Shown: piece after piece, positions 1 to 64,000 of the stretch | How the letters are laid out: each line of letters begins with the position of its first letter | Position numbering within the stretch: the stretch's first letter is position 1 | Assembly (NCBI RefSeq): GCF_900112755.1 | Contig: NZ_FOMW01000011.1 | Coordinates: 1-64,000, forward strand | Direction of reading: 5' to 3' | Source of the DNA: Sulfitobacter brevis | GTDB lineage: Bacteria > Pseudomonadota > Alphaproteobacteria > Rhodobacterales > Rhodobacteraceae | DNA: 64,000 nucleotides | Program-made: the position numbers and the translations under genes | The notes under the pieces: model-generated | The model's input: only the letters and a program-made list of their open reading frames with translations | Database searches by the model: none | Told to the model about the DNA's origin: nothing

Positions 1-531
1 CATCGCCAACCCGTCCTCGGCGCCATAGGACCGTCCTGTCAACATCATTTCGCGCATTCGGTCGGCACCGATAATCCGGCCTACCCGCACCGTAGCGCCG
101 CCGCCTACGAAAATGCCGCGCCGCCCCTCGGGCAGTTGAAACCGCACTGAAGGTTCGGCGATCCGCACATGCGCCGCTGTTGCAATTTCCAACCCGCCGC
201 CAATCACCGCGCCGGTCATCGCCGCGATCACCGGCAGCCCGCCATACTCGATCAAGTCCGCCACGCGATGCCAGTTGCGCGAATGGTGCACGGTGTCGAC
301 AGGGCTGCGATGCTCATGCTCCGACAGATCGAGCCCCGAACAGAAATGCCCGCCCTCACCATTAAGGATTACCGCGCTCACCCCCTTAGGCGGGTTCGAG
401 AAAAACCCGTCGAGTGCAGCCACCAGCGCGTTATTCATCGCATTGCGCTTGTCGGCGCGGGTAAAAGTTATCGTCGCGATGTCATCGTCAATCTCGATAC
501 GGGCAACATCGGTGGCGGCAGCTTGGCTCAT
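1..531 (-). CDS. Enoyl-CoA hydratase/isomerase family protein (3' part outside window)
   Basis: The reading frame starts at the ATG read leftwards from 531 (MSQAAATDVARIEI) and runs open to the window edge, giving 177 residues. Crotonase-fold hallmarks are visible: an early DKRNAMN segment (substrate pocket), GGHFCSGLDL, the oxyanion-hole stretch, and AAMTGAVIGGGLEIATAAH, followed by a helix with LPEGRRGIFVGGGA. Family members hydrate enoyl-CoA thioesters or isomerise them in fatty acid or aromatic degradation; the exact substrate cannot be told. Two Glu positions of true hydratases are not clearly conserved, so an isomerase or decarboxylase role is possible. It is transcribed in the same direction as the giant secreted-protein gene but 237 bp downstream, so it probably has its own promoter. 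Confidence 0.85.
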   Translation of the reverse strand, partial: MSQAAATDVARIEIDDDIATITFTRADKRNAMNNALVAALDGFFSNPPKGVSAVILNGEGGHFCSGLDLSEHEHRSPVDTVHHSRNWHRVADLIEYGGLPVIAAMTGAVIGGGLEIATAAHVRIAEPSVRFQLPEGRRGIFVGGGATVRVGRIIGADRMREMMLTGRSYGAEDGLAM

Positions 532-768
532 TGGTTCATCCTGAAAACGAGGGGATTTGCAAAGGTGTTATAGGATGAAGTTGCGGCATAGCATAGCGTT
601 GCAAGCGAAACCGGGCTCAGCATCGTAGAAACCGAGACCATGGCGCGGGTATCTGAAAATACCCGTGCCGACGGACCTCATAGCTACGCAGAAGCGCCCT
701 TCTGTGACGCCCGTGTAATATATCAGGCCAGATCAGACGTGCCCGCCTATGACCGCAATCTTAACCGA

Positions 769-3700
769 TCAGGGGCTTACCCTCACTTTGAAAGAAACGC
801 TGCCCTCTGCTCCCGCCCCATGACTACCGGAACAATCCCATCGCAGCGGACCAATATAGCCCAAAAAGTTTGTTCCGGGATCGGCCACCGAACATACCAG
901 TGTCGGGCCGACATTAACGGGGGTGCTAATCACCTCTGCCAGTTCCGAATAAGGCGGCGTACGGTCATGTATCGATATACCCGATGCCACATCCCGGCTG
1001 GGATTGATAATCGTGATCCGGTAAACCAACACATCGCCAGGCAAAGCGCTGTTGGAATATCCTTCGAGCGTATTTTGCGTTTCATTGCGCACGGTTTTAA
1101 CCAACACAAGCTGCCCGCCGCCGACCTCGACCGTTACGCGATCCTGATTGAAGATCGCATGGCTGACCGTGGTTCCAGTAAACTGGGTCGCCGCTTCCAG
1201 CTTATATGCCAGCACACTTCCTGGCGGCAGTCCTCCCCCCGATGAAACCCGCGATATCAGACAAAGCTGCTCGCCGACCTGGACCACAGTTGGATCATTC
1301 AGCGGCTGGTCCGGATTGCCGTCACAATCGCTGTCCAGAAACAGCGCGACCGAAAATGCCCCAACCGACGGCTGTGTCACCTCTGTATAAGCGAAACTGA
1401 CTGTTCCCGAGCTACGTGCGCGGTAGAGATGGGGCAAAAGCGCAATTTGTCCGGCTCCGATACTTGCTTCGCGATGTTCGCTCAATGTTGGCAACGGAAT
1501 TACGCCTAAATTCAAATCACTGTAATTGGTGCCCGATGCTGGCGTAAAGCTGTACGTGCCATCGTGCGGGTCAGTATTCACCAGGCCCGGCAAGGCACCG
1601 GGAGCTTCGGATATCGCCCGCCATCCTTCTGCTGCACTAACCGAAACGGTGAGATCGCCCGTATATCCAGCCGCGAGGGAATAAGACCACCGACCGTTCG
1701 CATCCAAAACAGGGTTGGCTAGCAGCGCACCGCTGTCATCCATGAGCAAAATTGATCCCTTGCTGGTTCCGCTTTCGCCCCCCGTTGCCAGCCCGTCATG
1801 CGCCGTGCCTCCTCCCGCGCCATTGTCACGGATCAACCGCCCCGAGATCAGGCTCGCGGTCGTGGCCAGTTCAATCGTGACAAAGGCTTCGTCATCATCC
1901 GCAATGCCATCGCTCAGGTCGTCCACCTGCAAGCCCACTGCGGGATCACTGTCCAGATCGGGCAAGGAACTCGCGGTGATCTCAGCCACGTTGGTATAAT
2001 CGCCCCCTGCCGTGACGCGTACCCGGACCGTGAGAGTCTCTGTCGCACCTGACAGTATTTCGTCAACGAACCACTCGCCGGTTCCGGGGTCGTAATAATC
2101 GCCCGTTGGCGGCGCCGTATCGCTGATATAGGCAAATCCGGACGGAATACGCTCGATCACCCGCACGCTCGAGGGGGAGCCCGGGCCGGAGTTCGTCACA
2201 CTCACCACCCAGTCAATCACGTCCCCGACCACGGCCGTGGTCACCGGAGATGTCGTCCCTGCCTGAAACGCCTCTTTGGTAATCGAAAGATCCGAATTTT
2301 GTGGATCAAATCCGAAATCGCGCGCAACGGTGAAGCTGTTTGTATCCGCCGTGACCCCGACAAGCGGGTTCGAGGTCCCGATCTGCGATCCGGGAGGCAA
2401 GTCGGGGTCATTCACATCGACCTCTACCCGATATGTGGCGCCGGCAGGTAGACCGACAAAGGCGTAAGTTCCGTCAGTCTCGGTATCTGTTGTGCGCAAA
2501 AAGCTATCGTCGCTCAGGTCATTCGGGGTGCCATTGTCGGAATAGAGATCGACCGCGATACCGCCACCCAGATTAATTTCCCCTACATCTTTGACGTCCG
2601 ATGCGTTCTGGTCGATATAAATGTTGCCGCCAAAACCGGAGAGCGCGAAAGGCGTGCCGCCCCGACAAGATGCACCATCGCTGAACCCGCCCTCCTCCGG
2701 TCCTGTTGCCAATCTCAATCGATTTCCGCTTGTTGTATCAATAAGATAGATCGCGTTGCTGTCTTCTTCGTAGGCGTACATCCTGCCATTCTCATCGAAG
2801 AATACCGCCGACCAGATGCCCGTGTAATCTGCCGGTCCAAACTCGATCACCGTTGCCAAACCTGCGACTCCGTTGTTGGCAAATACCCGAAATACCCGGC
2901 CAGTGTCTTCGTTGATCCCATAGATGAAACCGTCCAGCGGGTTGACCGCGAAATCCGACACAGTAACGGTTTGAGACAACGCAAGCTGCCCTGCGTCGAG
3001 CGGGTTCGACGGGTCGGTCAGGTCCAGCAACTGCCATGTGACACCATCCACCTCATAGACCAAAATTCCGTTCGTTAGAACATCCCCGGCGTCCTCACCT
3101 CGGTCAGCGCTGCCTGGGAAATTGGGCATTTCGGTAAACTCTCCGGCGCCATCCACGCGCCACAGCTCGTCCTTACCGGGGCGCACACCGTAGATGTATC
3201 CATCCAGCTCGTTGTATCCCCACCCCGCCTCCAAGACGCGCGGCGCGGTGCCGAACGTTTGCAAATTCATCGCATAGCCCGCGCCGGTATCGGTAAACCC
3301 AATTTTGCGTAGTTGGTTCGGATCATCCGCAAGCAGGTAGAGGCCGCTGTCGCAAGAGACCGGAGGAACGTCACCCGAAATGGTGGTCAAATAGTCCTCC
3401 ACTTCCCCATCAAGGGCGACCGGCACCACACCTTCTGTGGTCGACCAGCGGAACCGCGCGAAGGTTGGCGTCAGCACCGATGTCGCGGGGACCGAAACGT
3501 CAAACCGGATTTCGCCGTTCAAGACCCCGTCTTTGTCGCCCGCACTGCCATCCTGTAGGTTCGTGGCGATTTGATCGGAAGCATCAAAAGTGCCATTGCC
3601 ATCGAAATCAATCCAGGCCTGCAAATATGCAATCCCGCCCGTGATACCACCGACACCGCCGGTCACCTCGTTAACGACCACCACTACCTCAGTAGTGCCG

Positions 3701-6624
3701 CCTGCAAAAAATTGCGGCAGAACCACCCCGTCTTCGTCATCGTTGCCATCAAGGTCATCCCCCGAGGCATCGGGTGAGGCCTGTGAGGCCGCTTCAGGGT
3801 CTGGTGATAGCGCGCCCAGATAGGTACCTGCGACCCCTGTTTCGGCAATAATATGCAATGGGTCACCATAGCTCGCCGGAGCATCGCCACGATCGACCAA
3901 GGGGGCTGCGGCGATGTTGATAGGGAAATCTTCAACCTCCCCGTCAGGTGCAGCATCGGCGATCCCCAAGGTCGGCGCAGTCGACCAGCGGAACCGCGCA
4001 AATGTCTGGTCAAGGACCGCATCACCCGGAACGATCACTTCGAACTGGATCAACCCATCGCCCGCCACGGTATCGGCGCCTGTACCATCGTCCTGGAGGT
4101 TTATCGCGATTTCTTCGGCAGTGCCGACGTCCCAAATACTATTGCCATCGTAATCGATCCAAGCGGTAAGGTTGCCCCCCGCACCCTGCACTGTCGCCTC
4201 AATTGTCGCGAGGAAACCCTGAACCAGCGGCGGAATATCAACGCCGTCATCATCATCCGATCCGGCATCGCTGGCATTGCCCGGGCCTGTGTCGCCGGAA
4301 ACTGTTGCGCCCAGGAATACCGTAGCATTCTGCGGCAAAGCATGGAGGGCATCGCCGTAAATTGTGGGGGCATCGGTGAAGTCCGCGCAGGCCTGAATAT
4401 CGGTCAACTGCAGCGATCCCGCGAAACTCGCGCCGTTATACTGGCGGGTGGTATGCGCGATGACAATGCGATCGACGGGTGCGCCGAAACCCACATTTAC
4501 CGCGGAGTTTTCGGCGAGACCGCCGCCTGAAACGCCGTTGTCCCGCTCAGCCAAAACAGATCCGTCGGCATTGGCCACCCGCAGCATACTCACGGCAATC
4601 GAGCCATCTGCGACCGCCGGCTGAACACGGACTCCCCCATTTTCGCCGTAAACGGTCACCGACTCGTCGAAATCCAAGCTTGCGACAAAGAAGCTTACCC
4701 CCCTAAGAGGTGTGTCAAAATTCACCTCTAGCGTCGTGTACTGCTGCGTGAAGAGTGGATTGCCCCCGTATCCGGTAGCGTAAAGCTGATTTGAAGTACC
4801 AATCGAGGCGGGACGAAGGAAGCTTGCGCTTGAATTAGCGGATGCGATCACGGTACCGTTGATACCGTAGCGACCGATTGTTGACGTAGCGTCCAAAGCT
4901 CCGGGATGATCATTGGCCCAATCGACGGCAGAGTAAAGACTGCCATTACAAACGGGCAAGGTGTCGGTCGGTTCGGCTGTCACATTGACCGTAACGCTGT
5001 CGGTATCGGCGCCGCCCTCATCGCTCGAGTTGGCTGTATCCGCAGTGATAGTCCCCCCCGACGCCGTGGCAACATAGGCGTCAAATTCGATAGCGCCGCT
5101 GCCTAGTCCATTCAATGTGGGAAGCGTGGCGAATGAAAAGATACCAGGCCCCGGGTTCACCGCAGGCCGTATATCCGCGCCAGTGACCACACGGAAATTG
5201 TCGGTCCCGGAGATCTCTGCGGGAAGGGTCGCAGTGGTCTGGATGTTGGTCATCGGGCTGAGCGATGTGTTCACATAACTCACCCGATAGGTCAGCGTTG
5301 CGCCTTGGGGGATCGCGCCACCGCTGTAGGGCGCGCCATTGACTGCGGAGACGGTGATCGAGACGAAAAGGTCATCAGGGCCTGCTGGCGAAACCGCGGA
5401 AGTCCCCGCAACCCAATAACGCCAAGGGTTGTCATTCCCTGCAGCCGCCCCTTCGGCCGAATCGCCGCCGTGGCCTTCGGCGTTAAAATGGCCGATGGCA
5501 TCAAGATCGGTAATTTTCACCTCCATCGTGGCGTAATACGTTTCTCCCTGCGCGATGCCGCCAAAGGCGTACCGCACCGCGTTTGTATCCACGGGAAGCA
5601 CCGCAGCGGTGCTGCTGTTCAGCGCGAATCCCGCCGTCGTTTCTGTACAAACTTCGACGGTGTTTACGCCCGGGTCCAAGGCTTCGGGAAAGACTGATCC
5701 TGCGCCGGTCGCCGGTCCGTCAGGACCTGCCAAAAGCGGGTCGTTCGCCTCACAGGAACTGGGATAGCTTATCCGGTTCCATGGCCCGGTTGTGCCGTAG
5801 CGATCCCAATCAGCACCCGACTCTGGCCCCGCGACCGGGCTGCCTGCCCTGAACGGAGTTGCCCCGCGGCCGCCGGTGATGGTGGTTTCTTCAGCAGCCG
5901 AAAAGCCGTTTGGGTCGATGGTGCCGCCTGAGCCGAAGGCATTGATCTGCACGGCGTCCCATTTGTTATGCACACGCGGCGTCCCTGTGCCGCCAACGCT
6001 GGGCCAAGGTGCTCCGTTGGTCGGGTTGACCAAATAGCCGTTTTGAAGGGTCGCGATGGTCGAGCCATTGGCAAACAGCGCAGTATCGGACCGGTTGGAA
6101 TAGAAAATCCCCGTGTCGCCGTAAGTATAGGCAAGACCCGCATTGCAATTGGCAATCGAATATCCCGCAGCTTGGCACTGAGCCGTATCAGACGGATCCC
6201 AGCCATTTGCTGAAATATCAAAGACTTGTTGCCCTTTCGGCCCCCACCCTTTGGACACACCCGACCCAGTGGATGCGCGGGCCGGACGCGCATCCAGCGC
6301 GTTGCCTGCGACATCGGTAATGTAAGTGCTAACGACTTGGGTCCCCGCAGGCACATAAAGCGTAGAGTAACCGCCCGGCCCGTCCAAAGTGCCTTCGGCA
6401 ATGACAGGAAAATCGGCAATCACCGTCAGGCTGTCACCGACCTCGATCGGGGGCAGTCCAGCGGCCATTTTATCCGCGATGAGCTGTCGAGACGCAGGTG
6501 TAAGTGCGATGCCGCCCCCGCCCAGCCACGCGCCATGGGCGAAGACACCGACAGAGAGACAGAGCCATAACAACGCGCCCAACAGGATATGCGATCCACG
6601 GCGGCAAAAATTGGCATTTTTCAT
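769..6624 (-). CDS. Giant secreted multidomain protein (DUF11 / GEVED / SdrD-B-like)
   Basis: A protein of 1951 residues with an N-terminal signal peptide (basic start, hydrophobic residues about 12-28, AHG). Domains in approximate order: a unique N-terminal region with AHGAWLGGGG; a DUF11-type beta-sandwich around 415-550; two repeats of about 150 residues ending in DGEVEDF (near 900) and DGEVEDY (near 1078), typical of GEVED domains with Asp-rich calcium-binding-like loops; a repeat region with ELDGYIYGV and NPLDGFIYGI, about 1090-1325, resembling a DUF6923-type propeller; an SdrD B-like module at about 1332-1410; and DUF11 modules near 1437-1600 and 1835-1910. No LPXTG, PEP-CTERM or autotransporter end is visible, so the secretion route is unclear. 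Such proteins are inferred to be adhesins or matrix components. The RBS (GAGA, 8 nt from ATG) is weak. Confidence 0.85.
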   Translation of the reverse strand: MKNANFCRRGSHILLGALLWLCLSVGVFAHGAWLGGGGIALTPASRQLIADKMAAGLPPIEVGDSLTVIADFPVIAEGTLDGPGGYSTLYVPAGTQVVSTYITDVAGNALDARPARASTGSGVSKGWGPKGQQVFDISANGWDPSDTAQCQAAGYSIANCNAGLAYTYGDTGIFYSNRSDTALFANGSTIATLQNGYLVNPTNGAPWPSVGGTGTPRVHNKWDAVQINAFGSGGTIDPNGFSAAEETTITGGRGATPFRAGSPVAGPESGADWDRYGTTGPWNRISYPSSCEANDPLLAGPDGPATGAGSVFPEALDPGVNTVEVCTETTAGFALNSSTAAVLPVDTNAVRYAFGGIAQGETYYATMEVKITDLDAIGHFNAEGHGGDSAEGAAAGNDNPWRYWVAGTSAVSPAGPDDLFVSITVSAVNGAPYSGGAIPQGATLTYRVSYVNTSLSPMTNIQTTATLPAEISGTDNFRVVTGADIRPAVNPGPGIFSFATLPTLNGLGSGAIEFDAYVATASGGTITADTANSSDEGGADTDSVTVNVTAEPTDTLPVCNGSLYSAVDWANDHPGALDATSTIGRYGINGTVIASANSSASFLRPASIGTSNQLYATGYGGNPLFTQQYTTLEVNFDTPLRGVSFFVASLDFDESVTVYGENGGVRVQPAVADGSIAVSMLRVANADGSVLAERDNGVSGGGLAENSAVNVGFGAPVDRIVIAHTTRQYNGASFAGSLQLTDIQACADFTDAPTIYGDALHALPQNATVFLGATVSGDTGPGNASDAGSDDDDGVDIPPLVQGFLATIEATVQGAGGNLTAWIDYDGNSIWDVGTAEEIAINLQDDGTGADTVAGDGLIQFEVIVPGDAVLDQTFARFRWSTAPTLGIADAAPDGEVEDFPINIAAAPLVDRGDAPASYGDPLHIIAETGVAGTYLGALSPDPEAASQASPDASGDDLDGNDDEDGVVLPQFFAGGTTEVVVVVNEVTGGVGGITGGIAYLQAWIDFDGNGTFDASDQIATNLQDGSAGDKDGVLNGEIRFDVSVPATSVLTPTFARFRWSTTEGVVPVALDGEVEDYLTTISGDVPPVSCDSGLYLLADDPNQLRKIGFTDTGAGYAMNLQTFGTAPRVLEAGWGYNELDGYIYGVRPGKDELWRVDGAGEFTEMPNFPGSADRGEDAGDVLTNGILVYEVDGVTWQLLDLTDPSNPLDAGQLALSQTVTVSDFAVNPLDGFIYGINEDTGRVFRVFANNGVAGLATVIEFGPADYTGIWSAVFFDENGRMYAYEEDSNAIYLIDTTSGNRLRLATGPEEGGFSDGASCRGGTPFALSGFGGNIYIDQNASDVKDVGEINLGGGIAVDLYSDNGTPNDLSDDSFLRTTDTETDGTYAFVGLPAGATYRVEVDVNDPDLPPGSQIGTSNPLVGVTADTNSFTVARDFGFDPQNSDLSITKEAFQAGTTSPVTTAVVGDVIDWVVSVTNSGPGSPSSVRVIERIPSGFAYISDTAPPTGDYYDPGTGEWFVDEILSGATETLTVRVRVTAGGDYTNVAEITASSLPDLDSDPAVGLQVDDLSDGIADDDEAFVTIELATTASLISGRLIRDNGAGGGTAHDGLATGGESGTSKGSILLMDDSGALLANPVLDANGRWSYSLAAGYTGDLTVSVSAAEGWRAISEAPGALPGLVNTDPHDGTYSFTPASGTNYSDLNLGVIPLPTLSEHREASIGAGQIALLPHLYRARSSGTVSFAYTEVTQPSVGAFSVALFLDSDCDGNPDQPLNDPTVVQVGEQLCLISRVSSGGGLPPGSVLAYKLEAATQFTGTTVSHAIFNQDRVTVEVGGGQLVLVKTVRNETQNTLEGYSNSALPGDVLVYRITIINPSRDVASGISIHDRTPPYSELAEVISTPVNVGPTLVCSVADPGTNFLGYIGPLRWDCSGSHGAGAEGSVSFKVRVSP

Positions 6625-7050
6625 CAGGTTCTCTCATTGCCGCTATAGGTCCGGTTGCCCGAGGATCACGCAACATCGTCCGCTATACCTGCGCGTCGCC
6701 ACGAGGTGAATCAGACGTACGCACCCCATTGGTCTAAACGGACAAGGTTAATGAAAAACTTAGCGGCTATTTGCTAATTGTTCTTCGAACCTTATGGGGC
6801 ATAGCCTTATCTCATTAGGTTAGGCTGCCTATCCTTAGGGTGGGGCATGAGCGAGATGACCGGCGCGCTTTTAGCAGGCAGCGGTCCGTCTCTGTGGCTG
6901 CTTGCCGACGATCTCGGCAGCACAGGGCGCAATCATAAGTTGTATTATTTACATCCGATCACAGCTCGTCAATCGGCAATTTTTCACAAATGGAGCGACA
7001 TTTCCTCGCCGGTTCAATGGCGCTGGTCATGCCGGTGGTATAAACGAAAA
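6625..7050. other. Intergenic region upstream of the giant secreted-protein gene
   Basis: About 430 bp between the giant gene start and the parB terminator. It must contain the leftward promoter of the giant gene. The part from about 6735 to 6835 is AT-richer than its surroundings and the most likely promoter zone, but no convincing -35/-10 pair stands out. Short open frames here lack ribosome binding sites. No repeats of note were seen. Confidence 0.4.
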
Positions 7051-7070
7051 AGGTTCCCCGCAGGGAACCT
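7046..7070 (-). terminator. Rho-independent terminator of parB built on a near-parS palindrome
   Basis: On the minus strand the stem AGGTTCCC / GGGAACCT with a short loop is followed directly by TTTTTCG, 36 bp after the parB stop. The core 7053-7068, GTTCCCCGCAGGGAAC, differs by one base from the palindrome found three times in and before parAB. It may therefore serve both as terminator and as a fourth, weaker ParB site. Confidence 0.75.
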
Positions 7071-7105
7071 CTCCTTGTCTTGCCCGCTTCTGGCCCGAAT
7101 AGAGT

Positions 7106-8227
7106 CTAACCATCGGATTTGAGCCTGTCCAAGAAGGCCTCAACTGCTGACTGAAGGCGCGCTTTGCTGTGGGCCGAAAAATCCTGCTCCAACCGCAATT
7201 CAATCCGACCATCTTCCGCTGTGACCTTAACCTCACCTTCACGATGTGTGAGCTTAATGGTAGTCTTAGAGACTGCTCTACTTCCCTCAAGGCCGCGCTT
7301 TTGGCTAACGCATGCCTTGAGGATACCAAGCTCTTGCGCCGCGTCACGGTCGGGTGCCTTATCAAGTGCTGCAATCATCGCGACAGCTTTCTGAGCGTCG
7401 GATTCCAAAGCTTTGCATAGTCCCAAGCCGACAGCCCGTGGCCAGCTTTCGGCAAAACGCACCCTGCCCTGCAGCTCACCCAACACCTTGGCAAATTGCC
7501 GAATGTAGCTCCGCTTTTGCTTAAGAGCGGAAGCATAGAGAACGCTCACGGCTTCACCGGAATCAATCTGCGCGTCTTTTGCGTATGCCATGGCTAACTG
7601 CGCCATTTCACCAAACGACAGGTCTTTACGCACCAGGTTTTCGTCAACCATTTTCCGGTAAAGATCCACGAGCGGTTCCCCGCGGGGAACCATAGCCGCC
7701 GGGATACGGGTGTAGCGCGGGTCGCCGGTCTCCTCCGCCAATTCGCGAAATGCCGCCAGCCGGCGGAAACCCTGAATGAGCTCATAACCTTCGGCAGTTT
7801 GCTCGACACGAATCGGGTTGGAGAGACCAACCGCCTGAATAGAGGATTTTAACTCCGCCAGCTCGGGATCAACGTTCGCGGACCTATCGCGCGTCAGCTT
7901 TGCAGTTTGCACCTTCGCTGTCTGGATCAAATCGGTGATCAGTCCGAGCTTCTTCAGGCGGACATGCTCATGAGCCAGCGCGTCGTTCTCGGCGCGGATC
8001 GCAAGTTCAGCCGCCGCGCGCTCGGCGGTGGCATCAGCCGTTTCAGAGATTGCAGACGCCATAGGCCCGCGTCGCGCAGGCGGCGGGCTATCGTTCTGCA
8101 GGGGGTGGCCCTGTATATAAAACGACTTGGTCTCGGGTGCAGGCTCGTTCCCCGCGGGGAACCCCTGCTGTTCGACGCCCTCTTCAAGTTCGAAATCAAT
8201 GTCAAATATGCTGCGTTTCTTTGCCAT
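7106..8227 (-). CDS. parB: ParB/RepB-family partition protein
   Basis: 373 residues. The start MAKKRSIFDIDFELEEG resembles the N-terminal ParA-contact segment of plasmid ParB/RepB proteins. A ParB N-domain follows (about 125-200) with ELIQGFRRLAAFREL as the box II-like motif and VDENLVRKDLSFGEMAQLAMAY as the beginning of the helix-turn-helix. The C-terminal region (about 320-373) would be the dimerisation part. It binds centromere sites and works with ParA to segregate the replicon. The gene lies 3 bp behind parA, so it is translationally coupled. Two perfect 16-bp palindromes lie inside its coding sequence and are read in different frames (FPAGNE at about residue 22 and VPRGE at about 180), which argues that they are kept as DNA sites. 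This is a DnaA-like-replicon type pair, not part of a repABC operon. Confidence 0.9.
   Translation of the reverse strand: MAKKRSIFDIDFELEEGVEQQGFPAGNEPAPETKSFYIQGHPLQNDSPPPARRGPMASAISETADATAERAAAELAIRAENDALAHEHVRLKKLGLITDLIQTAKVQTAKLTRDRSANVDPELAELKSSIQAVGLSNPIRVEQTAEGYELIQGFRRLAAFRELAEETGDPRYTRIPAAMVPRGEPLVDLYRKMVDENLVRKDLSFGEMAQLAMAYAKDAQIDSGEAVSVLYASALKQKRSYIRQFAKVLGELQGRVRFAESWPRAVGLGLCKALESDAQKAVAMIAALDKAPDRDAAQELGILKACVSQKRGLEGSRAVSKTTIKLTHREGEVKVTAEDGRIELRLEQDFSAHSKARLQSAVEAFLDRLKSDG
7675..7690. promoter_or_regulatory. parS-type palindrome inside parB (site 2)
   Basis: Perfect 16-bp palindrome GTTCCCCGCGGGGAAC, extended by one matching base on each side. On the coding strand it encodes VPRGE. 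Identical to the copies at 8147 and 9547; the likely role is a ParB binding centromere. Confidence 0.8.
8147..8162. promoter_or_regulatory. parS-type palindrome inside parB (site 3)
   Basis: Perfect copy of GTTCCCCGCGGGGAAC, near the parB start. It is read in another frame than site 2 and encodes FPAGNE, so its conservation is at DNA level. Confidence 0.8.
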
Positions 8228-8230
8228 CTA

Positions 8231-9526
8231 TCAATCCTCCAAAGTGTCCCAGGCTGTCACCAGCGTCCCGCGGAATTCGCCGTAGGCCCGATCAAAAGAC
8301 GCTCGCGCGCGGCGCCATGTTTCTCGCGTCATTTGCCGGTAATCCATCTCGTAGATCGACGACAAAAACCGCCCTGACTGCTCGACCGCACGGGTCATCT
8401 CAATCGGGTGCTCTGTAACATGTGGCTTAAAAACCTGACCAAATGCTTGCTGCATCGCACGGTGCAAATCGTTGTTGGGCTCGAACCGTGTGAGCAAGAA
8501 CCGGATATCGGAGAATGCTTTCTCCGCGCTGGTCCCTTCAGGTAGCCCGCCGCGAAACTTGCCGAGGTCCTCCAGCGCTTCGGACAACTGGCCGATGAAA
8601 CTGGTGGTGCTGTCATATTCCCAGTAGCCGGGACCAGAGGGGATATAGAGCACGTCCGCGGCGAAAACAGCGTTCATAGATTGGTAGCCAATCGCAGGTG
8701 GGCAGTCGAAAATAATGATGTCGTAAGCGTCCGGCGGGATCGCATCAAGGTAACGCGACATGGCGGCGAAGAACGACCATTCGGGGTTAAGATGCCGATA
8801 CTGGGCGCTCGCAAATTCGACGAATGCCGCATTGGCGCAACTTGGCACAAGGTCGATGGTAGGCCAGCTGGTGGGCTTGATAAAATCGGTAATCCGCAAC
8901 GCATTTAAGCCCATGCCGGTCACCGAAGCTGGCAATTGGCGCTGGGGCAGGGCGGTGCCGGATTCAGCGCCGCGCCCCGCAGCATTCATCCGCTCGGTCT
9001 CCTGGATCAGGTCCCGCGCCATGATCCCCCAAACAGTGAACTCCTCCGACACATCGCTGAGCCCCATCGAGTGGCTGAGGGTGGCTTGTGGATCAAAATC
9101 CACTGCCAACACGCGGTAACCGTCGAGTGCTGCTGCATGGGCAAAGTGAAGGGCCACCGTGGACTTGCCCGCGCCGCCTTTGAAGTTGGCAATCGCGGCC
9201 CGCACAGCGCGCTTACCTGCAGGACGGGGCGGCAAAAGCGGCTGGTTCTTGATCCGCACACGACGGCGCAGCTCGTTAATCTCTTGCAAAGTGTACCAGC
9301 GCTGACGACCATCCTCCTCAACCTCCCCTTCGGGCAAAGAAGGATCGGCGGCCAAACGTCCGCGCAGCGTAGAAGGGTTTATCTTGAATATAAGCTCCGC
9401 AACCTCCCAACTTGAGAAGCGGCGCAGCGTTTTCTCCATCTCCGGAGAATAGGTTTGCTTGCGGATATGCCCCTGCATCTTGAGAGATTGAGACTGGAGC
9501 TTGGCCAGATCGGAATGGGTAAACAT
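8231..9526 (-). CDS. parA: ParA/RepA-family partition ATPase
   Basis: 431 residues. An N-terminal DNA-binding extension (about 30-95, RRFSSWEVAELIFKINPSTLRGRL, MerR-like winged helix) precedes the ATPase. The deviant Walker A KGGAGKST lies at 116-123, Walker A' DFDPQ at 143-147, and Walker B IIIFDCPP about 275. This architecture is typical of plasmid RepA/ParA (type Ib-like) proteins, whose N-terminus autorepresses the operon. With ParB it positions and segregates the replicon. It is transcribed with parB, and a perfect parS-type palindrome lies 20 bp upstream of its start, where it could also act as an operator. The divergent DnaA-like initiator lies 515 bp upstream. Confidence 0.92.
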   Translation of the reverse strand: MFTHSDLAKLQSQSLKMQGHIRKQTYSPEMEKTLRRFSSWEVAELIFKINPSTLRGRLAADPSLPEGEVEEDGRQRWYTLQEINELRRRVRIKNQPLLPPRPAGKRAVRAAIANFKGGAGKSTVALHFAHAAALDGYRVLAVDFDPQATLSHSMGLSDVSEEFTVWGIMARDLIQETERMNAAGRGAESGTALPQRQLPASVTGMGLNALRITDFIKPTSWPTIDLVPSCANAAFVEFASAQYRHLNPEWSFFAAMSRYLDAIPPDAYDIIIFDCPPAIGYQSMNAVFAADVLYIPSGPGYWEYDSTTSFIGQLSEALEDLGKFRGGLPEGTSAEKAFSDIRFLLTRFEPNNDLHRAMQQAFGQVFKPHVTEHPIEMTRAVEQSGRFLSSIYEMDYRQMTRETWRRARASFDRAYGEFRGTLVTAWDTLED

Positions 9527-9546
9527 TGGGTGCCTCGTCGCCTGTG

Positions 9547-9562
9547 GTTCCCCGCGGGGAAC
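9547..9562. promoter_or_regulatory. parS-type palindrome upstream of parA (site 4)
   Basis: Perfect GTTCCCCGCGGGGAAC placed 20 bp before the parA start codon. The position fits an operator for autoregulation as well as a centromere. Confidence 0.8.
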
Positions 9563-10041
9563 GGTATCGCCCCCCGACCAGAACGCTAATTACTCTGCTA
9601 TCCTGATTTACGCTGAATTTGCATTTCAAAGAAAGGGCTATATTGTGAAATCTGCAAAAAGCGGCCTCTGCATGAGCACCTATGGATTATAGCGGATCGC
9701 GGCGATCTTCCGATTCGGAAAACTTGGGGGAAAACCTTGGCGATGAGACACTATAATGCGGGACATCCCCTGCGCATCCGCTACACATTGGGGGACAAAT
9801 ACGCCGCATTAAGGGACAGCATGAATGTCCCCCCTTACCTATTATACCTAAATTTTATTCTGATGAGTAAGATCGGGCGAGCCTCAGGCAAACCAGCCCT
9901 TGACAGAATCGGTGTTCAGGACGCAAATCAGGACATGGGGCCGGAAGTGCGTTGGCATTCGCCCCTCAAAGCGATCCAACAAGAGATCACGACCGAGGCG
10001 GCACATCCCTTCTAAAGGCGAAGTGCGAAACGGGGGCAGCT
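9563..10041. other. Probable replication origin region between parA and the DnaA-like initiator
   Basis: About 480 bp without a convincing gene. It contains three direct copies of GGGACA (9760, 9792, 9813) and one inverted copy (TGTCCC at 9826). The last two form the hairpin GGGACA-N7-TGTCCC. An AT-rich stretch follows at about 9838-9865. In roseobacter replicons of this type the origin is expected next to the initiator gene, so these short repeats are candidate initiator sites. The open frame running in from 9952 joins the initiator in frame but has no ribosome binding site. Confidence 0.5.
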
Positions 10042-10722
10042 ATGCTTTCACCAAAACCCGTGGGGCGTCATGCCAGTGCACGGAAGTATGACATCATCAC
10101 CGCACTCGGGGCCTATGCCCTCGCAGGCGGCAAACACGATCACCGACTGGTGCTGCGGTTGATCACTCTGATCACGGCCCGCTACAATTGGGGCCGTGAC
10201 GAACTCGCCGTGGGACAGCGCGAGATTGCGCGTCTGTGGTCAGTGGACGAGCGCACCGTCAAACGCGAGATGGCCAAACTACGGGCGTTGGGATGGCTGG
10301 TGGTGCGGCGCCAGGGTGCACGTGGGCACGTGACAGAGTACCGTATTGATATCGAAGCCCTGCTCGCTAAAACCGAACCGCAATGGGCTGCCGTTGGTCC
10401 CGACTTCGAGATGCGCATGACAGGCACGCCAGAGCCACAACGGGTGGTGCCATTGCCGGTGCGCGGTACGGTGCCCGCACCACAGATCGGCGACGGGTAT
10501 GAATGGCAGTTGGCGCAAGCGGTGCTGCATGCCGAAGATCCGGGGGTCTACGGCAGTTGGCTACACGCGTTAGCTCGGGCCGAGCGGGCAGGGGGACGCC
10601 TGACCTTGCGCGCGCCAAGCCGTTTTCATGGAGCCTATGTGCAGACCCATCTGGCCGCGCGTGTGCTGACAGCGGTGCAGGCGGTCGATAGCGATGTCTC
10701 GGACGTTGTTATCATTTGTTAA
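10042..10722 (+). CDS. DnaA-like plasmid replication initiator
   Basis: 226 residues from the ATG preceded by GGGGGCAG. The N-terminal part MLSPKPVGRHASARKYDI and the segment ARYNWGRDELAVGQREIARLW with SVDERTVKREMAKLRALGWL (about 47-85) form a helix-turn-helix domain. The C-terminal part, YGSWLHALARAERAGGRLTL through RAPSRFHGAYVQTHL, resembles the N-terminal domain of chromosomal DnaA, which gives this family its name. There is no AAA+ domain, as expected for the family. These proteins are known as replicases of roseobacter plasmids and chromids, paired with a parAB operon as seen here. The frame is open upstream to 9952, but the downstream ATG fits known family starts better. Confidence 0.85.
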   Translation: MLSPKPVGRHASARKYDIITALGAYALAGGKHDHRLVLRLITLITARYNWGRDELAVGQREIARLWSVDERTVKREMAKLRALGWLVVRRQGARGHVTEYRIDIEALLAKTEPQWAAVGPDFEMRMTGTPEPQRVVPLPVRGTVPAPQIGDGYEWQLAQAVLHAEDPGVYGSWLHALARAERAGGRLTLRAPSRFHGAYVQTHLAARVLTAVQAVDSDVSDVVIIC

Positions 10723-10785
10723 TCAGCGCATTTAAGTGATTGCTTAGGGGGTCTTGAGGGGGGTTGAAACCCGCTCCTATTTACA

Positions 10786-10821
10786 CTCCATCTTGGCGGC
10801 AGAACCCGCTGCTTGATGGAG
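10786..10821 (+). promoter_or_regulatory. Leader hairpin covering the tupA Shine-Dalgarno
   Basis: CTCCATC (10786-10792) pairs with GATGGAG (10815-10821), and GCGG (10796-10799) pairs with CCGC (10806-10809) inside the loop. The 3' arm contains GGAG, the only candidate ribosome binding site for the ATG at 10833. Folding would hide it. A possible promoter (TTGAGG 10754, TATTTA 10778) would start transcription close to the 5' arm, so the actual transcript start decides whether the hairpin forms. Confidence 0.4.
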
Positions 10822-10832
10822 CTTTCCCTGAG

Positions 10833-11633
10833 ATGAAGAAAATGTTGATGACCGCGCTTGCGGTTACGCTGGCTGGCACACTCGCGCAGGCCGAGCAGAT
10901 GAAGCTTGCCGTGACCACCTCCTTTGAAAACTCCGGCCTGTCCGAGGTTTTGCTGCCCAAGATCGCCGAAGACACCGGCATCGAAGTGCAACTGCTGGTG
11001 GTTGGCACGGGGCAGGCAATCCGGCTGGGCGAGGCGGGGGATGTCGATGCAATTCTGGTGCATTCGCGCAAGGCAGAGGAGGCTTTCGTGGCCGCAGGCT
11101 ATGGCACCCATCGCCGCGAGATCATGTATAACGATTTCGTGCTGATTGGTCCTGCAGCCAATCCGGCGGGCGTAGAGGATGATGCCTCGGTCATTGAAGC
11201 CATGCAGGACATTGAAGCGGCTCAGGCCCCGTTCGTGAGCCGGGGCGATGACAGTGGCACCCACAAGGCAGAACTGGCGGTCTGGGCCAAGGCGGAGCTT
11301 GATCCGACAGAATTTGGCGCATGGTATAATGCTGTGGGCGCGGGCATGGGCGCGGCGCTTAACACGGCAGCAGGGCTAGATGCCTATATCCTTGCGGATC
11401 GTGCCAGCTGGCTGAAGTTTGGCAACAAGGCGGGGCTAAAGCTTCTCTACTCAGGGGATTCGGCTCTGTTTAATCAATATGCCTACCTGCCGGTGAACCC
11501 AGAGAAGCAGGGTCATGTTAAAGCTGAACTGGCGCGGAAGCTGGAGGATTGGCTCGTCAGCGAATCCGCCAAAGCCCTGATCGACGGCTATAAGATCAAC
11601 GGCGAAACGCTGTTTGTGTTCAACGCGGAATAG
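10833..11633 (+). CDS. tupA: Tungstate-type ABC transporter substrate-binding protein (TupA-like)
   Basis: 266 residues with a signal peptide (about 1-20, ending AQA). The mature start has VTTSFENSGL, corresponding to the TTTS-x-x-SGL oxyanion-binding motif of TupA, then a GTGQA segment and FVSRGDDSGTHKAEL, the second anion-binding loop. TupA captures tungstate (or molybdate) in the periplasm for the TupBC importer. No tupB or tupC is adjacent: the next genes run in the opposite direction. It lies beside the formate dehydrogenase island, whose catalytic subunit binds molybdenum or tungsten, which fits. Its permease and ATPase must be elsewhere, or it may be a sensor-like orphan. The start chosen is the ATG that begins the signal peptide. 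Confidence 0.85.
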   Translation: MKKMLMTALAVTLAGTLAQAEQMKLAVTTSFENSGLSEVLLPKIAEDTGIEVQLLVVGTGQAIRLGEAGDVDAILVHSRKAEEAFVAAGYGTHRREIMYNDFVLIGPAANPAGVEDDASVIEAMQDIEAAQAPFVSRGDDSGTHKAELAVWAKAELDPTEFGAWYNAVGAGMGAALNTAAGLDAYILADRASWLKFGNKAGLKLLYSGDSALFNQYAYLPVNPEKQGHVKAELARKLEDWLVSESAKALIDGYKINGETLFVFNAE

Positions 11634-11678
11634 CACACCTTTGGTTCGGCCCGCTTGGACGCGTGCCGATGCCCAATG

Positions 11679-12209
11679 TTAGTGACTATGGCCGTGGCCA
11701 TCATGGCTGTGCCCGTGACCGTGGTTATCCTCTTCATCAAGCGAGCCGTGAACCGCGAATTGATCGAGTTCGGCGGCGCGGGCTTCGATAGCGCGGTAGG
11801 TTTCGCGCACGCCAGCTTCGGTCAACTCGCGCGACACGGTCAGCAGGGTGTTGCTGTCATGATCGTCACAGAGCGAGACCATGTGATCGACCTCTTCGGT
11901 GGCGACGGGCAGCGCCGCCTCGACGGATGGGGCGCCATAGATGTCGACGAAATGTTGGGCGAGGGCGGTGATGATCCATTCCCGCTCGCTCGGTTCAATC
12001 TGGGTGACGGCGACAAAGCTAACGCGGCCAAAGGTTTCGCACCCCATCCAGCCATTGGCGAAGGCTTGGCGCGGCTTGCCGACCAGATCGCCTTGGGACC
12101 AGTCCGAGAACTCGAACCCGCCAGAAACACACCATTCACCGGTGCGGGCGGGGTTGTGAAAGACGCGGGTGTCGCTTTCGTCAAAATGAATGGCACGGGC
12201 GAGTTTCAT
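11679..12209 (-). CDS. DUF6505 family protein, His-rich tail
   Basis: 176 residues, soluble, no signal peptide. It begins MKLARAIHFDESDTRVFHNPA and contains a WCVSGGFEFSDW segment. The last 15 residues are a metal-binding-like tail of alternating Gly-His (HGHGHSHDGHGHSH). The function of the family is unknown. It is the last gene of a leftward formate dehydrogenase accessory operon and overlaps the preceding gene by 4 bp. The His tail suggests metal storage or delivery, but this is only inference. Confidence 0.8.
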   Translation of the reverse strand: MKLARAIHFDESDTRVFHNPARTGEWCVSGGFEFSDWSQGDLVGKPRQAFANGWMGCETFGRVSFVAVTQIEPSEREWIITALAQHFVDIYGAPSVEAALPVATEEVDHMVSLCDDHDSNTLLTVSRELTEAGVRETYRAIEARAAELDQFAVHGSLDEEDNHGHGHSHDGHGHSH

Positions 12210-12913
12210 GGGGTGTCCTTTAACAAGGCAGTGAGCGGGATCAACTTGGCGTGCCCGTCCTGTTTCAGCAACAGGCCAAAATTTTCGTCAACGCCGAGGA
12301 AATGGCCGCTGCCTTGGGCGGTGGTAATCTCGGTGCCGATGCCATGGGCAAGGCCGGTCCATTCGCGGTGCAGGGTCGCGGTGCCGCCGTCTTCCCACGT
12401 ATTCAGGCCGACGAGCGTGTGCCGGATCCATGCCTCCAGCAGGCGGGTCGGATCGACCTCGGCGCAACCTTCGGCATAAAGCGCGGTGCGGTCCGGTGTC
12501 AGGCCGGTCTCCTCGCTCTCGGGCCAGAGCGGCAGGTCGAGGCCGATCACCAGCCAGTCAGGGACATCCTGCGGATTTGTGGTCGAGGCGCGCAGGCTAA
12601 GATCGCCGCAATGGCCGCCATTGACCCAAATGCGACCATTCCAGCCCAGATGCACGCCAACCTCCGGAGGGGCCAGTGCGCCCAAGGCGTTCTGAAAACC
12701 GACACCACAGAGGGGCAGGGCGATAACTGCCTGTTCCAGCGGGGTTTCCGGCGCAAAAACGATAGCTGCCTGCAGCCTGTCCGGGGCAATCTGATGCAAA
12801 ACCAATCCCGCGTCACAGCCTGCCGCCGCCGCCTCAACAGCCGCCGCGAGGGGGGATACCCCTGCGGCAGCAGCGCGGCCTTGAAACAGCGGCGGAAAGG
12901 TAGGTTCGGTCAT
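12206..12913 (-). CDS. Biotin/lipoate ligase-like protein (DUF4444)
   Basis: 235 residues. The N-terminal two thirds look like the BPL/LplA ligase fold: VFAPETPLEQA, ALPLCGVGFQNALGAL and the segment VGVHLGWNGRIWVNGGHCGD, where active ligases have a GRG..R..W-type nucleotide loop and an invariant Lys. The C-terminal WTGLAHGIGTEI ... GHFLGVDENFGLLL is the DUF4444 part. The classical catalytic motifs are not obvious, so ligase activity is doubtful. It sits between DUF6505 and Mrp with 4-bp overlaps at both ends, and probably serves formate dehydrogenase maturation. Confidence 0.8.
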   Translation of the reverse strand: MTEPTFPPLFQGRAAAAGVSPLAAAVEAAAAGCDAGLVLHQIAPDRLQAAIVFAPETPLEQAVIALPLCGVGFQNALGALAPPEVGVHLGWNGRIWVNGGHCGDLSLRASTTNPQDVPDWLVIGLDLPLWPESEETGLTPDRTALYAEGCAEVDPTRLLEAWIRHTLVGLNTWEDGGTATLHREWTGLAHGIGTEITTAQGSGHFLGVDENFGLLLKQDGHAKLIPLTALLKDTP

Positions 12914-13983
12914 GCGTTGCCGTCAGCGATCAATTGCCGCGCCACGCTGCGGAAGGCTTGGGCCTGCGCACTATCGGGCTTGGACACCACGATCGGCGCC
13001 CCACCGTCGGCCGCCAACCGGATATCCAGATGCAGTGGAATTTCAGCAAGCAGCGGCACGCCGATCTTCTTGGCCTCCAGCGCAACGCCACCATGGCCGA
13101 ACATATGTTCCTCATGGCCGCAGTTGGAGCAGATATGCGTGCTCATGTTCTCGATCATCCCAATGATCGGGGTTTTAAGCTGGTTGAACATGTCGATGCC
13201 CTTGCGGGCATCAATCAGCGCCACATCTTGCGGGGTCGAGACGATGATTGCGCCGGTCACGTCAGCTTTTTGCGCGAGCGTCATCTGCACATCGCCGGTG
13301 CCGGGTGGCAGATCGACGATCAGCACATCCAGCGCGCCCCATTGGACCTGCGTCATCATCTGTTGCAGCGCGCCCATCAGCATCGGCCCGCGCCAGACCA
13401 CAGCTTGGTCTTCGTTGGTCATCAAGCCGATCGACATCATCGTCACGCCGTAGTTGCGCATCGGTAAAATGGTCTTGCCATCGGGCGAGGAAGGCCGCCC
13501 AGAGACACCCAGCATACGCGGCTGCGAGGGGCCGTAAACATCGGCGTCCAGTAACCCGACGCGGCGCCCTTCGGCGGCCAAAGCGCAGGCGAGGTTGGCC
13601 GCGACGGTAGATTTTCCGACACCGCCTTTGCCCGAAGCCACGGCGATGATCCGGTCAACTCCGGGGATCTTCTGCGGGCCGGAGGGCGTGGAGGCGCGGC
13701 CCGGTTTCAGGTCCGGTGGCGGGGCGGCAGGTTTGCTATGCGCGGTCATGATCACCGACACGGGGCCGACCTCCGGCATGGCCTTTAGCGCGGCCTCGGC
13801 GGCAGCCCGTACGTCACCGTATGCATCGGCATGGCTCGGGCTGATTTCCAAAACGAAACGCACGGCACCACCGTCACCGATGGTTAGCGCCTTGACGACG
13901 CCCGCCTCCACCAGCGAGGTGCCGGTGACCGGATCGGTGAGGGTTTTCAGAACGTCGAGAACTTCTTCGCGGGTCGGGGTCAC
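12910..13983 (-). CDS. apbC: Mrp/ApbC-family Fe-S cluster carrier ATPase
   Basis: 357 residues. An N-terminal DUF59/MIP18 domain (about 3-80) is linked by a Pro-rich segment to a deviant P-loop ATPase with GKGGVGKST at 118-126, LLDADVYGPSQPRMLG, and ICSNCGHEEHMFG, the CxxC that holds a bridging [4Fe-4S] cluster in the dimer. Members carry Fe-S clusters to target apoproteins. Here the gene is inside the formate dehydrogenase accessory operon, so its likely clients are the FdhA/FdhB and 4Fe-4S proteins encoded nearby, although Mrp is often a housekeeping gene. It follows the DUF6494 gene by 1 bp. Confidence 0.93.
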   Translation of the reverse strand: MTPTREEVLDVLKTLTDPVTGTSLVEAGVVKALTIGDGGAVRFVLEISPSHADAYGDVRAAAEAALKAMPEVGPVSVIMTAHSKPAAPPPDLKPGRASTPSGPQKIPGVDRIIAVASGKGGVGKSTVAANLACALAAEGRRVGLLDADVYGPSQPRMLGVSGRPSSPDGKTILPMRNYGVTMMSIGLMTNEDQAVVWRGPMLMGALQQMMTQVQWGALDVLIVDLPPGTGDVQMTLAQKADVTGAIIVSTPQDVALIDARKGIDMFNQLKTPIIGMIENMSTHICSNCGHEEHMFGHGGVALEAKKIGVPLLAEIPLHLDIRLAADGGAPIVVSKPDSAQAQAFRSVARQLIADGNA

Positions 13984-13984
13984 G

Positions 13985-14179
13985 TCAGGATTGCCCTTCG
14001 ATCTTGCCGGTCACTTCGTGGGTCAGGTCAAGCCCGTCCACCGTCAGCACAACGCGGGCCTGAAAGGTTTTTCCAGCGGTGTCGCCGGCATTGCGCATGG
14101 CTTCTTCGATGGCCTGTTGCGAGGTCACGCCGACCTGCTTGAGGAACTTGCGCATCGACATGTTGAATTCGTCGCTCAT
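13985..14179 (-). CDS. Small DUF6494 family protein
   Basis: 64 residues starting MSDEFNMSMRKFLKQVGVTS; the frame also extends upstream into the neighbouring gene, but this ATG is preceded by GGACCTCTC and fits the family. The sequence is soluble with a helix (QQAIEEAMRNAG) followed by a beta-rich end (ARVVLTVDGLDLTHEVTGKI). Function unknown. Homologues are typically next to Mrp in formate dehydrogenase loci, which suggests an accessory role in cofactor insertion or Fe-S delivery. Confidence 0.75.
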   Translation of the reverse strand: MSDEFNMSMRKFLKQVGVTSQQAIEEAMRNAGDTAGKTFQARVVLTVDGLDLTHEVTGKIEGQS

Positions 14180-14241
14180 GAGAGAGGTCCTTTGATCTGG
14201 ACAGCCGCGCGAGGTGCGCGGGCTGCGGGTCGCGCGCGGGC

Positions 14242-16194
14242 CTAATGGTCTTTGCGCTTGGTGAAATAGTCTTCGCTGGTGCGGGGTTTGGGACGTTCTT
14301 TGCCAACGAATGGATTGTTTTCGGAATGATACTGGGCGTTGATCCGGCAGGTGTCGCACATCTGGATCATCCGCGCAGCGGTGCTGTTCTGGAACATCGC
14401 GTGCTTGCCTGCGAGCTTTTCGGTGATCTTCTCGACGGTGGATTTCACCCCGAAAAGATTGCCACATTCGACACAGGCAAACGGCTCCTCCTCATGCAGC
14501 ACTTTCTGGGTAAAGGCGGCGTCGGTGATGTCCATCTGCGGCTTGAGGGTAATCGCGTCTTCGGGACAGATATTGGCGCAAAGGCCGCATTGCAGGCAGG
14601 CGTCTTCCTGAAAGCGCAGTTGCGGCATATCGGGGTTATCGCCAAGCGCGCCGGACGGGCAGAGCGAGACGCACGACAGGCACAACGTGCAGGCATCTGT
14701 ATCGACCAGCACTGCGCCATAGGGCGCGCCGGCAGGCAGGGCGATTTGTGTGCCTTCAGGGTTGAGCGTTTTGGTGGCCAGACGGGCGACCTGACGGCGG
14801 TTGCCCATCGGCAGGGCAGGCGCGTGGCTGGTGGCGGGTGCGGCGGTATCAAACAGCAAGTCCGACAGCGCGTCGGGATCGCCAAGATCGGCCAGTTGCA
14901 CGAGGGTGGACCCGGCCAGCGCATTGGCCAGATCGGTTTCGCGCAACGGTGCCTCACGCTCGGTCTTGGGGGAGAGCAGCACGGTAACCTGGGTAAAGCC
15001 TGCCATCCCTGCGGCGAGCATTTCGGCGTGGCCGAAGCTGGCCAAAGCGGTGCTTTCGAGCGGGATCACATCGGCGGGCAGGCCACGGCCAAAACGCGCG
15101 GCGAGGCGGATCATTTCGCTGCCATGATCGGCATCGTGGACCAACAGGCGCGGCGCTTTGCCGCCCGCATCGCGGTAGGTTGTGGCGAGGGTGCGCAGGC
15201 GCAAAAACAGGTGATCGACCGGCGGGTCGTCAAAGCTGATCGCACCGGAGGGGCAGACCGCCGAGCAGGCACCGCAGCCTGCGCAGATCATCGGATCGAC
15301 GCTGACGGTATCGCCATCAGGCGTGATCGCGCCAGTGGGGCATAGATCAAGACAGCGCGAACAGGCGGGTTGGCCGGCGCGGGAATGGGCGCAGAGATTG
15401 GCCTCGAACCGGACGTAGAGCGGTTTTTCAAAGGTGCCAATCATCTGCGAGGCTTGGAGCACCGCATCAGCGACTGCTGTGGTGCTGCCCGGATCGGCAC
15501 GCAGATAGCCATCGCGTTTGGCGTCGGCGGCAAACAGCGGGCCTTCGCCGCGCAGATCAAGGATCACATCACATTGCGATCGCGCGCCATCGCGCGGGGC
15601 GGTCAGCGGATGGGCCTCGCGACCACCCGGATTGACCTGTTGCAGCGCGTCGATCTGGACCTCGAAATTACCCAGCGATCCGGTGGCACGGCTGAGTTTG
15701 CCAATCACGGTATCATAGCTGGGCAGATGGCGTGGCGGCGTGCCGGTGGGCAGCAGATGCGTGACTGCAAGGGTATCGGCCAACGTCGCAGCGGCCTCGA
15801 ACGCCGCTTCGGATGCGCCAAGGATCAGGCAGGTGCCTTCGGAGATGACATCGACAAAATTGGCCGAAGATGCGGGCAGCGCCGCCTCGGCTACAAGGGC
15901 AGCCATTTTCGGCGCGGCGTCAGGATCGGCGGACCAACCGGCGCGGTCACGAATGTCGACAAATTCGGGCGCAGTTAAGCCCAGCTCTTCGGCAAGTGCT
16001 GAAAATCGCGGTGCTTCTTGCTGACAGGCAATGGTGACGGCGCCTTGGGCCATCGCGGCGCTGGCCTCGTCAATCTGCGCGTCACACAAATTAGTGAAGA
16101 CCTTTGAGCAGACCCGGCCCGTGGCACTGCCAATGGTCACGGCGTCCAGCGTCTGACTGCCCAGACAGTCGCAGATCATCAGTTTTTTTGTCAT
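14242..16194 (-). CDS. Multi-cluster 4Fe-4S protein of the formate dehydrogenase locus
   Basis: 650 residues from MTKKLMICDCLGSQ, preceded by AGGGA. It contains a double ferredoxin module around 276-322 (CSRCLDLCP and CAGCGACSAVCP), a further pair around 500-542 (CTLCLSCVSLCP and CLQCGLCANICP), and C-terminal CxxC pairs (CVECG near 572, CDTC near 612). The N-terminal 250 residues contain CDCLGSQ and CQQEAP motifs, possibly another metal or persulfide site. No membrane segment is seen. Such proteins accompany formate dehydrogenase clusters in alphaproteobacteria and are inferred to supply electrons or help cofactor insertion; biochemical function is not established. It is the first gene of the leftward operon and divergent from DUF3305. 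Confidence 0.85.
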   Translation of the reverse strand: MTKKLMICDCLGSQTLDAVTIGSATGRVCSKVFTNLCDAQIDEASAAMAQGAVTIACQQEAPRFSALAEELGLTAPEFVDIRDRAGWSADPDAAPKMAALVAEAALPASSANFVDVISEGTCLILGASEAAFEAAATLADTLAVTHLLPTGTPPRHLPSYDTVIGKLSRATGSLGNFEVQIDALQQVNPGGREAHPLTAPRDGARSQCDVILDLRGEGPLFAADAKRDGYLRADPGSTTAVADAVLQASQMIGTFEKPLYVRFEANLCAHSRAGQPACSRCLDLCPTGAITPDGDTVSVDPMICAGCGACSAVCPSGAISFDDPPVDHLFLRLRTLATTYRDAGGKAPRLLVHDADHGSEMIRLAARFGRGLPADVIPLESTALASFGHAEMLAAGMAGFTQVTVLLSPKTEREAPLRETDLANALAGSTLVQLADLGDPDALSDLLFDTAAPATSHAPALPMGNRRQVARLATKTLNPEGTQIALPAGAPYGAVLVDTDACTLCLSCVSLCPSGALGDNPDMPQLRFQEDACLQCGLCANICPEDAITLKPQMDITDAAFTQKVLHEEEPFACVECGNLFGVKSTVEKITEKLAGKHAMFQNSTAARMIQMCDTCRINAQYHSENNPFVGKERPKPRTSEDYFTKRKDH

Positions 16195-16380
16195 TCCATT
16201 CCCTGCAAAGCGCATTAGGGCGCTTTTTGTCCGGCCCACAGCTAGTCAAGAAACGCACCCAAGGTAAAGCCAATTCGGGCACGAGGGGCAGCACTATACT
16301 TTAGGGCGTTTACGCTAGGTAAAAAACACTTTGTCTTATCGGGCACTTGGTGCGATTATCGCAGGCACTAGGGAGACTTC
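16195..16380. promoter_or_regulatory. Divergent promoter region of the two formate dehydrogenase operons
   Basis: 186 bp between oppositely transcribed operons, so both promoters must lie here. TATACT at about 16301 and a TTTACG-N-TATC arrangement (16308-16342) are candidate elements. No strong operator palindrome was recognised. Confidence 0.45.
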
Positions 16381-16944
16381 ATGTACACGTATCCAGCTTC
16401 AGAAACGATTCCGGTCGGTGTAGTGATGCGCCGGTCAGCGGGAGTCACGCGCTGGGTTCAGTGGGCGTGGAAGGCCTTGGCGATCCTGCCAGGCGCCGGT
16501 CCAGCCGAATGGAAACTGTTGCGCGAAGACGGGAGTGCGACCGAGTTCCATGCGGGCACGCGGCCTTTAACGCTCTACCGGTCCGATACGGAAGCGTATG
16601 TTCATGAACTGGGATCGCGCGAGCCGTCGGTCTATATCGTTTTGCGACGTCGTGCCGCAGGCGGCGATCTGCCGTTGGAACTGGTGCTGATCACCGCCTC
16701 GCCTTATGAGGCGCAGGATTACGAGGATTCAGGCGAGGACATCGTGGAGAAAGTGGCAATGCCGCAGGGCATGCAGGACTGGGTCCGCTCGTATGTGGCG
16801 CGCCACCACGAGGAAGAAGCCTTTATCAAGCGCCGCCGCGATCGTGCGCGGGTGGACGGCGATCAAGATGGCATCGGCGATGCACGGATCAACCAGACCA
16901 CGGATGTATACCGCGCGCCGACCCGCAAGGCTGTTGTTCAATGA
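16381..16944 (+). CDS. DUF3305 domain protein
   Basis: 187 residues, soluble. It begins MYTYPASETIPVGVVMRRSAG and has the conserved RWVQWAWKALAILPGAG and YIVLRRR segments of the DUF3305 family; the C-terminal 60 residues are charged (FIKRRRDRARVDGD). Family function is unknown, but it occurs almost always directly before DUF3306 and formate dehydrogenase genes. It starts the rightward operon, with AGGGAGA before the ATG, and overlaps the next gene by 4 bp. Confidence 0.85.
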   Translation: MYTYPASETIPVGVVMRRSAGVTRWVQWAWKALAILPGAGPAEWKLLREDGSATEFHAGTRPLTLYRSDTEAYVHELGSREPSVYIVLRRRAAGGDLPLELVLITASPYEAQDYEDSGEDIVEKVAMPQGMQDWVRSYVARHHEEEAFIKRRRDRARVDGDQDGIGDARINQTTDVYRAPTRKAVVQ

Positions 16945-17564
16945 ACGCCCGCACCAGTTTTTGGGATCGCCGCCGCGCCGCCGTGCGCGAAGAGGCGGAA
17001 GCCGAGGCCCGCGAGGTTGAGGCCGCGCAGATAGCGGCACTGCCGCCAGAGCCCGAGCAGACGGATGCAGAAATACTTGAGACCTTGGGTCTGCCCGATC
17101 CGGACACACTGGAAGCGGGCGATGATTTTACTGCCTTTATGATCAAGGCAGTGCCGCACCACCTGCGCAACCGTGCGCTTCGCAAGCTATGGCGCAGCAA
17201 TCCGGTACTGGCCTGTCTTGACGGGTTAAACGATTATGATGACGACTATCTGACCGGCAGCACCGGCAATGGTCCGATCAAGACCGCCTATCAGGTGGGC
17301 AAGGGCATGACCTTCCATGTGGAGAAGATGGCCAAGCTGAAAGCGATGGCGGAAGAGGCGTTGGCCGGGACGCCGTGCGAGGAGCCAGTTGAGGCCGCGC
17401 CCGAAGAGACCCCCGCGCAGGACGAGCCTTTGTTCGCCGCGACCCCTGCGGCCGCGCCCGAGATCGATGCGCCCGTTCAAATCGCCGAGGCAGCACCCGA
17501 GGATGCTCCGGCAATGCCCGCGCCACGGCGCATGGTCTTTACCTATCAGGAGGGCACCGCGTGA
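16941..17564 (+). CDS. DUF3306 domain protein
   Basis: 207 residues. MNARTSFWDRRRAAVREEAEAEAREVEAA is a charged helix; the DUF3306 core follows with LGLPDPDTLEAGDDFTAF, VPHHLRNRALRKLWRSNPVLACLDGLNDYDDDY, which is the family signature. The C-terminal 70 residues are Ala/Pro/Glu-rich and probably disordered. The function is unknown; the strict pairing with DUF3305 and formate dehydrogenase implies a shared maturation task. Both ends overlap neighbours by 4 bp. Confidence 0.88.
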   Translation: MNARTSFWDRRRAAVREEAEAEAREVEAAQIAALPPEPEQTDAEILETLGLPDPDTLEAGDDFTAFMIKAVPHHLRNRALRKLWRSNPVLACLDGLNDYDDDYLTGSTGNGPIKTAYQVGKGMTFHVEKMAKLKAMAEEALAGTPCEEPVEAAPEETPAQDEPLFAATPAAAPEIDAPVQIAEAAPEDAPAMPAPRRMVFTYQEGTA

Positions 17565-18172
17565 CCGCCACTACCGCAACAGCACTGGTCGTCAGCGACG
17601 AAGACCGCCTGCGCGCCGACCTTTATAATTACCTCGGGCTAATCTTGTCGGGTCCGCCCGACCAGATGTTGCTGGAGCAAACCGCTGGATTGAGCGGCGA
17701 CAGCAGCCCCTTGGGCGAGGCCGTTGCCGGCTTGGCGCGGGTGGCGGCCGTGACCAAGCCCAAGACGGCGATGTCGGAATATCACGCGCTGTTCATCGGT
17801 CTGGGACGCGGCGAGTTGCTGCCCTATGCCAGCTACTATCTGACAGGTTTTTTGAACGAGAAGCCTTTGGCGCGGTTGCGCCGCGACATGGCTGCTTTGA
17901 CCATTACCCGCGCTCCGAACGTGTTCGAGCCGGAAGACAACATCGCCTCCTTGATGGAAATGATGGGCGGTATGATTGTCGGGCGGTTTGGCGCGGCAGC
18001 CAGCGAGACCCAGCAGAAGACGTTTTTCAACACCCATGTGGGGCCTTGGGCGACGCATTTCTTTTCGGATCTGCAAGCGGCCAAAACCTCGGTACTTTAT
18101 GCATCGGTGGGCGCGGTCGGTGCAGCATTTATGAATATCGAACGCGAAGCGTATCGGATGACGGCAGGCTGA
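17561..18172 (+). CDS. TorD/DmsD-family molybdoenzyme chaperone
   Basis: 203 residues, all-helical. It has the LRADLYNYLGLILSGPP start, EYHALFIGLGRGELLPYASYYLTGFLNEKPLARLRRDM (the TorD-type Y..LF.G...LP..S.Y signature) and ANVFEPEDNIASLMEMMGGMI. Members bind the Tat signal of a molybdoenzyme and hold it for cofactor loading before export. The expected client is FdhA, whose Tat signal begins about 370 bp downstream, or the small Tat peptide that follows. Confidence 0.88.
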   Translation: MTATTATALVVSDEDRLRADLYNYLGLILSGPPDQMLLEQTAGLSGDSSPLGEAVAGLARVAAVTKPKTAMSEYHALFIGLGRGELLPYASYYLTGFLNEKPLARLRRDMAALTITRAPNVFEPEDNIASLMEMMGGMIVGRFGAAASETQQKTFFNTHVGPWATHFFSDLQAAKTSVLYASVGAVGAAFMNIEREAYRMTAG

Positions 18173-18230
18173 CGGGTCTGCCATTAAACCGGCGGGGGTG
18201 CCCGCCAGAACATGAAAGGGGAGACATCCC

Positions 18231-18437
18231 ATGACATCGAAAAAATTCGCGAAAAAAACCGAAGGCACGAGCCGCCGCGATTTTTTGAAACTGGCAGGCA
18301 CCGCCGCGCCCGCAGCCGCTGTGGCCGTGGCCACTGCAGGGCAGGCTGAAGCAGGTCCGGCAGAGCCTGATCTGTCGTCACAGACAATGCAGGACACCGC
18401 GCATACCCGCGCTTACTTTGCGAGCGCACGGTTCTGA
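18231..18437 (+). CDS. Small twin-arginine peptide of the formate dehydrogenase operon
   Basis: 68 residues. It has SRRDFLKLAGTAAPAAAVAVA (a twin-arginine export signal, about 14-35) followed by a short tail ending HTRAYFASARF. This corresponds to the short Tat-target proteins repeatedly found just before fdhA. The whole mature part is only about 30 residues. It may be an assembly peptide or a decoy for the TorD-like chaperone; nothing is established. A good RBS (AAAGGGGAG) precedes the ATG. Confidence 0.85.
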   Translation: MTSKKFAKKTEGTSRRDFLKLAGTAAPAAAVAVATAGQAEAGPAEPDLSSQTMQDTAHTRAYFASARF

Positions 18438-18508
18438 GCGCAGGCTGATAACAACATACTGCAGAGCAGGCCGGACAAGATGGCCAACTGCGGATCGGGA
18501 GGACGACG

Positions 18509-21500
18509 ATGTTAAGAAAAAAGACAAACGCAGCTGTCAGAGGTGCACGCCCGAGCGTCAGCGCTCAGGCCCCGTCACGTGGTGTTGACCGCCGGACGTT
18601 CCTGCGCGGCTCGGGTCTTGCCATTGGCGGGCTTGCCGCGATTGCGGGCACCGGCGGCACAGTTACGCAGGCCTCGGCCCAGACGGCTGTGCAAACCGCG
18701 ATGGAAACCCGCAAGTCGATCTGCACCCATTGTTCGGTCGGTTGTACGGTTATCGCCGAAGTCGATCAGGGTGTCTGGATCGGGCAGGAGCCGGGTTGGG
18801 ACAGCCCCTTTAACCTCGGGTCACATTGCGCAAAGGGCGCTTCGGTCCGCGAGCACGCGCACGGCGAACGTCGTCTGAAATACCCGATGAAGAAAGTTGC
18901 CGGTGAGTGGCAGCGGATGAGCTGGGCTGACGCGATCAACGAGATCGGCGACGGCATGATGAAAATCCGCGAAGAGAGCGGACCAGATTCGGTCTACTGG
19001 CTCGGCTCGGCCAAGCACAGCAACGAACAGGCCTATCTGTTCCGCAAGTTTGCCGCATATTGGGGCACCAATAACGTCGACCACCAAGCGCGGATTTGTC
19101 ACTCCACCACCGTGGCGGGCGTGGCGAACACATGGGGCTACGGCGCCATGACCAACAGCTACAACGACATTCATAACTCCAAGGCGATCTTTGTGATCGG
19201 CGGCAACCCGGCCGAGGCGCACCCTGTGTCGCTGCTGCACCTGCTGAAAGCCAAGGAAGAAAACAACGCGCCGCTGATCGTTTGTGATCCGCGCTTTACG
19301 CGCACCGCGGCCCATGCTGATGAGTATGTGCGCTTCCGGCCCGGTTCGGACGTGGCGCTGGTCTGGGGCATTCTTTACCACATTTTCGAGAATGGCTGGG
19401 AAGACAAGGAATTCATCCGGACCCGCGTTTGGGGCATGGATCAAATCCGCGACGAAGTAAAAAAGTGGACACCCGAAGAAGTCGAGCGTGTGACCGGTGC
19501 GCCGGGCGAGCAGCTTGAGCGCGTCGCACGGACACTTGTGAACAACCGTCCCGGCACCGTGATCTGGTGTATGGGTGGCACGCAGCACTCCAACGGTAAC
19601 AACAACACCCGTGCCTATTGCATCCTGCAGCTCGCATTGGGCAACATGGGCACCGCTGGTGGCGGCACCAACATCTTCCGCGGCCACGACAACGTGCAGG
19701 GCGCGACCGATCTGGGTGTTCTCGCCGATACGCTGCCGGGCTACTATGGTCTGTCCGCTGGCGCATGGGCGCACTGGGCGCGGGTCTGGGACGAGGATCT
19801 TGACTGGCTCAAGAGCCGGTTCTCCGAAGCCAGCTATGACGAAACGGCGATGATGAACCTGACCGGTATTCCGGTCAGCCGCTGGATTGACGGTGTGTTG
19901 GAGGACAAAGAGAACCTGCAACAGCCCGACAACACCCGCGCGATGGTTCTGTGGGGCCACGCGCCCAACAGCCAGACCCGTCAGAAGGAAATGGTCACGG
20001 CGATGGAAAAGCTGGATATGCTGGTCGTCATCGACCCCTATCCGACTGTCACCGCCGTGTTGCAGAACCGCTCTGACGGGGTATGGCTACTGCCTGCCGC
20101 CACGCAGTTTGAAACACGCGGATCAGTGACCGCGTCAAACCGGTCGCTGCAGTGGCGTGACAAGATCGTCGAGCCGCTGTTTGAATCGCTGCCTGACCAC
20201 ACGATCATCGCGCTGTTTGCCGAGAAGTTCGGCTTCCACGACAAGATGTTCCGCAACATTGCCATCGACGATGGTGCCGAGCCGAACGTCGAGGACATCA
20301 CCCGCGAATATAACCGCGGCATGTGGACCATCGGCTATACGGGTCAAAGCCCCGAGCGGATGAAGATGCACATGGAAAACCAGCACACCTTTGACCGCAC
20401 CACGCTGCGCGCCAATGGTGGGCCGGCGGACGGTGATTTCTACGGGATGCCGTGGCCTTGCTGGGGCACACCCGAGATGAACCATCCCGGCACCGCGAAC
20501 CTCTATGATATGTCGATGCCAGTGGCCGAAGGCGGCCTGACCTTCCGCGCCCGTTTCGGTGTGGAGCGTGACGGCGAGAACCTTCTGGCCGAGGGTGTCT
20601 ATTCTGTCGGCTCCGAAATTCAGGACGGATACCCTGAGTTCACCGTGCAAATGCTGCGTGACCTTGGTTGGGACAAAGACCTGACGGACGATGAAAGGGA
20701 CTCGATCAATGCGGTCGCGGGCTTTGAGCCCGGCATGCGTCTGTCGACGAAACAGCCTGACGATGGCGACACCGATCCGACCAACGACAACGAAGAAGTC
20801 GGTGAAACCAGCCAGCAGGGCGACATCCCGTCCGACTTCGAAGAGAAGACTGGCGGCGTGAACTGGAAAACCGACCTTTCGGGCGGTATCCAGCGGGTCG
20901 CTATTGCCCATGGCTGTGCGCCCTTCGGCAACGCCAAGGCGCGGGCCGTGGTCTGGACCTTCCCAGATCCGGTGCCAATCCACCGCGAGCCGCTTTACAC
21001 AGCGCGTCGTGATCTGGTGGCAGATTACCCGACCTATGAGGACAAGACCTTCTGGCGGGTGCCGACCATGTATGCCTCGATCCAGGAGAACGACTTCTCG
21101 AAAGAGTATCCGATTGTCCTGACCTCGGGACGTTTGGTGGAATACGAAGGCGGCGGCGACGAGACACGCTCGAACCCGTGGCTCGCAGAACTGCAGCAGG
21201 ACATGTTTGTCGAGATCAATACCCGCGACGCCAATAACCTTGGTGTGCGTGATGGTGCTCAGGTCTGGGTCGAAGGCCCCGAGGGCGGCAAGGTAAAGGT
21301 CATGGCGATGGTGACCGAGCGGGTCGGCGAGGGCGTGGCCTTCATGCCGTTCCACTTTGGTGGCCACATGGAAGGTGTCGATCTGCGCGACCGCTATCCT
21401 GACGGTGCCGACCCCTATGTTTTGGGTGAATCCACTAATACCGCACAGACCTATGGCTACGATTCAGTGACCCAGATGCAAGAGACCAAGGCCACTCTTT

Positions 21501-21520
21501 GCAAAATCTGGACAGCGTAA
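18509..21520 (+). CDS. fdhA: Formate dehydrogenase catalytic (alpha) subunit, Cys-type
   Basis: 1003 residues. It has a twin-arginine signal (DRRTFLRGSGLAIGGLAAIAG, about 27-47), a [4Fe-4S] site Cys72, Cys75, Cys79 and Cys107, the molybdopterin domains, and Cys197-His198 in ARICHSTT, where selenocysteine or cysteine binds Mo/W. No in-frame TGA is used, so this is a cysteine enzyme. The C-terminal dinucleotide-binding part contains LTSGRLVEYEGGGDETRSNPWLAEL. It oxidises formate to CO2 in the periplasm and passes electrons to FdhB and FdhC. An acidic insert (DDGDTDPTNDNEE, about 750-765) lies between domains. The gene follows the TorD chaperone and the Tat peptide in the same operon. Mo versus W cannot be told from sequence, but TupA is adjacent. 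Confidence 0.95.
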   Translation: MLRKKTNAAVRGARPSVSAQAPSRGVDRRTFLRGSGLAIGGLAAIAGTGGTVTQASAQTAVQTAMETRKSICTHCSVGCTVIAEVDQGVWIGQEPGWDSPFNLGSHCAKGASVREHAHGERRLKYPMKKVAGEWQRMSWADAINEIGDGMMKIREESGPDSVYWLGSAKHSNEQAYLFRKFAAYWGTNNVDHQARICHSTTVAGVANTWGYGAMTNSYNDIHNSKAIFVIGGNPAEAHPVSLLHLLKAKEENNAPLIVCDPRFTRTAAHADEYVRFRPGSDVALVWGILYHIFENGWEDKEFIRTRVWGMDQIRDEVKKWTPEEVERVTGAPGEQLERVARTLVNNRPGTVIWCMGGTQHSNGNNNTRAYCILQLALGNMGTAGGGTNIFRGHDNVQGATDLGVLADTLPGYYGLSAGAWAHWARVWDEDLDWLKSRFSEASYDETAMMNLTGIPVSRWIDGVLEDKENLQQPDNTRAMVLWGHAPNSQTRQKEMVTAMEKLDMLVVIDPYPTVTAVLQNRSDGVWLLPAATQFETRGSVTASNRSLQWRDKIVEPLFESLPDHTIIALFAEKFGFHDKMFRNIAIDDGAEPNVEDITREYNRGMWTIGYTGQSPERMKMHMENQHTFDRTTLRANGGPADGDFYGMPWPCWGTPEMNHPGTANLYDMSMPVAEGGLTFRARFGVERDGENLLAEGVYSVGSEIQDGYPEFTVQMLRDLGWDKDLTDDERDSINAVAGFEPGMRLSTKQPDDGDTDPTNDNEEVGETSQQGDIPSDFEEKTGGVNWKTDLSGGIQRVAIAHGCAPFGNAKARAVVWTFPDPVPIHREPLYTARRDLVADYPTYEDKTFWRVPTMYASIQENDFSKEYPIVLTSGRLVEYEGGGDETRSNPWLAELQQDMFVEINTRDANNLGVRDGAQVWVEGPEGGKVKVMAMVTERVGEGVAFMPFHFGGHMEGVDLRDRYPDGADPYVLGESTNTAQTYGYDSVTQMQETKATLCKIWTA

Positions 21521-21533
21521 GGAGACGACGAAG

Positions 21534-22127
21534 ATGGCAAGAGCAAAATTTCTCTGCGACGCCGAACGCTGCATCGAATGCAACGCCTGTGTCACTGCAT
21601 GTAAGAACGAACACGAGGTGCCGTGGGGCATCAACCGCCGCAAGGTGGTCACGATCGGTGACGGCAAACCGGGCGAACGCTCGATCTCGGTTGCCTGTAT
21701 GCACTGCTCGGATGCGCCTTGTATGGCGGTGTGTCCGGTAGACTGTTTCTACCAGACCGACGATGGCATCGTGTTGCACTCCAAGGACCTGTGCATCGGT
21801 TGTGGTTACTGTTTCTATGCCTGTCCGTTTGGCGCGCCTCAGTATCCACAGGCGGGCAACTTCGGGTCACGCGGCAAAATGGACAAATGTACTTTCTGTG
21901 CCGGTGGCCCAGAAGAGAACCACTCCGCCGCCGAGTTCCAGAAGTATGGCCGCAACCGAATCGCGGAAGGCAAACTGCCGATCTGCGCCGAGATGTGTTC
22001 CACCAAAGCCCTGTTGGCAGGAGACGGCGACGAAGTGTCCTCGATCTACCGCGAACGTGTGGTTGCGCGGGGCTTCGGCTCGGGCGCGTGGGGTTGGGGC
22101 ACAGCTTACGGCCAGAAAGGTCAGTAA
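21534..22127 (+). CDS. fdhB: Formate dehydrogenase iron-sulfur (beta) subunit
   Basis: 197 residues with four cysteine groups: CIECNACVTAC at 13-23, CMHCSDAPCMAVCP, CIGCGYCFYACP, and CTFC with a later CAEMC. These hold four [4Fe-4S] clusters that conduct electrons from FdhA to the membrane subunit. It has no Tat signal of its own and is expected to be exported with FdhA. It lacks the C-terminal membrane helix of the E. coli FdnH protein. It begins 13 bp after fdhA, with GGAGACGACGA before the ATG. Confidence 0.94.
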   Translation: MARAKFLCDAERCIECNACVTACKNEHEVPWGINRRKVVTIGDGKPGERSISVACMHCSDAPCMAVCPVDCFYQTDDGIVLHSKDLCIGCGYCFYACPFGAPQYPQAGNFGSRGKMDKCTFCAGGPEENHSAAEFQKYGRNRIAEGKLPICAEMCSTKALLAGDGDEVSSIYRERVVARGFGSGAWGWGTAYGQKGQ

Positions 22128-22209
22128 CTCTGCGAAGCAGGGCTGACGATGCGAGGGGGGCGGCCTGTCAGGGGCCGCCTGACACCGCAAAAATGACAAG
22201 GATAGCTTG

Positions 22210-23403
22210 ATGCGCTCGATCATCATCACCTGTTTGGCCCTCATGGTCTGGGCTGGCATTGCCACTGCCCAGGACGTGGTGGCACCGCAAACCAGCACCG
22301 TAACAACCAGCCCGTCGACCACCTCGCTGCAAGAAATTTTGCGGCGGCAGGAAGGGTTGAAGGTTGATCAGGAAGACCGCGCCCGCGTGACAGGGGAGGG
22401 CGAAGAAGGCATGCCGATCACCGCGCCGCTAGGCACGCGCGGCGGCGCCTCGGACCCTGATTTGTGGCGGGCCTTGCGGTTTGACGTGGCCGATGTGTCG
22501 ACCCAGCAGCGCGGGCCCGCGGCACGCACGCTGATCCAGGAAGGCGGCATGTGGTGGCTGGATTTCCGGCGCGGACCGCTTCTGACCTATGGCGCGATTT
22601 TCCTCGGCGGTACGCTGGCTGTGTTGGCGATTTTCTATCTCATTCGCGGCAAGGTGCGGATCGAGGGGCCGATTACCGGTCGCCGGATCGAACGGTTCAA
22701 GGCGATCGAGCGCTTTGCCCATTGGTTGCTGGCAACCTCGTTTATTCTGCTGGGACTGACCGGTCTCTTTACGCTCTTCGGGCGCAAGGTGCTGATCCCC
22801 GCCTTTGGCCTAGAGGCGTTTTCCTTTATCGCCACCGGATCGAAGTGGGTGCACAACAATATCTCATGGGCATTCATGATTGCACTGGTGATGATCTTTA
22901 TCTTCTGGGTGCTGCACAACTTGCCGGACCGCACGGACATCAACTGGCTGCTCAAGGGCGGCGGCATTTTTGGCAAGGGCCATCCGCCCGCCAAGAAGTT
23001 CAACGCGGGCCAGAAGATTATTTTCTGGTCGGTGATTATCCTCGGCGGGTCGATCTCGGTCTCGGGTCTGTCCTTGCTGTTCCCATTTGAGTTCAACCTG
23101 TTTGCCATGACCTTCGAGAAGCTAAACGCCATCGGCGCACCGGGTTGGTTCGGTTTTGACGCGCTGGAGACCAATCTCTCGCCGCAAGAAGAAATGCAGT
23201 ATTCGCAGCTTTGGCACGCGATCATCAGCCTCGTGCTGACCGGCATCATCTTTGCCCATATCTATATCGGTACGCTGGGGATGGAGGGCGCGTTTGACGC
23301 CATGGGTTCCGGTGACGTTGAGGAGCAATGGGCCCGCGAGCATCACAGCCTGTGGGTGGCCGAGGTCGAAAAGCGCAACACGCTGACAGTGGAGGAGGCA
23401 TAA
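22210..23403 (+). CDS. fdhC: Formate dehydrogenase cytochrome b556 (gamma) subunit
   Basis: 397 residues. A signal-like N-terminus (MRSIIITCLALMVWAGIATAQ) and about 110 residues of periplasmic extension precede a five-helix membrane protein. Helices are seen at PLLTYGAIFLGGTLAVLAIF, RFAHWLLATSFILLGLTGLF, ISWAFMIALVMIFIFWVL, IIFWSVIILGGSISVSGLS and WHAIISLVLTGIIFAHIYI. His residues in FAHW, VLHN and LWHA are heme b ligand candidates. It anchors FdhAB and reduces quinone. A TTG lies directly before the chosen ATG. The long N-terminal extension is typical of the proteobacterial FDH gamma family, not of E. coli FdnI. Confidence 0.92.
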   Translation: MRSIIITCLALMVWAGIATAQDVVAPQTSTVTTSPSTTSLQEILRRQEGLKVDQEDRARVTGEGEEGMPITAPLGTRGGASDPDLWRALRFDVADVSTQQRGPAARTLIQEGGMWWLDFRRGPLLTYGAIFLGGTLAVLAIFYLIRGKVRIEGPITGRRIERFKAIERFAHWLLATSFILLGLTGLFTLFGRKVLIPAFGLEAFSFIATGSKWVHNNISWAFMIALVMIFIFWVLHNLPDRTDINWLLKGGGIFGKGHPPAKKFNAGQKIIFWSVIILGGSISVSGLSLLFPFEFNLFAMTFEKLNAIGAPGWFGFDALETNLSPQEEMQYSQLWHAIISLVLTGIIFAHIYIGTLGMEGAFDAMGSGDVEEQWAREHHSLWVAEVEKRNTLTVEEA

Positions 23404-23404
23404 G

Positions 23405-23530
23405 ATGAAAGCATTTCTTTTGGCCCTCGTGGCGGCGGTCGTGATCACCATCGGTATGAACCTGTTGCTCAACAACATCGGCTATACCGAGCGCTCGCGC
23501 ATTAGCACCGACAACGTCCGGCTCCACTGA
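23405..23530 (+). CDS. 41-residue single-span membrane peptide at the end of the fdh operon
   Basis: The ATG lies 1 bp after the fdhC stop, with GAGGAGGCA just before it, an excellent RBS position. The peptide starts MKAFLLALVAAVVITIGMNL: one hydrophobic helix (about 3-22), then a short polar tail NNIGYTERSRISTDNVRLH. It could be a tiny accessory subunit of the membrane formate dehydrogenase, comparable in size to the small subunits of cytochrome bd or cbb3 oxidases, but no known family was recognised. The translational coupling and the terminator 28 bp downstream support it as the real last gene. Confidence 0.72.
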   Translation: MKAFLLALVAAVVITIGMNLLLNNIGYTERSRISTDNVRLH

Positions 23531-23558
23531 GGCGGGTAATACACTGGAATGCAGGCGG

Positions 23559-23584
23559 GGCTTTCTTGAGAGAGAAAGCCTTTG
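23559..23584 (+). terminator. Terminator after the fdh operon
   Basis: GGCTTTC (23559-23565) and GAAAGCC (23574-23580) form a 7-bp stem with an 8-nt loop, followed by a short TTTG run, 28 bp behind the small membrane peptide gene. Confidence 0.55.
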
Positions 23585-23644
23585 CGCATCGCGGGTTACG
23601 GCGGCAAAGTGCAGTCTGGTGACCATCAACAAGAGGCGTCCGAC

Positions 23645-24376
23645 ATGCCATCCATCCTGATTACCGGCGCAGGCAGCGGAATTGGCCGCGCCACCGCTCA
23701 GGCCTTTCTTGACGCGGGTTGGCAGGTCGGGCTGATCGGACGCCGCGAGGCCGCTTTGGCCGAAACCGCAGCGGACAGCGACGCATTGGTTCTGCCCTGC
23801 GATGTCACCGATGAGGCGCAGGTAAAGGATGCGTTCGCCAAGGCGGTGCAGCATTGGGGCCACCTTGATGCCGTATTTAACAATGCCGGTGTCAGCCTGC
23901 GCGGCGCACCGATTGACGAGTTGTCGATGGATGACATCCGCACGTTGATCAACGTGAATGTCATGGGCAGTTTCATTGTTGCACAGGCCGGCTTTGCGCA
24001 GATGCGCCAGCAGGCGCCGCAGGGCGGGCGGATCATTAACAACGGATCAATTTCGGCGCATGTGCCGCGCTGGGGGGCTGCGGCCTATACGGCCTCGAAA
24101 CATGCGGTAACGGGGCTGACGCGCAGTCTGTCGCTGGACGGGCGACCCTTTAACATCGCTTGCGGGCAAATCGACATCGGCAATGCGCTGACCGAAATGG
24201 CCACGCCTATGGTGACCGGCATGCCGCAGGCTGACGGCACTGTTGCGCCCGAAGCCGTCATGGACGTCGCCCATGTCGCGTCCTCGGTGCTTTATATGGC
24301 GGGATTGCCGCTGTCGGCGAATGTACAGTTCATGACCGTGATGGCGACCACCATGCCTTTCATCGGGCGCGGATAG
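23645..24376 (+). CDS. Short-chain dehydrogenase/reductase
   Basis: 243 residues from MPSILITGAGSGIGRA (RBS AAGAGG). The cofactor motif TGAGSGIG is at 7-14, NNAGVS follows, and the catalytic YTASK has Tyr148 and Lys152, with NGSISA before it. GRREAAL after strand 2 suggests NADP(H). The substrate cannot be predicted. The next gene is a FAH-family hydrolase in the same direction, 67 bp downstream, so the two may form a small catabolic operon. Confidence 0.9.
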   Translation: MPSILITGAGSGIGRATAQAFLDAGWQVGLIGRREAALAETAADSDALVLPCDVTDEAQVKDAFAKAVQHWGHLDAVFNNAGVSLRGAPIDELSMDDIRTLINVNVMGSFIVAQAGFAQMRQQAPQGGRIINNGSISAHVPRWGAAAYTASKHAVTGLTRSLSLDGRPFNIACGQIDIGNALTEMATPMVTGMPQADGTVAPEAVMDVAHVASSVLYMAGLPLSANVQFMTVMATTMPFIGRG

Positions 24377-24443
24377 TCACGCAGCCCGGTCTGACAGCGT
24401 GGGCCGCGAAAAAACTCCAAGATCAAACGAGGGAAAAGAAGAG

Positions 24444-25292
24444 ATGAAATTGCTGCGCTTTGGGCCGGTGGGCCAGGAAAAACCGGGGATGCTGGACGCG
24501 CAAGGACAGCTGCGCGATCTGTCTGGCGTGGTGGATGATATCTCTGGCGCGGTTTTGTCGGATGCTGGGCTGGCCAAGCTACGGGCCTTGGACCCGACCG
24601 AACTGCCGCTGGTCGAAGGCACGCCGCGTTTGGGTGCCTGCGTGGGCGAGATTGGCAAGTTCTGCTGCATCGGCTTGAATTACTCCGATCACGCCGCTGA
24701 AACTGGTGCTTCGATCCCCGAACATCCGATCCTGTTTATGAAGGCCAATTCGGCCATTTCCGGCCCAAATGACACGGTGATGATGCCGCGCGGATCAACC
24801 TCGACCGATTGGGAGGTTGAACTGGGCGTTGTGATTGGCAAGACCGCAAAGTACGTCGGCAAAGAGGACGCCCTGGACTATGTTGCGGGCTACTGCGTGG
24901 TGAACGATGTGTCGGAGCGGCACTTTCAGACCGGCCTGACCGGCCAGTGGACCAAAGGTAAAAGCTGCGACACTTTCGGACCGACAGGTCCGTGGCTGGT
25001 GACCCGTGACGAGGTGGCCGATCCGCAGGCGCTTACTATGCATCTGGATTTAAACGGCACGCGGATGCAAACCGGGTCGACCGCCACGATGATTTTTACC
25101 GTGGCCGAAATTATTGAACATCTGAGCCAGCTTTTTACCCTTCATCCGGGCGATGTCATCTCCACCGGCACCCCTCCGGGTGTTGGCATGGGGATGAAAC
25201 CGCAGCCGGTCTACCTGAAAAAAGGCGACGTCATGGATGTGGCGATCGAGGGGTTGGGCGCACAGCGCCAGGAGATCGGGCAGGACGCTTAA
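24444..25292 (+). CDS. Fumarylacetoacetate hydrolase (FAH) family protein
   Basis: 282 residues. It starts MKLLRFGPVGQEKPGML (RBS GAAAAGAAGAG), has the FAH core IGLNYSDHAAETGASIPEHPILFMKAN, the metal site segment DWEVELGVVIGK with YVAGYCVVNDVSER, and ends with GDVISTGTPPGVGMGM and IEGLGAQRQEI. The family holds Mg2+ or Mn2+ and cleaves C-C bonds of 1,3-diketo acids or acts as ureidoglycolate lyase or acylpyruvase. The substrate is unknown; pairing with the upstream SDR suggests sugar acid (2,4-diketo-3-deoxy) or aromatic breakdown. Confidence 0.9.
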   Translation: MKLLRFGPVGQEKPGMLDAQGQLRDLSGVVDDISGAVLSDAGLAKLRALDPTELPLVEGTPRLGACVGEIGKFCCIGLNYSDHAAETGASIPEHPILFMKANSAISGPNDTVMMPRGSTSTDWEVELGVVIGKTAKYVGKEDALDYVAGYCVVNDVSERHFQTGLTGQWTKGKSCDTFGPTGPWLVTRDEVADPQALTMHLDLNGTRMQTGSTATMIFTVAEIIEHLSQLFTLHPGDVISTGTPPGVGMGMKPQPVYLKKGDVMDVAIEGLGAQRQEIGQDA

Positions 25293-25322
25293 CCTTCGAC
25301 GCAACTCTTTTCGCAGCGTTAC

Positions 25323-25348
25323 GGAACGGCCCGCCCGCGCGGGACGTT
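25323..25348 (+). promoter_or_regulatory. EcfG-type promoter upstream of dedA
   Basis: GGAAC (25323-25327), 17 bp, then CGTT (25345-25348): a perfect match to the alphaproteobacterial general-stress sigma factor (EcfG) consensus GGAAC-N16/17-CGTT. It would start a transcript near 25355, leaving a leader of about 220 nt before dedA. Confidence 0.5.
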
Positions 25349-25408
25349 TGCATACCAGACGCTCCTTTGTAGCAGCTTCAACGTGCCCTCATGGCCCGCC
25401 TGAAAATT

Positions 25409-25446
25409 CCGCTGCGGCTTGATCCGTCAGGCACACGCCGCAGCGG
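25409..25446 (+). ncRNA. Strong hairpin in the dedA leader (candidate regulatory RNA)
   Basis: CCGCTGCGGC (25409-25418) and GCCGCAGCGG (25437-25446) are perfect 10-bp inverted arms around an 18-nt loop. The element lies about 60 nt after the predicted EcfG promoter start and 130 bp before dedA. No U-run follows, so it is more likely a structured 5' leader or small RNA element than a terminator. Confidence 0.35.
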
Positions 25447-25577
25447 AACGCTAATCGTCGGAGCAGGCGGTGCCAACAAGCAAGGCGGACGGTATGCCGC
25501 CCGGGTGCGATTAGTCACCGAAACGAAACCACGCGGGTGGCGGTGACCTCGCCTGCATCGTGACACAGGCAGTATGA

Positions 25578-26177
25578 ATGTTTGATTGGCTCGCCGGAAT
25601 TGTAGAGCAGGGCGGCTATGTCGCGATTGCGTTTCTGATGTTATTGGAGAACGTCTTTCCGCCAATCCCGTCGGAATTGATCATGCCGTTGGGTGGCTAC
25701 TTGGCGCAGCAAGGCACGCTTAATCCGGTTTTGGTGGTCATTGCGGGCAGCATCGGCTCGCTGGCAGGAACGACCCTGTGGTATTACGGGGCGCGCAAGC
25801 TGAACCGGGATCGGGTTTACGCCCTGATCGACCGCCATGGCTGGTGGCTCACCGTCACTCGCGAAGGGATGGAGAAGGCTGAGGAACGCTTCAAACGTCA
25901 TCAGGGGGCCGCGGTTTTCTGGGGGCGCATGCTGCCCGCGATCCGCACGTTGATCTCGGTACCTGCAGGTTTTGCCCGCATGTCGCTGTGGCGGTTTCTT
26001 GCGCTGTCGATGGCTGGAACGATCATCTGGGTCAGCCTTTTGACTGCCGCAGGTTACCTTCTCGGCACTCAATATGACAAGGTTTCGGGCTGGATCAATC
26101 CGGTAACCAACGTGCTTTTTGGCGCACTCGCGGTGCTTTATGTGGTTCGGTTGTTGCGGGGCAAGGGCCGCAAATAG
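25578..26177 (+). CDS. DedA family membrane protein
   Basis: 199 residues. The motif ENVFPPIPSELIMPLGGYLA near the start and FWGRMLPAIRTLISVPAGFARM in the middle are DedA/VTT signatures, with re-entrant loops carrying the conserved Glu and Arg. About four to five membrane helices are seen. DedA proteins act as lipid scramblases or flippases (undecaprenyl phosphate or phospholipid) and support envelope integrity and proton-motive-force tolerance. It is preceded by a leader with an EcfG-type promoter and followed convergently by MgtC. Confidence 0.9.
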   Translation: MFDWLAGIVEQGGYVAIAFLMLLENVFPPIPSELIMPLGGYLAQQGTLNPVLVVIAGSIGSLAGTTLWYYGARKLNRDRVYALIDRHGWWLTVTREGMEKAEERFKRHQGAAVFWGRMLPAIRTLISVPAGFARMSLWRFLALSMAGTIIWVSLLTAAGYLLGTQYDKVSGWINPVTNVLFGALAVLYVVRLLRGKGRK

Positions 26178-26195
26178 GTTTGATAGGTTAGCCGG

Positions 26196-26702
26196 TCAGG
26201 CATCCACTTGTGTCTCGGATTCGTCCTTAATGCCAAGACTGGTTTGCAATTTGCGCAACATATCGAGCACGATAAACCCCGTCGCCGCAGCCACGACAGC
26301 AATGAACCAAAAGCCCAGCCCCACCGCCAGCCCAATGCCCGCCGAGAGCCACATGCTGGCCCCCGTGGTCAGCCCGTGCACCTGCCCTTTGGAAAAAACT
26401 ACGATACCAGCAGCGAGGAAGGCCACACCGTTGGTCACTGCTTCGACCAACCGGATCGGATCGACGCGCACGATGTCTTGATCCAGCAACGGCATCTCCA
26501 TGACCGAGAGCGTGATCAGCGCAAAGGCCGTCGAGGCGATGCCGACCAGCATATTGGTGCGCAGCCCTGCGGTGCGGGTTTTCAGCTCGCGCTCGAATCC
26601 GATGATCCCACAGAGCAGAGCAGCGCCAAAGAGCCGCATCAACATCACCACAGTGTCTGGTCCGGATTTGGGGCTGAGTTCGGCGACGATGGTGTTCCAC
26701 AT
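26196..26702 (-). CDS. MgtC/SapB family membrane protein
   Basis: 168 residues. It has LMRLFGAALLCGIIGFERELKTRTAGLRTNMLVGIASTAF, the MgtC core with the conserved GxERE and AGLRT, and four to five helices (also LVEAVTNGVAFLAAGIVVF). MgtC-like proteins modulate Mg2+ limitation response, ATP synthase or membrane potential. A weaker EcfG-like element (GGAAC-N17-GGTT on the minus strand, 26779-26804) lies 77 bp upstream. Confidence 0.9.
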   Translation of the reverse strand: MWNTIVAELSPKSGPDTVVMLMRLFGAALLCGIIGFERELKTRTAGLRTNMLVGIASTAFALITLSVMEMPLLDQDIVRVDPIRLVEAVTNGVAFLAAGIVVFSKGQVHGLTTGASMWLSAGIGLAVGLGFWFIAVVAAATGFIVLDMLRKLQTSLGIKDESETQVDA

Positions 26703-26835
26703 ACAATTTTACCTGTTTTAGGGGTAACAAGGCTGTAGCGGGGGCGTCGTTGCAATCGGTCCCGTAGCTCAGTACTCCAACCGCCTCTCGGCGCGAATGG
26801 TTCCCACTGTCGCGCGCTGCGGGCGCTACAATGCA

Positions 26836-26865
26836 AAACAGCCCACACTTTCGTGCGGGCTGTTT
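26836..26865 (-). terminator. Terminator of the microprotein/DUF3618 stress operon
   Basis: On the minus strand AACAGCCCGCAC pairs with GTGTGGGCTGTT around a GAAA tetraloop and is followed by TTTTGC. It lies 20 bp beyond the stop of the DUF3618 gene. Confidence 0.85.
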
Positions 26866-26885
26866 CGATGACGTTCAACGTGGCG

Positions 26886-28184
26886 TTAGGATTTTTTAAC
26901 GGACCCTACGTCTTGCTTCTTGGCCTCTGCATCAGCGGCATCCGCGATACGCTTGCCCGACGCTTTGGCTTTCTCGACGATGGCATCGGCAACCGAGTTA
27001 CCGGGCGCGGCATTGTTGGCATCGTCCTTGGTTTCACGGGCGATATCTTTCGCCTCATTCACCGCAGCGTTAGCGACCTTGGTGAGCTTGTTCTTCTCTT
27101 GGTTGAAGATCCGCTCGGCCTCGTCCATCAGGTGATCGCTGTGCTCGCCCATGTACTCGTTTTCAATCCGGCTGCGTGGCAGAGCGGCACCCAGTGCGGC
27201 CCCGAGAGCGACAGCCAGCGCACCCGCAATCAGCGGCTGCTCTTCGAAAATGTCAGCCGCACGATCGCGACCCTGACGGGCGTAGGTCATCGTAGCCTGC
27301 CGTGCTTCGACAGCGCGGTGACGGGCCGCGATGACACGGTTGCGCGCTTCTTCGGACAGGCTTTCAGTTCCTTCAGCCAACCGCTGGCGCAAGGCCGCGG
27401 CGCGGTCGGATGCGGAAGACGCAAGGCTGCGTGCGCCATCAGCAGCAGAGTGGCCTGCGCCCGAGACTGCACCAGCTGCGCTGCGCGCGCCATCAGCTAC
27501 AGACGCGCCTGCACTACGGGCACCGCCAGCAACTGTGGAACCTGCACTGCGGGCACCATCGGCAACCGAAGATGCCGCACCGGAGATGCTCGACCCCGCG
27601 TTGGAGGCCGCGTTGCGCGCGCTTGAGCCAAACGACGATGTGTCGTCGTCATGGTCATTGGACGAGTCAGCCCAAGAGGGTACGTTACGCTGCCCACTGT
27701 TGTTGCCAGAGTAGTAAGTGTTCGACGAACCAACCTGCCGCGACGCGGGTGTGTAGCCGGAAGGTCTGTCGGACAGGCCGTTGACGTTGCGGCTAGCATC
27801 CGAGGTAGTATTATGGTCGGATGTATAGCTGTCAGATCCAGTGCGGTTTGCGCCGTAACGATCCGCATCATAGCGGTCGGAGCCATATCCAGTGTCACGG
27901 CTAAAGCGGTTCTCGCGCACGCGGGGGTCGGACTTATCGCCCAGCATCAACCATGCCAATCCCACGCCTGTGAGCGCCAATGCAACCGGGTTGCGCTTAA
28001 CGGCTTCGGAGACCGAGCGACCGATGTCGCCGCCGTGCTCGCGGAACTGGTTAGAGAACTCGCGCACGACACCATCAACGGAAAACTTGTCTTGCAGGTC
28101 GCTTAGAGTGCTGGTCAGGCCGGCCCGCTCGCGCTCGATCTCGCGTTCGATCTCTTCGGGGGTACGGGTATCATTTGTCATCAT
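26886..28184 (-). CDS. DUF3618 stress-associated protein, Ala/Ser-rich
   Basis: 432 residues (a second ATG follows directly). The N-terminal DUF3618 region RTPEEIEREIERERAGLTSTLSDLQDKFS is a helical segment, with a membrane-like stretch NPVALALTGVGLAWLML at about 65-82. Residues about 175-270 are low-complexity repeats of the type VADGARSAG/VAGGARSAG. A second hydrophobic stretch (IAGALAVALGAALGAALP, about 323-340) follows, and a charged helical end (KASGKRIADAADAEAKKQD). No enzyme motif exists. Together with the two preceding genes it forms the common rhizobial/roseobacter envelope-stress trio. The region upstream overlaps by 14 bp with the holin-X-like gene. Confidence 0.85.
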   Translation of the reverse strand: MMTNDTRTPEEIEREIERERAGLTSTLSDLQDKFSVDGVVREFSNQFREHGGDIGRSVSEAVKRNPVALALTGVGLAWLMLGDKSDPRVRENRFSRDTGYGSDRYDADRYGANRTGSDSYTSDHNTTSDASRNVNGLSDRPSGYTPASRQVGSSNTYYSGNNSGQRNVPSWADSSNDHDDDTSSFGSSARNAASNAGSSISGAASSVADGARSAGSTVAGGARSAGASVADGARSAAGAVSGAGHSAADGARSLASSASDRAAALRQRLAEGTESLSEEARNRVIAARHRAVEARQATMTYARQGRDRAADIFEEQPLIAGALAVALGAALGAALPRSRIENEYMGEHSDHLMDEAERIFNQEKNKLTKVANAAVNEAKDIARETKDDANNAAPGNSVADAIVEKAKASGKRIADAADAEAKKQDVGSVKKS

Positions 28185-28569
28185 AAACCTCCTTCACGGC
28201 TTGCGTGTCGCGTTTCACATTTTTGGCCGCACAGCGCGGCGCGAGGCTGCTAAGTTTCAGATCGTCAGTGCCCTTTTTGATCATCACATAGGCAACGATC
28301 GCCAGAGCAACGCCGACCAGAAGTGCAGACCATCCGGCGGGAATGCCCGCTTCGGTCAGCGCCGCGACGAGGGCGGCAGTCAGCACATTGAGCGCGGTTA
28401 GCGCCACAACGACGGCACCGATAATCAGACCAACGGCGACACCAGCGGCCTTGAGGTTTTCGTTCACCTCGGCCCGGGCCAGATCAACTTCGCTACGGAC
28501 CAGCGAGCTAACGTGGCCAAGGGCCTCGCTCAGCAATCCACCGGTGGTTTTGTTCGGATCGGTGTTCAT
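28171..28569 (-). CDS. Phage holin family-like (actinobacterial holin-X type) membrane protein
   Basis: 132 residues. The start LLSEALGHVSSLVRSEVDLARAEVNENLKAAGVAV is an amphipathic helix, followed by two membrane helices (GLIIGAVVVALTALNVLTAALV and GWSALLVGVALAIVAYVMI), matching the Phage_holin_3_6 family architecture. In bacteria this is an envelope stress protein and not a phage lysis gene; no phage genes are nearby. It overlaps both neighbours in the stress operon. Confidence 0.85.
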   Translation of the reverse strand: MNTDPNKTTGGLLSEALGHVSSLVRSEVDLARAEVNENLKAAGVAVGLIIGAVVVALTALNVLTAALVAALTEAGIPAGWSALLVGVALAIVAYVMIKKGTDDLKLSSLAPRCAAKNVKRDTQAVKEVYDDK

Positions 28570-29126
28570 ACTGTGCCTCCTTTGTAGCTTGGGTTGATCG
28601 CGGGAGAGGCGACATTCACACTGCCGCTGCGTGGCCGGTCATCGGTCTGCGGGCGGTCCATTTGCGAGCCTTGTGCACCGTACGCGTTCTGGGCATCAGC
28701 GCTGTGATTGGAGGCTTTGGCAAAGCGCGTTGCGGCGAAGCCGATCAGTGCGGCGCTGCCAAGAAAGACCATCGGGTTCCGCTTGGCAAAATCGGTGACG
28801 GCGCCAACCATCTCGCCCAAATCCTTGTCACGCATCGCATCGGACGCGTCGGCAAGCCCGTCAGCGATCTGGCTGAAGGTGCGTTCCTGTGGTGAGCCAC
28901 GCCGCATTTCATCGGCGGCTGTGCGCAGTGCAGAAGCCACGCCTTTGACCTCGTCAGCGGCAGCGCCTTTGGCTTGGTCAGCATAGTTTGATGCTTCGGT
29001 TGCCACAGTGTTGGCGGCGTCGCGCGCGCGCACTTTGGCTTCTTCAGCGGCCGAGGATGCGGCGGATTGAGCTTTGTCTTTGAGGCTGTCGTTGGCCCCG
29101 GGGGTCGTCTTGTTTGTAGGTGTCAT
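28566..29126 (-). CDS. Stress-operon protein, coiled-coil plus single membrane helix
   Basis: 186 residues. The first 70 residues are LEA-like Ala-rich amphipathic helix (AQSAASSAAEEAKVRARDAA and following). The middle (SPQERTFSQIADGLADASDAMRDKDLGEMV) resembles nutrient-deprivation-induced proteins. The segment RNPMVFLGSAALIGFAATRFAKA is one membrane helix, and the C-terminal tail is polar. No catalytic motif is seen. It overlaps the next gene by 4 bp and follows a 22-codon gene with an EcfG-type promoter. Confidence 0.82.
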   Translation of the reverse strand: MTPTNKTTPGANDSLKDKAQSAASSAAEEAKVRARDAANTVATEASNYADQAKGAAADEVKGVASALRTAADEMRRGSPQERTFSQIADGLADASDAMRDKDLGEMVGAVTDFAKRNPMVFLGSAALIGFAATRFAKASNHSADAQNAYGAQGSQMDRPQTDDRPRSGSVNVASPAINPSYKGGTV

Positions 29127-29142
29127 GGTGTACTCCTTAGGG

Positions 29143-29211
29143 TTAGGCGATCAAGCTGAGGACCGCGAGAATGACCACGATGGGGCCGATGAGATAAAAA
29201 ATGCCATGCAT
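29143..29211 (-). CDS. 22-residue hydrophobic microprotein heading the stress operon
   Basis: The ATG is preceded at ideal distance by AGGAGA on the minus strand. The peptide MHGIFYLIGPIVVILAVL-, four further residues, is one membrane helix, and the stop is 16 bp before the next gene of the operon. It lies 43 nt downstream of a perfect EcfG-type promoter, which supports expression. Being short it is easily missed by gene callers. The function is unknown; membrane microproteins of this size often bind and regulate larger membrane proteins. Confidence 0.65.
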   Translation of the reverse strand: MHGIFYLIGPIVVILAVLSLIA

Positions 29212-29253
29212 TGCGATTTCTCCTGAACTTCAGTTTTTGCTGCTTGAAATTAC

Positions 29254-29278
29254 AACGTAGCTGCCTCGATTCCGTTCC
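29254..29278 (-). promoter_or_regulatory. EcfG-type promoter of the microprotein/stress operon
   Basis: On the minus strand GGAAC (29278-29274), 16 bp, CGTT (29257-29254), a perfect match to the EcfG consensus, 43 nt before the 22-codon gene. The whole operon to 26886 would be under this promoter. Confidence 0.65.
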
Positions 29279-29399
29279 TGACTAAATGCGATAAGAGCAT
29301 CTTAGTTCACTGTTAGGCAGGGTCATGCCATGTGGATGTAGCGGACGGCACATGGGATGACCCGTGGGCGCAAAGCGGTAGTCTGAAATGGGGATGGGG

Positions 29400-30680
29400 C
29401 TAGCGCGGCAGAGCGTCAGATTGGTCCGCTTCCTCGGGTCGTGCGGCGAGGCCCTCCATAGCGAAACCGGCGGTAAAGCCATGCACGAGCGTAGAGACGA
29501 GGATGGTAAATCCGACCAGAGCCCAGAGCAGGTTCTCGTCCAGAAACTCCACCTTTCCGGCAGCATAGGCGAGATAGTAGATCGAGCCGATGCCCCGAAC
29601 GCCGTAGATCGCCACCACCCAGCGGTCGCGGCCCCGCAAGCTGGAGCCGAGCAGTGACAGCCAGCCTGCCAGCGGGCGGACGACCACAAGCAACGCCACG
29701 CCAATCACGGCAACGGCAAGAGTGAGTTCTTGGAGCAGTGCGGGCAGAACTGCGCCCAGTGCAACGAGGATCACGGCGGTCAGTGCATGTTCAATCGACT
29801 CGGTGAAATCATGCAGGCGGCGGTGAAATTCATGCTCGCCCTTGACGCGCCGGATTGAAAATCCAGCCACGGCAACAGCGATAAATCCGTAACCTTCGAC
29901 CAGCTCGGTCGTGCCATAGCAAAGCAAAATCCCCGCCAGCGCCACGACCCCCGAGGCAGTATCCGCCAGCACCGCGCCGCGCGGAAAAGCGAACACCACA
30001 TGCCCCAAAGCCCAGCCACCCGCGGCGCCCATCAAGGCCCCGACGGCAATGCGCCAACCGACATCCAGCATCAACCACTCCATCACCCGCGCCCCGGGGG
30101 AGAGCGCTTCGGCGGCGGCAAGAAGGCCGAGATAAACAAACGGAAAAGCGAGGCCGTCGTTCAAAGCGGCTTCGGTGGTCAGCGCAAAACGCACTGGATG
30201 CTCGCCCCCCGCTTGCGGCGGGCCAACCTGTACGTCGCCTGCAAGAACGGGGTCTGTCGGGGCCATCACCGCACCGAGCAAAATCGCCCCTGCGATCGTG
30301 AAGCCCGCCATCAAATAACCCATCATCGCCACGGCAAAAATCGTCAACGGCATCGCCACAACGAGCAAGCGCACCGTCGGCATCCAGAAGCGGCGCTCGA
30401 GCAGGTTATCAATGCGCAGGCCGGTGGCAAAAAGTGCGACGATCACGGTGAGCTCTGCCACAACCTCCCAAAGATGCGGCGAGGTGCGTGGATCTGGGAC
30501 AGCAGGAATGCCGGGGATGAAACTAAACGCGGCCATGCCGAAGAGGATCAATAATCCGGATGCGGCAGGCTCGCGCCGCGATACGAAACGTGGCAGCCAA
30601 TGCGCGAGGATCACTACCGCACCCAATGCCGCAAGCCCCAGATGGTAGCCGTCAAATCCAAAAAAGGCGGCATCTTTCAT
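29400..30680 (-). CDS. Sodium/hydrogen antiporter (CPA1-type)
   Basis: 426 residues with about 12 membrane helices. LLGAVMAPTDPVLAGDVQVG carries the TDP motif with ion-binding Asp; EAALNDGLAFPFVYLGLL contains the ND pair typical of NhaP/CPA1 antiporters. RDRWVVAIYGVRGIGSIYYLAYAA is a later conserved helix. It exchanges Na+ (or K+) for H+ in pH and salt tolerance. The N-terminus reads straight into helix 1 and no signal peptide is present. It is in the stress island but has no clear EcfG element of its own. Confidence 0.9.
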   Translation of the reverse strand: MKDAAFFGFDGYHLGLAALGAVVILAHWLPRFVSRREPAASGLLILFGMAAFSFIPGIPAVPDPRTSPHLWEVVAELTVIVALFATGLRIDNLLERRFWMPTVRLLVVAMPLTIFAVAMMGYLMAGFTIAGAILLGAVMAPTDPVLAGDVQVGPPQAGGEHPVRFALTTEAALNDGLAFPFVYLGLLAAAEALSPGARVMEWLMLDVGWRIAVGALMGAAGGWALGHVVFAFPRGAVLADTASGVVALAGILLCYGTTELVEGYGFIAVAVAGFSIRRVKGEHEFHRRLHDFTESIEHALTAVILVALGAVLPALLQELTLAVAVIGVALLVVVRPLAGWLSLLGSSLRGRDRWVVAIYGVRGIGSIYYLAYAAGKVEFLDENLLWALVGFTILVSTLVHGFTAGFAMEGLAARPEEADQSDALPR

Positions 30681-30834
30681 CGGGCTGGTTCCTTCTTGTG
30701 GCAGGGGTCAGGCGGGGTCCGCGCCGTTGTTTCTTGGAGGTGTCACTAGATTGGTCGGACAGCTGGACTGTTGGCAATGGCCTTGGTGAAGCGGGTGCCC
30801 CCGGCGAACCAGCGGCACCTGCAGTGGTTCAATG

Positions 30835-31089
30835 TTAGCCGCGCTTGCGAGACACCATACCCCAAATTACCAACACGATCACCGCGCCGACGATTGCGCC
30901 GATAAGGCCCGCGCCTTCGTCCGCCGAATACCAGCCCATTGCCTGCCCGAGCCATGTCGCGAGAAACGCGCCGACGATGCCGAGGATGGTGGTGAGGATA
31001 AAACCCGATGGCTCGTTCCGGCCGGGCGTCACGAATTTAGCGATTACGCCAGCGATAAAGCCGATAAGTATTGTCCAGATAAATCCCAT
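30835..31089 (-). CDS. GlsB/YeaQ/YmgE family membrane protein
   Basis: 84 residues. It has the family pattern MGFIWTILIGFIAGVIAKFVTPG, then GFILTTILGIVGAFLATWLGQAMGWY and GLIGAIVGAVIVLVIWGM, three helices. The family is transglycosylase-associated in name only; members are general stress membrane proteins. A GGAAC-N16-GGTT element lies at 31213-31237 on the same strand, 124 bp upstream. Confidence 0.92.
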   Translation of the reverse strand: MGFIWTILIGFIAGVIAKFVTPGRNEPSGFILTTILGIVGAFLATWLGQAMGWYSADEGAGLIGAIVGAVIVLVIWGMVSRKRG

Positions 31090-31212
31090 TTTTCGTCCCT
31101 CTCAAAGCCTGTGCTCAGGCTGCATTGTTAATTGTTCGAGGGTTGTGCGGTCGCTACGTCTGGACCGTTGCGGGTAACCAGTGACGCGCGGGCCTTGCAC
31201 TCCCCGCTGACT

Positions 31213-31237
31213 AACCTGCCTCAACGGGTTTTGTTCC
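31213..31237 (-). promoter_or_regulatory. Possible EcfG-like promoter variant upstream of glsB-like gene
   Basis: GGAAC-N16-GGTT on the minus strand, one mismatch from the EcfG consensus. Weak support; it lies 124 bp from the start codon. Confidence 0.25.
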
Positions 31238-31266
31238 TTGGCAGGTGCACAAGAGGGTCGCCATAG

Positions 31267-31301
31267 AAAAAGGCCGCCGCATTCTATTGCGGCGACCTTT
31301 T
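31267..31301 (-). terminator. Terminator of the PRC-barrel gene
   Basis: Plus-strand arms GGCCGCCGC (31272-31280) and GCGGCGACC (31289-31297) form a 9-bp stem; on the minus strand TTTTT follows directly. A T-run also follows on the plus strand, so it may work both ways. Confidence 0.85.
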
Positions 31302-31315
31302 GGTTTCACGCGAGA

Positions 31316-31621
31316 TCAAGCGTGGCTGTGCTTGTGCTCGGGCAGATCTTTAAGCTGGTCTTTGGTCATGGCGGTGGTGGCGTGAACTTTGCCGTTTTCG
31401 TCGCGCATGAAATTCAGATTGCCAACGGGCAAGCCGACGGGCTTGGCACCGATGCCCAAAAATCCACCTACATCAACTATCACCTGCGCGGAGGCGCCGT
31501 TGCCGTGAAAATGCGAGACCGAGCCGATGTTATGGTCATCGGGCCCGTAAACATTTGCGCCCTCAACATTGGCGTGATTGATTTCTTCGGCGCGCAGCGG
31601 AATGTGATTTGTATGGTCCAT
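31316..31621 (-). CDS. PRC-barrel domain protein
   Basis: 101 residues, beginning MDHTNHIPLRAEEINHANVE. The PRC-barrel beta-motif is NVYGPDDHNIGSVSHFHGNG with VIVDVGGFLGIGAKPVGLPV. No membrane segment. It ends in HKHSHA, a His-containing tail. PRC-barrel proteins of this size bind partners or RNA-processing/photosynthetic complexes in other groups; here the role is unknown and probably stress-related. The longer open frame upstream is an overlap of the phospholipase D gene. An EcfG-like GGAAC-N17-GGTT lies 39 bp upstream. Confidence 0.88.
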   Translation of the reverse strand: MDHTNHIPLRAEEINHANVEGANVYGPDDHNIGSVSHFHGNGASAQVIVDVGGFLGIGAKPVGLPVGNLNFMRDENGKVHATTAMTKDQLKDLPEHKHSHA

Positions 31622-31659
31622 TATTTCGCCCTTTCGGTTGTTGAACTTACTAGTCATCC

Positions 31660-31685
31660 AACCCGTGCGCGGGTGCTGGGGTTCC
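31660..31685 (-). promoter_or_regulatory. EcfG-like promoter variant upstream of the PRC-barrel gene
   Basis: GGAAC (31685-31681), 17 bp, GGTT (31663-31660) on the minus strand, 39 nt before the start codon, the same distance as for the perfect promoter of the microprotein operon. One mismatch to the consensus. Confidence 0.4.
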
Positions 31686-31772
31686 GAGATCGAAAAGGGC
31701 AGGGAGAATTGCGCAAGAAGCAGCCGATTTAATGTCAGCGGGAATGCTCCAGCCCATTGGTCGAGCCTGCGG

Positions 31773-33365
31773 TCACTCCCCGTCGTCGTCTTTCTGGCGC
31801 AACAGCAGCCAGCCAACATAGCCCGCCAGCGCACTGCCCGCCGCCATCGTGATATGTCGCGGACGCAAACCCTTGCCGGCAGAGGATTGTTCGCCGGGGT
31901 GATAGCGCGGATCAAGCAAACGGAACTTCGCCAGCAATTTGCCGCGCAGGCTTTCCTTGCGCCGCTTGATCTTGCGCAGGCCGCGCCCAGTCGGGGAATT
32001 GAGTTGTTCGATGGTTGCGACCAGCGATTTTGTACGCTGCAGAGTTTCATTAAAGACTTCTGGCGTGACATCCAGATGTTCGGAAAGCAAACGGGTGCGG
32101 AACTGCGCGATCATCTGGTGCTGGCCTTCAACCGCCACATTACATTCCGTATCAAACCCCATCGAGCGGTCGTTGAGATTGCTTGAGCCAAGGTGCAGCA
32201 CGTTGTCATCGGCGATCATAATTTTCGCATGTACATAGATCGGGTCTCCGGCTGTGGTGGCCGGATAGAAGATGCGGAAACGGTCGTGTCGGTCGGCCCT
32301 CTTCAGACGTCGGATCATCCGTCCGCGGGTGACGTGCATCGCGTCGTCCTCCAAATCGGACTCGGCTGACAGCGGGTTAACCACCACGATCTCGGGGCCG
32401 TCGCGTTCCCTCAGGCGGGCTTTGACAGCTTTGAATATGCTCTCGGCCGCAAAATACTGAGACTCGATATAGATCATCTCTTTGGCTTTCCGGATGCTCG
32501 CCAGAAATAACTGCTCAATCTCGTTGATCAGCGGCGCGCCATTATAAAGCGGTTCGGTTCGGGCGATGGCGACGTCCACATCGGAGGCGTGAACTTCGGC
32601 ATCCTCAATCCAGAGGGCCATCGAACTGGGCTGCGGTTTTTCCAACGTTTCGCCAGTGGCGCGGTGCCAGCGTTCGCGCGACAGTTCAGCTAGCGCCGCA
32701 GCCACGGGGCCGGACAAAGCCGAGGTCGCGTCATGCCACGGGGTCGAGGGGGATCCGTCTTTGCAAACCCGGCGCGGGTCGTCGGGCAGATGATCGGGCG
32801 TGTCCCAACGGCCTTCGGTTGCGTCGATCCCGCCGCAAAAGGCCAGCGCGCTATCGGCCACGACGATCTTTTGATGGTGGCAGGCGCCAAAGGGGTGGTG
32901 GCCGTCGAGGGCGAAATGAATCCGGTCGCTGCCGAAAACGCTCAGCGCAAGGGTCGGCATCAGACGACCGGGGGCGGCCAGAACCGCGCCGTTCCACTTG
33001 AGCAGATAGACATGCAGGTCGGGGGCTTTTTCAACCACGGCCTCCAAGAATGCGCCAAGCTGGTTGGGCAGGCCGTCGGGAGCGTTACCGTCATCGTCGC
33101 TTTGGCCGGGGAGCATCTCGATCTCGAAATCAAAGTCCCAGCCGATCAGCAAAAGCTCGCGCTCGGCACTGATAAAAACCTTGCGCAGCATCTCGAAATA
33201 TTCGGCGGCGTCCACGATCAGCGAAAGCTTGTCAGCTTTTGCGACGCGCCAACAGTTCTGCTCGGCCACGAATAACGGCTCTGAGGATTTTGACGGGACG
33301 TGTTTCACGGTCTGCGGCTCCACGCGGGTTAGGGTGAGCATGCCAAAAGGTACGGTGGCACGCAT
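31773..33365 (-). CDS. Phospholipase D-like (cardiolipin synthase type) protein
   Basis: 530 residues (an internal ATG at codon 9 is an alternative start). Two HKD motifs are visible: HHQKIVVADSALAFCGGID near 162-180 and HAKIMIADDNVLHLGSSNLNDRS near 377-400, giving the catalytic pair. A hydrophobic stretch near the C-terminus (HITMAAGSALAGYVGWLLLRQ) is a probable membrane anchor. The family makes or hydrolyses phospholipids; cardiolipin synthesis or phospholipase D activity is likely. The C-terminal membrane anchor plus basic region (RGLRKIKRRKESLRGK) suggests binding to anionic lipid. Confidence 0.9.
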   Translation of the reverse strand: MRATVPFGMLTLTRVEPQTVKHVPSKSSEPLFVAEQNCWRVAKADKLSLIVDAAEYFEMLRKVFISAERELLLIGWDFDFEIEMLPGQSDDDGNAPDGLPNQLGAFLEAVVEKAPDLHVYLLKWNGAVLAAPGRLMPTLALSVFGSDRIHFALDGHHPFGACHHQKIVVADSALAFCGGIDATEGRWDTPDHLPDDPRRVCKDGSPSTPWHDATSALSGPVAAALAELSRERWHRATGETLEKPQPSSMALWIEDAEVHASDVDVAIARTEPLYNGAPLINEIEQLFLASIRKAKEMIYIESQYFAAESIFKAVKARLRERDGPEIVVVNPLSAESDLEDDAMHVTRGRMIRRLKRADRHDRFRIFYPATTAGDPIYVHAKIMIADDNVLHLGSSNLNDRSMGFDTECNVAVEGQHQMIAQFRTRLLSEHLDVTPEVFNETLQRTKSLVATIEQLNSPTGRGLRKIKRRKESLRGKLLAKFRLLDPRYHPGEQSSAGKGLRPRHITMAAGSALAGYVGWLLLRQKDDDGE

Positions 33366-33550
33366 TTAAGGGAGCGCGTTGCGAACCGTCGGGTTGCCGC
33401 CACTCCGTATTATCCAGACACGACATAGGAGGCATTGGCCGACAATCAAATTCTCGACAGGGACATGCGGTAGCGGGGTGCGGCCACCGCATATCCTCAG
33501 GCGTTAGGGGGCGGGCCGCCGACAGCACCTGAATTCAAGGGCGGTACGTG

Positions 33551-35251
33551 TCATTTAGTCCGGTACCAATCCGCGACGTTCCACAACTCGCTGTCCCAGG
33601 CGGTCATCTTGACGCCGCTCAAGGTGTTGGCATGGGCCGAGACCCGACCACGCGCCACCAGCGGAATTAGCGAATGGCTCTCATTCGTGAGCATATCATT
33701 CATCTTGCGGGCGATCTCGCCGCGTTGGCTCAGCTCGGCGGTGCGGGCGAAACTGTCGATCATCTCGTCATAGGCGGGGTCACAGAACCGGTGATAATTC
33801 TCGCCCTGCCACTGGCTTGCAGGCCTTGGTTCATTGCCGCAGCGATGCCACGACAGATAGCCTTCAGGATCGGTGCCGCTGTAGCCGGAGGTGAACATAT
33901 GCACGTCGGCATAGAATTTCTGCATCGTGTCTGGTGAGCCCGGATCGCTGCTGAAGAACACCGACCCGTCAATATTGCGCAACTCGGTCTCGACGCCGAT
34001 GCTGGCCCACCAATCCTTAATCAAAGCTTGGGAATCCTGCCGCACGGCATTGGTGGGGGAAGTGAAGAGCAGCGACAACCGCGTGCCGTCTTTCACGCGG
34101 ATTCCGTCAGAGCCCATGTCCCATCCCGCGGCTTCGAGCAAAGCATTGGCGGCATCGATATCCTGCACCAGACACGCGGTGTTGTCGGAGGCATAAAGCG
34201 CAGGCGCAGGAACAATATTACAGGTCGGCCGCCCGGCATCGCCGTAGCCGACCTCGACCAGTACATCGCGGTCAACGGCGAGCGACAGGGCCTCGCGCAC
34301 CCGCGCGTCCGACAGGATCGGATGTGGATGCGCGGCGGTCGAGCGTTCGTCGGGCCCCAAGTCGGCAGAAGGATCGGTCATGTTGATATCGAGCCGCTCG
34401 ACGGCAGTGCCAAAGGCGACGACCGTGGTCCCCTTGCCAGAGCTTTCCATCGACTCCAGCACATCGGGCGCGAGTTGCAGGTTCCACGCATAGTCAAACT
34501 CGCCGGTTTCCAGCACTGCGCGGCCCGCCGCTGCGGCGTCACCGCCACCCTTGAGGGTGAGGCTGGCAAAGGCGGGTTTGGCAGGATCGCGGTAGTGGTC
34601 GTTGGCGACCATTTCGATCACATCATTGGGCCGGAAATCACGCACCACAAAGGGGCCGGTGCCAATGGGGTTGAAGTTTTCTTCGGTGCAGGCCGGGGCC
34701 GTCGCGCCCATGCAATTGGCAAACTGCGCCGCTTGCAGCACCGGCGATTGCGCGCCCATGAACGGGCCATAGGGGTAGGGTTTGGCAATTTTGAAGCGGA
34801 TCGTGACTGTCAGGTCGTCGATCACCTCGATTGCTTCGACATCGGCAAATCGCGCCAAAGGCGAGCATCCGGCTTCAGGGTCCATGCAATAGTCGCCGGT
34901 AAATTTCACATCTCTGGCGGTGAAGGGCGACCCATCCGACCATGTGAGATCGGGCTTGAGTGACCACGTGATGCTTTTGAGGTCCGCAGCGACGCCGCCA
35001 TTCTCAAGTGTGGGGATTTCTTGCGCGAGGTAGGGCACCATGAAGCCGTCCTCGTCATGGCGGCCCAAGGGCTCGACCACCAGCGATGCGGCTTCTATAT
35101 CTTTGATGCCGCTGGATAGATAGGGGTTCAGGATCGACGGCGCTTGCCAATAAAGGAGCTTGAGTTTGCCATCTGTACCCCGCTCCGCTGAAGCAGGGGC
35201 GGTGATCATTAAGGCGGCGGCCGAGCCGACCAAAAGTGCTTTAAGAGCCAT
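33551..35251 (-). CDS. ABC transporter substrate-binding protein, peptide/nickel family (SBP_bac_5)
   Basis: 566 residues, starting MALKALLVGSAAALMITAPASA, a signal peptide with an ASA cleavage site; RBS GGAG. The family 5 pattern includes LLYWQAPSILNPYLSSGIKDIEAASLVVEPLGRHDEDGFMVPYLAQ, TWSDGSPFTARDVKFT, and FNPIGTGPFVVRDF. It captures oligopeptides or related compounds in the periplasm. No permease or ATPase genes are adjacent: this is an orphan binding protein, like TupA in this window. The frame upstream of this ATG is open but lacks an RBS. Confidence 0.9.
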   Translation of the reverse strand: MALKALLVGSAAALMITAPASAERGTDGKLKLLYWQAPSILNPYLSSGIKDIEAASLVVEPLGRHDEDGFMVPYLAQEIPTLENGGVAADLKSITWSLKPDLTWSDGSPFTARDVKFTGDYCMDPEAGCSPLARFADVEAIEVIDDLTVTIRFKIAKPYPYGPFMGAQSPVLQAAQFANCMGATAPACTEENFNPIGTGPFVVRDFRPNDVIEMVANDHYRDPAKPAFASLTLKGGGDAAAAGRAVLETGEFDYAWNLQLAPDVLESMESSGKGTTVVAFGTAVERLDINMTDPSADLGPDERSTAAHPHPILSDARVREALSLAVDRDVLVEVGYGDAGRPTCNIVPAPALYASDNTACLVQDIDAANALLEAAGWDMGSDGIRVKDGTRLSLLFTSPTNAVRQDSQALIKDWWASIGVETELRNIDGSVFFSSDPGSPDTMQKFYADVHMFTSGYSGTDPEGYLSWHRCGNEPRPASQWQGENYHRFCDPAYDEMIDSFARTAELSQRGEIARKMNDMLTNESHSLIPLVARGRVSAHANTLSGVKMTAWDSELWNVADWYRTK

Positions 35252-35993
35252 TTCTTGTCTCCTGAACTGACAGCCACGGACATGCATGACTTTCCGGATT
35301 ACTGGAACTGGACGGCTAAAAGTATATGAACCCTAGCCGTCGAAAACTAAACCGCCCCGCGCGAGAGCGATGCGCGTTACCTGCACCGAGTTGGGCAGGC
35401 GTTCAACCCTGCATGGTAGCAAGCGATCCGGTCCAGCGGCTCTAAGTCAGCTCCGAAATTGCGGGGCAGGAACCCCTTTGAGGCAGGCCTGACAAAAAGA
35501 TGCCGCAAAGCACCGCCGCCTGAAAAGCACAGTTCCGCCTTCGAAGCGACTGGCTCAGGCAAATACATTGAAATGATAAATTGACAATACTTACAACGCT
35601 CTAGGTAAAATTATCCACAAACGGCGACTCATTTTAGTCGCAAATCAGCATGCGTTCCACTGTTTCAGCTTTCTGAATAATTCCCCACGGGGAAGTTTTT
35701 TGTTGCCCTTGTCGAAATTTGAACACATTTAGGAATGATACAAAGCATGGCTTCAATGCCTCGGGATGATGGGTTTTTTACCTTCAACCTTTCCGCCAGA
35801 AGGCGAACAGCTTTCCTGCGCCCTTGTATGGCCGCAGCCCTGAAAGTGGATCAGCAGCCTATGCTGATATGCATACATGACCCCTGCCGCCCTCGCGGAT
35901 GACCTGACCGGTATCGACCGGCAAGCCAAGCTGATGCAGGGCCGATCGCGCCATTGCGGCGGGATCGGCGTGGGCTTCGCGAGCTTGGGGAAG
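35252..35993. other. Long intergenic region with DnaA box, palindromes and candidate small RNA
   Basis: About 740 bp divergent region. A perfect DnaA box TTATCCACA lies at 35611-35619. TTGACA (35581-35586) is a perfect -35 element on the plus strand with a weak -10 (TAGGTA or TAAAAT, 35602-35611). Downstream are hairpins GCGACT-N6-AGTCGC (35624-35641) and TTCCC-CACG-GGGAA with TTTTTT (35681-35700). Frames crossing the region on the minus strand lack RBSs. It would also contain promoters for both neighbours. Confidence 0.45.
35616..35702 (+). ncRNA. Candidate small RNA ending at a U-run hairpin
   Basis: A promoter-like TTGACA at 35581, a first hairpin at 35624-35641 and a terminator-like hairpin with TTTTTT at 35681-35700 delimit a possible transcript of about 85 nt on the plus strand. 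No open frame with an RBS is inside. The -10 element is weak. Confidence 0.3.
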
Positions 35994-38900
35994 ATGGTGC
36001 GGGTGTTTATCGCGTGGGCCGTTTTGGCGTTGCTTCTTGCCAGCCCCGCACACGCGCAAGAGAATGCGCAAGAAATTACCCAACTGACCCTCGGCGTGCT
36101 CGCCACCGAAGGCGCTACCCGCGCGTTGGAGGCCTGGACCCCGACGCTGGACCTGTTGAACCGCGCCGCTGTTGCGCAAAAGTCGCCGTTCCGCTTTCGG
36201 ATGGAGCCGCATACCGATGCTTCGTTGATCGACGGGCTCGACGCCGGGCGGATTGACCTGATGCTCGGCGATCCTGCTGCCTTTGTCATTGCGGATGTCG
36301 AGGAACGCGCGCGCCCGCTGTTGTCGATGGCACATATTTGGCAGGGCAGGACCTTTGACCGGACCGGCGCGGTGATCTTTGTGCGTGCCGATAGTGCAAT
36401 TGTCACGATGCAGGATGTGTCAGACAAGCGGATCATGGGCGTGGCCGCAAACGAACTGACCGGTTGGCAATTGGCGCTGCAGGAGTTTCGCAAGCACCGC
36501 CTCCCGTCAGACATTGGCGCGAGCGCTGTATTTTCAGGCGGCAACCAGCGCGAGATCGTCTATGCGGTGCAAAACGGTCTGGTCGATGTCGGGGTAATCA
36601 GGGCAGGGGTGCTGGAACGGCTCGCCGCGCAGGGCGTCATTAAGATGGAGGATTTCCGGCCCGTTGGAGCAGTAGCGCATCCGGAGTTTCCCTTCTGGGT
36701 CAGCACACCGCTCTACCCCGATTGGGTGATGGCATCGCTGCCCGACGTGCCGGATGCAGCACTGGCTTTGTTAATCGATACACTGTTGCAGGTGGGCGAA
36801 AACAGCGCGGAATCGCGCGCGGCCAATGGTGTTGTCTGGCAGGCGCCGCAGAACTATCAATCGGTGCATGAATTGCTGATCTCGCTCAGGGTGCGGCCCT
36901 ATGAAAACTACCTGACACAGGCAGCGATCCGGATATACCGCGCCTATCAATGGCCGGTTTTGGGGCTTTTGGCGCTTATTCTGGCATCCTTGGTGTTCTT
37001 TGTCCGTGAGTTCCGGCGCAACGCGCGACTGACGGAGGCGCATAAGGATGTGCTGCGCTCCGAGGCACGTTCCAAGCAATTTTACCGCAACGCCATCGAG
37101 CATCACACCGTGTTTTGCATGCTCAACCGTGATGGGGTGATCTCGCATGTGAACGACCGTTTTGTTTCGGCGCTGGACCGCAGCCGGGGCAGTCTGATGG
37201 ATCGGCCCTTGGCCGAGCTGATGAAAGGTACTAATCAGCAGACGCTCGAAGCCGAGATTATGAAAGCCATGCATGCCGGTGCGCCGTGGCAGGGCGCCTT
37301 GCAACTGACCCGCGAGGACGGCAAGTCGGTCTGGGTGCAAAGCACGTTTATTCCTGTCACCGGCGCGTCCAATTCCCTCAGCGAAATTGCGATTGTCGCC
37401 TCGGACGTGACCAAAACCCGCGCTGGCGTGTCCGAGACGCGGTTTAACGATACGCTGGAACTTATTCAGGACAAGGTCGTCGTTTTGCGGCCGGGCACGC
37501 TGGATATTCTTCACATGAACACTGCTGCGGTGAAAGGTCTGGTCAACGCGCGGATGGGCGGGCGCTGGAAAGGCAAACAAGCCAGTGCATTGATTTCAGA
37601 AGCCGATTTCGAGACCCTTAAGCTGCGCTGCGACGCAATTGCCTCCGGCCCGCAGCGCCGCATGGTTTGGGAAGCCGAAGCGCAGGATGGCACCACCTAT
37701 GAGATCAGCCTCGAATACGTACGCCCCGCCGCCGATGCACCACAGATCATTGCGATCTACCGCGACGTGTCCGAACGCAAGATGGTCGACAAGGCAAAGA
37801 CCGAGTTCATCGCCACGGTCAGCCACGAATTGCGCACGCCACTGACTTCGATCAAGGGGGCATTGGGCATCGCGACATCTGGCGCAGTGGGCGAGATGCC
37901 GGACAAGATGGCCAATCTGGTCGGCATGGCGGCGCGGAGCTGTGACCGTCTGGTGGTGTTGATCAATGATATTCTGGACATCGAAAAGATCGAAGCCGGC
38001 AAGATGGATTTCAATATGGAAGTCTTTGATCTGACGGGGCTGGTGACTGCTGCGCTGGAAAACAATGCCTTCTACACCGGCAAGCTAGGCGTCACATTCG
38101 AAGCTTTGCCAATCCCGCAGGGTGAAAGCTTTTTGACCTATGGTGACGAGTCGCGCTTGTTACAGGTGCTGGACAACCTGATGTCCAACGCGGCCAAATT
38201 TTCGCCGCAGGGGGCCAGAGTGATGATCGGGCTGGAACAGCAAGCCGACCGCTTGCGGCTGATCGTGCGCGACAAGGGCGAAGGCATTCCACTTGATGCG
38301 CAGCCCACGATCTTTGATAAATTCACCCAAGCCGACAGTTCGGACACCCGCGCCAAGGGCGGCACCGGACTGGGCTTGTCGATCGTCAAATTGATCGTCG
38401 AGCACCATCAGGGCCGCGTGTCATTCATGAGCACTGAAGGCGAAGGAACCGAGTTCTTTGTCGATCTGCCGCGTGTCGAGGGTGAGACAGTTTTGCCGAT
38501 CCCGAGTGACAATCCACTGGCCGATCTGACGTTGAAAATTGCCGGTTCGGATGCGTCGCCTTTGGTGCAGGCTGAAAGCATCGCCGCAGCCGCGGCGCAC
38601 CGCCTGATGGCGCTGATCCGCGCCAAAGGCATCCGCGCCGAGGCGGACACGGGCGCATTTACGGCGCAGATGCTCGCGGCAAGCGGCCATGATGGCGACA
38701 GCCCCGCCTTGCGGAAGTATTTCGATACGGACACTGCGGCACCGCTGGCGGCGCTATTGGCCCAGGCGAGCATCGACGCAGGCGACATCTGTGCCGTTGA
38801 AATTGCGCAGGTACCGGGGGTCACAGTCGTACCAGCAGATCATCACCGCGACGCGATGGAATTGGTACAGGCATGGCTTTGGGACAGTCTCGACGGGCAG

Positions 38901-39227
38901 GGCGCTGCAGCAAAAACCACCTTGTTGGCGATCACACCCGACCGCGAATTGCAGGGCTGGCTGGCGGCACGCGGGGTCGCATCGGTGGCCGATGCTGCAT
39001 TGGCGCAATCGTTTATGGCGCAAAACCCAGTCGATGCGATAGCGCAATTCTCGGAGAACGCCCGCTATGCCAGTGTGACCCTTTCGCCACTCGCCTCGGG
39101 CACTTTGCCCGCGGACTGGCCGGTCACCTTGATCACGACACGCAGCGAAGTCACGGCAGGCGGACGCGGCATTATTTCGAAATTTACCAGTGGCGGCGGC
39201 GGGCGTGGCAGGCGCCGTGCGTCGTGA
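35994..39227 (+). CDS. Sensor histidine kinase with PhnD/TtrS-like periplasmic domain
   Basis: 1077 residues from MVRVFIAWAVLALLLASPAHAQ (signal-like; the frame is open from 35877, where another start is possible). Residues about 25-290 form a periplasmic binding domain (LGVLATEGATRALEAWTPTL and LMLGDPAAFVIADVE, as in PhnD- or TtrS-type sensors). A membrane helix lies at about 320-342 (WPVLGLLALILASLVFFV), PAS at about 362-470 and PAS-like at about 482-600, HisKA with His611 in SHELRTPLTSIKGAL, and HATPase with NAAKFSP, DKGEGIP and GTGLGLSIVKLI. The last about 250 residues have no recognised domain. A receiver gene follows 35 bp later. Ligand unknown. Confidence 0.9.
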   Translation: MVRVFIAWAVLALLLASPAHAQENAQEITQLTLGVLATEGATRALEAWTPTLDLLNRAAVAQKSPFRFRMEPHTDASLIDGLDAGRIDLMLGDPAAFVIADVEERARPLLSMAHIWQGRTFDRTGAVIFVRADSAIVTMQDVSDKRIMGVAANELTGWQLALQEFRKHRLPSDIGASAVFSGGNQREIVYAVQNGLVDVGVIRAGVLERLAAQGVIKMEDFRPVGAVAHPEFPFWVSTPLYPDWVMASLPDVPDAALALLIDTLLQVGENSAESRAANGVVWQAPQNYQSVHELLISLRVRPYENYLTQAAIRIYRAYQWPVLGLLALILASLVFFVREFRRNARLTEAHKDVLRSEARSKQFYRNAIEHHTVFCMLNRDGVISHVNDRFVSALDRSRGSLMDRPLAELMKGTNQQTLEAEIMKAMHAGAPWQGALQLTREDGKSVWVQSTFIPVTGASNSLSEIAIVASDVTKTRAGVSETRFNDTLELIQDKVVVLRPGTLDILHMNTAAVKGLVNARMGGRWKGKQASALISEADFETLKLRCDAIASGPQRRMVWEAEAQDGTTYEISLEYVRPAADAPQIIAIYRDVSERKMVDKAKTEFIATVSHELRTPLTSIKGALGIATSGAVGEMPDKMANLVGMAARSCDRLVVLINDILDIEKIEAGKMDFNMEVFDLTGLVTAALENNAFYTGKLGVTFEALPIPQGESFLTYGDESRLLQVLDNLMSNAAKFSPQGARVMIGLEQQADRLRLIVRDKGEGIPLDAQPTIFDKFTQADSSDTRAKGGTGLGLSIVKLIVEHHQGRVSFMSTEGEGTEFFVDLPRVEGETVLPIPSDNPLADLTLKIAGSDASPLVQAESIAAAAAHRLMALIRAKGIRAEADTGAFTAQMLAASGHDGDSPALRKYFDTDTAAPLAALLAQASIDAGDICAVEIAQVPGVTVVPADHHRDAMELVQAWLWDSLDGQGAAAKTTLLAITPDRELQGWLAARGVASVADAALAQSFMAQNPVDAIAQFSENARYASVTLSPLASGTLPADWPVTLITTRSEVTAGGRGIISKFTSGGGGRGRRRAS

Positions 39228-39262
39228 TGTTTTTCACCCAACAACAAAGAGAAGTGGCATAG

Positions 39263-39658
39263 ATGGAAGATCTGAACCGCATCCTACATATCGAGGACGA
39301 TCCGGAGATCGCGCAGATCACCGGCATGGCGCTGGAGCTGATCGGCGGCTTTACCCTGCTGCACGTGGATCGCGGTGAAAAGGCGCTAGCGGTCTTGCAG
39401 GATTTCGCGCCAGATCTGATCTTGAGTGATGTACAGATGCCGGGGCTCACGGGCCCCGAAACCCTGGAAAAAATCCGCAAGGTTGCGGGGTACGAACGGG
39501 TGCCAACGATCTATCTGACCGCACGCATGGGGGCTGAGCGGGACGGCCTGCTGTCGCACGCGATGGACCTTGCGGTGATTGGCAAACCGTTCGAGGTAAC
39601 CACGTTGTCTGACGAGATCCGCGAGATTTGGGGGCGGACCATCGCCAAGGCCGCATAA
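39263..39658 (+). CDS. Single-domain response regulator (receiver)
   Basis: 131 residues, one REC domain without an output domain. It has EDD (11-13), the phosphoacceptor Asp56 in DLILSDVQMPGLTG, Thr in IYLTAR, and Lys in IGKPFE. It lies 35 bp behind the PhnD-domain kinase and must be its partner. A standalone receiver works as phosphate shuttle or by protein contact, for instance with a flagellar motor or a phosphorelay; next to the motA locus it may be a CheY- or Spo0F-like protein. Confidence 0.92.
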   Translation: MEDLNRILHIEDDPEIAQITGMALELIGGFTLLHVDRGEKALAVLQDFAPDLILSDVQMPGLTGPETLEKIRKVAGYERVPTIYLTARMGAERDGLLSHAMDLAVIGKPFEVTTLSDEIREIWGRTIAKAA

Positions 39659-39668
39659 GGCGCCCGGA

Positions 39669-40115
39669 CTAACTGCTGGATTTCAGCAAGCGGCGTTGTG
39701 CCATAAACAAGGTCCGCGCGGCATCATCCATGGCAGCGGTTTCTGCGCGGGCGGCATCGATGTCGATTGTTCGGCTCACCTGCGCGAGTACGGCCTCGTT
39801 GGTTTTTGATGTTCGAAAGGCCGCGTAAAGCTCTGTCTCAGCTTGGGCCGCAGTTTCTTCCAAAGCGGCGCGGTCTTCGGCCCAAGCAGCCTGACTGGCC
39901 TGAACCGAGTGCAAATAGGCTGGTAAATAGGCGCGGGTTTCGGCCGTGCTTTCCTCCGCCTCGCGCATCGTGCGGTCGGTCAGCGCTTGGCTTTTGGCAT
40001 CGATCTGCGATTGCTCGGCCCGCAGGGTCGCCAAGCGCGTGCCGATGCTTTGCATCTCGTGGCGCCCAATCCGTTCGATCAGTTTGAGCGCGGCGAGACG
40101 GTCGCGGGCGGCCAT
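39669..40115 (-). CDS. FliJ-like coiled-coil flagellar protein
   Basis: 148 residues, entirely helical with long coiled coils (LAALKLIERIGRHEMQSIGT and LEETAAQAETELYAAFRTSK), no membrane segment. The start ATG is 2 bp after the motA stop; upstream frame positions overlap motA and are not coding. Size, coiled coil and position in the flagellar cluster fit FliJ-type export chaperones, which are poorly conserved in sequence; some FliJ copies are beside FliI, which is not the case here. It could also be a stator-associated protein. Confidence 0.55.
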   Translation of the reverse strand: MAARDRLAALKLIERIGRHEMQSIGTRLATLRAEQSQIDAKSQALTDRTMREAEESTAETRAYLPAYLHSVQASQAAWAEDRAALEETAAQAETELYAAFRTSKTNEAVLAQVSRTIDIDAARAETAAMDDAARTLFMAQRRLLKSSS

Positions 40116-40117
40116 GG

Positions 40118-40987
40118 TTAAGCGGCCTCGGGCATGGCCTGACGGGCCTCTTCCATCTCGTAAAAGCTCGGCTGTAGGCTGGTCGGAATGTTGCCGCGCC
40201 CGATCTCTGTGCAGATCGCGGGCGAGTGGTTGTGCAGGATCGCGATAAAGATGTCGCGGATCACTGCGTAATAGATGCCGTCCTGCTCTTCGATCGCCTG
40301 CAGACGATTGGCCAAGGGCGAGACAAAACAATAGGCCAAAAATACCCCGAGGAAGGTCCCGACAAGCGCGCCGCCGATCATTGCGCCCAGCACAGCGGGC
40401 GGTTTGTCGATGGAGGCCATGGTCTTGATCACGCCCAAAACCGCCGCAACAATTCCGATAGCGGGCAAGGCATCGGCGACCGTGGTCAGCCCGTGCGGCG
40501 CGGTCAACGCTTCATGGTGATGCTTTTTGAGTTTGCGATTGATGACGTCTTCGGCCTGGTACGGATCGTCGAATTGCAAGGCGAGCATCCGGAAACTGTC
40601 AGTGATCAGATCAACGGCGAAATGATCTTTCTGCAGCTTGGGATACTGCGAGAAGATAGTGCTTTCTTGCGGATTTTCAATGTGTTCATCGAGCGCCAGC
40701 ATGCCGTTTTGCTGATACATCCGCGCCAGCGTGTACATCAGGTTCAGCAGGTCGATATAGTCGCTGCCCTTCCACTTCGGACCTTTGAATGCCTTGAGGA
40801 AGGACTTGCCCGCGCCCAACAGATTGGCAAAGGAATTGGCTGCAATGAATGACCCGACAGCAGCGCCGCCGATCATCATGCCCTCAAACGGCAGAGCGTG
40901 GGTGATGATGCCCATATCGCCGCCAGATAGCATGTAGCCGCCAAAGACCATGCCAAGTACGACGATAAAGCCAATAATAATTGTCAT
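40118..40987 (-). CDS. motA: Flagellar motor stator protein MotA
   Basis: 289 residues with four membrane helices: TIIIGFIVVLGMVFGGYMLS, MMIGGAAVGSFIAANSF, TVADALPAIGIVAAVLGVI and AMIGGALVGTFLGVFLAY. The long cytoplasmic loop between helices 2 and 3 contains the charged segment that contacts FliG. With MotB it forms the proton channel of the flagellar motor. In contrast to most species motB is not directly adjacent: it is 750 bp away, on the same strand, separated by one opposite gene. Confidence 0.95.
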   Translation of the reverse strand: MTIIIGFIVVLGMVFGGYMLSGGDMGIITHALPFEGMMIGGAAVGSFIAANSFANLLGAGKSFLKAFKGPKWKGSDYIDLLNLMYTLARMYQQNGMLALDEHIENPQESTIFSQYPKLQKDHFAVDLITDSFRMLALQFDDPYQAEDVINRKLKKHHHEALTAPHGLTTVADALPAIGIVAAVLGVIKTMASIDKPPAVLGAMIGGALVGTFLGVFLAYCFVSPLANRLQAIEEQDGIYYAVIRDIFIAILHNHSPAICTEIGRGNIPTSLQPSFYEMEEARQAMPEAA

Positions 40988-41157
40988 GTTACACAGCCCG
41001 TATATTTTGAAAGACTATACTTGAGACCGATGCAGGAAATCAAGAATAGTTGCAGCTTCAGAAGGTTTAAATCGCTTTTGCAAACACAGTTGACACTGTA
41101 CTGTAGTTAAATACATGGTTAGCAGATGTTTAGCAGTTGGTTCCGGAGCAGTCGCGC

Positions 41158-41739
41158 ATGAGAGAGATCGAAAGCACATTGGTCGTTTTGATTGATGCCG
41201 AAGACGTCAAACATGCATTTGCCGCCTGGCCCGATGATATTTGCCTTGCCGCCTGCCTGTCGCGGGCGGGCGAATGCAGCATGGTTGTGTTCCGTCGTGA
41301 TGAATACAAAGAGATGCCGCAGCGGCTTTTGGATACGTTGCGCCTGTCCAAACAGGATGTTTGTTTTGTGCCGCAGATTCAAGGCTTTGCGACGAAACCT
41401 TTCCGGTATTCTGATGAGCGTCGCTTGATGGCGTTGGTCGCTTCCGACCCTGCTATCCTTGAAGAGGCGATTGATTACGCGGTCAATGTGACTTTCGCGA
41501 TTGAAGAGGGGCTTGATCCGGCAGTGGTTCTGGGACGCAAGCCGGTAGCGGAAGTTGCGCGGCCCCGCGATATAGTCTTGCGCCGCCCCGCGGTCGAGGT
41601 GGAATCGGCTTTGCCGGCGACGCGCGAGCTGAGCCCTCTTTTGCCTGAGTTTCTGCGCCATTCCGTCGACATGAACCGCCGCGCCCGGTTTTCCAGCGTG
41701 CGTCGGGGCAAACCGCTGGGCGGCGCGCCGCACTTTTAG
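41158..41739 (+). CDS. Unrecognised protein between motA and motB
   Basis: 193 residues from MREIESTLVVLIDAEDVKHAF (RBS GGAG). No signal peptide or membrane helix. It contains CLAACLSRAGECSMVVFRRDEY and KPFRYSDERRLMALVASDPAILEEAIDYAVNVTFAIEEGLDPAV, then a Pro/Arg-rich tail ending RRGKPLGGAPHF. I do not recognise the family. It is placed opposite to motA and motB, and its stop overlaps the motB stop by 4 bp, so the two are convergent. The position suggests a role in stator control, which is not shown. Confidence 0.8.
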   Translation: MREIESTLVVLIDAEDVKHAFAAWPDDICLAACLSRAGECSMVVFRRDEYKEMPQRLLDTLRLSKQDVCFVPQIQGFATKPFRYSDERRLMALVASDPAILEEAIDYAVNVTFAIEEGLDPAVVLGRKPVAEVARPRDIVLRRPAVEVESALPATRELSPLLPEFLRHSVDMNRRARFSSVRRGKPLGGAPHF

Positions 41740-42908
41740 CGCAGGGCGTTCCGCAGGTTTTGAAAGACCTGATCATCCACAGGGTTAAATGCTGGCGTTA
41801 CCAAATGGGCCTCTCGGTGCGGTGTTTGTTCAGGAGCGGCTTCCGCTTTTTCCATCGCCGGAGCGGAAGGCTCTGCCGCAGTGTCCGTGGCGGTCTGATA
41901 TTGCACCATGATCGAGATGCGGCGGTTTGACGGGGCGAGCGGGTTTTCAGGCACCAGCAACTGGGTGTCGGCCATACCGGAGACCCGGATGATCCGTTTA
42001 CGATCAATGCCGGAAGATTCAAAAACACGGCGGGTTGCATTCGCTCGATCCGAGGACAGATCCCAGTTGTCATAGTTCCGTCCGTCGGCAAATGGCACGG
42101 CATCGGTATGGCCGGACAACACGATCCGGTTGGGCAGAGCCGAGAGCGATTGCCCAAGGTTTTGCACCAAAGTTTGCGTTGCGGTGACCATCTCGGCTTG
42201 ACCGCTGTGGAACATAGGCTTGCCCTCCTGATCAACGATCTGGATGTGCAGCCCTTCCGGGGTTTGTTCAAAAATTACGTTCTGTTTTAGGGGGTCAAGT
42301 TCGGGGTTGTTTTGCATGGCTTGCAGAATTTCCTGCTGGAGCTGCTCGAATTTGAGGGTATCTTGCGCATGTTTCGCCTCGGCTGCGCTGTTCGCGGTGC
42401 CGTCCAGGCTTGCACTGTTCTGCTGACCTGTAGCCGCGCCCGACTCTTTACCCGATTCTGGGCCGGTCTTGAGTGTCTGGCTGGATTGCTCGGCTGAAGC
42501 TGGATTTTCGTGGTCGCCCTCGCGGGTGCCGAGCGCCAGCTCCTTGGGATCTGAGGTCGGGGTAACATCGCGAATTTCCCACTGGGCAGGGGTCGGGTCG
42601 TCGATTTTACCAAGCTCAGACCCGCGGGCCACGACGCTGCCGTTTGACGCGGTCAAGGTACCGGGTGGTCCAAGCGTGGCGCCATCCAAAACGCCGCTGC
42701 CGCCAGGCAGAGTTGCATTGGTGAAATATTCCGCGATGCCACGCAGCTTTTGCTCATCGGCGCTGGCGAGAATCCACATCAAGAGGAAGAACGCCATCAT
42801 CGCAGTCATGAAGTCGGCGTATGCCACCTTCCAGCCGCCGCCGTGATGACCACTGGCTTCGATGATTTCGTACTTCTTAAAGATCTTGGGCTGGGGAGTA
42901 GCTGCCAT
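41736..42908 (-). CDS. motB: Flagellar motor protein MotB
   Basis: 390 residues. KVAYADFMTAMMAFFLLMWILA is the single membrane helix with the essential proton-binding Asp at its start. The C-terminal OmpA domain binds peptidoglycan: IVLSGHTDAVPF, DRANATRRVFESSGIDRKRI and NRRISIMV. The intervening region (about 90-220) is long and polar, with low complexity and Gln/Glu-rich coiled stretches. It forms the stator with MotA and is fixed to the cell wall. The sodium/proton type cannot be told. Confidence 0.95.
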   Translation of the reverse strand: MAATPQPKIFKKYEIIEASGHHGGGWKVAYADFMTAMMAFFLLMWILASADEQKLRGIAEYFTNATLPGGSGVLDGATLGPPGTLTASNGSVVARGSELGKIDDPTPAQWEIRDVTPTSDPKELALGTREGDHENPASAEQSSQTLKTGPESGKESGAATGQQNSASLDGTANSAAEAKHAQDTLKFEQLQQEILQAMQNNPELDPLKQNVIFEQTPEGLHIQIVDQEGKPMFHSGQAEMVTATQTLVQNLGQSLSALPNRIVLSGHTDAVPFADGRNYDNWDLSSDRANATRRVFESSGIDRKRIIRVSGMADTQLLVPENPLAPSNRRISIMVQYQTATDTAAEPSAPAMEKAEAAPEQTPHREAHLVTPAFNPVDDQVFQNLRNALR

Positions 42909-43052
42909 TTTTTCTGCCTCGATCGCCGAATTGTTCCGGTCGTCTTATGGCGGCAGTGCTTCTGCTACTGCCCGTCCATCAGCAGATATGACGGCGAACT
43001 TTGTGAATCAAAGGACCAAACTGTGGCGATACCAAGGCGCGTGGCCGTACGG

Positions 43053-43520
43053 TCACGACGGGGAGGCGACCCCGCGATCGGGGGTTTCGTCTCTCGTGTA
43101 CTTTCCAAGCCCGATGCGTTTGGCGTATTCGGCTTTGCGCAGAGAATAGCTTGGCGCGACCAGCGGATGGTCGTCCGCGAGTTTAAACGTGGCGCGGTAC
43201 TGGTCTTCGGTCAGGCTATGTTCAGCCATGATATGACGTTTCAGCATCGTAAAGCGGCGTCCGCAGCACAGGCAGGTTACGGTCTCGTCGTTCCAAGATT
43301 TTTCAATCGCAACGGCAGGGCGGGTGGAACTTGCTTCCTGGGTTGAAGGAGTGGCGATCTCGGCAAAGTTTGTCTGGCCCCCACCTTGGCCGAGTACGGC
43401 AGGAAGTTGGCGGGCGAGTGCGAGGACTTCCTCGACAGTCGCAGATTCCCGCGCGGCGAACTGCGACAGAATCTCAACCACGGCGTCATTGACCGGTAGA
43501 GTGTGAAAATTAACTTTCAT
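43053..43520 (-). CDS. MucR/Ros family zinc-finger regulator
   Basis: 155 residues starting MKVNFHTLPVNDAVVEILSQ. The zinc finger has Cys83, Cys86, His96 and His101 (CLCCGRRFTMLKRHIMAEH), the MucR signature, then LKRHIMAEHSLTEDQYRATFKLADDHPLVAPSY and a basic end. MucR proteins bind AT-rich DNA and repress or activate motility, exopolysaccharide and other genes in alphaproteobacteria. Located between motB and the next flagellar regulators, it probably controls the cluster. Confidence 0.9.
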   Translation of the reverse strand: MKVNFHTLPVNDAVVEILSQFAARESATVEEVLALARQLPAVLGQGGGQTNFAEIATPSTQEASSTRPAVAIEKSWNDETVTCLCCGRRFTMLKRHIMAEHSLTEDQYRATFKLADDHPLVAPSYSLRKAEYAKRIGLGKYTRDETPDRGVASPS

Positions 43521-44226
43521 TGATCTCTCTTTCCTTCGCGCCAGTCGTGTCGATCCCAAAACCGGCGGGGGCCAAAAGGATATAGCATCAAAATTGTCAA
43601 GAACGGGTTAAGAATAGGCAGGTCTATAAAGAAGTCCGGTATGAAAAGATCTTCAGTCAGATCAGTATATGGGCGCTTTTCTTTGCACAGCAAACGTTTT
43701 CAGCTAAATTTCTATAATTGGGCAAGTACACGCCGTGAATCGCAAAGACAAATTCCGCTCATGGCATGTTTGCAGTGCTCAATGTCTGAGAGTACGTGTC
43801 GGTCCGGTCACGCGGGCGTTTTGAGTCATGACACCGGAATTGGCGATCACCTGTTGGGCGGTCTTCATGGTTTCATGCAAGAACACGTCTTCGTCGCGTG
43901 TAAGGTTCACCAAAATTTCCAACCGTTCTGCCGCTGCCATCGCAGCCCGCCGCGTTGCAACCGCGCTTTTTGTATTTGTCATCTTCGTACCTATTCTCAG
44001 GTGTCGGTCGGCGCCTTCTGCAGCCTCACAAAAGAGCATTTAGGGCTTAAAGTTAATAGAGTGTGAAGAAATGGCTAATCTTCCTGTAAAAGATGGATTG
44101 TTCTTGAAATTTTACCACTTTGTCGCGAGGATGATGCCTCAACAGGCCATTTTGTGCGACGGCCAGAGTATTCTAATCTGCAGGAAGTTGTGCAGTTCAC
44201 GCGTTAATTTGTAGTTTGATTTTTTC
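43521..44226. other. Intergenic region holding one possible small gene
   Basis: Apart from the short minus-strand frame at 43779-43982 this 700-bp stretch holds no gene that I can support. TTAACC (minus strand, about 43605) is a CtrA half-site. AT-rich parts near 43660-43730 and 44060-44220 are candidate promoters for the MucR gene and for the winged-helix gene. A plus-strand frame at 43641-44066 has no RBS and biased composition, and is taken as chance. Confidence 0.4.
43779..43982 (-). CDS. Small unrecognised protein, helical
   Basis: 67 residues from MTNTKSAVATRRAAMAAAER, with LEILVNLTRDEDVFLHETMKTAQQVIANSG: a soluble helical protein with a basic N-terminus. An AGG is near the ATG but the RBS is weak. 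No family recognised. It may be a short flagellar-cluster regulator. It may also be non-coding. Confidence 0.4.
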   Translation of the reverse strand: MTNTKSAVATRRAAMAAAERLEILVNLTRDEDVFLHETMKTAQQVIANSGVMTQNARVTGPTRTLRH

Positions 44227-44916
44227 ATGGCACCTGTCTCCTCTGTCCTTATCGCGAATGATGAAAAGCTGGGCCAAGCGCTCACTTACCTGTTTTCAGT
44301 CGTGCTGAAAGGCGGGCTCAACTTTGTCCGTGATACGCCAACAACAGCAGACCAGATTGACGGACTTCGTGGGGCGGATGTGGTGATGGTGCATCTGGCG
44401 CAAGAAGCCGATGGCTTGGAGCTGATTGCATCATTGAAAAAGCTGGCTGAACGGCCTGTAATCATAGCGCTTTATGACAAAGGCCAGAGCCTGGGCGCTA
44501 AGGCGTTTCTTGCTGGTGCGGATGATGTGGTCAGCTGGCCTGCATCTCTTCATGAGTTGGCGTTGCGCACCTATGCGCGGCTCGGGCGCTCGCTGGAGGA
44601 TCCGGTTCTAGCCGATTGTGACCGCAACTGGGACACGGAAGCCTTCATCGTTGAACGCGCCGGCCTTTCTGTCGCCGAGGCACAGATTTTGCGGGTACTC
44701 TATAGTAATGCCGGTGAAATTGTCAGCCGCGACGCGTTGAGTATCGCAGTAGACGACCGTCCGTGGCGCTACGGGGACCGGAAGTTTGACGTGCATGTCG
44801 GCAAAATCCGCAAAAAGTTGAAGGACAGCTTTGGTGCCGAGGTCTCGCTCGCCACTGTTCGGGCCACTGGATACCAGTTTCGCATGAACAGAACCGGCGT
44901 CTTTGCACAAAGTTAG
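44227..44916 (+). CDS. OmpR-like winged-helix regulator with degenerate receiver
   Basis: 229 residues. The N-terminal about 115 residues have the receiver pattern (VLIANDEKLGQALTYL, DVVMVHLAQEADGLELI, GADDVVSWP), but His56 replaces the phosphoacceptor Asp and the acidic pair is reduced to NDE. The C-terminal domain is a trans_reg_C winged helix (LSVAEAQILRVLYSNAGEIVSRDALSIAVDDRPWRYGDRKFDVHVGKIRKKL). It therefore probably acts without phosphorylation. In brucellae FtcR, an OmpR-like flagellar regulator, is comparable in role. No kinase gene is adjacent. Confidence 0.88.
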   Translation: MAPVSSVLIANDEKLGQALTYLFSVVLKGGLNFVRDTPTTADQIDGLRGADVVMVHLAQEADGLELIASLKKLAERPVIIALYDKGQSLGAKAFLAGADDVVSWPASLHELALRTYARLGRSLEDPVLADCDRNWDTEAFIVERAGLSVAEAQILRVLYSNAGEIVSRDALSIAVDDRPWRYGDRKFDVHVGKIRKKLKDSFGAEVSLATVRATGYQFRMNRTGVFAQS

Positions 44917-45279
44917 AGCGCCGACTCTCTGGATGATCACAGTACAGTGATTCACGGCATGGGCGAGTGCTGCGACAGGTTTTAGCGCCCATGGCAAAGC
45001 ATTTAATGTAAAAACCTTCCCGCTGCGAACTTCACACTACATCGCCGAGACTTATCCACAATTTGAGGGCATTTCATCCACAGCCACTATATGTAGTGAC
45101 TGATAAATATGGTTAATACACGCCCATTGATCGGTCGAAACGCAGCTTGTGCACAGGCATGGGAGCAACACTTAACCACCATATCTAGCGGTTGGCTCCC
45201 AAATATTTAACAAATCTCGTGTTCATTTCGCATCTCTGACCTCGTAATCTTAACGTGTATTAACGATGGGGCGGGATAC
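44917..45279. other. Intergenic region with DnaA boxes and palindromes
   Basis: 363 bp. It contains a perfect DnaA box TTATCCACA (45052-45060), a one-mismatch box TCATCCACA (45074-45082), the palindrome CACTA-TATG-TAGTG (45085-45098), ATGGTTAA (45109-45116, the inverse of the CtrA motif TTAACCAT) and the repeat TTAACG-N4-TTAACG (45250-45265). No open frame with an RBS. Promoters for the unrecognised gene at 45280 should be here. Confidence 0.5.
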
Positions 45280-45717
45280 ATGACCAAAGACATTATGGAG
45301 CATCTGTGGAGCGGCGCATTCGAGCGTCGCGAGGCTGTCGAACTGTCGCCGTTGGCAGTAATCCTTTCCACGCTTTTGGCTGCTCCCATGGTCTGTTTCG
45401 CGTCTGCCGCGCCGAACAGCGATGCCGCGCCCTTCGCCCTGTATGCCGGTACAGAAATCATGCCGGGTGCAACGCTCGCGGATGTCTTGTTTCAAGAATT
45501 TGACATCGATCTCGGCGATGATGTGGTTATTTACATCGAGCCGCGTGCCATGGGCGAGGCCGAGCACTACTCCAGCGATGCATTGGGGCTAAGCTTGGGC
45601 AATATCTTGGTGAACCTTGCGGGCACGCCAAAGATAGATGCCTCCGCCGCCGATGTGGCCCGCGCCGTTGCGCACCGCCAAACGGCGCATAGACTGGCAC
45701 AAGTGCACGTTCAATAA
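45280..45717 (+). CDS. Unrecognised membrane or exported protein
   Basis: 145 residues. A hydrophobic stretch (LSPLAVILSTLLAAPMVCFAS, about 22-42) may be an internal signal anchor; the rest, YAGTEIMPGATLADVLFQEFDIDLGDDVVIYIEPRAMGEAEHY, would be exported. Acidic and soluble-like with a helical C-terminus (ADVARAVAHRQTAHRL). No family recognised. Neighbours and CtrA-like boxes suggest coregulation with flaF-flbT. Confidence 0.7.
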   Translation: MTKDIMEHLWSGAFERREAVELSPLAVILSTLLAAPMVCFASAAPNSDAAPFALYAGTEIMPGATLADVLFQEFDIDLGDDVVIYIEPRAMGEAEHYSSDALGLSLGNILVNLAGTPKIDASAADVARAVAHRQTAHRLAQVHVQ

Positions 45718-45804
45718 TCAAAGCGCGGCGCGGGCTGCCCGTGCCGCTTCTATTTCGCCTAACATAAGCCGCCTTTGCCGTTTCTCGCGGCGAGGTTGTG
45801 ACAT

Positions 45805-45818
45805 CAATGCAAGCATTG
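45805..45818. promoter_or_regulatory. Inverted repeat upstream of flaF
   Basis: CAATGC-AA-GCATTG, a perfect 6-bp inverted repeat 127 bp before flaF. It could be a protein binding site; no regulator is assigned. Confidence 0.3.
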
Positions 45819-45868
45819 GCGTCGTTTCATGCGCTATCTCGCTGCATTCTCTCATTTATTCCCAAACG

Positions 45869-45883
45869 TTAAATTTCTCTTAA
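45869..45883 (+). promoter_or_regulatory. CtrA-type box upstream of flaF
   Basis: TTAA-ATTTCTC-TTAA, the canonical TTAA-N7-TTAA CtrA site, 62 bp before flaF. An ATGGTTAA (reverse of TTAACCAT) follows at 45896-45903. Confidence 0.7.
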
Positions 45884-45944
45884 CCGCGGGCGGCTATGGT
45901 TAATCCGAGGCAGAGTATAATAGAAAAAAACGACAGGTGATGAG

Positions 45945-46346
45945 ATGAGTGTAGCCGCATATAAGCGGACGATCTCCCATACGGAAGCGCCCCGCCAGAT
46001 TGAACGCCGCCTTTTGGCGCAGGTGACATCGGAGCTGGAGCAGCAGTATCGGGCATTTGATGAAGCCGAGCAGCGGTTTGACAGATTGCAGCTTCTGGCT
46101 GACGGTTTGCGCCATACCCTGTGGAAAAATCAGATGATCTGGATGACGTTCAAGATGGATCTGTCCTCCAAGGATAATAAGATGACGCCGGATTTGCGCG
46201 CGTCGCTGTTGTCGCTGGCCATCTGGGTCGACAAACATACCCAAGGTGTGATGGCGGGGGGCAAAACGGTGCGCCCGTTAATCGACATTAATCGCAGCAT
46301 CATCGATGGTCTGGGCGGCAAAGCCTTTGACACAGCGGCGGAATAA
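45945..46346 (+). CDS. flaF: Flagellar biosynthesis regulator FlaF
   Basis: 133 residues, soluble and helical (ELEQQYRAFDEAEQRFDRLQLLADGL and LLSLAIWVDKHTQGVMAG). FlaF with FlbT controls flagellin translation in alphaproteobacteria; FlaF promotes flagellin secretion or translation. It stands directly before flbT (5-bp gap), the conserved order. A perfect CtrA box lies upstream. Confidence 0.88.
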   Translation: MSVAAYKRTISHTEAPRQIERRLLAQVTSELEQQYRAFDEAEQRFDRLQLLADGLRHTLWKNQMIWMTFKMDLSSKDNKMTPDLRASLLSLAIWVDKHTQGVMAGGKTVRPLIDINRSIIDGLGGKAFDTAAE

Positions 46347-46351
46347 CCGAT

Positions 46352-46771
46352 ATGGGCCTGCGACTTACACTTAAACCGAACGAGCGGATCCTGATCAATG
46401 GCTGTGTCGTGCGCAACAGCGACCGACGTCAACAATTGATGATTGAAACTCACGCCGATATCGTGCGTGAGGCCGATCTGCTCAAGGAAAACGAAGCCCG
46501 CACGCCGGTGAAGGAAGTCTACTTCTTCATCCAGGCTGCGCTGCTGGACGGGGATACCCGCACCAAACTGGTACCAATTATCCAAAAACGGCTGGGCAAA
46601 CTGGTGCCGGTATTCCACGATGATGTGGCAAAACACATCTTTGAGGCGGCCAATCATGTCTCACAGGCGGACTTTTACAAAGCGATGCGCGCCCTGCGCC
46701 CGTTGATTGAGTATGAGGCGCGTTTGTTCGACATGATCCAGACCCAAGCGACCGCAACGGCAGCGGAATAG
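46352..46771 (+). CDS. flbT: Flagellin post-transcriptional regulator FlbT
   Basis: 139 residues. It starts MGLRLTLKPNERILINGCVVRNSDRRQQLMIETHADIVREADLL, the FlbT core that binds the 5' leader of flagellin mRNA and promotes its decay. A helical C-terminal half follows. Coexpressed with flaF. Confidence 0.92.
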   Translation: MGLRLTLKPNERILINGCVVRNSDRRQQLMIETHADIVREADLLKENEARTPVKEVYFFIQAALLDGDTRTKLVPIIQKRLGKLVPVFHDDVAKHIFEAANHVSQADFYKAMRALRPLIEYEARLFDMIQTQATATAAE

Positions 46772-46778
46772 GCGCGAT

Positions 46779-47603
46779 ATGATCAGCATTAGCGGGTTGA
46801 ATAGTCCGACCGCCTTGAGGTTGATCGACGCGACCCGCGACAAACAGCTTGTGGTGATGCGCAACGAGCCTGCCAACCAACGCGCGGAAGCCGCGTTTCG
46901 GGAGCGCATCGGACAGATCACCTCGGCCAAAGAGCTGATCGAGGATTTCGAGGTTTATAGCTTCGTGATGCGCGCCTTTGATCTGGAAGATCAGATCTTT
47001 GGCAAAGGGCTGATCCGCAAGATGCTGGAGAGTGATCCGGTAGCCCCAGAATCCCTGTTGAACCGACTGACCGATACGCGATTCCGTGAGATGCATCTCG
47101 CCTTGGGCTTCACCACCGAATCCGGCACGCAGGGGCCCGATTTCAATTCGGCCGCGTTTCAAGACGCGATCGTTGACCGGTTTTATAACCGCAGCTTCAT
47201 CAACCAGACCGACGATCAGAATGAAACCGTCGGCACGGTGCTGGAATTTCGCGAGAAAGTCGCGGGCATCGATAGCTGGTTTGAAGTGCTTGCAAATGAA
47301 AAACTTACCAACTTTTTCAAAACTGCGCTTGGCTTGCCAGAGCAAATCGCGACGCTCGATCTCGACAAACAGCGCGATCTGTTTCAGGCCAAGTTTGATC
47401 TCGCCAAACTCTCCGATCCGGCTGAACAAGATCGCCTCATTTCAAAATATACCGCGATTTCTGATGTGACGAACCCGCAGGGGTTTTCGACCAGTAGTGC
47501 AGCGCTTTCGATCCTGCAATCGGCCCGCTTTGGTGCGCAGTTTGTGCCGATAACGTTGGATATTGCGACAGTAAACTTCTCGGCGAGTAGACTCTACCGC
47601 TAG
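46779..47603 (+). CDS. DUF1217 family flagellar protein
   Basis: 274 residues, soluble and mostly helical. It starts MISISGLNSPTALRLIDATRDKQL and has FRERIGQITSAKELIEDFEVYSFVMRAFDLEDQIFGKG and ADFEV-like repeats of DUF1217. Family members are found in alphaproteobacterial flagellar clusters; the function is not established, though a role in rod or hook assembly is assumed. It follows flbT in the same operon (gap 7 bp) and is convergent with fliG at only 3 bp. Confidence 0.8.
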   Translation: MISISGLNSPTALRLIDATRDKQLVVMRNEPANQRAEAAFRERIGQITSAKELIEDFEVYSFVMRAFDLEDQIFGKGLIRKMLESDPVAPESLLNRLTDTRFREMHLALGFTTESGTQGPDFNSAAFQDAIVDRFYNRSFINQTDDQNETVGTVLEFREKVAGIDSWFEVLANEKLTNFFKTALGLPEQIATLDLDKQRDLFQAKFDLAKLSDPAEQDRLISKYTAISDVTNPQGFSTSSAALSILQSARFGAQFVPITLDIATVNFSASRLYR

Positions 47604-47606
47604 TCT

Positions 47607-48638
47607 TCAGTCCATCGCGTCTTCGAGCATGTCTTCATCAGATTCGGGAAGGGTGACAGCGCCATCGGCAATAAGGCGAAGCGCTGCTTCGACCAGTTTG
47701 CTTTGCGCTTCTTTTACATCGCGGGCCTTCACCGGACCCATAGAGGACATCTCATCCTGCAGCATCCCGCGGGACCGTTGCGGCAATGAATTCAAAAAAT
47801 ACTCGCGCACTTCCTTTTTCGCGCCGCGCAACGCCAACGGCAGGGTGTTGCCAGAGACTTCGCGCATGACCTTGCCGAGCATGTTTTCTTTGAACTTGAT
47901 CAGGTCGTCAAAGACGAACATTTTTTGCTGGATAGCCTTGAACTGCTCGGGTTGCCGTTGTTCCAATTCTTTGGAAATGCGTGCAAAAAGGTCTTCATCA
48001 AGGTTATTGAAGATAGATACCAATTGGCTTTCGATACGGGCCTCAGCACTGCGGTTGGCACGGGCCAGCACGTCTTCGCGCAGGGTGTTTTCGATGCTTT
48101 GGATGGTGTCGACGGGCAGGTTGTCCATTTGCATGATCCGCTCGATCACGTCAGGGGCGCGGTCGGTTCCGAGCATTGGCAAAACCTTGGCGGCTGCCTC
48201 GGGCCGGATGCGCGTCAGGATCACCGCGATGGTCTGGTTATGCTCTTTCGCCAAAAACTCGACCAGTTGCTTTTCATTCAGATCGGAGAGGTCTTTCCAA
48301 ACGTTATCGACCGTGTTGCCGTTGATTTCATGCAAAATTTCCGCCACGCGGTCTTCGGGCAAAAACTCCTTCAGCAGACCGCGCGCGGCTTCGATTGAGC
48401 CAACAACGCCGCCTTGATGGCTGATCTTGGCATCAAATTCCGACAGTATTTCTTCGACGATGCTCGCGTCGATTTCTCCCATGGTAGAGATCGCTGTGGT
48501 GATGTGCCGGATTTCGGTTACGTCAAGCTGCTGCATTAACGCGCCGCCGCGTTCCTCACCCAGGCACAAAAAGAGGATGGCGGATTTCTGTGCACCCGAC
48601 ATGCGGCGGTGTTTGCGAAAGGGAACGAACTGGTTCAT
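47607..48638 (-). CDS. fliG: Flagellar motor switch protein FliG
   Basis: 343 residues. The N-terminal domain contains KSAILFLCLGEERGGALMQQL, the middle domain RIRPEAAAKVLPMLG, and the C-terminal torque domain FDDLIKFKENMLGKVMREVSGNTLPLALRGA and REYFLNSLPQRSRGML, with the charged helix that contacts MotA. It is part of the C-ring. It follows fliP by 88 bp on the same strand and precedes no further gene, being the last of the fliF operon. Confidence 0.95.
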   Translation of the reverse strand: MNQFVPFRKHRRMSGAQKSAILFLCLGEERGGALMQQLDVTEIRHITTAISTMGEIDASIVEEILSEFDAKISHQGGVVGSIEAARGLLKEFLPEDRVAEILHEINGNTVDNVWKDLSDLNEKQLVEFLAKEHNQTIAVILTRIRPEAAAKVLPMLGTDRAPDVIERIMQMDNLPVDTIQSIENTLREDVLARANRSAEARIESQLVSIFNNLDEDLFARISKELEQRQPEQFKAIQQKMFVFDDLIKFKENMLGKVMREVSGNTLPLALRGAKKEVREYFLNSLPQRSRGMLQDEMSSMGPVKARDVKEAQSKLVEAALRLIADGAVTLPESDEDMLEDAMD

Positions 48639-48726
48639 CGACAGACAGCATCCGTATCAAGGAGAGTTACCCAAGGATAGACCATGTTGATCATGAATAA
48701 CACGTGATTCGAGGGCGCATCGCCAG

Positions 48727-49533
48727 TTATCCCCCGGAATATGAAGCAATCAATGACCCGGCCAGCATGTACCAACCGTCAATCAGGACAAAGAAGATCA
48801 CTTTGAACGGCAACGAGACCAAGACGGGCGGCAGCATCATCATCCCCGCACTCATCAAGACTGAGGCAACAATCAGGTCAATTGCCACGAAAGGCAGGTA
48901 GATCAGGAAGCCGATAGTGAAGGCCGCGCGCAGTTCTGAAATCACGAAAGCTGGCACGAGAACCCGCCAGCTTGGGGTACTATCAGGGCCGTCAGCGGGG
49001 GCTGGAGTTTCGCCCGCGATGTCTTGAAACAGCGCCAAATCCTTGTCGCGAGTATTGGCGAGCATGAAAGTTTTAAAGGGGTCGATGACGGCGAAAATGG
49101 CCTGCTCTTCGGTAATCGAATTGGCAATCAACGGTCGCACACCGCCGTCCCAAGCATCCTCAAACACTGGCTGCATTACGAAAAATGTCATGAACAGCGC
49201 CATTGCGTTGAGCACGATATTAGGCGGTGTCTGGTTCAGCCCGAGCGCAAGGCGCAACATCGAAAACACGATGACAAAGCGGGTAAAACTGGTCATCACC
49301 ACGAGCAACCCCGGCGCGACGCTCAGGGCGGTAATGACCGCGAACAGCTGGATCAACCGGCCCGAAAGGCTGGCACCCGCATCACTGCCGGGTGCCACAT
49401 TGCCGAACTGGGACGACAGATCGCGGATCAGTCCGCCAATCTCAGTCTCCTGCGCTGCTGCCATCCCCGCGAAAAGCGAGACGGCCACAGTCGCGGCGAA
49501 AGCCAGCGTGCCAATATGAAGTGCGCCGCGCAT
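48727..49533 (-). CDS. fliP: Flagellar export gate protein FliP
   Basis: 268 residues. It has a signal peptide (MRGALHIGTLAFAATVAVSLFAGMAAAQ), then LIQLFAVITALSVAPGLLVVMTSFTRFVIVFSMLR and ALGLNQTPPNIVLNAMALFMTFFVM, the FliP signature, and late helices (FVISELRAAFTIGFLIYLPFVAIDLIVASVLMSAGMMMLP). The start chosen is the ATG 7 bp after the fliN stop; an upstream frame overlaps fliN. FliP forms the core of the export gate with FliQ and FliR; fliO is not seen here. Confidence 0.93.
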   Translation of the reverse strand: MRGALHIGTLAFAATVAVSLFAGMAAAQETEIGGLIRDLSSQFGNVAPGSDAGASLSGRLIQLFAVITALSVAPGLLVVMTSFTRFVIVFSMLRLALGLNQTPPNIVLNAMALFMTFFVMQPVFEDAWDGGVRPLIANSITEEQAIFAVIDPFKTFMLANTRDKDLALFQDIAGETPAPADGPDSTPSWRVLVPAFVISELRAAFTIGFLIYLPFVAIDLIVASVLMSAGMMMLPPVLVSLPFKVIFFVLIDGWYMLAGSLIASYSGG

Positions 49534-49540
49534 TTGGGGG

Positions 49541-49903
49541 TCAGATTTCCGACACGAAGTCTTTGACGATTTCCCGCAAAGCCACGCCGAGCATATCGCC
49601 CTGAACCCGCACCAGATCGCCACGGGCCACCATGCGGTCGTTGATCATTAGATCAACAGGCTCGCCGACGCGGCGGTCAAGCTCGATAACCGAACCTTTC
49701 GTCAGGTTCAGCAGCTCTGAGATCGGCATCCGGTTGCGCCCCAGCACGACGCGCACCTCCAGCTTGACACCAAAGATTGCATCGAGGCTTTTACCGTCCT
49801 GCTTCTTGGGGGTCTCGGCCGTTTCAGATGCCGGTTTTGCATCAGCGATCTGTTGCTGAATGGAGGGCTCGCTGCGGGCTGTCTTGGGGTCATTTTCCAA
49901 CAT
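49541..49903 (-). CDS. fliN: Flagellar motor switch protein FliN
   Basis: 120 residues. The SpoA domain is in the C-terminal half: VKLEVRVVLGRNRMPISELLNLTKGSVIELDRRVGEPVDLMINDRMVARGDLVRVQGDMLGVAL. It makes up the bottom of the C-ring with FliM. It follows fliH directly with no gap. Confidence 0.93.
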   Translation of the reverse strand: MLENDPKTARSEPSIQQQIADAKPASETAETPKKQDGKSLDAIFGVKLEVRVVLGRNRMPISELLNLTKGSVIELDRRVGEPVDLMINDRMVARGDLVRVQGDMLGVALREIVKDFVSEI

Positions 49904-50551
49904 TTATCCAGCTTTCTGAGTGGCTTGTTTGAAGTCATGCGCCGCCTTGTGCAGCGCGTCACGGATGGCAGTGCAGGCCTGATCGAGATCATATTCCAGA
50001 TGCCCACCCTGCCAGAACACTTGTGCGGTATGAGGGGCCGCCTGCACATCGGGTACCAGTTCAATGCGGGTCGGGCCGGTGCCAACCCAGTCTGGGGTTT
50101 CGCTTTCAAGGGCGGCGATCACCTCGGGGCTGGCATGGATTTTCAGCACGGGATCGGTACGTGCTTCGGCGACACTTTTGCGGATGCGGGCGGCGGCCAG
50201 ATCGGCCCCATGCGTGGCCAGCAACTCAGGCAACAGACGGTCCGCGACACCAAGAAACATATCGACGATATCGCGCTCGGCGCTCTGCGCCAGTGCGGTT
50301 TCCACGGCACCTAAGCTAGCCAGTTGTGCGCTGATGCTGTCGCATGCTTCGGCCAAACGGGCGGCGTCGGCTTGCGCATGTTCGGCCTGTGCTTCTTGAC
50401 GGCCTAAGGCGCGGCCCGCGTCAAATCCCTGCTGTCGCGCTTCTTCCAGACGCGCCTGGGCTTCGGTGCGAGCCCGTGCGGCGGCAGTCGCTTCGCCGTG
50501 TGCCGCCCTGTCCGTGTCCACATCAAAGTTATGGCGAAACAGATCAATCAC
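49904..50551 (-). CDS. fliH: Flagellar assembly protein FliH
   Basis: 215 residues. Ala/Glu-rich helical N-terminus with Gly-x3-Gly like segments (AGRALGRQEAQAEHAQADAARL) and a C-terminal FliH-type domain (ERDIVDMFLGVADRLLPELLATHGADLAAARIRKSV). It regulates and docks the FliI ATPase, whose gene lies 11 kb away. It overlaps fliF by 4 bp. Confidence 0.8.
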   Translation of the reverse strand: MIDLFRHNFDVDTDRAAHGEATAAARARTEAQARLEEARQQGFDAGRALGRQEAQAEHAQADAARLAEACDSISAQLASLGAVETALAQSAERDIVDMFLGVADRLLPELLATHGADLAAARIRKSVAEARTDPVLKIHASPEVIAALESETPDWVGTGPTRIELVPDVQAAPHTAQVFWQGGHLEYDLDQACTAIRDALHKAAHDFKQATQKAG

Positions 50552-52236
50552 GCGTCAGCCTCGGCCATCAGCCACGACCGCAACACGCGCAAGACCTCTT
50601 CGGGTTTGTCGTCGGCAAGCTTTTGAATACGATCGATATTCTTCTTGTGCAAGCTGCCTTTTATACCCTGCTTGGTGACCAGCTCGGAGGGTTCATCGTC
50701 CCCGTCAGCGTCCAGCACATCTGCATCGCTTTGGCTGCGGGAAAAGGCTGGGGTCGGGCCTGGCAGTGCGGCGGGTTTTGGAGTGCCCGCATGGCCAAGC
50801 GCTTCGGTTTTTGCAGTGCCGAGGGCGGGTGTGATGTCATCCTCCGGCGGAGGCAGTTGTTCGGCTGGTGCGAGGTTGCGCAGCATCGGGCGCACGCCCA
50901 AAATTAACACCAGACCGACGATCAGTAGTGCGAAGAGCCCGCGCAGCAGCGGCACCATATTTTCCGACAAGCGCTCGCCCATGGTCTGGTCAATAGGTTC
51001 GCCCAGATCCATCGAATAATCCATAAATCGCATGCTATCGACCGAGATGGAATCGCCACGGGTGTCTTGGAAGCCAACGGCGGATTTCACCAGTTCTGAC
51101 AGGCGGGCAAGTTCCTCGGCGCTGCGTTCGGCATAGGCCACATCGGCGCCTTCGACATTGTAGATGCCGTTCACCAATACCGCGACGGTCATGCGCCGCA
51201 CGTCGCCTGCTTCGCGTACAATTTCGCGGCGGGTATTGCCAATTTCGTATTGTACAATTTCATCGGCCTCGGAGCGGTTGGAGCTGTTCCCCGCTGCCGC
51301 CCCATCGGTGAGAGCTGCGGGAATGTTGTTCTCTACGCCAACATTCCCGCCTCCTTCATTGCCGCTTTGATTTTCCGACTTTGATTCGGTGGATCTAACC
51401 ACCTGTTGGTCGGGATCAAAACTCTGCTCGACAATAACTTCGCGCTGGGTTGTCAGATCGACATTGACCGTGACGCGGGCGTTTCCGGCACCGACACGCG
51501 CGGTGAGGATGTTCTCGATCTCGCGCGATAGGCGATCTTCGATGTTCGCTTTTGCGGTTTGCATAGTGCCGGGGCTGTCACCGTCCGGCCCTTCAGCAAG
51601 GATAGTTTCGCCGCTGGCCGAAAGGACAGTAACGCGCGACAGGTCAAGCTCGGCTACGGCCGATGCGACGAGGTTGCGCACGGCAATTGCTTGTTTGCGG
51701 TTTACGGCGCGGCCTGGATCGGGGCGGATGATGATTGACGCACGCGGCGCAGGAGCTTCGCGGGAGAAGGGTTCGCGGTCAGGCAATACAAGATGCACCC
51801 GTGCGGTCGAAATCCCGTCAAGTGTTTGAATCGAGCGGGCTAGTTCGCCTTCCATCGCACGGGTGCGATTGATCTTCTGCAAGAAAGAGTTCATCGCCAA
51901 GCCGCTTTGGTCGTCGAAAAGTTCCCAACCGGGATCGCCATCAATCGCAACACCGCTTTCGGCCAGAACCATGCGGGCCCGCGCTGCATCCGACTGGGGG
52001 ACCGAGACGGTGGAGCCGTCTTCGGCCACAAGAACATTAAAGCCGGCATTGGTCAGCGCAGATTCGATGGAGTTGGCGGAGGTGACTGAAAGGTTGGAGT
52101 AGATTGGCGCATAGTCAGGGCGCGACACTGCACCCAAGCCTAAAAGCATCACTGTTACCAGCGCGATAGCCGTTCCGCCGAGGATCAGCAGCTTCTGTCG
52201 TCCCAAGGACATCAGGTTGTCTATTAATCCTTGCAC
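50548..52236 (-). CDS. fliF: Flagellar MS-ring protein FliF
   Basis: 562 residues. An N-terminal membrane helix (LLILGGTAIALVTVMLLGL), YscJ-type ring-building motifs (YAPIYSNLSVTSANSIESALTNAGFN, RVHLVLPDREPFSREAPAPRASIIIRPD) and a second helix (LLRGLFALLIVGLVLILGV, about 420-440) with a cytoplasmic tail that binds FliG. It builds the membrane ring that starts basal body assembly. The gene is divergent from fliL with about 135 bp between. Confidence 0.94.
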   Translation of the reverse strand: MQGLIDNLMSLGRQKLLILGGTAIALVTVMLLGLGAVSRPDYAPIYSNLSVTSANSIESALTNAGFNVLVAEDGSTVSVPQSDAARARMVLAESGVAIDGDPGWELFDDQSGLAMNSFLQKINRTRAMEGELARSIQTLDGISTARVHLVLPDREPFSREAPAPRASIIIRPDPGRAVNRKQAIAVRNLVASAVAELDLSRVTVLSASGETILAEGPDGDSPGTMQTAKANIEDRLSREIENILTARVGAGNARVTVNVDLTTQREVIVEQSFDPDQQVVRSTESKSENQSGNEGGGNVGVENNIPAALTDGAAAGNSSNRSEADEIVQYEIGNTRREIVREAGDVRRMTVAVLVNGIYNVEGADVAYAERSAEELARLSELVKSAVGFQDTRGDSISVDSMRFMDYSMDLGEPIDQTMGERLSENMVPLLRGLFALLIVGLVLILGVRPMLRNLAPAEQLPPPEDDITPALGTAKTEALGHAGTPKPAALPGPTPAFSRSQSDADVLDADGDDEPSELVTKQGIKGSLHKKNIDRIQKLADDKPEEVLRVLRSWLMAEADA

Positions 52237-52370
52237 GCCAGACTCCGTGGATTGCCTTTTATCCCTTACATCATTAATAGAAGGTTAAAGGCAAGTATAA
52301 ATACGGTTAACGTTCTTGCAACTGAAGTAAAACGGCCCAATAGTTCTTGGGTAGCATCTGTAGGGCGGTC

Positions 52371-53039
52371 ATGGCCAAGAAACCATCAACAAAAGCAAAG
52401 CCCGACGCTGAGACTGGCGATTCTCCGGCTGCGGCCAAAGGATCGAAAAAGACGCTTCTGGCTGCAGCAGTGCTGTGTCTTCTATCCTTGGGTGGGGGAT
52501 TTGTTCTTGCCCGGATGGCGTATGTTAAGGATGCGGAAGCTTTTGAGCCCGACTACGCGAATGATGCGGAACATGAGGGTGAGGATGCGGGTCATGGCGA
52601 GGCGTCCAAGCCTGATTTGCGCAAAGACATTACCGATCCTCTGGCCCAAGATGGTCATGATGCGGAGAACGCCATGTCGCTCAAGGCTAAGGAAACCGAT
52701 CCAAACGCCGGTCTTGCTGATACCGGATTGCTCGATTTTGGCGATGTGATGACCAACATCCAGAGCTTTGATGCGCAGGGGCTGCCAAAGACATCTTTTC
52801 TCAAGGTTAATCTGGTAGTTGCCTACCGCCCCGACGCCGGATCGGGGCAGTTAATGCAAAGCCGCGAACCCTTCATGCGCGATCTTTTTAACGGCTATCT
52901 GCGCGGGTTGTCCGAGGCCGATGTGCGCGGCATGGCTGGTATCCTCTACATCAAGGCAGAGCTGCTCAAACGCGCCCGCGCCGCCGTGGGCAATGACATG
53001 CCACAAGAAATCCTGATCAACGATTTGATTGTGCAGTAG
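52371..53039 (+). CDS. fliL: Flagellar basal body-associated protein FliL
   Basis: 222 residues starting MAKKPSTKAKPDAETGDSPA; the RBS is weak (AGGGCGGTC). A membrane helix (KTLLAAAVLCLLSLGGGFVLA, about 24-44) is followed by a very acidic linker (EPDYANDAEHEGEDAGHGE) and the SPFH-like FliL domain (FLKVNLVVAYRPDAGSGQLMQSREPFMRDLFNGYLRGLSEADVRG). It supports stator function. The linker is longer and more acidic than in most FliL proteins. FliM starts 11 bp later. Confidence 0.9.
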   Translation: MAKKPSTKAKPDAETGDSPAAAKGSKKTLLAAAVLCLLSLGGGFVLARMAYVKDAEAFEPDYANDAEHEGEDAGHGEASKPDLRKDITDPLAQDGHDAENAMSLKAKETDPNAGLADTGLLDFGDVMTNIQSFDAQGLPKTSFLKVNLVVAYRPDAGSGQLMQSREPFMRDLFNGYLRGLSEADVRGMAGILYIKAELLKRARAAVGNDMPQEILINDLIVQ

Positions 53040-53050
53040 GGGGCCGACGC

Positions 53051-54004
53051 GTGAACAAAGTGCTGACCAGTCAGGAAATCGAGGCCGAGGGTGCCAGCCT
53101 GATCGACGAGATCATCCGTCTGTCGGATTTCACCTTCGACCGCTTGCCGATGCTCGACATTATCGGCGAGCGGCTGGTCGAAAACCTGTCCGTCGCCTTC
53201 CCCGATCTGACCCGCGCGATGTGCGAAGCCAAGCTTACCTCGCTTGATTACATCCCGCTCGCGCAGGTGATGGAGAGCCTGCCCGCGCCCGTGCTACTTG
53301 CCGTCGGCGCGGGTGTGCCGTTTGACGGGGAAATCTTGCTGGTTATCGACCGGACGTTGTTGCTGACGGCGATTGAATTGATGCTGGGCGGCAGCGCCAA
53401 ACACATAGACACCGAGAGCACTCAGGCTTTCACAGCAATCGAGCTTGGCTTTGGCGAGCGGTTGGCAGCAGCCGTTCTGGCCGAATTGCAGCGCGCGCTA
53501 TCGGTTGTCGGCAGGGCTGCGCTGGAGCTCGACCGTGTCGATACCGACCCTGAAGCCGCCGCCATCGCGAAGAACAGCAGCCTTTGCGCGCGGATGCGGC
53601 TGTCGGTCTCGATGGCAGGGCACGTCGGTCTGCTGGATGTCGTGATCCCCTATGACGCGCTGGAGCCGATCCGCCCTGATTTGGGTAAGATCTACTTTGG
53701 CAACCGTGGCGAGGATCAAAGCACCTGGCACGATCTGATCAGCGGCCAGATCGAGCGCGCCCAGATGGATCTTGAGGTCGTCTTGGCCCAAGAAGCGATT
53801 CCGATCCAGAAAATCATGTCATGGCAGCCCGGTGATACAGTCGATTTCGGTATCGAAGAGGGCGAGGACGCGACGATGACCTGCGCCGACGCACCCATGT
53901 TCAAAGTCTCGCTTGGCAAGCGCAACAACGGTTTCATCGCCGTTCAGATCACCGAGAAAATCACCGACAAGGAGGAGCCCGAAAATGATGGCAACGATAA
54001 TTGA
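53051..54004 (+). CDS. fliM: Flagellar motor switch protein FliM
   Basis: 317 residues. The middle domain FPDLTRAMCEAKLTSLDYIPLAQVMESLPAPVLLAVGAGVPFDGEILLVIDRTL and ELMLGGSAKHIDTES with TAIELGFGERLAAAVLAELQRAL matches FliM, and the C-terminal SpoA domain (VVLAQEAIPIQKIMSWQPGDTVDFG) contacts FliN. An N-terminal EIEAEGASLIDEI segment might correspond to the CheY-binding helix, whose usual motif LSQ(A)EIDAL is partly kept (LTSQEIEAE). Confidence 0.93.
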   Translation: MNKVLTSQEIEAEGASLIDEIIRLSDFTFDRLPMLDIIGERLVENLSVAFPDLTRAMCEAKLTSLDYIPLAQVMESLPAPVLLAVGAGVPFDGEILLVIDRTLLLTAIELMLGGSAKHIDTESTQAFTAIELGFGERLAAAVLAELQRALSVVGRAALELDRVDTDPEAAAIAKNSSLCARMRLSVSMAGHVGLLDVVIPYDALEPIRPDLGKIYFGNRGEDQSTWHDLISGQIERAQMDLEVVLAQEAIPIQKIMSWQPGDTVDFGIEEGEDATMTCADAPMFKVSLGKRNNGFIAVQITEKITDKEEPENDGNDN

Positions 54005-54341
54005 TACAGTGACGATCGTGCTTTTGATCGGCAGCATCACCTATGGCTATCTGGTGTCGCGCAAAGTGCGTCTGCTGATGGCTACGCTGCGCGAGTTAGA
54101 GCCTCTGGTGGTCGAATTCTCCTCTGCGGTGGACAAATCCGAGCATTCGGTCGCGAAAATGCGCGAGAATATCACCGTAGCCGAGCGTCGGCCTGAGCCC
54201 GCGCCAGAACCTGCGGAGGCCGCCTTCTCCAGTCGCCGCGCGGCCCCTTCGTCCGCAGAAGTCACAGGCCTGCGGGTGATGCGCGACAAAAAAGAGCTGG
54301 TGCGGGCGTTCTTCGAGAACTCCGGCGCGGCACGGGTCTGA
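53985..54341 (+). CDS. DUF6468 flagellar protein, single membrane helix
   Basis: 118 residues from the first of two ATGs; AAGGAGG lies 11 bp upstream. The start MMATIIDTVTIVLLIGSITYGYLVSRKVRLLM is a membrane helix, then a helical region (LEPLVVEFSSAVDKSEHSVAKM) and a Pro/Ala-rich linker and basic end. The family sits between fliM and motE in alphaproteobacterial clusters. It overlaps fliM by 20 bp. Function unknown; it may help the stator or MotE. Confidence 0.75.
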   Translation: MMATIIDTVTIVLLIGSITYGYLVSRKVRLLMATLRELEPLVVEFSSAVDKSEHSVAKMRENITVAERRPEPAPEPAEAAFSSRRAAPSSAEVTGLRVMRDKKELVRAFFENSGAARV

Positions 54342-54344
54342 TCG

Positions 54345-55001
54345 ATGGCAAATCTGCTGAGCGGTAAGTTGATCATTGGCGGGCTGGGGCTGACGTTGTT
54401 TGCCAAGGCTGCGCTATCATTCCCTGAACTTCCGATGTTTCGCGACATTGATCCAATGCCGGCGCCGGCGATTATTCTGGCCGCGGCCACTAAAGAGGAA
54501 TCGGGGCTACAACCCGCGACGGATGCACCGCCGTTGGTTGAGGATCTGCCCGCCAGAGCGGCCCATAACGACACGCCCGAGGAGGTTTTGCAGTCCTTGA
54601 CCCGCGAGCGTGAGTTGGTTGATCTGCAAAAGGACAATATTGAAGAGCGCAAAGCCGAAGTGGCGCTGGCACTGGAACGGCTGGAGATTGAAAAGGCATC
54701 GTTGATGGAGCTGAAAAACTCGATCGAGGCGTTGCTGGCACGGGTTGAAGCCTCACAAACCGACGACCTGAACCGGCTCATTGAGTTCTACAAGAATATG
54801 AAGCCTGTGGATGCCGCGCGGATCATTGATGATCTGGATATCGAGACCACGATCATGATCCTCGGAGAGATGAACCCCCGTTCTGCCGCGCCGATTATGG
54901 CCAAGGTTTCGGCGGTGCGGGCCCGTGCAATCTCCAAGATTATTCTTGAGCGGTCGCAATTGCCGGGCGATCAGGATCTGGTTGGCATCAAGCTCAAATA
55001 A
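54345..55001 (+). CDS. motE: MotE-like flagellar motor chaperone
   Basis: 218 residues. A membrane helix or signal (LIIGGLGLTLFAKAALSFPELP), a coiled-coil region (ERELVDLQKDNIEERKAEVALALERLEIEKASLMELKNSIEALLARVE), then the MgtE-N-like module YKNMKPVDAARIIDDLDIETTIMILGEMNPRSAAPIMAKVSA. In rhizobia MotE folds and protects MotC in the periplasm. No motC is recognised in the window, so it may serve another stator partner. Its stop is 3 bp before the flhB stop, convergent. Confidence 0.85.
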   Translation: MANLLSGKLIIGGLGLTLFAKAALSFPELPMFRDIDPMPAPAIILAAATKEESGLQPATDAPPLVEDLPARAAHNDTPEEVLQSLTRERELVDLQKDNIEERKAEVALALERLEIEKASLMELKNSIEALLARVEASQTDDLNRLIEFYKNMKPVDAARIIDDLDIETTIMILGEMNPRSAAPIMAKVSAVRARAISKIILERSQLPGDQDLVGIKLK

Positions 55002-55004
55002 CGC

Positions 55005-56132
55005 CTAGCTCGGGTCGTTGCGCAGGGTTGATCCTGCGGGCGGCTTGCGCTTGCGGTTGTTCTTGAGGTCAAAGACAAAGCTGATGATTTCGGCCACGAT
55101 CTCCCAATGCTCGACCGGCACGACCTGATCAATCTCGACAGTATCATAGAGCAGTCGCGCCAGCGGCTTGTTTTCGATAATCGGAATCTCATTCTCAAAC
55201 GCCACTTCGCGAATGCGTAGCGCGACAAGATCAGCGCCTTTGGCAATGCAAACGGGGGCCATATCTTGAGCTGGATCGTACTTCAGCGCGACGGAATAAT
55301 GCGTCGGGTTGATCAAAATCACATCAGCCATCGGGACCGCGGAAATGCTGCGCTGCTGTGAAAGCTCGCGGCGGCGGCGGGCGCGTTTCTGGCGGATCTC
55401 TGGCGAACCTTCGCTTTCCTTGTATTCATCCTTGAGATCTTTCTGGCTCATCCGCTGTTTCTTGCGCCAGTCAAACCGCCGCCAGAGGATGTCGACGATG
55501 GCGACCGGCACCAGAAAGATCGCCGCGGACGCCAACAGCTTTTGCGTGGCTTCAACCAGATAGGCAGGCAGAGCTTCGGGAACAAAGCCGATGGTCATCC
55601 AAATTTCGCGCACCGCTTGATTGGTGAACCAGATCGCCAAGAAGCCAATCGCAAAAACCTTAACAATGCTTTTGATAAACTCGACGAAGGAATTGGCGGA
55701 GAACAAGCGCTTGAACCCCTCTTTCGGGGATATCTTCGACAGCTTAGGTTTGATCCGCTCCAACGCGACGACGGTCTCGCCCTGAATAAGCGACCCGACC
55801 AGCGCGCCCACAAGCAGCACCCCGAACACGGGAAGAATCGCAAGAACAAGCCGCAGCATGAAATCGCCAAGTATCTGGCCCAAACGGGTGAGGCCGGTCG
55901 TCCCAGTGGCAACTTGTAGGTTCGGTGCTTGCTCGATCAACCCTGTCAGCGCCTGCACGATGCGCGGCGCCTGCAACGGCAAAACAAAGGCGATAATCCC
56001 GAGTAAAGCCAACACCACCATCATATTGCCGGTTTCTTTAGAGGAGGGCACGTCCCCTTTCTTGCGCGCGTCTGCAAGCCGCTTTTCGGTTGGTTCTAAC
56101 GTCTTTTCCGTGCTGTCGCCGTTGTCTGCCAT
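55005..56132 (-). CDS. flhB: Flagellar export protein FlhB
   Basis: 375 residues. Four membrane helices in the N-terminal half and a cytoplasmic domain with VILINPTHYSVALKYDP, whose NPTH is the autocleavage site that switches export specificity. It starts MADNGDSTEKTLEPTEKRLADARKKGDVP, the typical FlhB beginning. First gene downstream of fliR in the flhB-fliR-flhA order here. Confidence 0.95.
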   Translation of the reverse strand: MADNGDSTEKTLEPTEKRLADARKKGDVPSSKETGNMMVVLALLGIIAFVLPLQAPRIVQALTGLIEQAPNLQVATGTTGLTRLGQILGDFMLRLVLAILPVFGVLLVGALVGSLIQGETVVALERIKPKLSKISPKEGFKRLFSANSFVEFIKSIVKVFAIGFLAIWFTNQAVREIWMTIGFVPEALPAYLVEATQKLLASAAIFLVPVAIVDILWRRFDWRKKQRMSQKDLKDEYKESEGSPEIRQKRARRRRELSQQRSISAVPMADVILINPTHYSVALKYDPAQDMAPVCIAKGADLVALRIREVAFENEIPIIENKPLARLLYDTVEIDQVVPVEHWEIVAEIISFVFDLKNNRKRKPPAGSTLRNDPS

Positions 56133-56133
56133 C

Positions 56134-56889
56134 TCAGAACCTAAAGCCGATCAACCATCCTTGGAACGTCTCGATGAAGTATTCAAGGATTGCGGGCATG
56201 GTAATGGCGAGGATCAGCAGCCCCGCGCCGATGAGAAGAGACGCGGCAACAAAAAACACAGGCAACTGCGGCATCATCCGGTTTGCCAGCCCCATGCCAA
56301 GGTTCAGCACCACACCCATGACGAAAAACGGCGCGGCAATGGCGGTGCCGATATACAAGCTCTGCCCGCCGGCGCGAAGAATCTGGTCGGTCATGTCCTG
56401 CAGCATCACCTCACCGGGCGGAAAAATCTGATAACTAGACAGCAGCGCTCGCAGGATGATGTGGTGCGTGTCGGTGATGAAAATCATCGCAACGGCGCTG
56501 ATCATCATCAACGTTGCTACCATCGTAGCCCCCTCGAAAGAGCCGAAGGACGGCCCGAAAGCGTTGGCAAGCCCCGAGACCTGACCCGCCTGAAAGCCCG
56601 CAAATTGCAGGGCCGAAAGCAGAATGCGCGCGGTCAGCCCGATCCACAGCCCGATAGTGACTTCGGCGCCAAGCATGATTGCCAACGCCAGTGGTTCGGA
56701 GGGCATTGCGGCTTGCACGGGCGTGGCTGGCAGCAAAGCGGCGCAAAGTACCAACGCGAACGAAAGGCGCACCCGCATCGGAATTTGCACCTCGCCAAAG
56801 GCTGGCATGAAGATCAGCGCCGAGCCGAGCCGCGCAAAAACCACAAGATAAGAGAAAAACAGCGCCGTGACATAGCCCTCAAGCGTCAT
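56134..56889 (-). CDS. fliR: Flagellar export gate protein FliR
   Basis: 251 residues with about six membrane helices (VTALFFSYLVVFARLGSALIFMPAFGEVQIPMRVRLSFAL; GFQAGQVSGLANAFGP; IFFITDTHHIILRALLSSYQ-like region). The start matches FliR. It forms the export gate with FliP and FliQ. The gene overlaps flhA by 4 bp and is 1 bp from flhB. Confidence 0.94.
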   Translation of the reverse strand: MTLEGYVTALFFSYLVVFARLGSALIFMPAFGEVQIPMRVRLSFALVLCAALLPATPVQAAMPSEPLALAIMLGAEVTIGLWIGLTARILLSALQFAGFQAGQVSGLANAFGPSFGSFEGATMVATLMMISAVAMIFITDTHHIILRALLSSYQIFPPGEVMLQDMTDQILRAGGQSLYIGTAIAAPFFVMGVVLNLGMGLANRMMPQLPVFFVAASLLIGAGLLILAITMPAILEYFIETFQGWLIGFRF

Positions 56890-58994
56890 GACCCGACGGT
56901 GCCAATGGTGCGCAACGAAGCTTTGCGGTGCACTTCGTTATGGGAAATCACTTGGGTCGTCGGGCTGACCCGCTCAAGGATAGAGCGCACATAGGGTCTC
57001 GCCTGCGGGGTTACCAGAATCGCGGGCCAATGATCGGCAGCCGAGTGTTTCTGGATTTCCTTGCGCATCGCCAGTACAAATTCCTGCACCCGCGATGGCG
57101 ACATCAAAAAGGTGTCTTCGCCATTGGCGGTCGAGATCGAATTGACCAACTCCCGCTCCCATTCACCATTTAGATTGATCACCGGAACGTATCCTTGCGG
57201 ATCCTTGAGGGTTTGGCAGATTTGTTTGGCTAGCTTGCCACGGGCATGTTCGATCACGGTGCGGATGTTCTTGGTATTGGCACTGGCCTCGGCCACCGCT
57301 TCGATAATCTTCGGCAAGTTGCGGATCGAAACCCGCTCGGCCAGCAGCGCTTGCAGCACGTGTTGTAGCATGACGGCAGGGCTGTTGTTGCTGCTATCGG
57401 CCAATAGTTTCTGGTAATCCTTGTCCTGCCCTTCGATCAATTCCTGCGTCGCGGAATAGGTCAGGATTTCGGGCATATGCTCCTTGATCACTTCGGTCAG
57501 ATGGGTCGTGACCACACTTTCAGGGTCCACCACGGTCATGCCGCGCAATTCGGCCTCCGAAGCGGTAGCCTCATCCACCCATATCGCTTCCAGCCCGAAG
57601 GTCGGCTCGCGGGTACGCTTGCCCGGCAGGTCAATATCCTCGCCGGTGGGGTTGATCACCATCATCATCAAAGGCTCGATTTCGCCGCGTGCGGCCTCCA
57701 CGCCCTGTAGGGAAATCGAATAGGTCAGCGACGGCAGATCGGAATCGTCCTTGATCCGAACCGGCGGCAGGACAAAGCCGTAATCCTTGATAAACAGCGA
57801 TCGCAGGCTTTTGACCTTGCCGGGCAGCGCCGCGTCGACGGAGGTGATCATCGGCACCAGTCCCGCGCCCAGATCAAGGCGCACATCATCCACCCGCAGC
57901 ATATCTGCCACCCCGTCGGAGGGGGCATCGGTAGGCGTGGCGGCGTCTTTGGCTTCCTGCGTATCTTTGGCCAAACGCTCTGCTATCTGCTTTTGCATTA
58001 CATAGCCAAATCCGGCCATCCCCGCAGCGAGCGGCAGGAAGATCGTCAGCGGGAAACCGGGCAGCCAGCCGATGCCGAAGGTCAGCGCCGAGGCCATATA
58101 AAGCGCCTTGGGGAAGTTGCTCAGCTGGCCCAAAACGGCCTCGTTCGCAGCCCCCGATGTGCCGCCCTTGGTGACCAACAGCCCTGCCGCCAATGACACG
58201 ATCAACGCGGGGATTTGCGTGACCAAACCGTCACCAATGGTCAACACAGTATAGTTGCTCAGCGCTTGGGTCACGCTCAGATCATGGCTGAGCATCCCGA
58301 TCAGGATGCCGCCAAAGACGTTGATCAACACAATTATCAGCCCCGCGACCGCATCGCCGCGCACGAACTTTGACGCACCATCCATCGCGCCGAAAAACGA
58401 GCTTTCTTCTTCGACTATTCTGCGGCGGGTCTTGGCTTCCTGTTCGTTGATCACGCCCGCGCCCAGATCGGCGTCAATCGCCATCTGTTTACCTGGCATC
58501 GCGTCGAGTGAGAACCGCGCCGCGACCTCCGCGATGCGGGTGGAGCCCTTGGTGATGACAACAAAGTTAATGATCACGAGGATGATAAACACCACAATTC
58601 CGATGACGAAATCACCGCCGACGATGAATTGGGCAAAGCCTTCGATGACATTGCCTGCCGCCCCCGGCCCCTCGTGGCCTCTGGCGAGGATCAACCGCGT
58701 AGAGGAGACGTTCAGCGCCAGCCGCAGCATGGTCACCACCAGCAGCAGCGTCGGGAAGGAATTGAACTCCAGCGGGGTGCCGATCCACAAAGCGACCATC
58801 AGGATAAGCACCGACAGAGACAGTGAAATTGCCAGCCCAAGGTCAAGCAAGAAAGGCGGCAGCGGCACAAACAGCATCGCAAGGATCAGCATGACCCCGA
58901 TGGCAAAGCCGATGTCGCGGTTGTCACGTCCCAACTTGCCGAAGCTGAAGGCAGGCTTGGCTGCCGTGGTGGTATCGGGCAGGGCCATCGTCAT
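56886..58994 (-). CDS. flhA: Flagellar export apparatus protein FlhA
   Basis: 702 residues. Seven to eight helices in the N-terminal half with the FHIPEP-type region LALNVSSTRLILARGHEGPGAAGNVIEGFAQFIVGGDFVIGIVVF and KGSTRIAEVAARFSLDAMPGKQMAIDADLGAG. The C-terminal cytoplasmic domain (HMPEILTYSATQELIEGQDKDYQKLLADS and LVTPQARPYVRSILERVSP) binds chaperone-substrate complexes. The start ATG overlaps the SLT gene by 4 bp. Confidence 0.96.
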   Translation of the reverse strand: MTMALPDTTTAAKPAFSFGKLGRDNRDIGFAIGVMLILAMLFVPLPPFLLDLGLAISLSLSVLILMVALWIGTPLEFNSFPTLLLVVTMLRLALNVSSTRLILARGHEGPGAAGNVIEGFAQFIVGGDFVIGIVVFIILVIINFVVITKGSTRIAEVAARFSLDAMPGKQMAIDADLGAGVINEQEAKTRRRIVEEESSFFGAMDGASKFVRGDAVAGLIIVLINVFGGILIGMLSHDLSVTQALSNYTVLTIGDGLVTQIPALIVSLAAGLLVTKGGTSGAANEAVLGQLSNFPKALYMASALTFGIGWLPGFPLTIFLPLAAGMAGFGYVMQKQIAERLAKDTQEAKDAATPTDAPSDGVADMLRVDDVRLDLGAGLVPMITSVDAALPGKVKSLRSLFIKDYGFVLPPVRIKDDSDLPSLTYSISLQGVEAARGEIEPLMMMVINPTGEDIDLPGKRTREPTFGLEAIWVDEATASEAELRGMTVVDPESVVTTHLTEVIKEHMPEILTYSATQELIEGQDKDYQKLLADSSNNSPAVMLQHVLQALLAERVSIRNLPKIIEAVAEASANTKNIRTVIEHARGKLAKQICQTLKDPQGYVPVINLNGEWERELVNSISTANGEDTFLMSPSRVQEFVLAMRKEIQKHSAADHWPAILVTPQARPYVRSILERVSPTTQVISHNEVHRKASLRTIGTVGS

Positions 58995-59809
58995 TCCACC
59001 TGCGCGTAGTTTGGCAGAACCGGCTGTAGCGGTGTGGCCGTATAGATCGACACGACCTGATGCATGACTTGGGCGCCGCTGCCGGTCATATCCGCGCTCC
59101 AGTTAAACGATGGCTGCTCGCGCGGCTCGTTATCAGCGGCAACAGTTGCGGAGGCAGTCGGCAGGCCGGCAAGGCGGAATTCGCTGGCATTGGCGAGCTT
59201 GCTGTTCTGCGCCAGCTTTTCGAGATAGATCTTTTTGAACTCTGGCGTCGAGGAGTGATAGCGCCCCGCGGCATCCCACCAATCGCCCGATTCTTCATAG
59301 AGCCTGAGGAGAAACTGCGCGGCATATTCGACATTCGCGGTCGGGTCGGTGGCTTCGGAAAGCGAGGAAAAATGCTCGGAATGCCAGCGTTGGTTGATCT
59401 GCATACAGCCGACATCAATCGAATCGGTGCCGCCTGCCTGCCGGACCCGTACCCAGCTTTCCAAAGCACCTTTGCTATCAAAAAACGCGCCATTGCCGTC
59501 GGCATTGGCGGTCCATGGCCAAATGGTCAGGTTGCCGTCAATCCGGCGTCCGGCTTCTTGAATGCCGATGGCGAGCAACAGATTGTCGGGGATTTCGTAG
59601 CGCAACTGCGCGTCAAGAATAGCGCGCAAACAAACCCCAGCGTCTTCGCCACCCTGGGCCGCTGCGGGGCGCAGGCGGGTGGCAGCAGGAGCGGTGACAA
59701 CGGGGCTCGCGCGGTAAAACCCGGCCCAGCCTTCTGCAACTGCCTCACCCGCGGTGCTTGCGAGGATGCCGCATAACAGTGCGCGGTGGAGCAAGGATAA
59801 ACGGGTCAT
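58991..59809 (-). CDS. Lytic transglycosylase of the flagellar cluster (SltF-like)
   Basis: 272 residues from MTRLSLLHRALLCGILASTAGEAVA, a signal peptide; an ATG 15 bp upstream would overlap fliQ more. The SLT motif region includes LLLAIGIQEAGRR (catalytic Glu), TIWPWTANADG, VDVGCMQINQRWH-like segment (IDVGCMQINQRWH) and NVEYAAQFLLRLYEESGDWWDAAGRYHS. Alphaproteobacterial FlgJ lacks the muramidase domain, and in Rhodobacter sphaeroides SltF opens peptidoglycan for the rod; this gene is its likely equivalent. It lies between fliQ and flhA. Confidence 0.85.
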   Translation of the reverse strand: MTRLSLLHRALLCGILASTAGEAVAEGWAGFYRASPVVTAPAATRLRPAAAQGGEDAGVCLRAILDAQLRYEIPDNLLLAIGIQEAGRRIDGNLTIWPWTANADGNGAFFDSKGALESWVRVRQAGGTDSIDVGCMQINQRWHSEHFSSLSEATDPTANVEYAAQFLLRLYEESGDWWDAAGRYHSSTPEFKKIYLEKLAQNSKLANASEFRLAGLPTASATVAADNEPREQPSFNWSADMTGSGAQVMHQVVSIYTATPLQPVLPNYAQVE

Positions 59810-59810
59810 C

Positions 59811-60080
59811 TCAAATACCGCCATTCGCGATTAGATCGAACACCCGATCAGACAGGCCAGTGAGCGTCGCATACATAAAGGGCAAGGCCAGTGCCAGCGT
59901 CACAAAGATAGCCGCAATTTTTGGCACGAAGGTCAGCGTCATCTCCTGAATCTGCGTCAGAGCCTGAAAGAACGCAATCATCAGGCCAACGCCAAGCGCC
60001 ACGACCAGCACCGGCGCAGAGGCCAGCAGCACGGCCATAAGCGTCTGCCGGATAAACTCATATGTAGTGACGGGATCCAT
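59811..60080 (-). CDS. fliQ: Flagellar export gate protein FliQ
   Basis: 89 residues with two membrane helices (LMAVLLASAPVLVVALGVGLMIAFFQALTQIQEMTLTFVPKIAAIFVTLALALPFMYATL). This is the standard FliQ pattern with IQEMTLTFVPKI. Export gate subunit with FliP and FliR. Confidence 0.95.
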   Translation of the reverse strand: MDPVTTYEFIRQTLMAVLLASAPVLVVALGVGLMIAFFQALTQIQEMTLTFVPKIAAIFVTLALALPFMYATLTGLSDRVFDLIANGGI

Positions 60081-60110
60081 GCGCAGCCTGCAATCCTTGT
60101 TGGTGAGGCG

Positions 60111-60422
60111 TCAGATCGGCATTCTCATGACGTCCTGATAGGCTTCAACCAGTTTGTCGCGCAGAGCGACCGAAATCTGCACTGTGCTTTCCATCGCCAT
60201 CGTGGCCTCAACGACCTGCTGCAATCCCGCTTGGCCCTGAAGCCCGGCGATTGCCATGCTGTCGCCGGTGCGCACAGTCTCCACCGCCTTTTGCGCGGCG
60301 TCCGCGACCATGGAGGAAAAGTCCGCACCAGAGGGTTTCGGCTCTGCGGCGGGTTTGGCATCGGACGCCTTGGCATAGGCGGCCTGCACATAGGAGGATC
60401 GGATGGCGGAGAAATCAGTCAC
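60111..60422 (-). CDS. fliE: Flagellar hook-basal body protein FliE
   Basis: 103 residues. It has DFSSMVADAAQKAVETVRTGDSMAIAGLQGQAGLQQVVEATMAMESTVQISVALRDKLVEAYQDVMRMPI, ending in the FliE signature that links the MS ring to the rod. It lies in the flgB-flgC-fliE order, 11 bp after flgC. Confidence 0.94.
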   Translation of the reverse strand: MTDFSAIRSSYVQAAYAKASDAKPAAEPKPSGADFSSMVADAAQKAVETVRTGDSMAIAGLQGQAGLQQVVEATMAMESTVQISVALRDKLVEAYQDVMRMPI

Positions 60423-60433
60423 GTATCAGGACC

Positions 60434-60844
60434 CTATCTGAGCAAATCAATAAGCTGGCGGCGCATGTCGCGGGCGTTTTCCACCATCGACAGGTTTGCC
60501 TCGTAGCTGCGCGAGGCTTCACGCATATTGCTCATTTCGATCAATGGGTTAACGTTTGGCAGTTTAATATATCCGGTTTCGTCTGCAGCAGGGTGCGAGG
60601 GATCATAGCGTAGGGTAAAGGGGCTGGTGTCACGCTCGATCTCTCCGGCGGTCACGATTGCCGCACCGGTGCGCGGATCGGTGCCTGCCTCAAACGACAT
60701 GGTTTTGCGCTGGTAGGGATCGCCGCCCGCCGTTTGCGAGGTCGAACTGGAGTTGGCCACGTTCTCGGAGACGATGCGCAGACGCTCGCCCTGAACACGC
60801 ATACCGCTTGCGGCGGTGGTGCTGATACTGCTGAGTGGATCCAT
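60434..60844 (-). CDS. flgC: Flagellar proximal rod protein FlgC
   Basis: 136 residues. The N-terminal STTAASGMRVQGERLRIVSENVANSSST and C-terminal VNPLIEMSNMREASRSYEANLSMVENARDMRRQLIDLLR are rod/hook family motifs with the ANL helix. Exported rod component. Follows flgB by 18 bp. Confidence 0.95.
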   Translation of the reverse strand: MDPLSSISTTAASGMRVQGERLRIVSENVANSSSTSQTAGGDPYQRKTMSFEAGTDPRTGAAIVTAGEIERDTSPFTLRYDPSHPAADETGYIKLPNVNPLIEMSNMREASRSYEANLSMVENARDMRRQLIDLLR

Positions 60845-60862
60845 TGGCCTTGCTCCTCTTGC

Positions 60863-61216
60863 TTACCGACGACCCGAAACCGTTTGCAGCATGTCATGCG
60901 CTTTACGGTAGAGGTTGGCGGCGATCTTGAACTGGCCCGCTGTGGCGTTGGCCTCCATGATCTGTTCTTCGAGCACGACATTGTTGCCCGACATATCTTC
61001 TGACCAGTTAACCTTCGCTTCGGTGACTTCGGCGGTGGGCAGAACGCCCGTCATTGCAGCGCTGTCGAGGTAACTGGCAAAGCTTTCGATGTCTTTGGCG
61101 CGGAAGCCCGCGACATCAGCGTTCGCAATATTCTCCGCGACCACCTTTTGACGGGTTGCCAGCCACTCCAAACGTTTCGGAGCAAGATCAAATATGGATT
61201 GAGTCTGTGTATTCAT
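60863..61216 (-). CDS. flgB: Flagellar proximal rod protein FlgB
   Basis: 117 residues. The segment LEWLATRQKVVAENIANADVAGFRAKDIESF is the FlgB N-terminal rod motif; the C-terminal EEQIMEANATAGQFKIAANLYRKAHDMLQTVSGRR completes it. First gene of the flgB-flgC-fliE-fliQ-sltF-flhA-fliR-flhB operon, downstream of a perfect CtrA box. Confidence 0.95.
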   Translation of the reverse strand: MNTQTQSIFDLAPKRLEWLATRQKVVAENIANADVAGFRAKDIESFASYLDSAAMTGVLPTAEVTEAKVNWSEDMSGNNVVLEEQIMEANATAGQFKIAANLYRKAHDMLQTVSGRR

Positions 61217-61261
61217 TGTTTACTCATCATTTAATCTTGGCGTATACCAAGTATAGAAAGA

Positions 61262-61276
61262 TTAAGGAAGGTTTAA
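61262..61276. promoter_or_regulatory. CtrA-type box between flgB and fliI
   Basis: TTAA-GGAAGGT-TTAA, a canonical N7 site, 46 bp before flgB (minus strand) and 7 bp before the fliI GTG. TATACT and TATACG hexamers, forming the palindrome TATAC-CAA-GTATA (61243-61255), lie on the flgB side, so the site most likely belongs to the flgB promoter. Confidence 0.65.
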
Positions 61277-61282
61277 AACCCC

Positions 61283-62674
61283 GTGTCAACGTTTTTCGAT
61301 TTGCAGAAAGCGCTCTATTCATCTGCATCGGCGCGGACGTTTGGCACGGTCAAATCCATCGTCGGGCTGACGCTCACGGTGCGGGGACTGGCTTCGGTCG
61401 CGGGAATCGGCAGCCGCTGTCGCATCGCAGGACGCAGAGGCGCGGTGGACGGTGAAGTCGTCGGCGCCGAGGGGTCCGACTTGCTGGTACTGCCGTTCGG
61501 GAGCTGGGACGGTGTCGCGGTCGGTGATAAGGCCGAGCTGTTGGAGATGGACGATATGGTCTTTCCTGACGAAAGCTGGATCGGCAAGGTTGTCGATGCA
61601 CTGGGGCGGCCTTTGTCGCGCTATAACCGTGCGCCGCGCCCGCGTCGTGCCACGGCTGGCCGTGCCCAACCCCCCGGCGCTTTCGAGCGCAAGGCTGTGG
61701 GTGAAAAGCTCCAGACACAAATCAAATGTGTCGATATTTTCACCCCGATCTGCCGTGGGCAGCGCATGGGAGTCTTTGCGGGGTCGGGGGTTGGAAAATC
61801 CACTCTGATGGCGATGCTGGCCCGCAATACCGACGCAGATGTCATCGTTATCGGCCTGATCGGGGAGCGCGGCCGCGAGGTGCAGCAGTTCATTCAGGAA
61901 GACTTGGGCGAAGAAGGCATGGCGCGGGCGGTGGTTGTTGTCTCCACCGGGGACGAGGCGCCGCTATTGCGCAAACAGGCGGCGCTGACCACAACGGCAG
62001 TGGCGGAATACTTCAAATCGCAGGGCAAACAGGTTTTGTTGCTGCTCGATTCGGTCACTCGCTTTGCCATGGCGCAGCGCGAAATCGGGCTGGCGCGGGG
62101 CGAGCCGCCGACCCTGCGCGGCTATCCCCCGTCGGTGTTCAGCGACCTGCCACATTTGTTGGAGCGGGCAGGGCCGGGCCGCGAAGGTGAGGGCGATATC
62201 ACCGCGCTGTATACGGTGCTGGTGGACGGCGATGACATGAACGAACCCATCGCCGACGCGGTGCGCGGCATTGTCGATGGCCATTTGGTGCTGGATCGGC
62301 GTATCGCCGAGCAGGGGCGCTTTCCAGCGATTGATTTGCAACGCTCGCTGTCGCGGATGCTGCCTGACTGCCACTCCGCCGAGGAATACGAGATCACCAG
62401 AACCGCGCGCCGCGCCTTGGGGCGCTATGCGGATATGGAGGATCTGATCCGGCTCGGCGCCTACAAAGAAGGCTCTGACCCCGAGACGGACGAGGCGATC
62501 CGGTTTTTCAAGGTCGCAGGCCCCTATCTGAACCAGCGCCGCGGTGAGAAAGTGCCTGCCAGCCAAAGCTTTGCCGAGATGTACCGCATGGTGCTGGAGG
62601 CGGGGATTACCGATCCGCTACAGGCGTTCTTTGCCGAGGCCGAGCGCCAGCGGACCGAGGTCGCCGCGCAATAA
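61283..62674 (+). CDS. fliI: Flagellar export ATPase FliI
   Basis: 463 residues from a GTG start; AAGGAAGG lies upstream but within the CtrA box. It has GRPLSRYNRAPRPRRATAGR, the Walker A GVFAGSGVGKSTLM, VIGLIGERGREVQQFI and Walker B VLLLLDSVTRFAMAQREIGLARGEPPTLRGYPPSVFSDLPHLLERAGP. It drives export of flagellar proteins with FliH and FliJ. The only flagellar gene rightward in this part. Confidence 0.95.
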   Translation: MSTFFDLQKALYSSASARTFGTVKSIVGLTLTVRGLASVAGIGSRCRIAGRRGAVDGEVVGAEGSDLLVLPFGSWDGVAVGDKAELLEMDDMVFPDESWIGKVVDALGRPLSRYNRAPRPRRATAGRAQPPGAFERKAVGEKLQTQIKCVDIFTPICRGQRMGVFAGSGVGKSTLMAMLARNTDADVIVIGLIGERGREVQQFIQEDLGEEGMARAVVVVSTGDEAPLLRKQAALTTTAVAEYFKSQGKQVLLLLDSVTRFAMAQREIGLARGEPPTLRGYPPSVFSDLPHLLERAGPGREGEGDITALYTVLVDGDDMNEPIADAVRGIVDGHLVLDRRIAEQGRFPAIDLQRSLSRMLPDCHSAEEYEITRTARRALGRYADMEDLIRLGAYKEGSDPETDEAIRFFKVAGPYLNQRRGEKVPASQSFAEMYRMVLEAGITDPLQAFFAEAERQRTEVAAQ

Positions 62675-62750
62675 AAAAACCACCTCTGGGGGGAGGTGGC
62701 GCGTAGGCCGGTTGGCCCGAGTGCCGCACCCGATGAAAAACCGGATGCGG
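62673..62750 (-). terminator. Terminator of the flagellin gene
   Basis: On the minus strand CCACCTC (from 62699 to 62693) pairs with GAGGTGG (62686 to 62680) and is followed by TTTTTTT (62679-62673). A second hairpin CCGCA/TGCGG with inner CCG/CGG lies at 62724-62750, 31 bp after the flagellin stop. They may act together. The T-run is shared with the fliI end on the other strand. Confidence 0.8.
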
Positions 62751-62780
62751 TTAAATTATCAATCTTGAGCTACGCCGCTA

Positions 62781-63662
62781 TTAACGGAACAGGCTCAGGA
62801 TGTTCTGTGGGGCCTGGTTGGCGATCGACAGGGACTGTGTCGCAAGCTGCTGCTGGACCTGATAGGCCTGCAAACGGGCTGCTTCTTCTTCCATGTCGGC
62901 GTCAACCATCGAGGAAATGCCGGAATCCAGCGTATCTGTCAGGCTTTCGAGGAACTGCATCTGACCGTCGAGGGTGTTCTCAGTGATGCCGAGGGATGTC
63001 GCCGCAGTGATGGAAAGCGCCAACTGACCTTCCGCCGCTGCCAGACGGGTTTGCATATTATTAGATTCGTCGACGCCAGTTGTGGTGGCATCGTCTTCAA
63101 CGTCCGCTGCGGTCACGTCGATTGCTGCCAAAGCGGTCTGAATGGCTTGTAGATCGACCTTATCGAAACTGATCTTTGTAGTATTAAACCCTGTACCACC
63201 GGCACGTGTCACACCAGTTACGACTGTAACCGTGGTGGATTCACCTGCCGCAACACCACCGACTAGATCGTCACCGTTGAACGTTGCTTGGTCGATTGCT
63301 GACTGCATGTTTGCGGCTAGGGCAACCAGTTCTTTCTGAACGTCGGCTTTGTTGACGCCATCGCTCTGGGCAAAGGCAATACGCTCGACCATCTTCTGCG
63401 CGATATCGCTGACGGTTTCTGCGCCAAGACGGGCAGTAGCGACGGAGTTTTTGGTAGCGGTCAGGCCTTCGTTGATGGCCTTATACATACCGCTGTCACC
63501 CTTCATCGTTTCTGAGATGGCGAAATAGGCGGCGTTTTCTTTACCGGAACGAACCTGCAGACCGCTCGATACGCGGTTTTGCGTCTCGTTCAGGCCACGG
63601 TTGACATCGTTAAGCGTGGCGAGTGCCACCATTGCGGAACTATTGGTGAGAATGGACGACAT
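62781..63662 (-). CDS. fliC: Flagellin FliC
   Basis: 293 residues. N-terminal D0/D1 helix MSSILTNSSAMVALATLNDVNRGLNETQNRVSSGLQV and C-terminal LESLTDTLDSGISSMVDADMEEEAARLQAYQVQQQLATQSLSIANQAPQNILSLFR are flagellin hallmarks; the variable middle (about 145-190, ATVTV-like beta region) is short, as in many alphaproteobacterial flagellins. It is exported unfolded through the FliPQR gate and polymerises into the filament. No glycosylation genes are visible here. A CtrA box lies 86 bp upstream. Confidence 0.95.
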   Translation of the reverse strand: MSSILTNSSAMVALATLNDVNRGLNETQNRVSSGLQVRSGKENAAYFAISETMKGDSGMYKAINEGLTATKNSVATARLGAETVSDIAQKMVERIAFAQSDGVNKADVQKELVALAANMQSAIDQATFNGDDLVGGVAAGESTTVTVVTGVTRAGGTGFNTTKISFDKVDLQAIQTALAAIDVTAADVEDDATTTGVDESNNMQTRLAAAEGQLALSITAATSLGITENTLDGQMQFLESLTDTLDSGISSMVDADMEEEAARLQAYQVQQQLATQSLSIANQAPQNILSLFR

Positions 63663-63747
63663 TTAATGCTCTCCTCGTTTCTCATATTATATCAGTCTTC
63701 TGACTGAGTGTGGCTCATGGCCAACAAGGGCTAGATAAGGCCTGAAG

Positions 63748-63762
63748 TTAAGGGAGGGTTAA
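63748..63762 (-). promoter_or_regulatory. CtrA-type box upstream of the flagellin gene
   Basis: Read on the minus strand, TTAA-CCCTCCC-TTAA, matching TTAA-N7-TTAA, 86 bp before the fliC start. Confidence 0.65.
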
Positions 63763-63791
63763 AAAAAATCGCGGTTTCGAATAAATCTTCG

Positions 63792-64000
63792 TCAAAGTTC
63801 CTGATCGAGGTTCACCGCGCCGCCTGTGGCCGCCCCCCGTTTATGACCGGACTTTCCGTATACGCCTGATAAGCCATTGCGATTGGTAATTTTTTCGACC
63901 TCACGCAAAACTGTACGCGCCGCCACAGTCATACGTGACAAAAGCGCATCGTCTTCTTCAATATTTTTCTTCAACACGGCCAGATGCTCTTTGATCCCGA
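63792..64000 (-). CDS. Probable FlgN-like flagellar chaperone, C-terminal part only
   Basis: The frame is open to the window edge and its last 69 codons are seen: ...EHLAVLKKNIEEDDALLSRMTVAARTVLREVEKITN, then RNGLSGVYGKSGHKRG and NLDQEL. The helical segment with LL..M..AAR..L.EV resembles the C-terminal part of FlgN, the chaperone of hook-filament junction proteins FlgK and FlgL. The start lies beyond the window. Partial sequence only, so the name is tentative. Confidence 0.5.
   Translation of the reverse strand, partial: GIKEHLAVLKKNIEEDDALLSRMTVAARTVLREVEKITNRNGLSGVYGKSGHKRGAATGGAVNLDQEL

Follow-up and report, generated by a model that had tools for sequence, protein, structure and literature searches.

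Candidate parS palindromes before, within and after the partition genes of a DnaA-like-I replicon of Sulfitobacter brevis

DnaA-like-I replicons of the Rhodobacterales carry a replicase gene divergent from a parA-parB pair. The study in which DnaA-like replicons were defined (Petersen et al. 2011, Mol Biol Evol) reportedly describes, in its abstract, conserved palindromes in the DnaA-like module that are likely centromeric anchors. Further points of comparison lie in other partition systems. According to PMC9040568, the parS sites of repABC plasmids occur inside open reading frames, in Rhizobiales also at the 5' end of repB, and those of Rhodobacterales tend to fall in the repB-repC interval and downstream of repC. 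In Rhodobacteraceae, a single symmetric base exchange in the palindrome is described as separating repABC compatibility groups 1 and 2 (PMC5613091). In Bacillus subtilis, the site parS-359 sits within parB (PMC4442127). For the ParB and Noc proteins, a few residues at the interface of the helix-turn-helix with DNA are reported to set which palindrome is read, and four residues switch specificity by experiment (PMC7383237).

The locus studied here lies in the first 64,000 nucleotides of a Sulfitobacter brevis contig (NZ_FOMW01000011.1; this whole stretch is referred to as the window) and has the gene order of DnaA-like-I replicons. All four palindromes found at its partition genes fit the repABC parS consensus GTTNNCNGCNGNNAAC given in PMC9040568, whereas the sister words B, C and D of its relatives, described below, do not, and the replicon is without the repC that repABC plasmids have. 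The window parB contains two sites, as opposed to the one in-gene site described for B. subtilis. Sites inside the gene of the binding protein itself, which a sequence-only reading of this DNA had called unusual, thus have described counterparts, in parS-359 within the B. subtilis parB (PMC4442127) and at the 5' end of repB in Rhizobiales (PMC9040568). The ParB/Noc switch was experimental and involved four residues, whereas here a single protein column correlates with the palindrome, by comparison only. The four sister words, the correlation with ParB residue 236 and the in-place rewriting of coding sites are worked out here; literature searches with the strings CCCCGCGGGG and TCCCCGCGGGGA returned no plasmid-partition paper among the matches listed.

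Palindromes and replicon type

We identified a parA-parB operon on the reverse strand of the window. The parA gene (8231..9526) encodes a ParA ATPase of 431 aa with an N-terminal region like that of RepA, and parB (7106..8227), directly downstream, encodes a ParB/RepB family protein of 373 aa and of the DnaA-like-I type. The ParA matches AAA_31 (E 3e-25) and its RepA-like stretch begins at residue 12; it is presumably of the larger, type Ia-like form, with an N-terminal region that binds DNA. The ParB scores just under the cut-off of Pfam ParB_N (24.7 against 26.3 bits). Its predicted structure, a modest model (mean pLDDT 76, pTM 0.39), matches ParB, Noc and KorB structures in Foldseek (best E 1.4e-7, TM by target 0.35), DNA-bound ParB and Noc structures among them, in line with a ParB fold that has a CTP domain and a helix-turn-helix.

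The replicase gene (10042..10722, forward strand) is divergent from parAB, and its product has a DnaA_N match below the cut-off. The protein is 70% identical over 222 residues to the replicase of pDSM14862_b, a DnaA-like-I plasmid (PMC9025767, Table 1), and 38% identical over 203 residues to the DnaA-like-II replicase of the same strain, and we therefore assign the window replicon to the DnaA-like-I type. Both pDSM14862_b and a further plasmid, pDSM110277_c, carry the same 16-mer as the window. The repA-repB-repC operon of a repABC replicon is absent, the neighbor of parA being a divergent DnaA-like replicase gene. The RepA and RepB equivalog models score 208 and 35 bits against the window ParA and ParB, both under their cut-offs (348 and 201 bits).

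The palindrome GTTCCCCGCGGGGAAC occurs perfectly at three places and with one mismatch at a fourth, all at the positions given by the sequence-only reading. Copy 1 (9547..9562) precedes the parA start codon by 20 bp, copies 2 (8147..8162) and 3 (7675..7690) lie inside parB, and copy 4 (7053..7068), which reads GTTCCCCGCAGGGAAC and has its mismatch in the center, lies 37 bp downstream of the parB stop. Thus two sites are inside parB, none is inside parA and one stands on either side of the operon. With up to three mismatches allowed, the window contains five matches versus 0.68 expected (100 shuffles, largest 3); the fifth, at 35680, has three mismatches and is within chance. Equal frequency elsewhere in the genome, which the earlier reading had named as an argument against a centromere, is not what we found: in the 4.24 Mb genome, searched to two mismatches, the four window sites, on contig C26, are the only ones with at most one mismatch. 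At two mismatches there is a single palindrome, GTGCCCCGCGGGGCAC at C20:15043, about 0.8 kb before a ParB-type match (C20:15837).

The exact 16-mer was detected in 7 of 394 genomes of the family, and a reversed control sequence in none. In six of the seven (G000, G105, G107, G245, G341 and G161), copies are grouped on the contig that carries the ParB relative, and the seventh, G106, has a single copy that is not at the ParB contig. Six copies were found in G105, one of which, among the matches listed, is on another contig. In the relatives that share the word (two complete plasmids and six close-relative genomes), the perfect copies all lie at the par region, at most about 0.7 kb past parB, and a few one-mismatch copies lie away from it; the reversed control gave one match with at most one mismatch in each of two of these eight genomes or records. 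The shuffles, the genome-wide rarity and the reversed control in 394 genomes rule out a chance repeat.

The genome contains seven ParB-type matches, on seven contigs, and the whole-genome search and the stretches fetched around the other six loci revealed the window word at none of them. Two have repeated palindromes of their own (GTTTACAGCTGTAAAC three times at C22 and GTTTCCGGCCGGAAAC twice at C63). At three others the perfect palindromes are all single and may be due to chance: GTTTCACGTGAAAC at C34, GTTACGGCCGTAAC and one more at C18, and GTGCCCCGCGGGGCAC at C20. No repeated palindrome was detected in the stretch fetched around the C52 locus. The chromosomal-type ParB locus of this genome has one GTTTCACGTGAAAC. 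The parS sequence of B. subtilis differs from the window word.

Sister words and the copies inside parB

Across 80 loci from relatives and the window, the sites share a common core, TCCCCGCGGGGA, preceded by one of four outer dinucleotides: GT (word A), TG (word B), CT (word C) or TT (word D). Word A was assigned to 23 loci including the window, word B to 18, word C to 24 and word D to 12, with L072 counted as word D on a single site; we found no site in L077, L078 and L087, and the word of L108 is unclear. Each locus tends to a single word, as 598 of 652 arms agree with the majority word of their locus, versus 280 on average and at most 302 in 1000 shuffles.

At complete loci (74, where a site of the locus's own word means at least one arm), sites occur upstream of parA in 60, inside parA in 47, inside parB in 60 loci spread over the four words, and within 250 bp after parB in 54. 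Among the 22 complete word-A loci, 19 have a site upstream of parA, only one has a site inside parA and all 22 have one inside parB; the recurrence of in-parB sites in other replicons, which the sequence-only reading had proposed to look for, is thus general for word A and common overall. Close word-A relatives keep the word at the same places, most of the more distant ones have one of the three sister words, and three loci (L067, L081 and L106) contain ten or more sites. The sites tile the whole partition region, coding or not. A special tie between gene and partition through the in-parB sites, as had been suggested, is not supported: with sites before parA, inside parA (with other words) and after parB alike, the genes look like convenient DNA beside the nucleation region.

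Copy 2 begins at phase 2 of parB codon 22 and covers codons 22-27 (G-F-P-A-G-N, followed by E), and copy 3 begins at phase 0 of codon 180 and covers codons 180-185 (V-P-R-G-E-P). The two are therefore read in different frames, as VPRGE and FPAGNE, in agreement with the sequence-only reading. That reading concluded from the frames that the copies are kept for DNA function; the conclusion is borne out, on the better grounds of frozen synonymous codons and a peptide that follows the word, together with the use of one word per locus. In the 22 word-A parB genes, mean nucleotide identity is 0.976 at codons 180-184 and 0.958 at codons 23-27, which makes the two sites the first- and second-ranked five-codon windows. 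GTT at codon 180 and GGG at codon 183 are found in 22 of 22 genes, TTC in all 21 that have Phe at position 23, and AAC in 21 of 21 at position 27. Elsewhere in these genes, most conserved Val, Gly, Pro and Ala codons vary; the codon of Arg191, outside the sites, is CGC 21 times and as frozen as some site codons. Codon usage gives a weak probability when computed from the window by itself (about 1e-3 per site), and the DNA-level argument therefore rests on the relatives.

An early parB site of the locus's own word is present in 48 of the 69 aligned ParBs with a word, and 47 of the 48 sit at the same alignment column and in the same frame, a count to be read with the possibility that the alignment is drawn to the motif itself. 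The encoded peptide is FPAGN in 20 of 20 cases for word A, VPAGT in 12 of 12 for word B and FPAGK in 15 of 16 for word C. An early own-word site is absent from 11 ParBs of words A, B and C, and none of these carries the peptide of its own word; one of them, L081, has FPAGT, encoded by an off-word core. We suggest that the two coding copies are parS sites like any other and that selection acting on the DNA maintains them.

ParB residue 236 and the outer dinucleotide

The outer dinucleotide of the sites co-varies with residue 236 of ParB, a lysine in the window protein (codon at 7520..7522, reverse strand) and the first residue of the predicted recognition helix (236-251). Among 69 ParBs, column 236 separates the four words completely (1.94 bits), with Lys for word A, Arg for B, Tyr for C and Pro or Ala for D. 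The next-best ParB columns are 27 (1.70 bits), which is encoded by the site itself, and 228 (1.63 bits). The rule Lys-A, Arg-B, Tyr-C and Pro-D fits 48 of 51 ParBs with a word outside the discovery set, a second set of same-family relatives (94 loci, reduced to 77 ParBs by near-copy removal) in which 60 regions were hand-picked, three of them for carrying the word. In the two sets together, residue 236 matches the word in 116 of 121 ParBs. Five ParBs depart from the rule: L134 combines word A with Arg236, L082 and L139 combine word D with Ala, and L072 and L181, with one site each, combine word D with Tyr. By eye, position 237 may also bear on specificity.

Words largely follow ParB clades on the tree, where 7 changes of word and 6 of residue are needed, with too few independent pairs of word and residue change for a sign test. 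Two ParBs with word A and Lys, L135 and L136, are placed within the word-C ParBs by branches of weak support, as if word A and Lys236 had arisen together a second time; a single clade for all 28 ParBs with this pair is not rejected (AU p 0.139). As the link is mostly clade-structured, we put forward a residue code as a hypothesis. Beyond this ParB subfamily, Lys or Tyr at position 236 is found with no palindromes or with others, for example TTACCCATGGGTAA and TTATCCGCGGATAA. In an alignment made with hhalign, residue 236 falls on the Gly of GKSRSH in the chromosomal-type ParB of this genome, which we take, by a correspondence of our own, to be G170 of Caulobacter ParB. G170 is among the parS contacts listed in PMC7383237.

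Given these patterns, we suggest that one ParB amino acid changes together with the word, and that the word is rewritten at all sites at once, even within genes. Taken further, residue 236 would pick the outer pairs of parS (Lys for GT, Arg for TG, Tyr for CT, and Pro or Ala for TT before TCCCCGCGGGGA), with all sites co-rewritten and the ParB peptide dictated by them. We consider the chances of such a one-residue code to be even.

The words do not appear to define compatibility groups that would let plasmids with sister words coexist. A ParB of this type (E 1e-75 or better) was found in 98 of 394 genomes, exactly one in each, which is what a single compatibility group would lead one to expect, with at most five candidates scored per genome; by our estimate, random spread would give about ten genomes with two such ParBs, versus none observed among the 98. 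A sister word alone thus seems not to permit coexistence, and replication control may keep DnaA-like-I replicons to one per cell. The DnaA-like-II plasmids that coexist with such replicons in S. indolifex and S. pontiacus lack the DnaA-like-I word in their first 8 kb. We found no relatives of the ParB in viral contigs.

Proposed function and rival explanations

We propose that the four palindromes are the parS (centromere) sites of a ParABS system on a presumably low-copy DnaA-like-I replicon, with a probability of roughly 0.92; the suggestion of the sequence-only reading that they form the centromere of this ParB is thus very probably right. The proposal draws on the place, rarity and conservation of the palindromes, on the one word per locus, on the frozen codons and on the co-variation with residue 236, and from these we infer binding, spreading, repression and termination. 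A ParB dimer would read each palindrome with its helix-turn-helix, and the sites, distributed over 2.5 kb of the parA-parB operon, would jointly seed a partition complex moved by ParA. The in-parB sites would sit where the protein tolerates them, one in a disordered tail and one in a loop, and a switch of parS word in a lineage would rewrite them in place together with all other sites.

Two of the copies may have additional roles. As copy 1 ends 20 bp from the parA start, bound ParB could block transcription or translation, and this copy is probably also the parAB operator, at which ParB (with ParA) would repress the operon. Copy 4 is part of a terminator-like hairpin of parAB (7047..7074, reverse strand) with a 12-bp stem, a T run and a four-base loop that contains the mismatch of this copy (-22.6 kcal/mol, z -3.67). 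In this strain it may therefore contribute to a transcription terminator.

The folding of copy 4, which is one of three terminator-like sites found, could also be taken to mean that the palindromes work at the RNA level, as hairpins of the parAB transcript (terminators, attenuators or stability elements). However, the terminator scan found these three sites versus 4.5 expected, not above chance, and TTTT follows within 12 nt in only 18 of the 57 loci that have a site after parB, so that termination is at most a local added use. Moreover, a hairpin needs no common outer base pair across a locus, and the match to a residue of the ParB helix would be left unexplained. We regard hairpins as a very unlikely account; the scan and the scarcity of T runs rule them out as the main function and leave a possible second use for the copy at 7053. 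Slightly more probable, and still very unlikely, is that the palindromes serve ParA, through an N-terminal helix-turn-helix, or the replicase, and not ParB, as operators or centromere boxes. The RepA-like N-terminal region of ParA and the site directly before parA are consistent with this, but the sites in and after parB are far from the promoter, and the best ParA column holds 1.47 bits about the word (76 sequences) versus 1.94 bits for ParB 236. As no ParA column separates the words nearly as well, ParA is the less likely reader.

The least probable account, to which we give almost no weight, is that the in-gene copies are kept for the protein, as FPAGN and VPRGE motifs, with the DNA match a by-product. 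VPRGE is indeed present in 21 of 22 word-A ParBs, at the end of a predicted strand before helix 186-200. However, it is absent with other words, and in both ParBs with LPRGE (L083 and L112) that frame holds the palindrome or a half with the right arm. The early peptide lies in an N-terminal tail predicted to be disordered (residues 7-41, pLDDT <50), changes along with the DNA word from FPAGN to VPAGT or FPAGK, and is lacking, like the early site itself, in all 10 word-D ParBs. Together with the frozen synonymous positions, this tracking of the word by the peptide rules out that the parB copies are due to conservation of the protein.

With the palindromes read as parS sites, a common marine plasmid type gains a defined centromere map. 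The four sites are almost certainly the centromere of this plasmid itself, a well-supported case of a familiar kind of element, and the freshest part is that four parS words match one ParB residue, together with the in-place rewriting of coding sites. The in-gene sites would offer a clean natural case in which DNA binding, rather than the function of the protein, sets the sequence of a protein segment. If the residue code is true, a change of one residue goes along with the rewriting of all sites of a replicon (2 to 16 in the loci examined), those in parA and parB included, and FPAGN, VPAGT and FPAGK in ParB are dictated by the centromere word that the same ParB reads. The correlation would also allow the word read by a given ParB to be predicted from sequence. 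It is a long-standing question how the specificity of a binding protein and the many sites of its centromere change together, and the four natural pairs of word and residue make it directly testable.

One DnaA-like-I type ParB per positive genome

The DnaA-like-I type ParB was found in 98 of the 394 Rhodobacteraceae genomes, exactly once in each. Despite the existence of at least four words for the putative parS (words A to D, the same core palindrome with different outer dinucleotides), a second ParB of this type was found in 0 of the 98 positive genomes (E 1e-75 or better; up to five candidates scored per genome).

Another contig of the genome studied here, C20, carries a single palindrome, GTGCCCCGCGGGGCAC, at C20:15043, with the core of the window's word and different arms (regions L199 and L206 of the comparison). 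It lies about 0.8 kb from a ParB-type match at C20:15837.

Sequences flanking the partition genes

Pieces resembling CGTAAATC and AATTAGCGTT occur at about 9585-9625 of the window, in the minus-strand sense. In the upstream-of-parA regions shown, such pieces are conserved between replicase and parA across many word-A loci, and are possibly promoter, iteron or origin elements. Adjoining parB is a 1951-aa frame (769-6624, minus strand), which, as judged by reading its translation, apparently encodes a large exported repeat protein.

Loci rich in sites and loci with a repABC parS sequence

In three par loci, in which word B is the majority word, the core palindrome occurs 12 (L067), 16 (L081) and 10 (L106) times at distances of up to 3.5 kb from where parB starts. 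Three others (L072 and L077, both from Donghicola, and L078) encode DnaA-like-type ParBs in parAB loci without the usual sites, and each contains two copies of GTTGACAGCTGTCAAC, which is the parS of the pAMI4 repABC replicon as printed in PMC9040568. These three loci may be composite replicons or may have switched their word.
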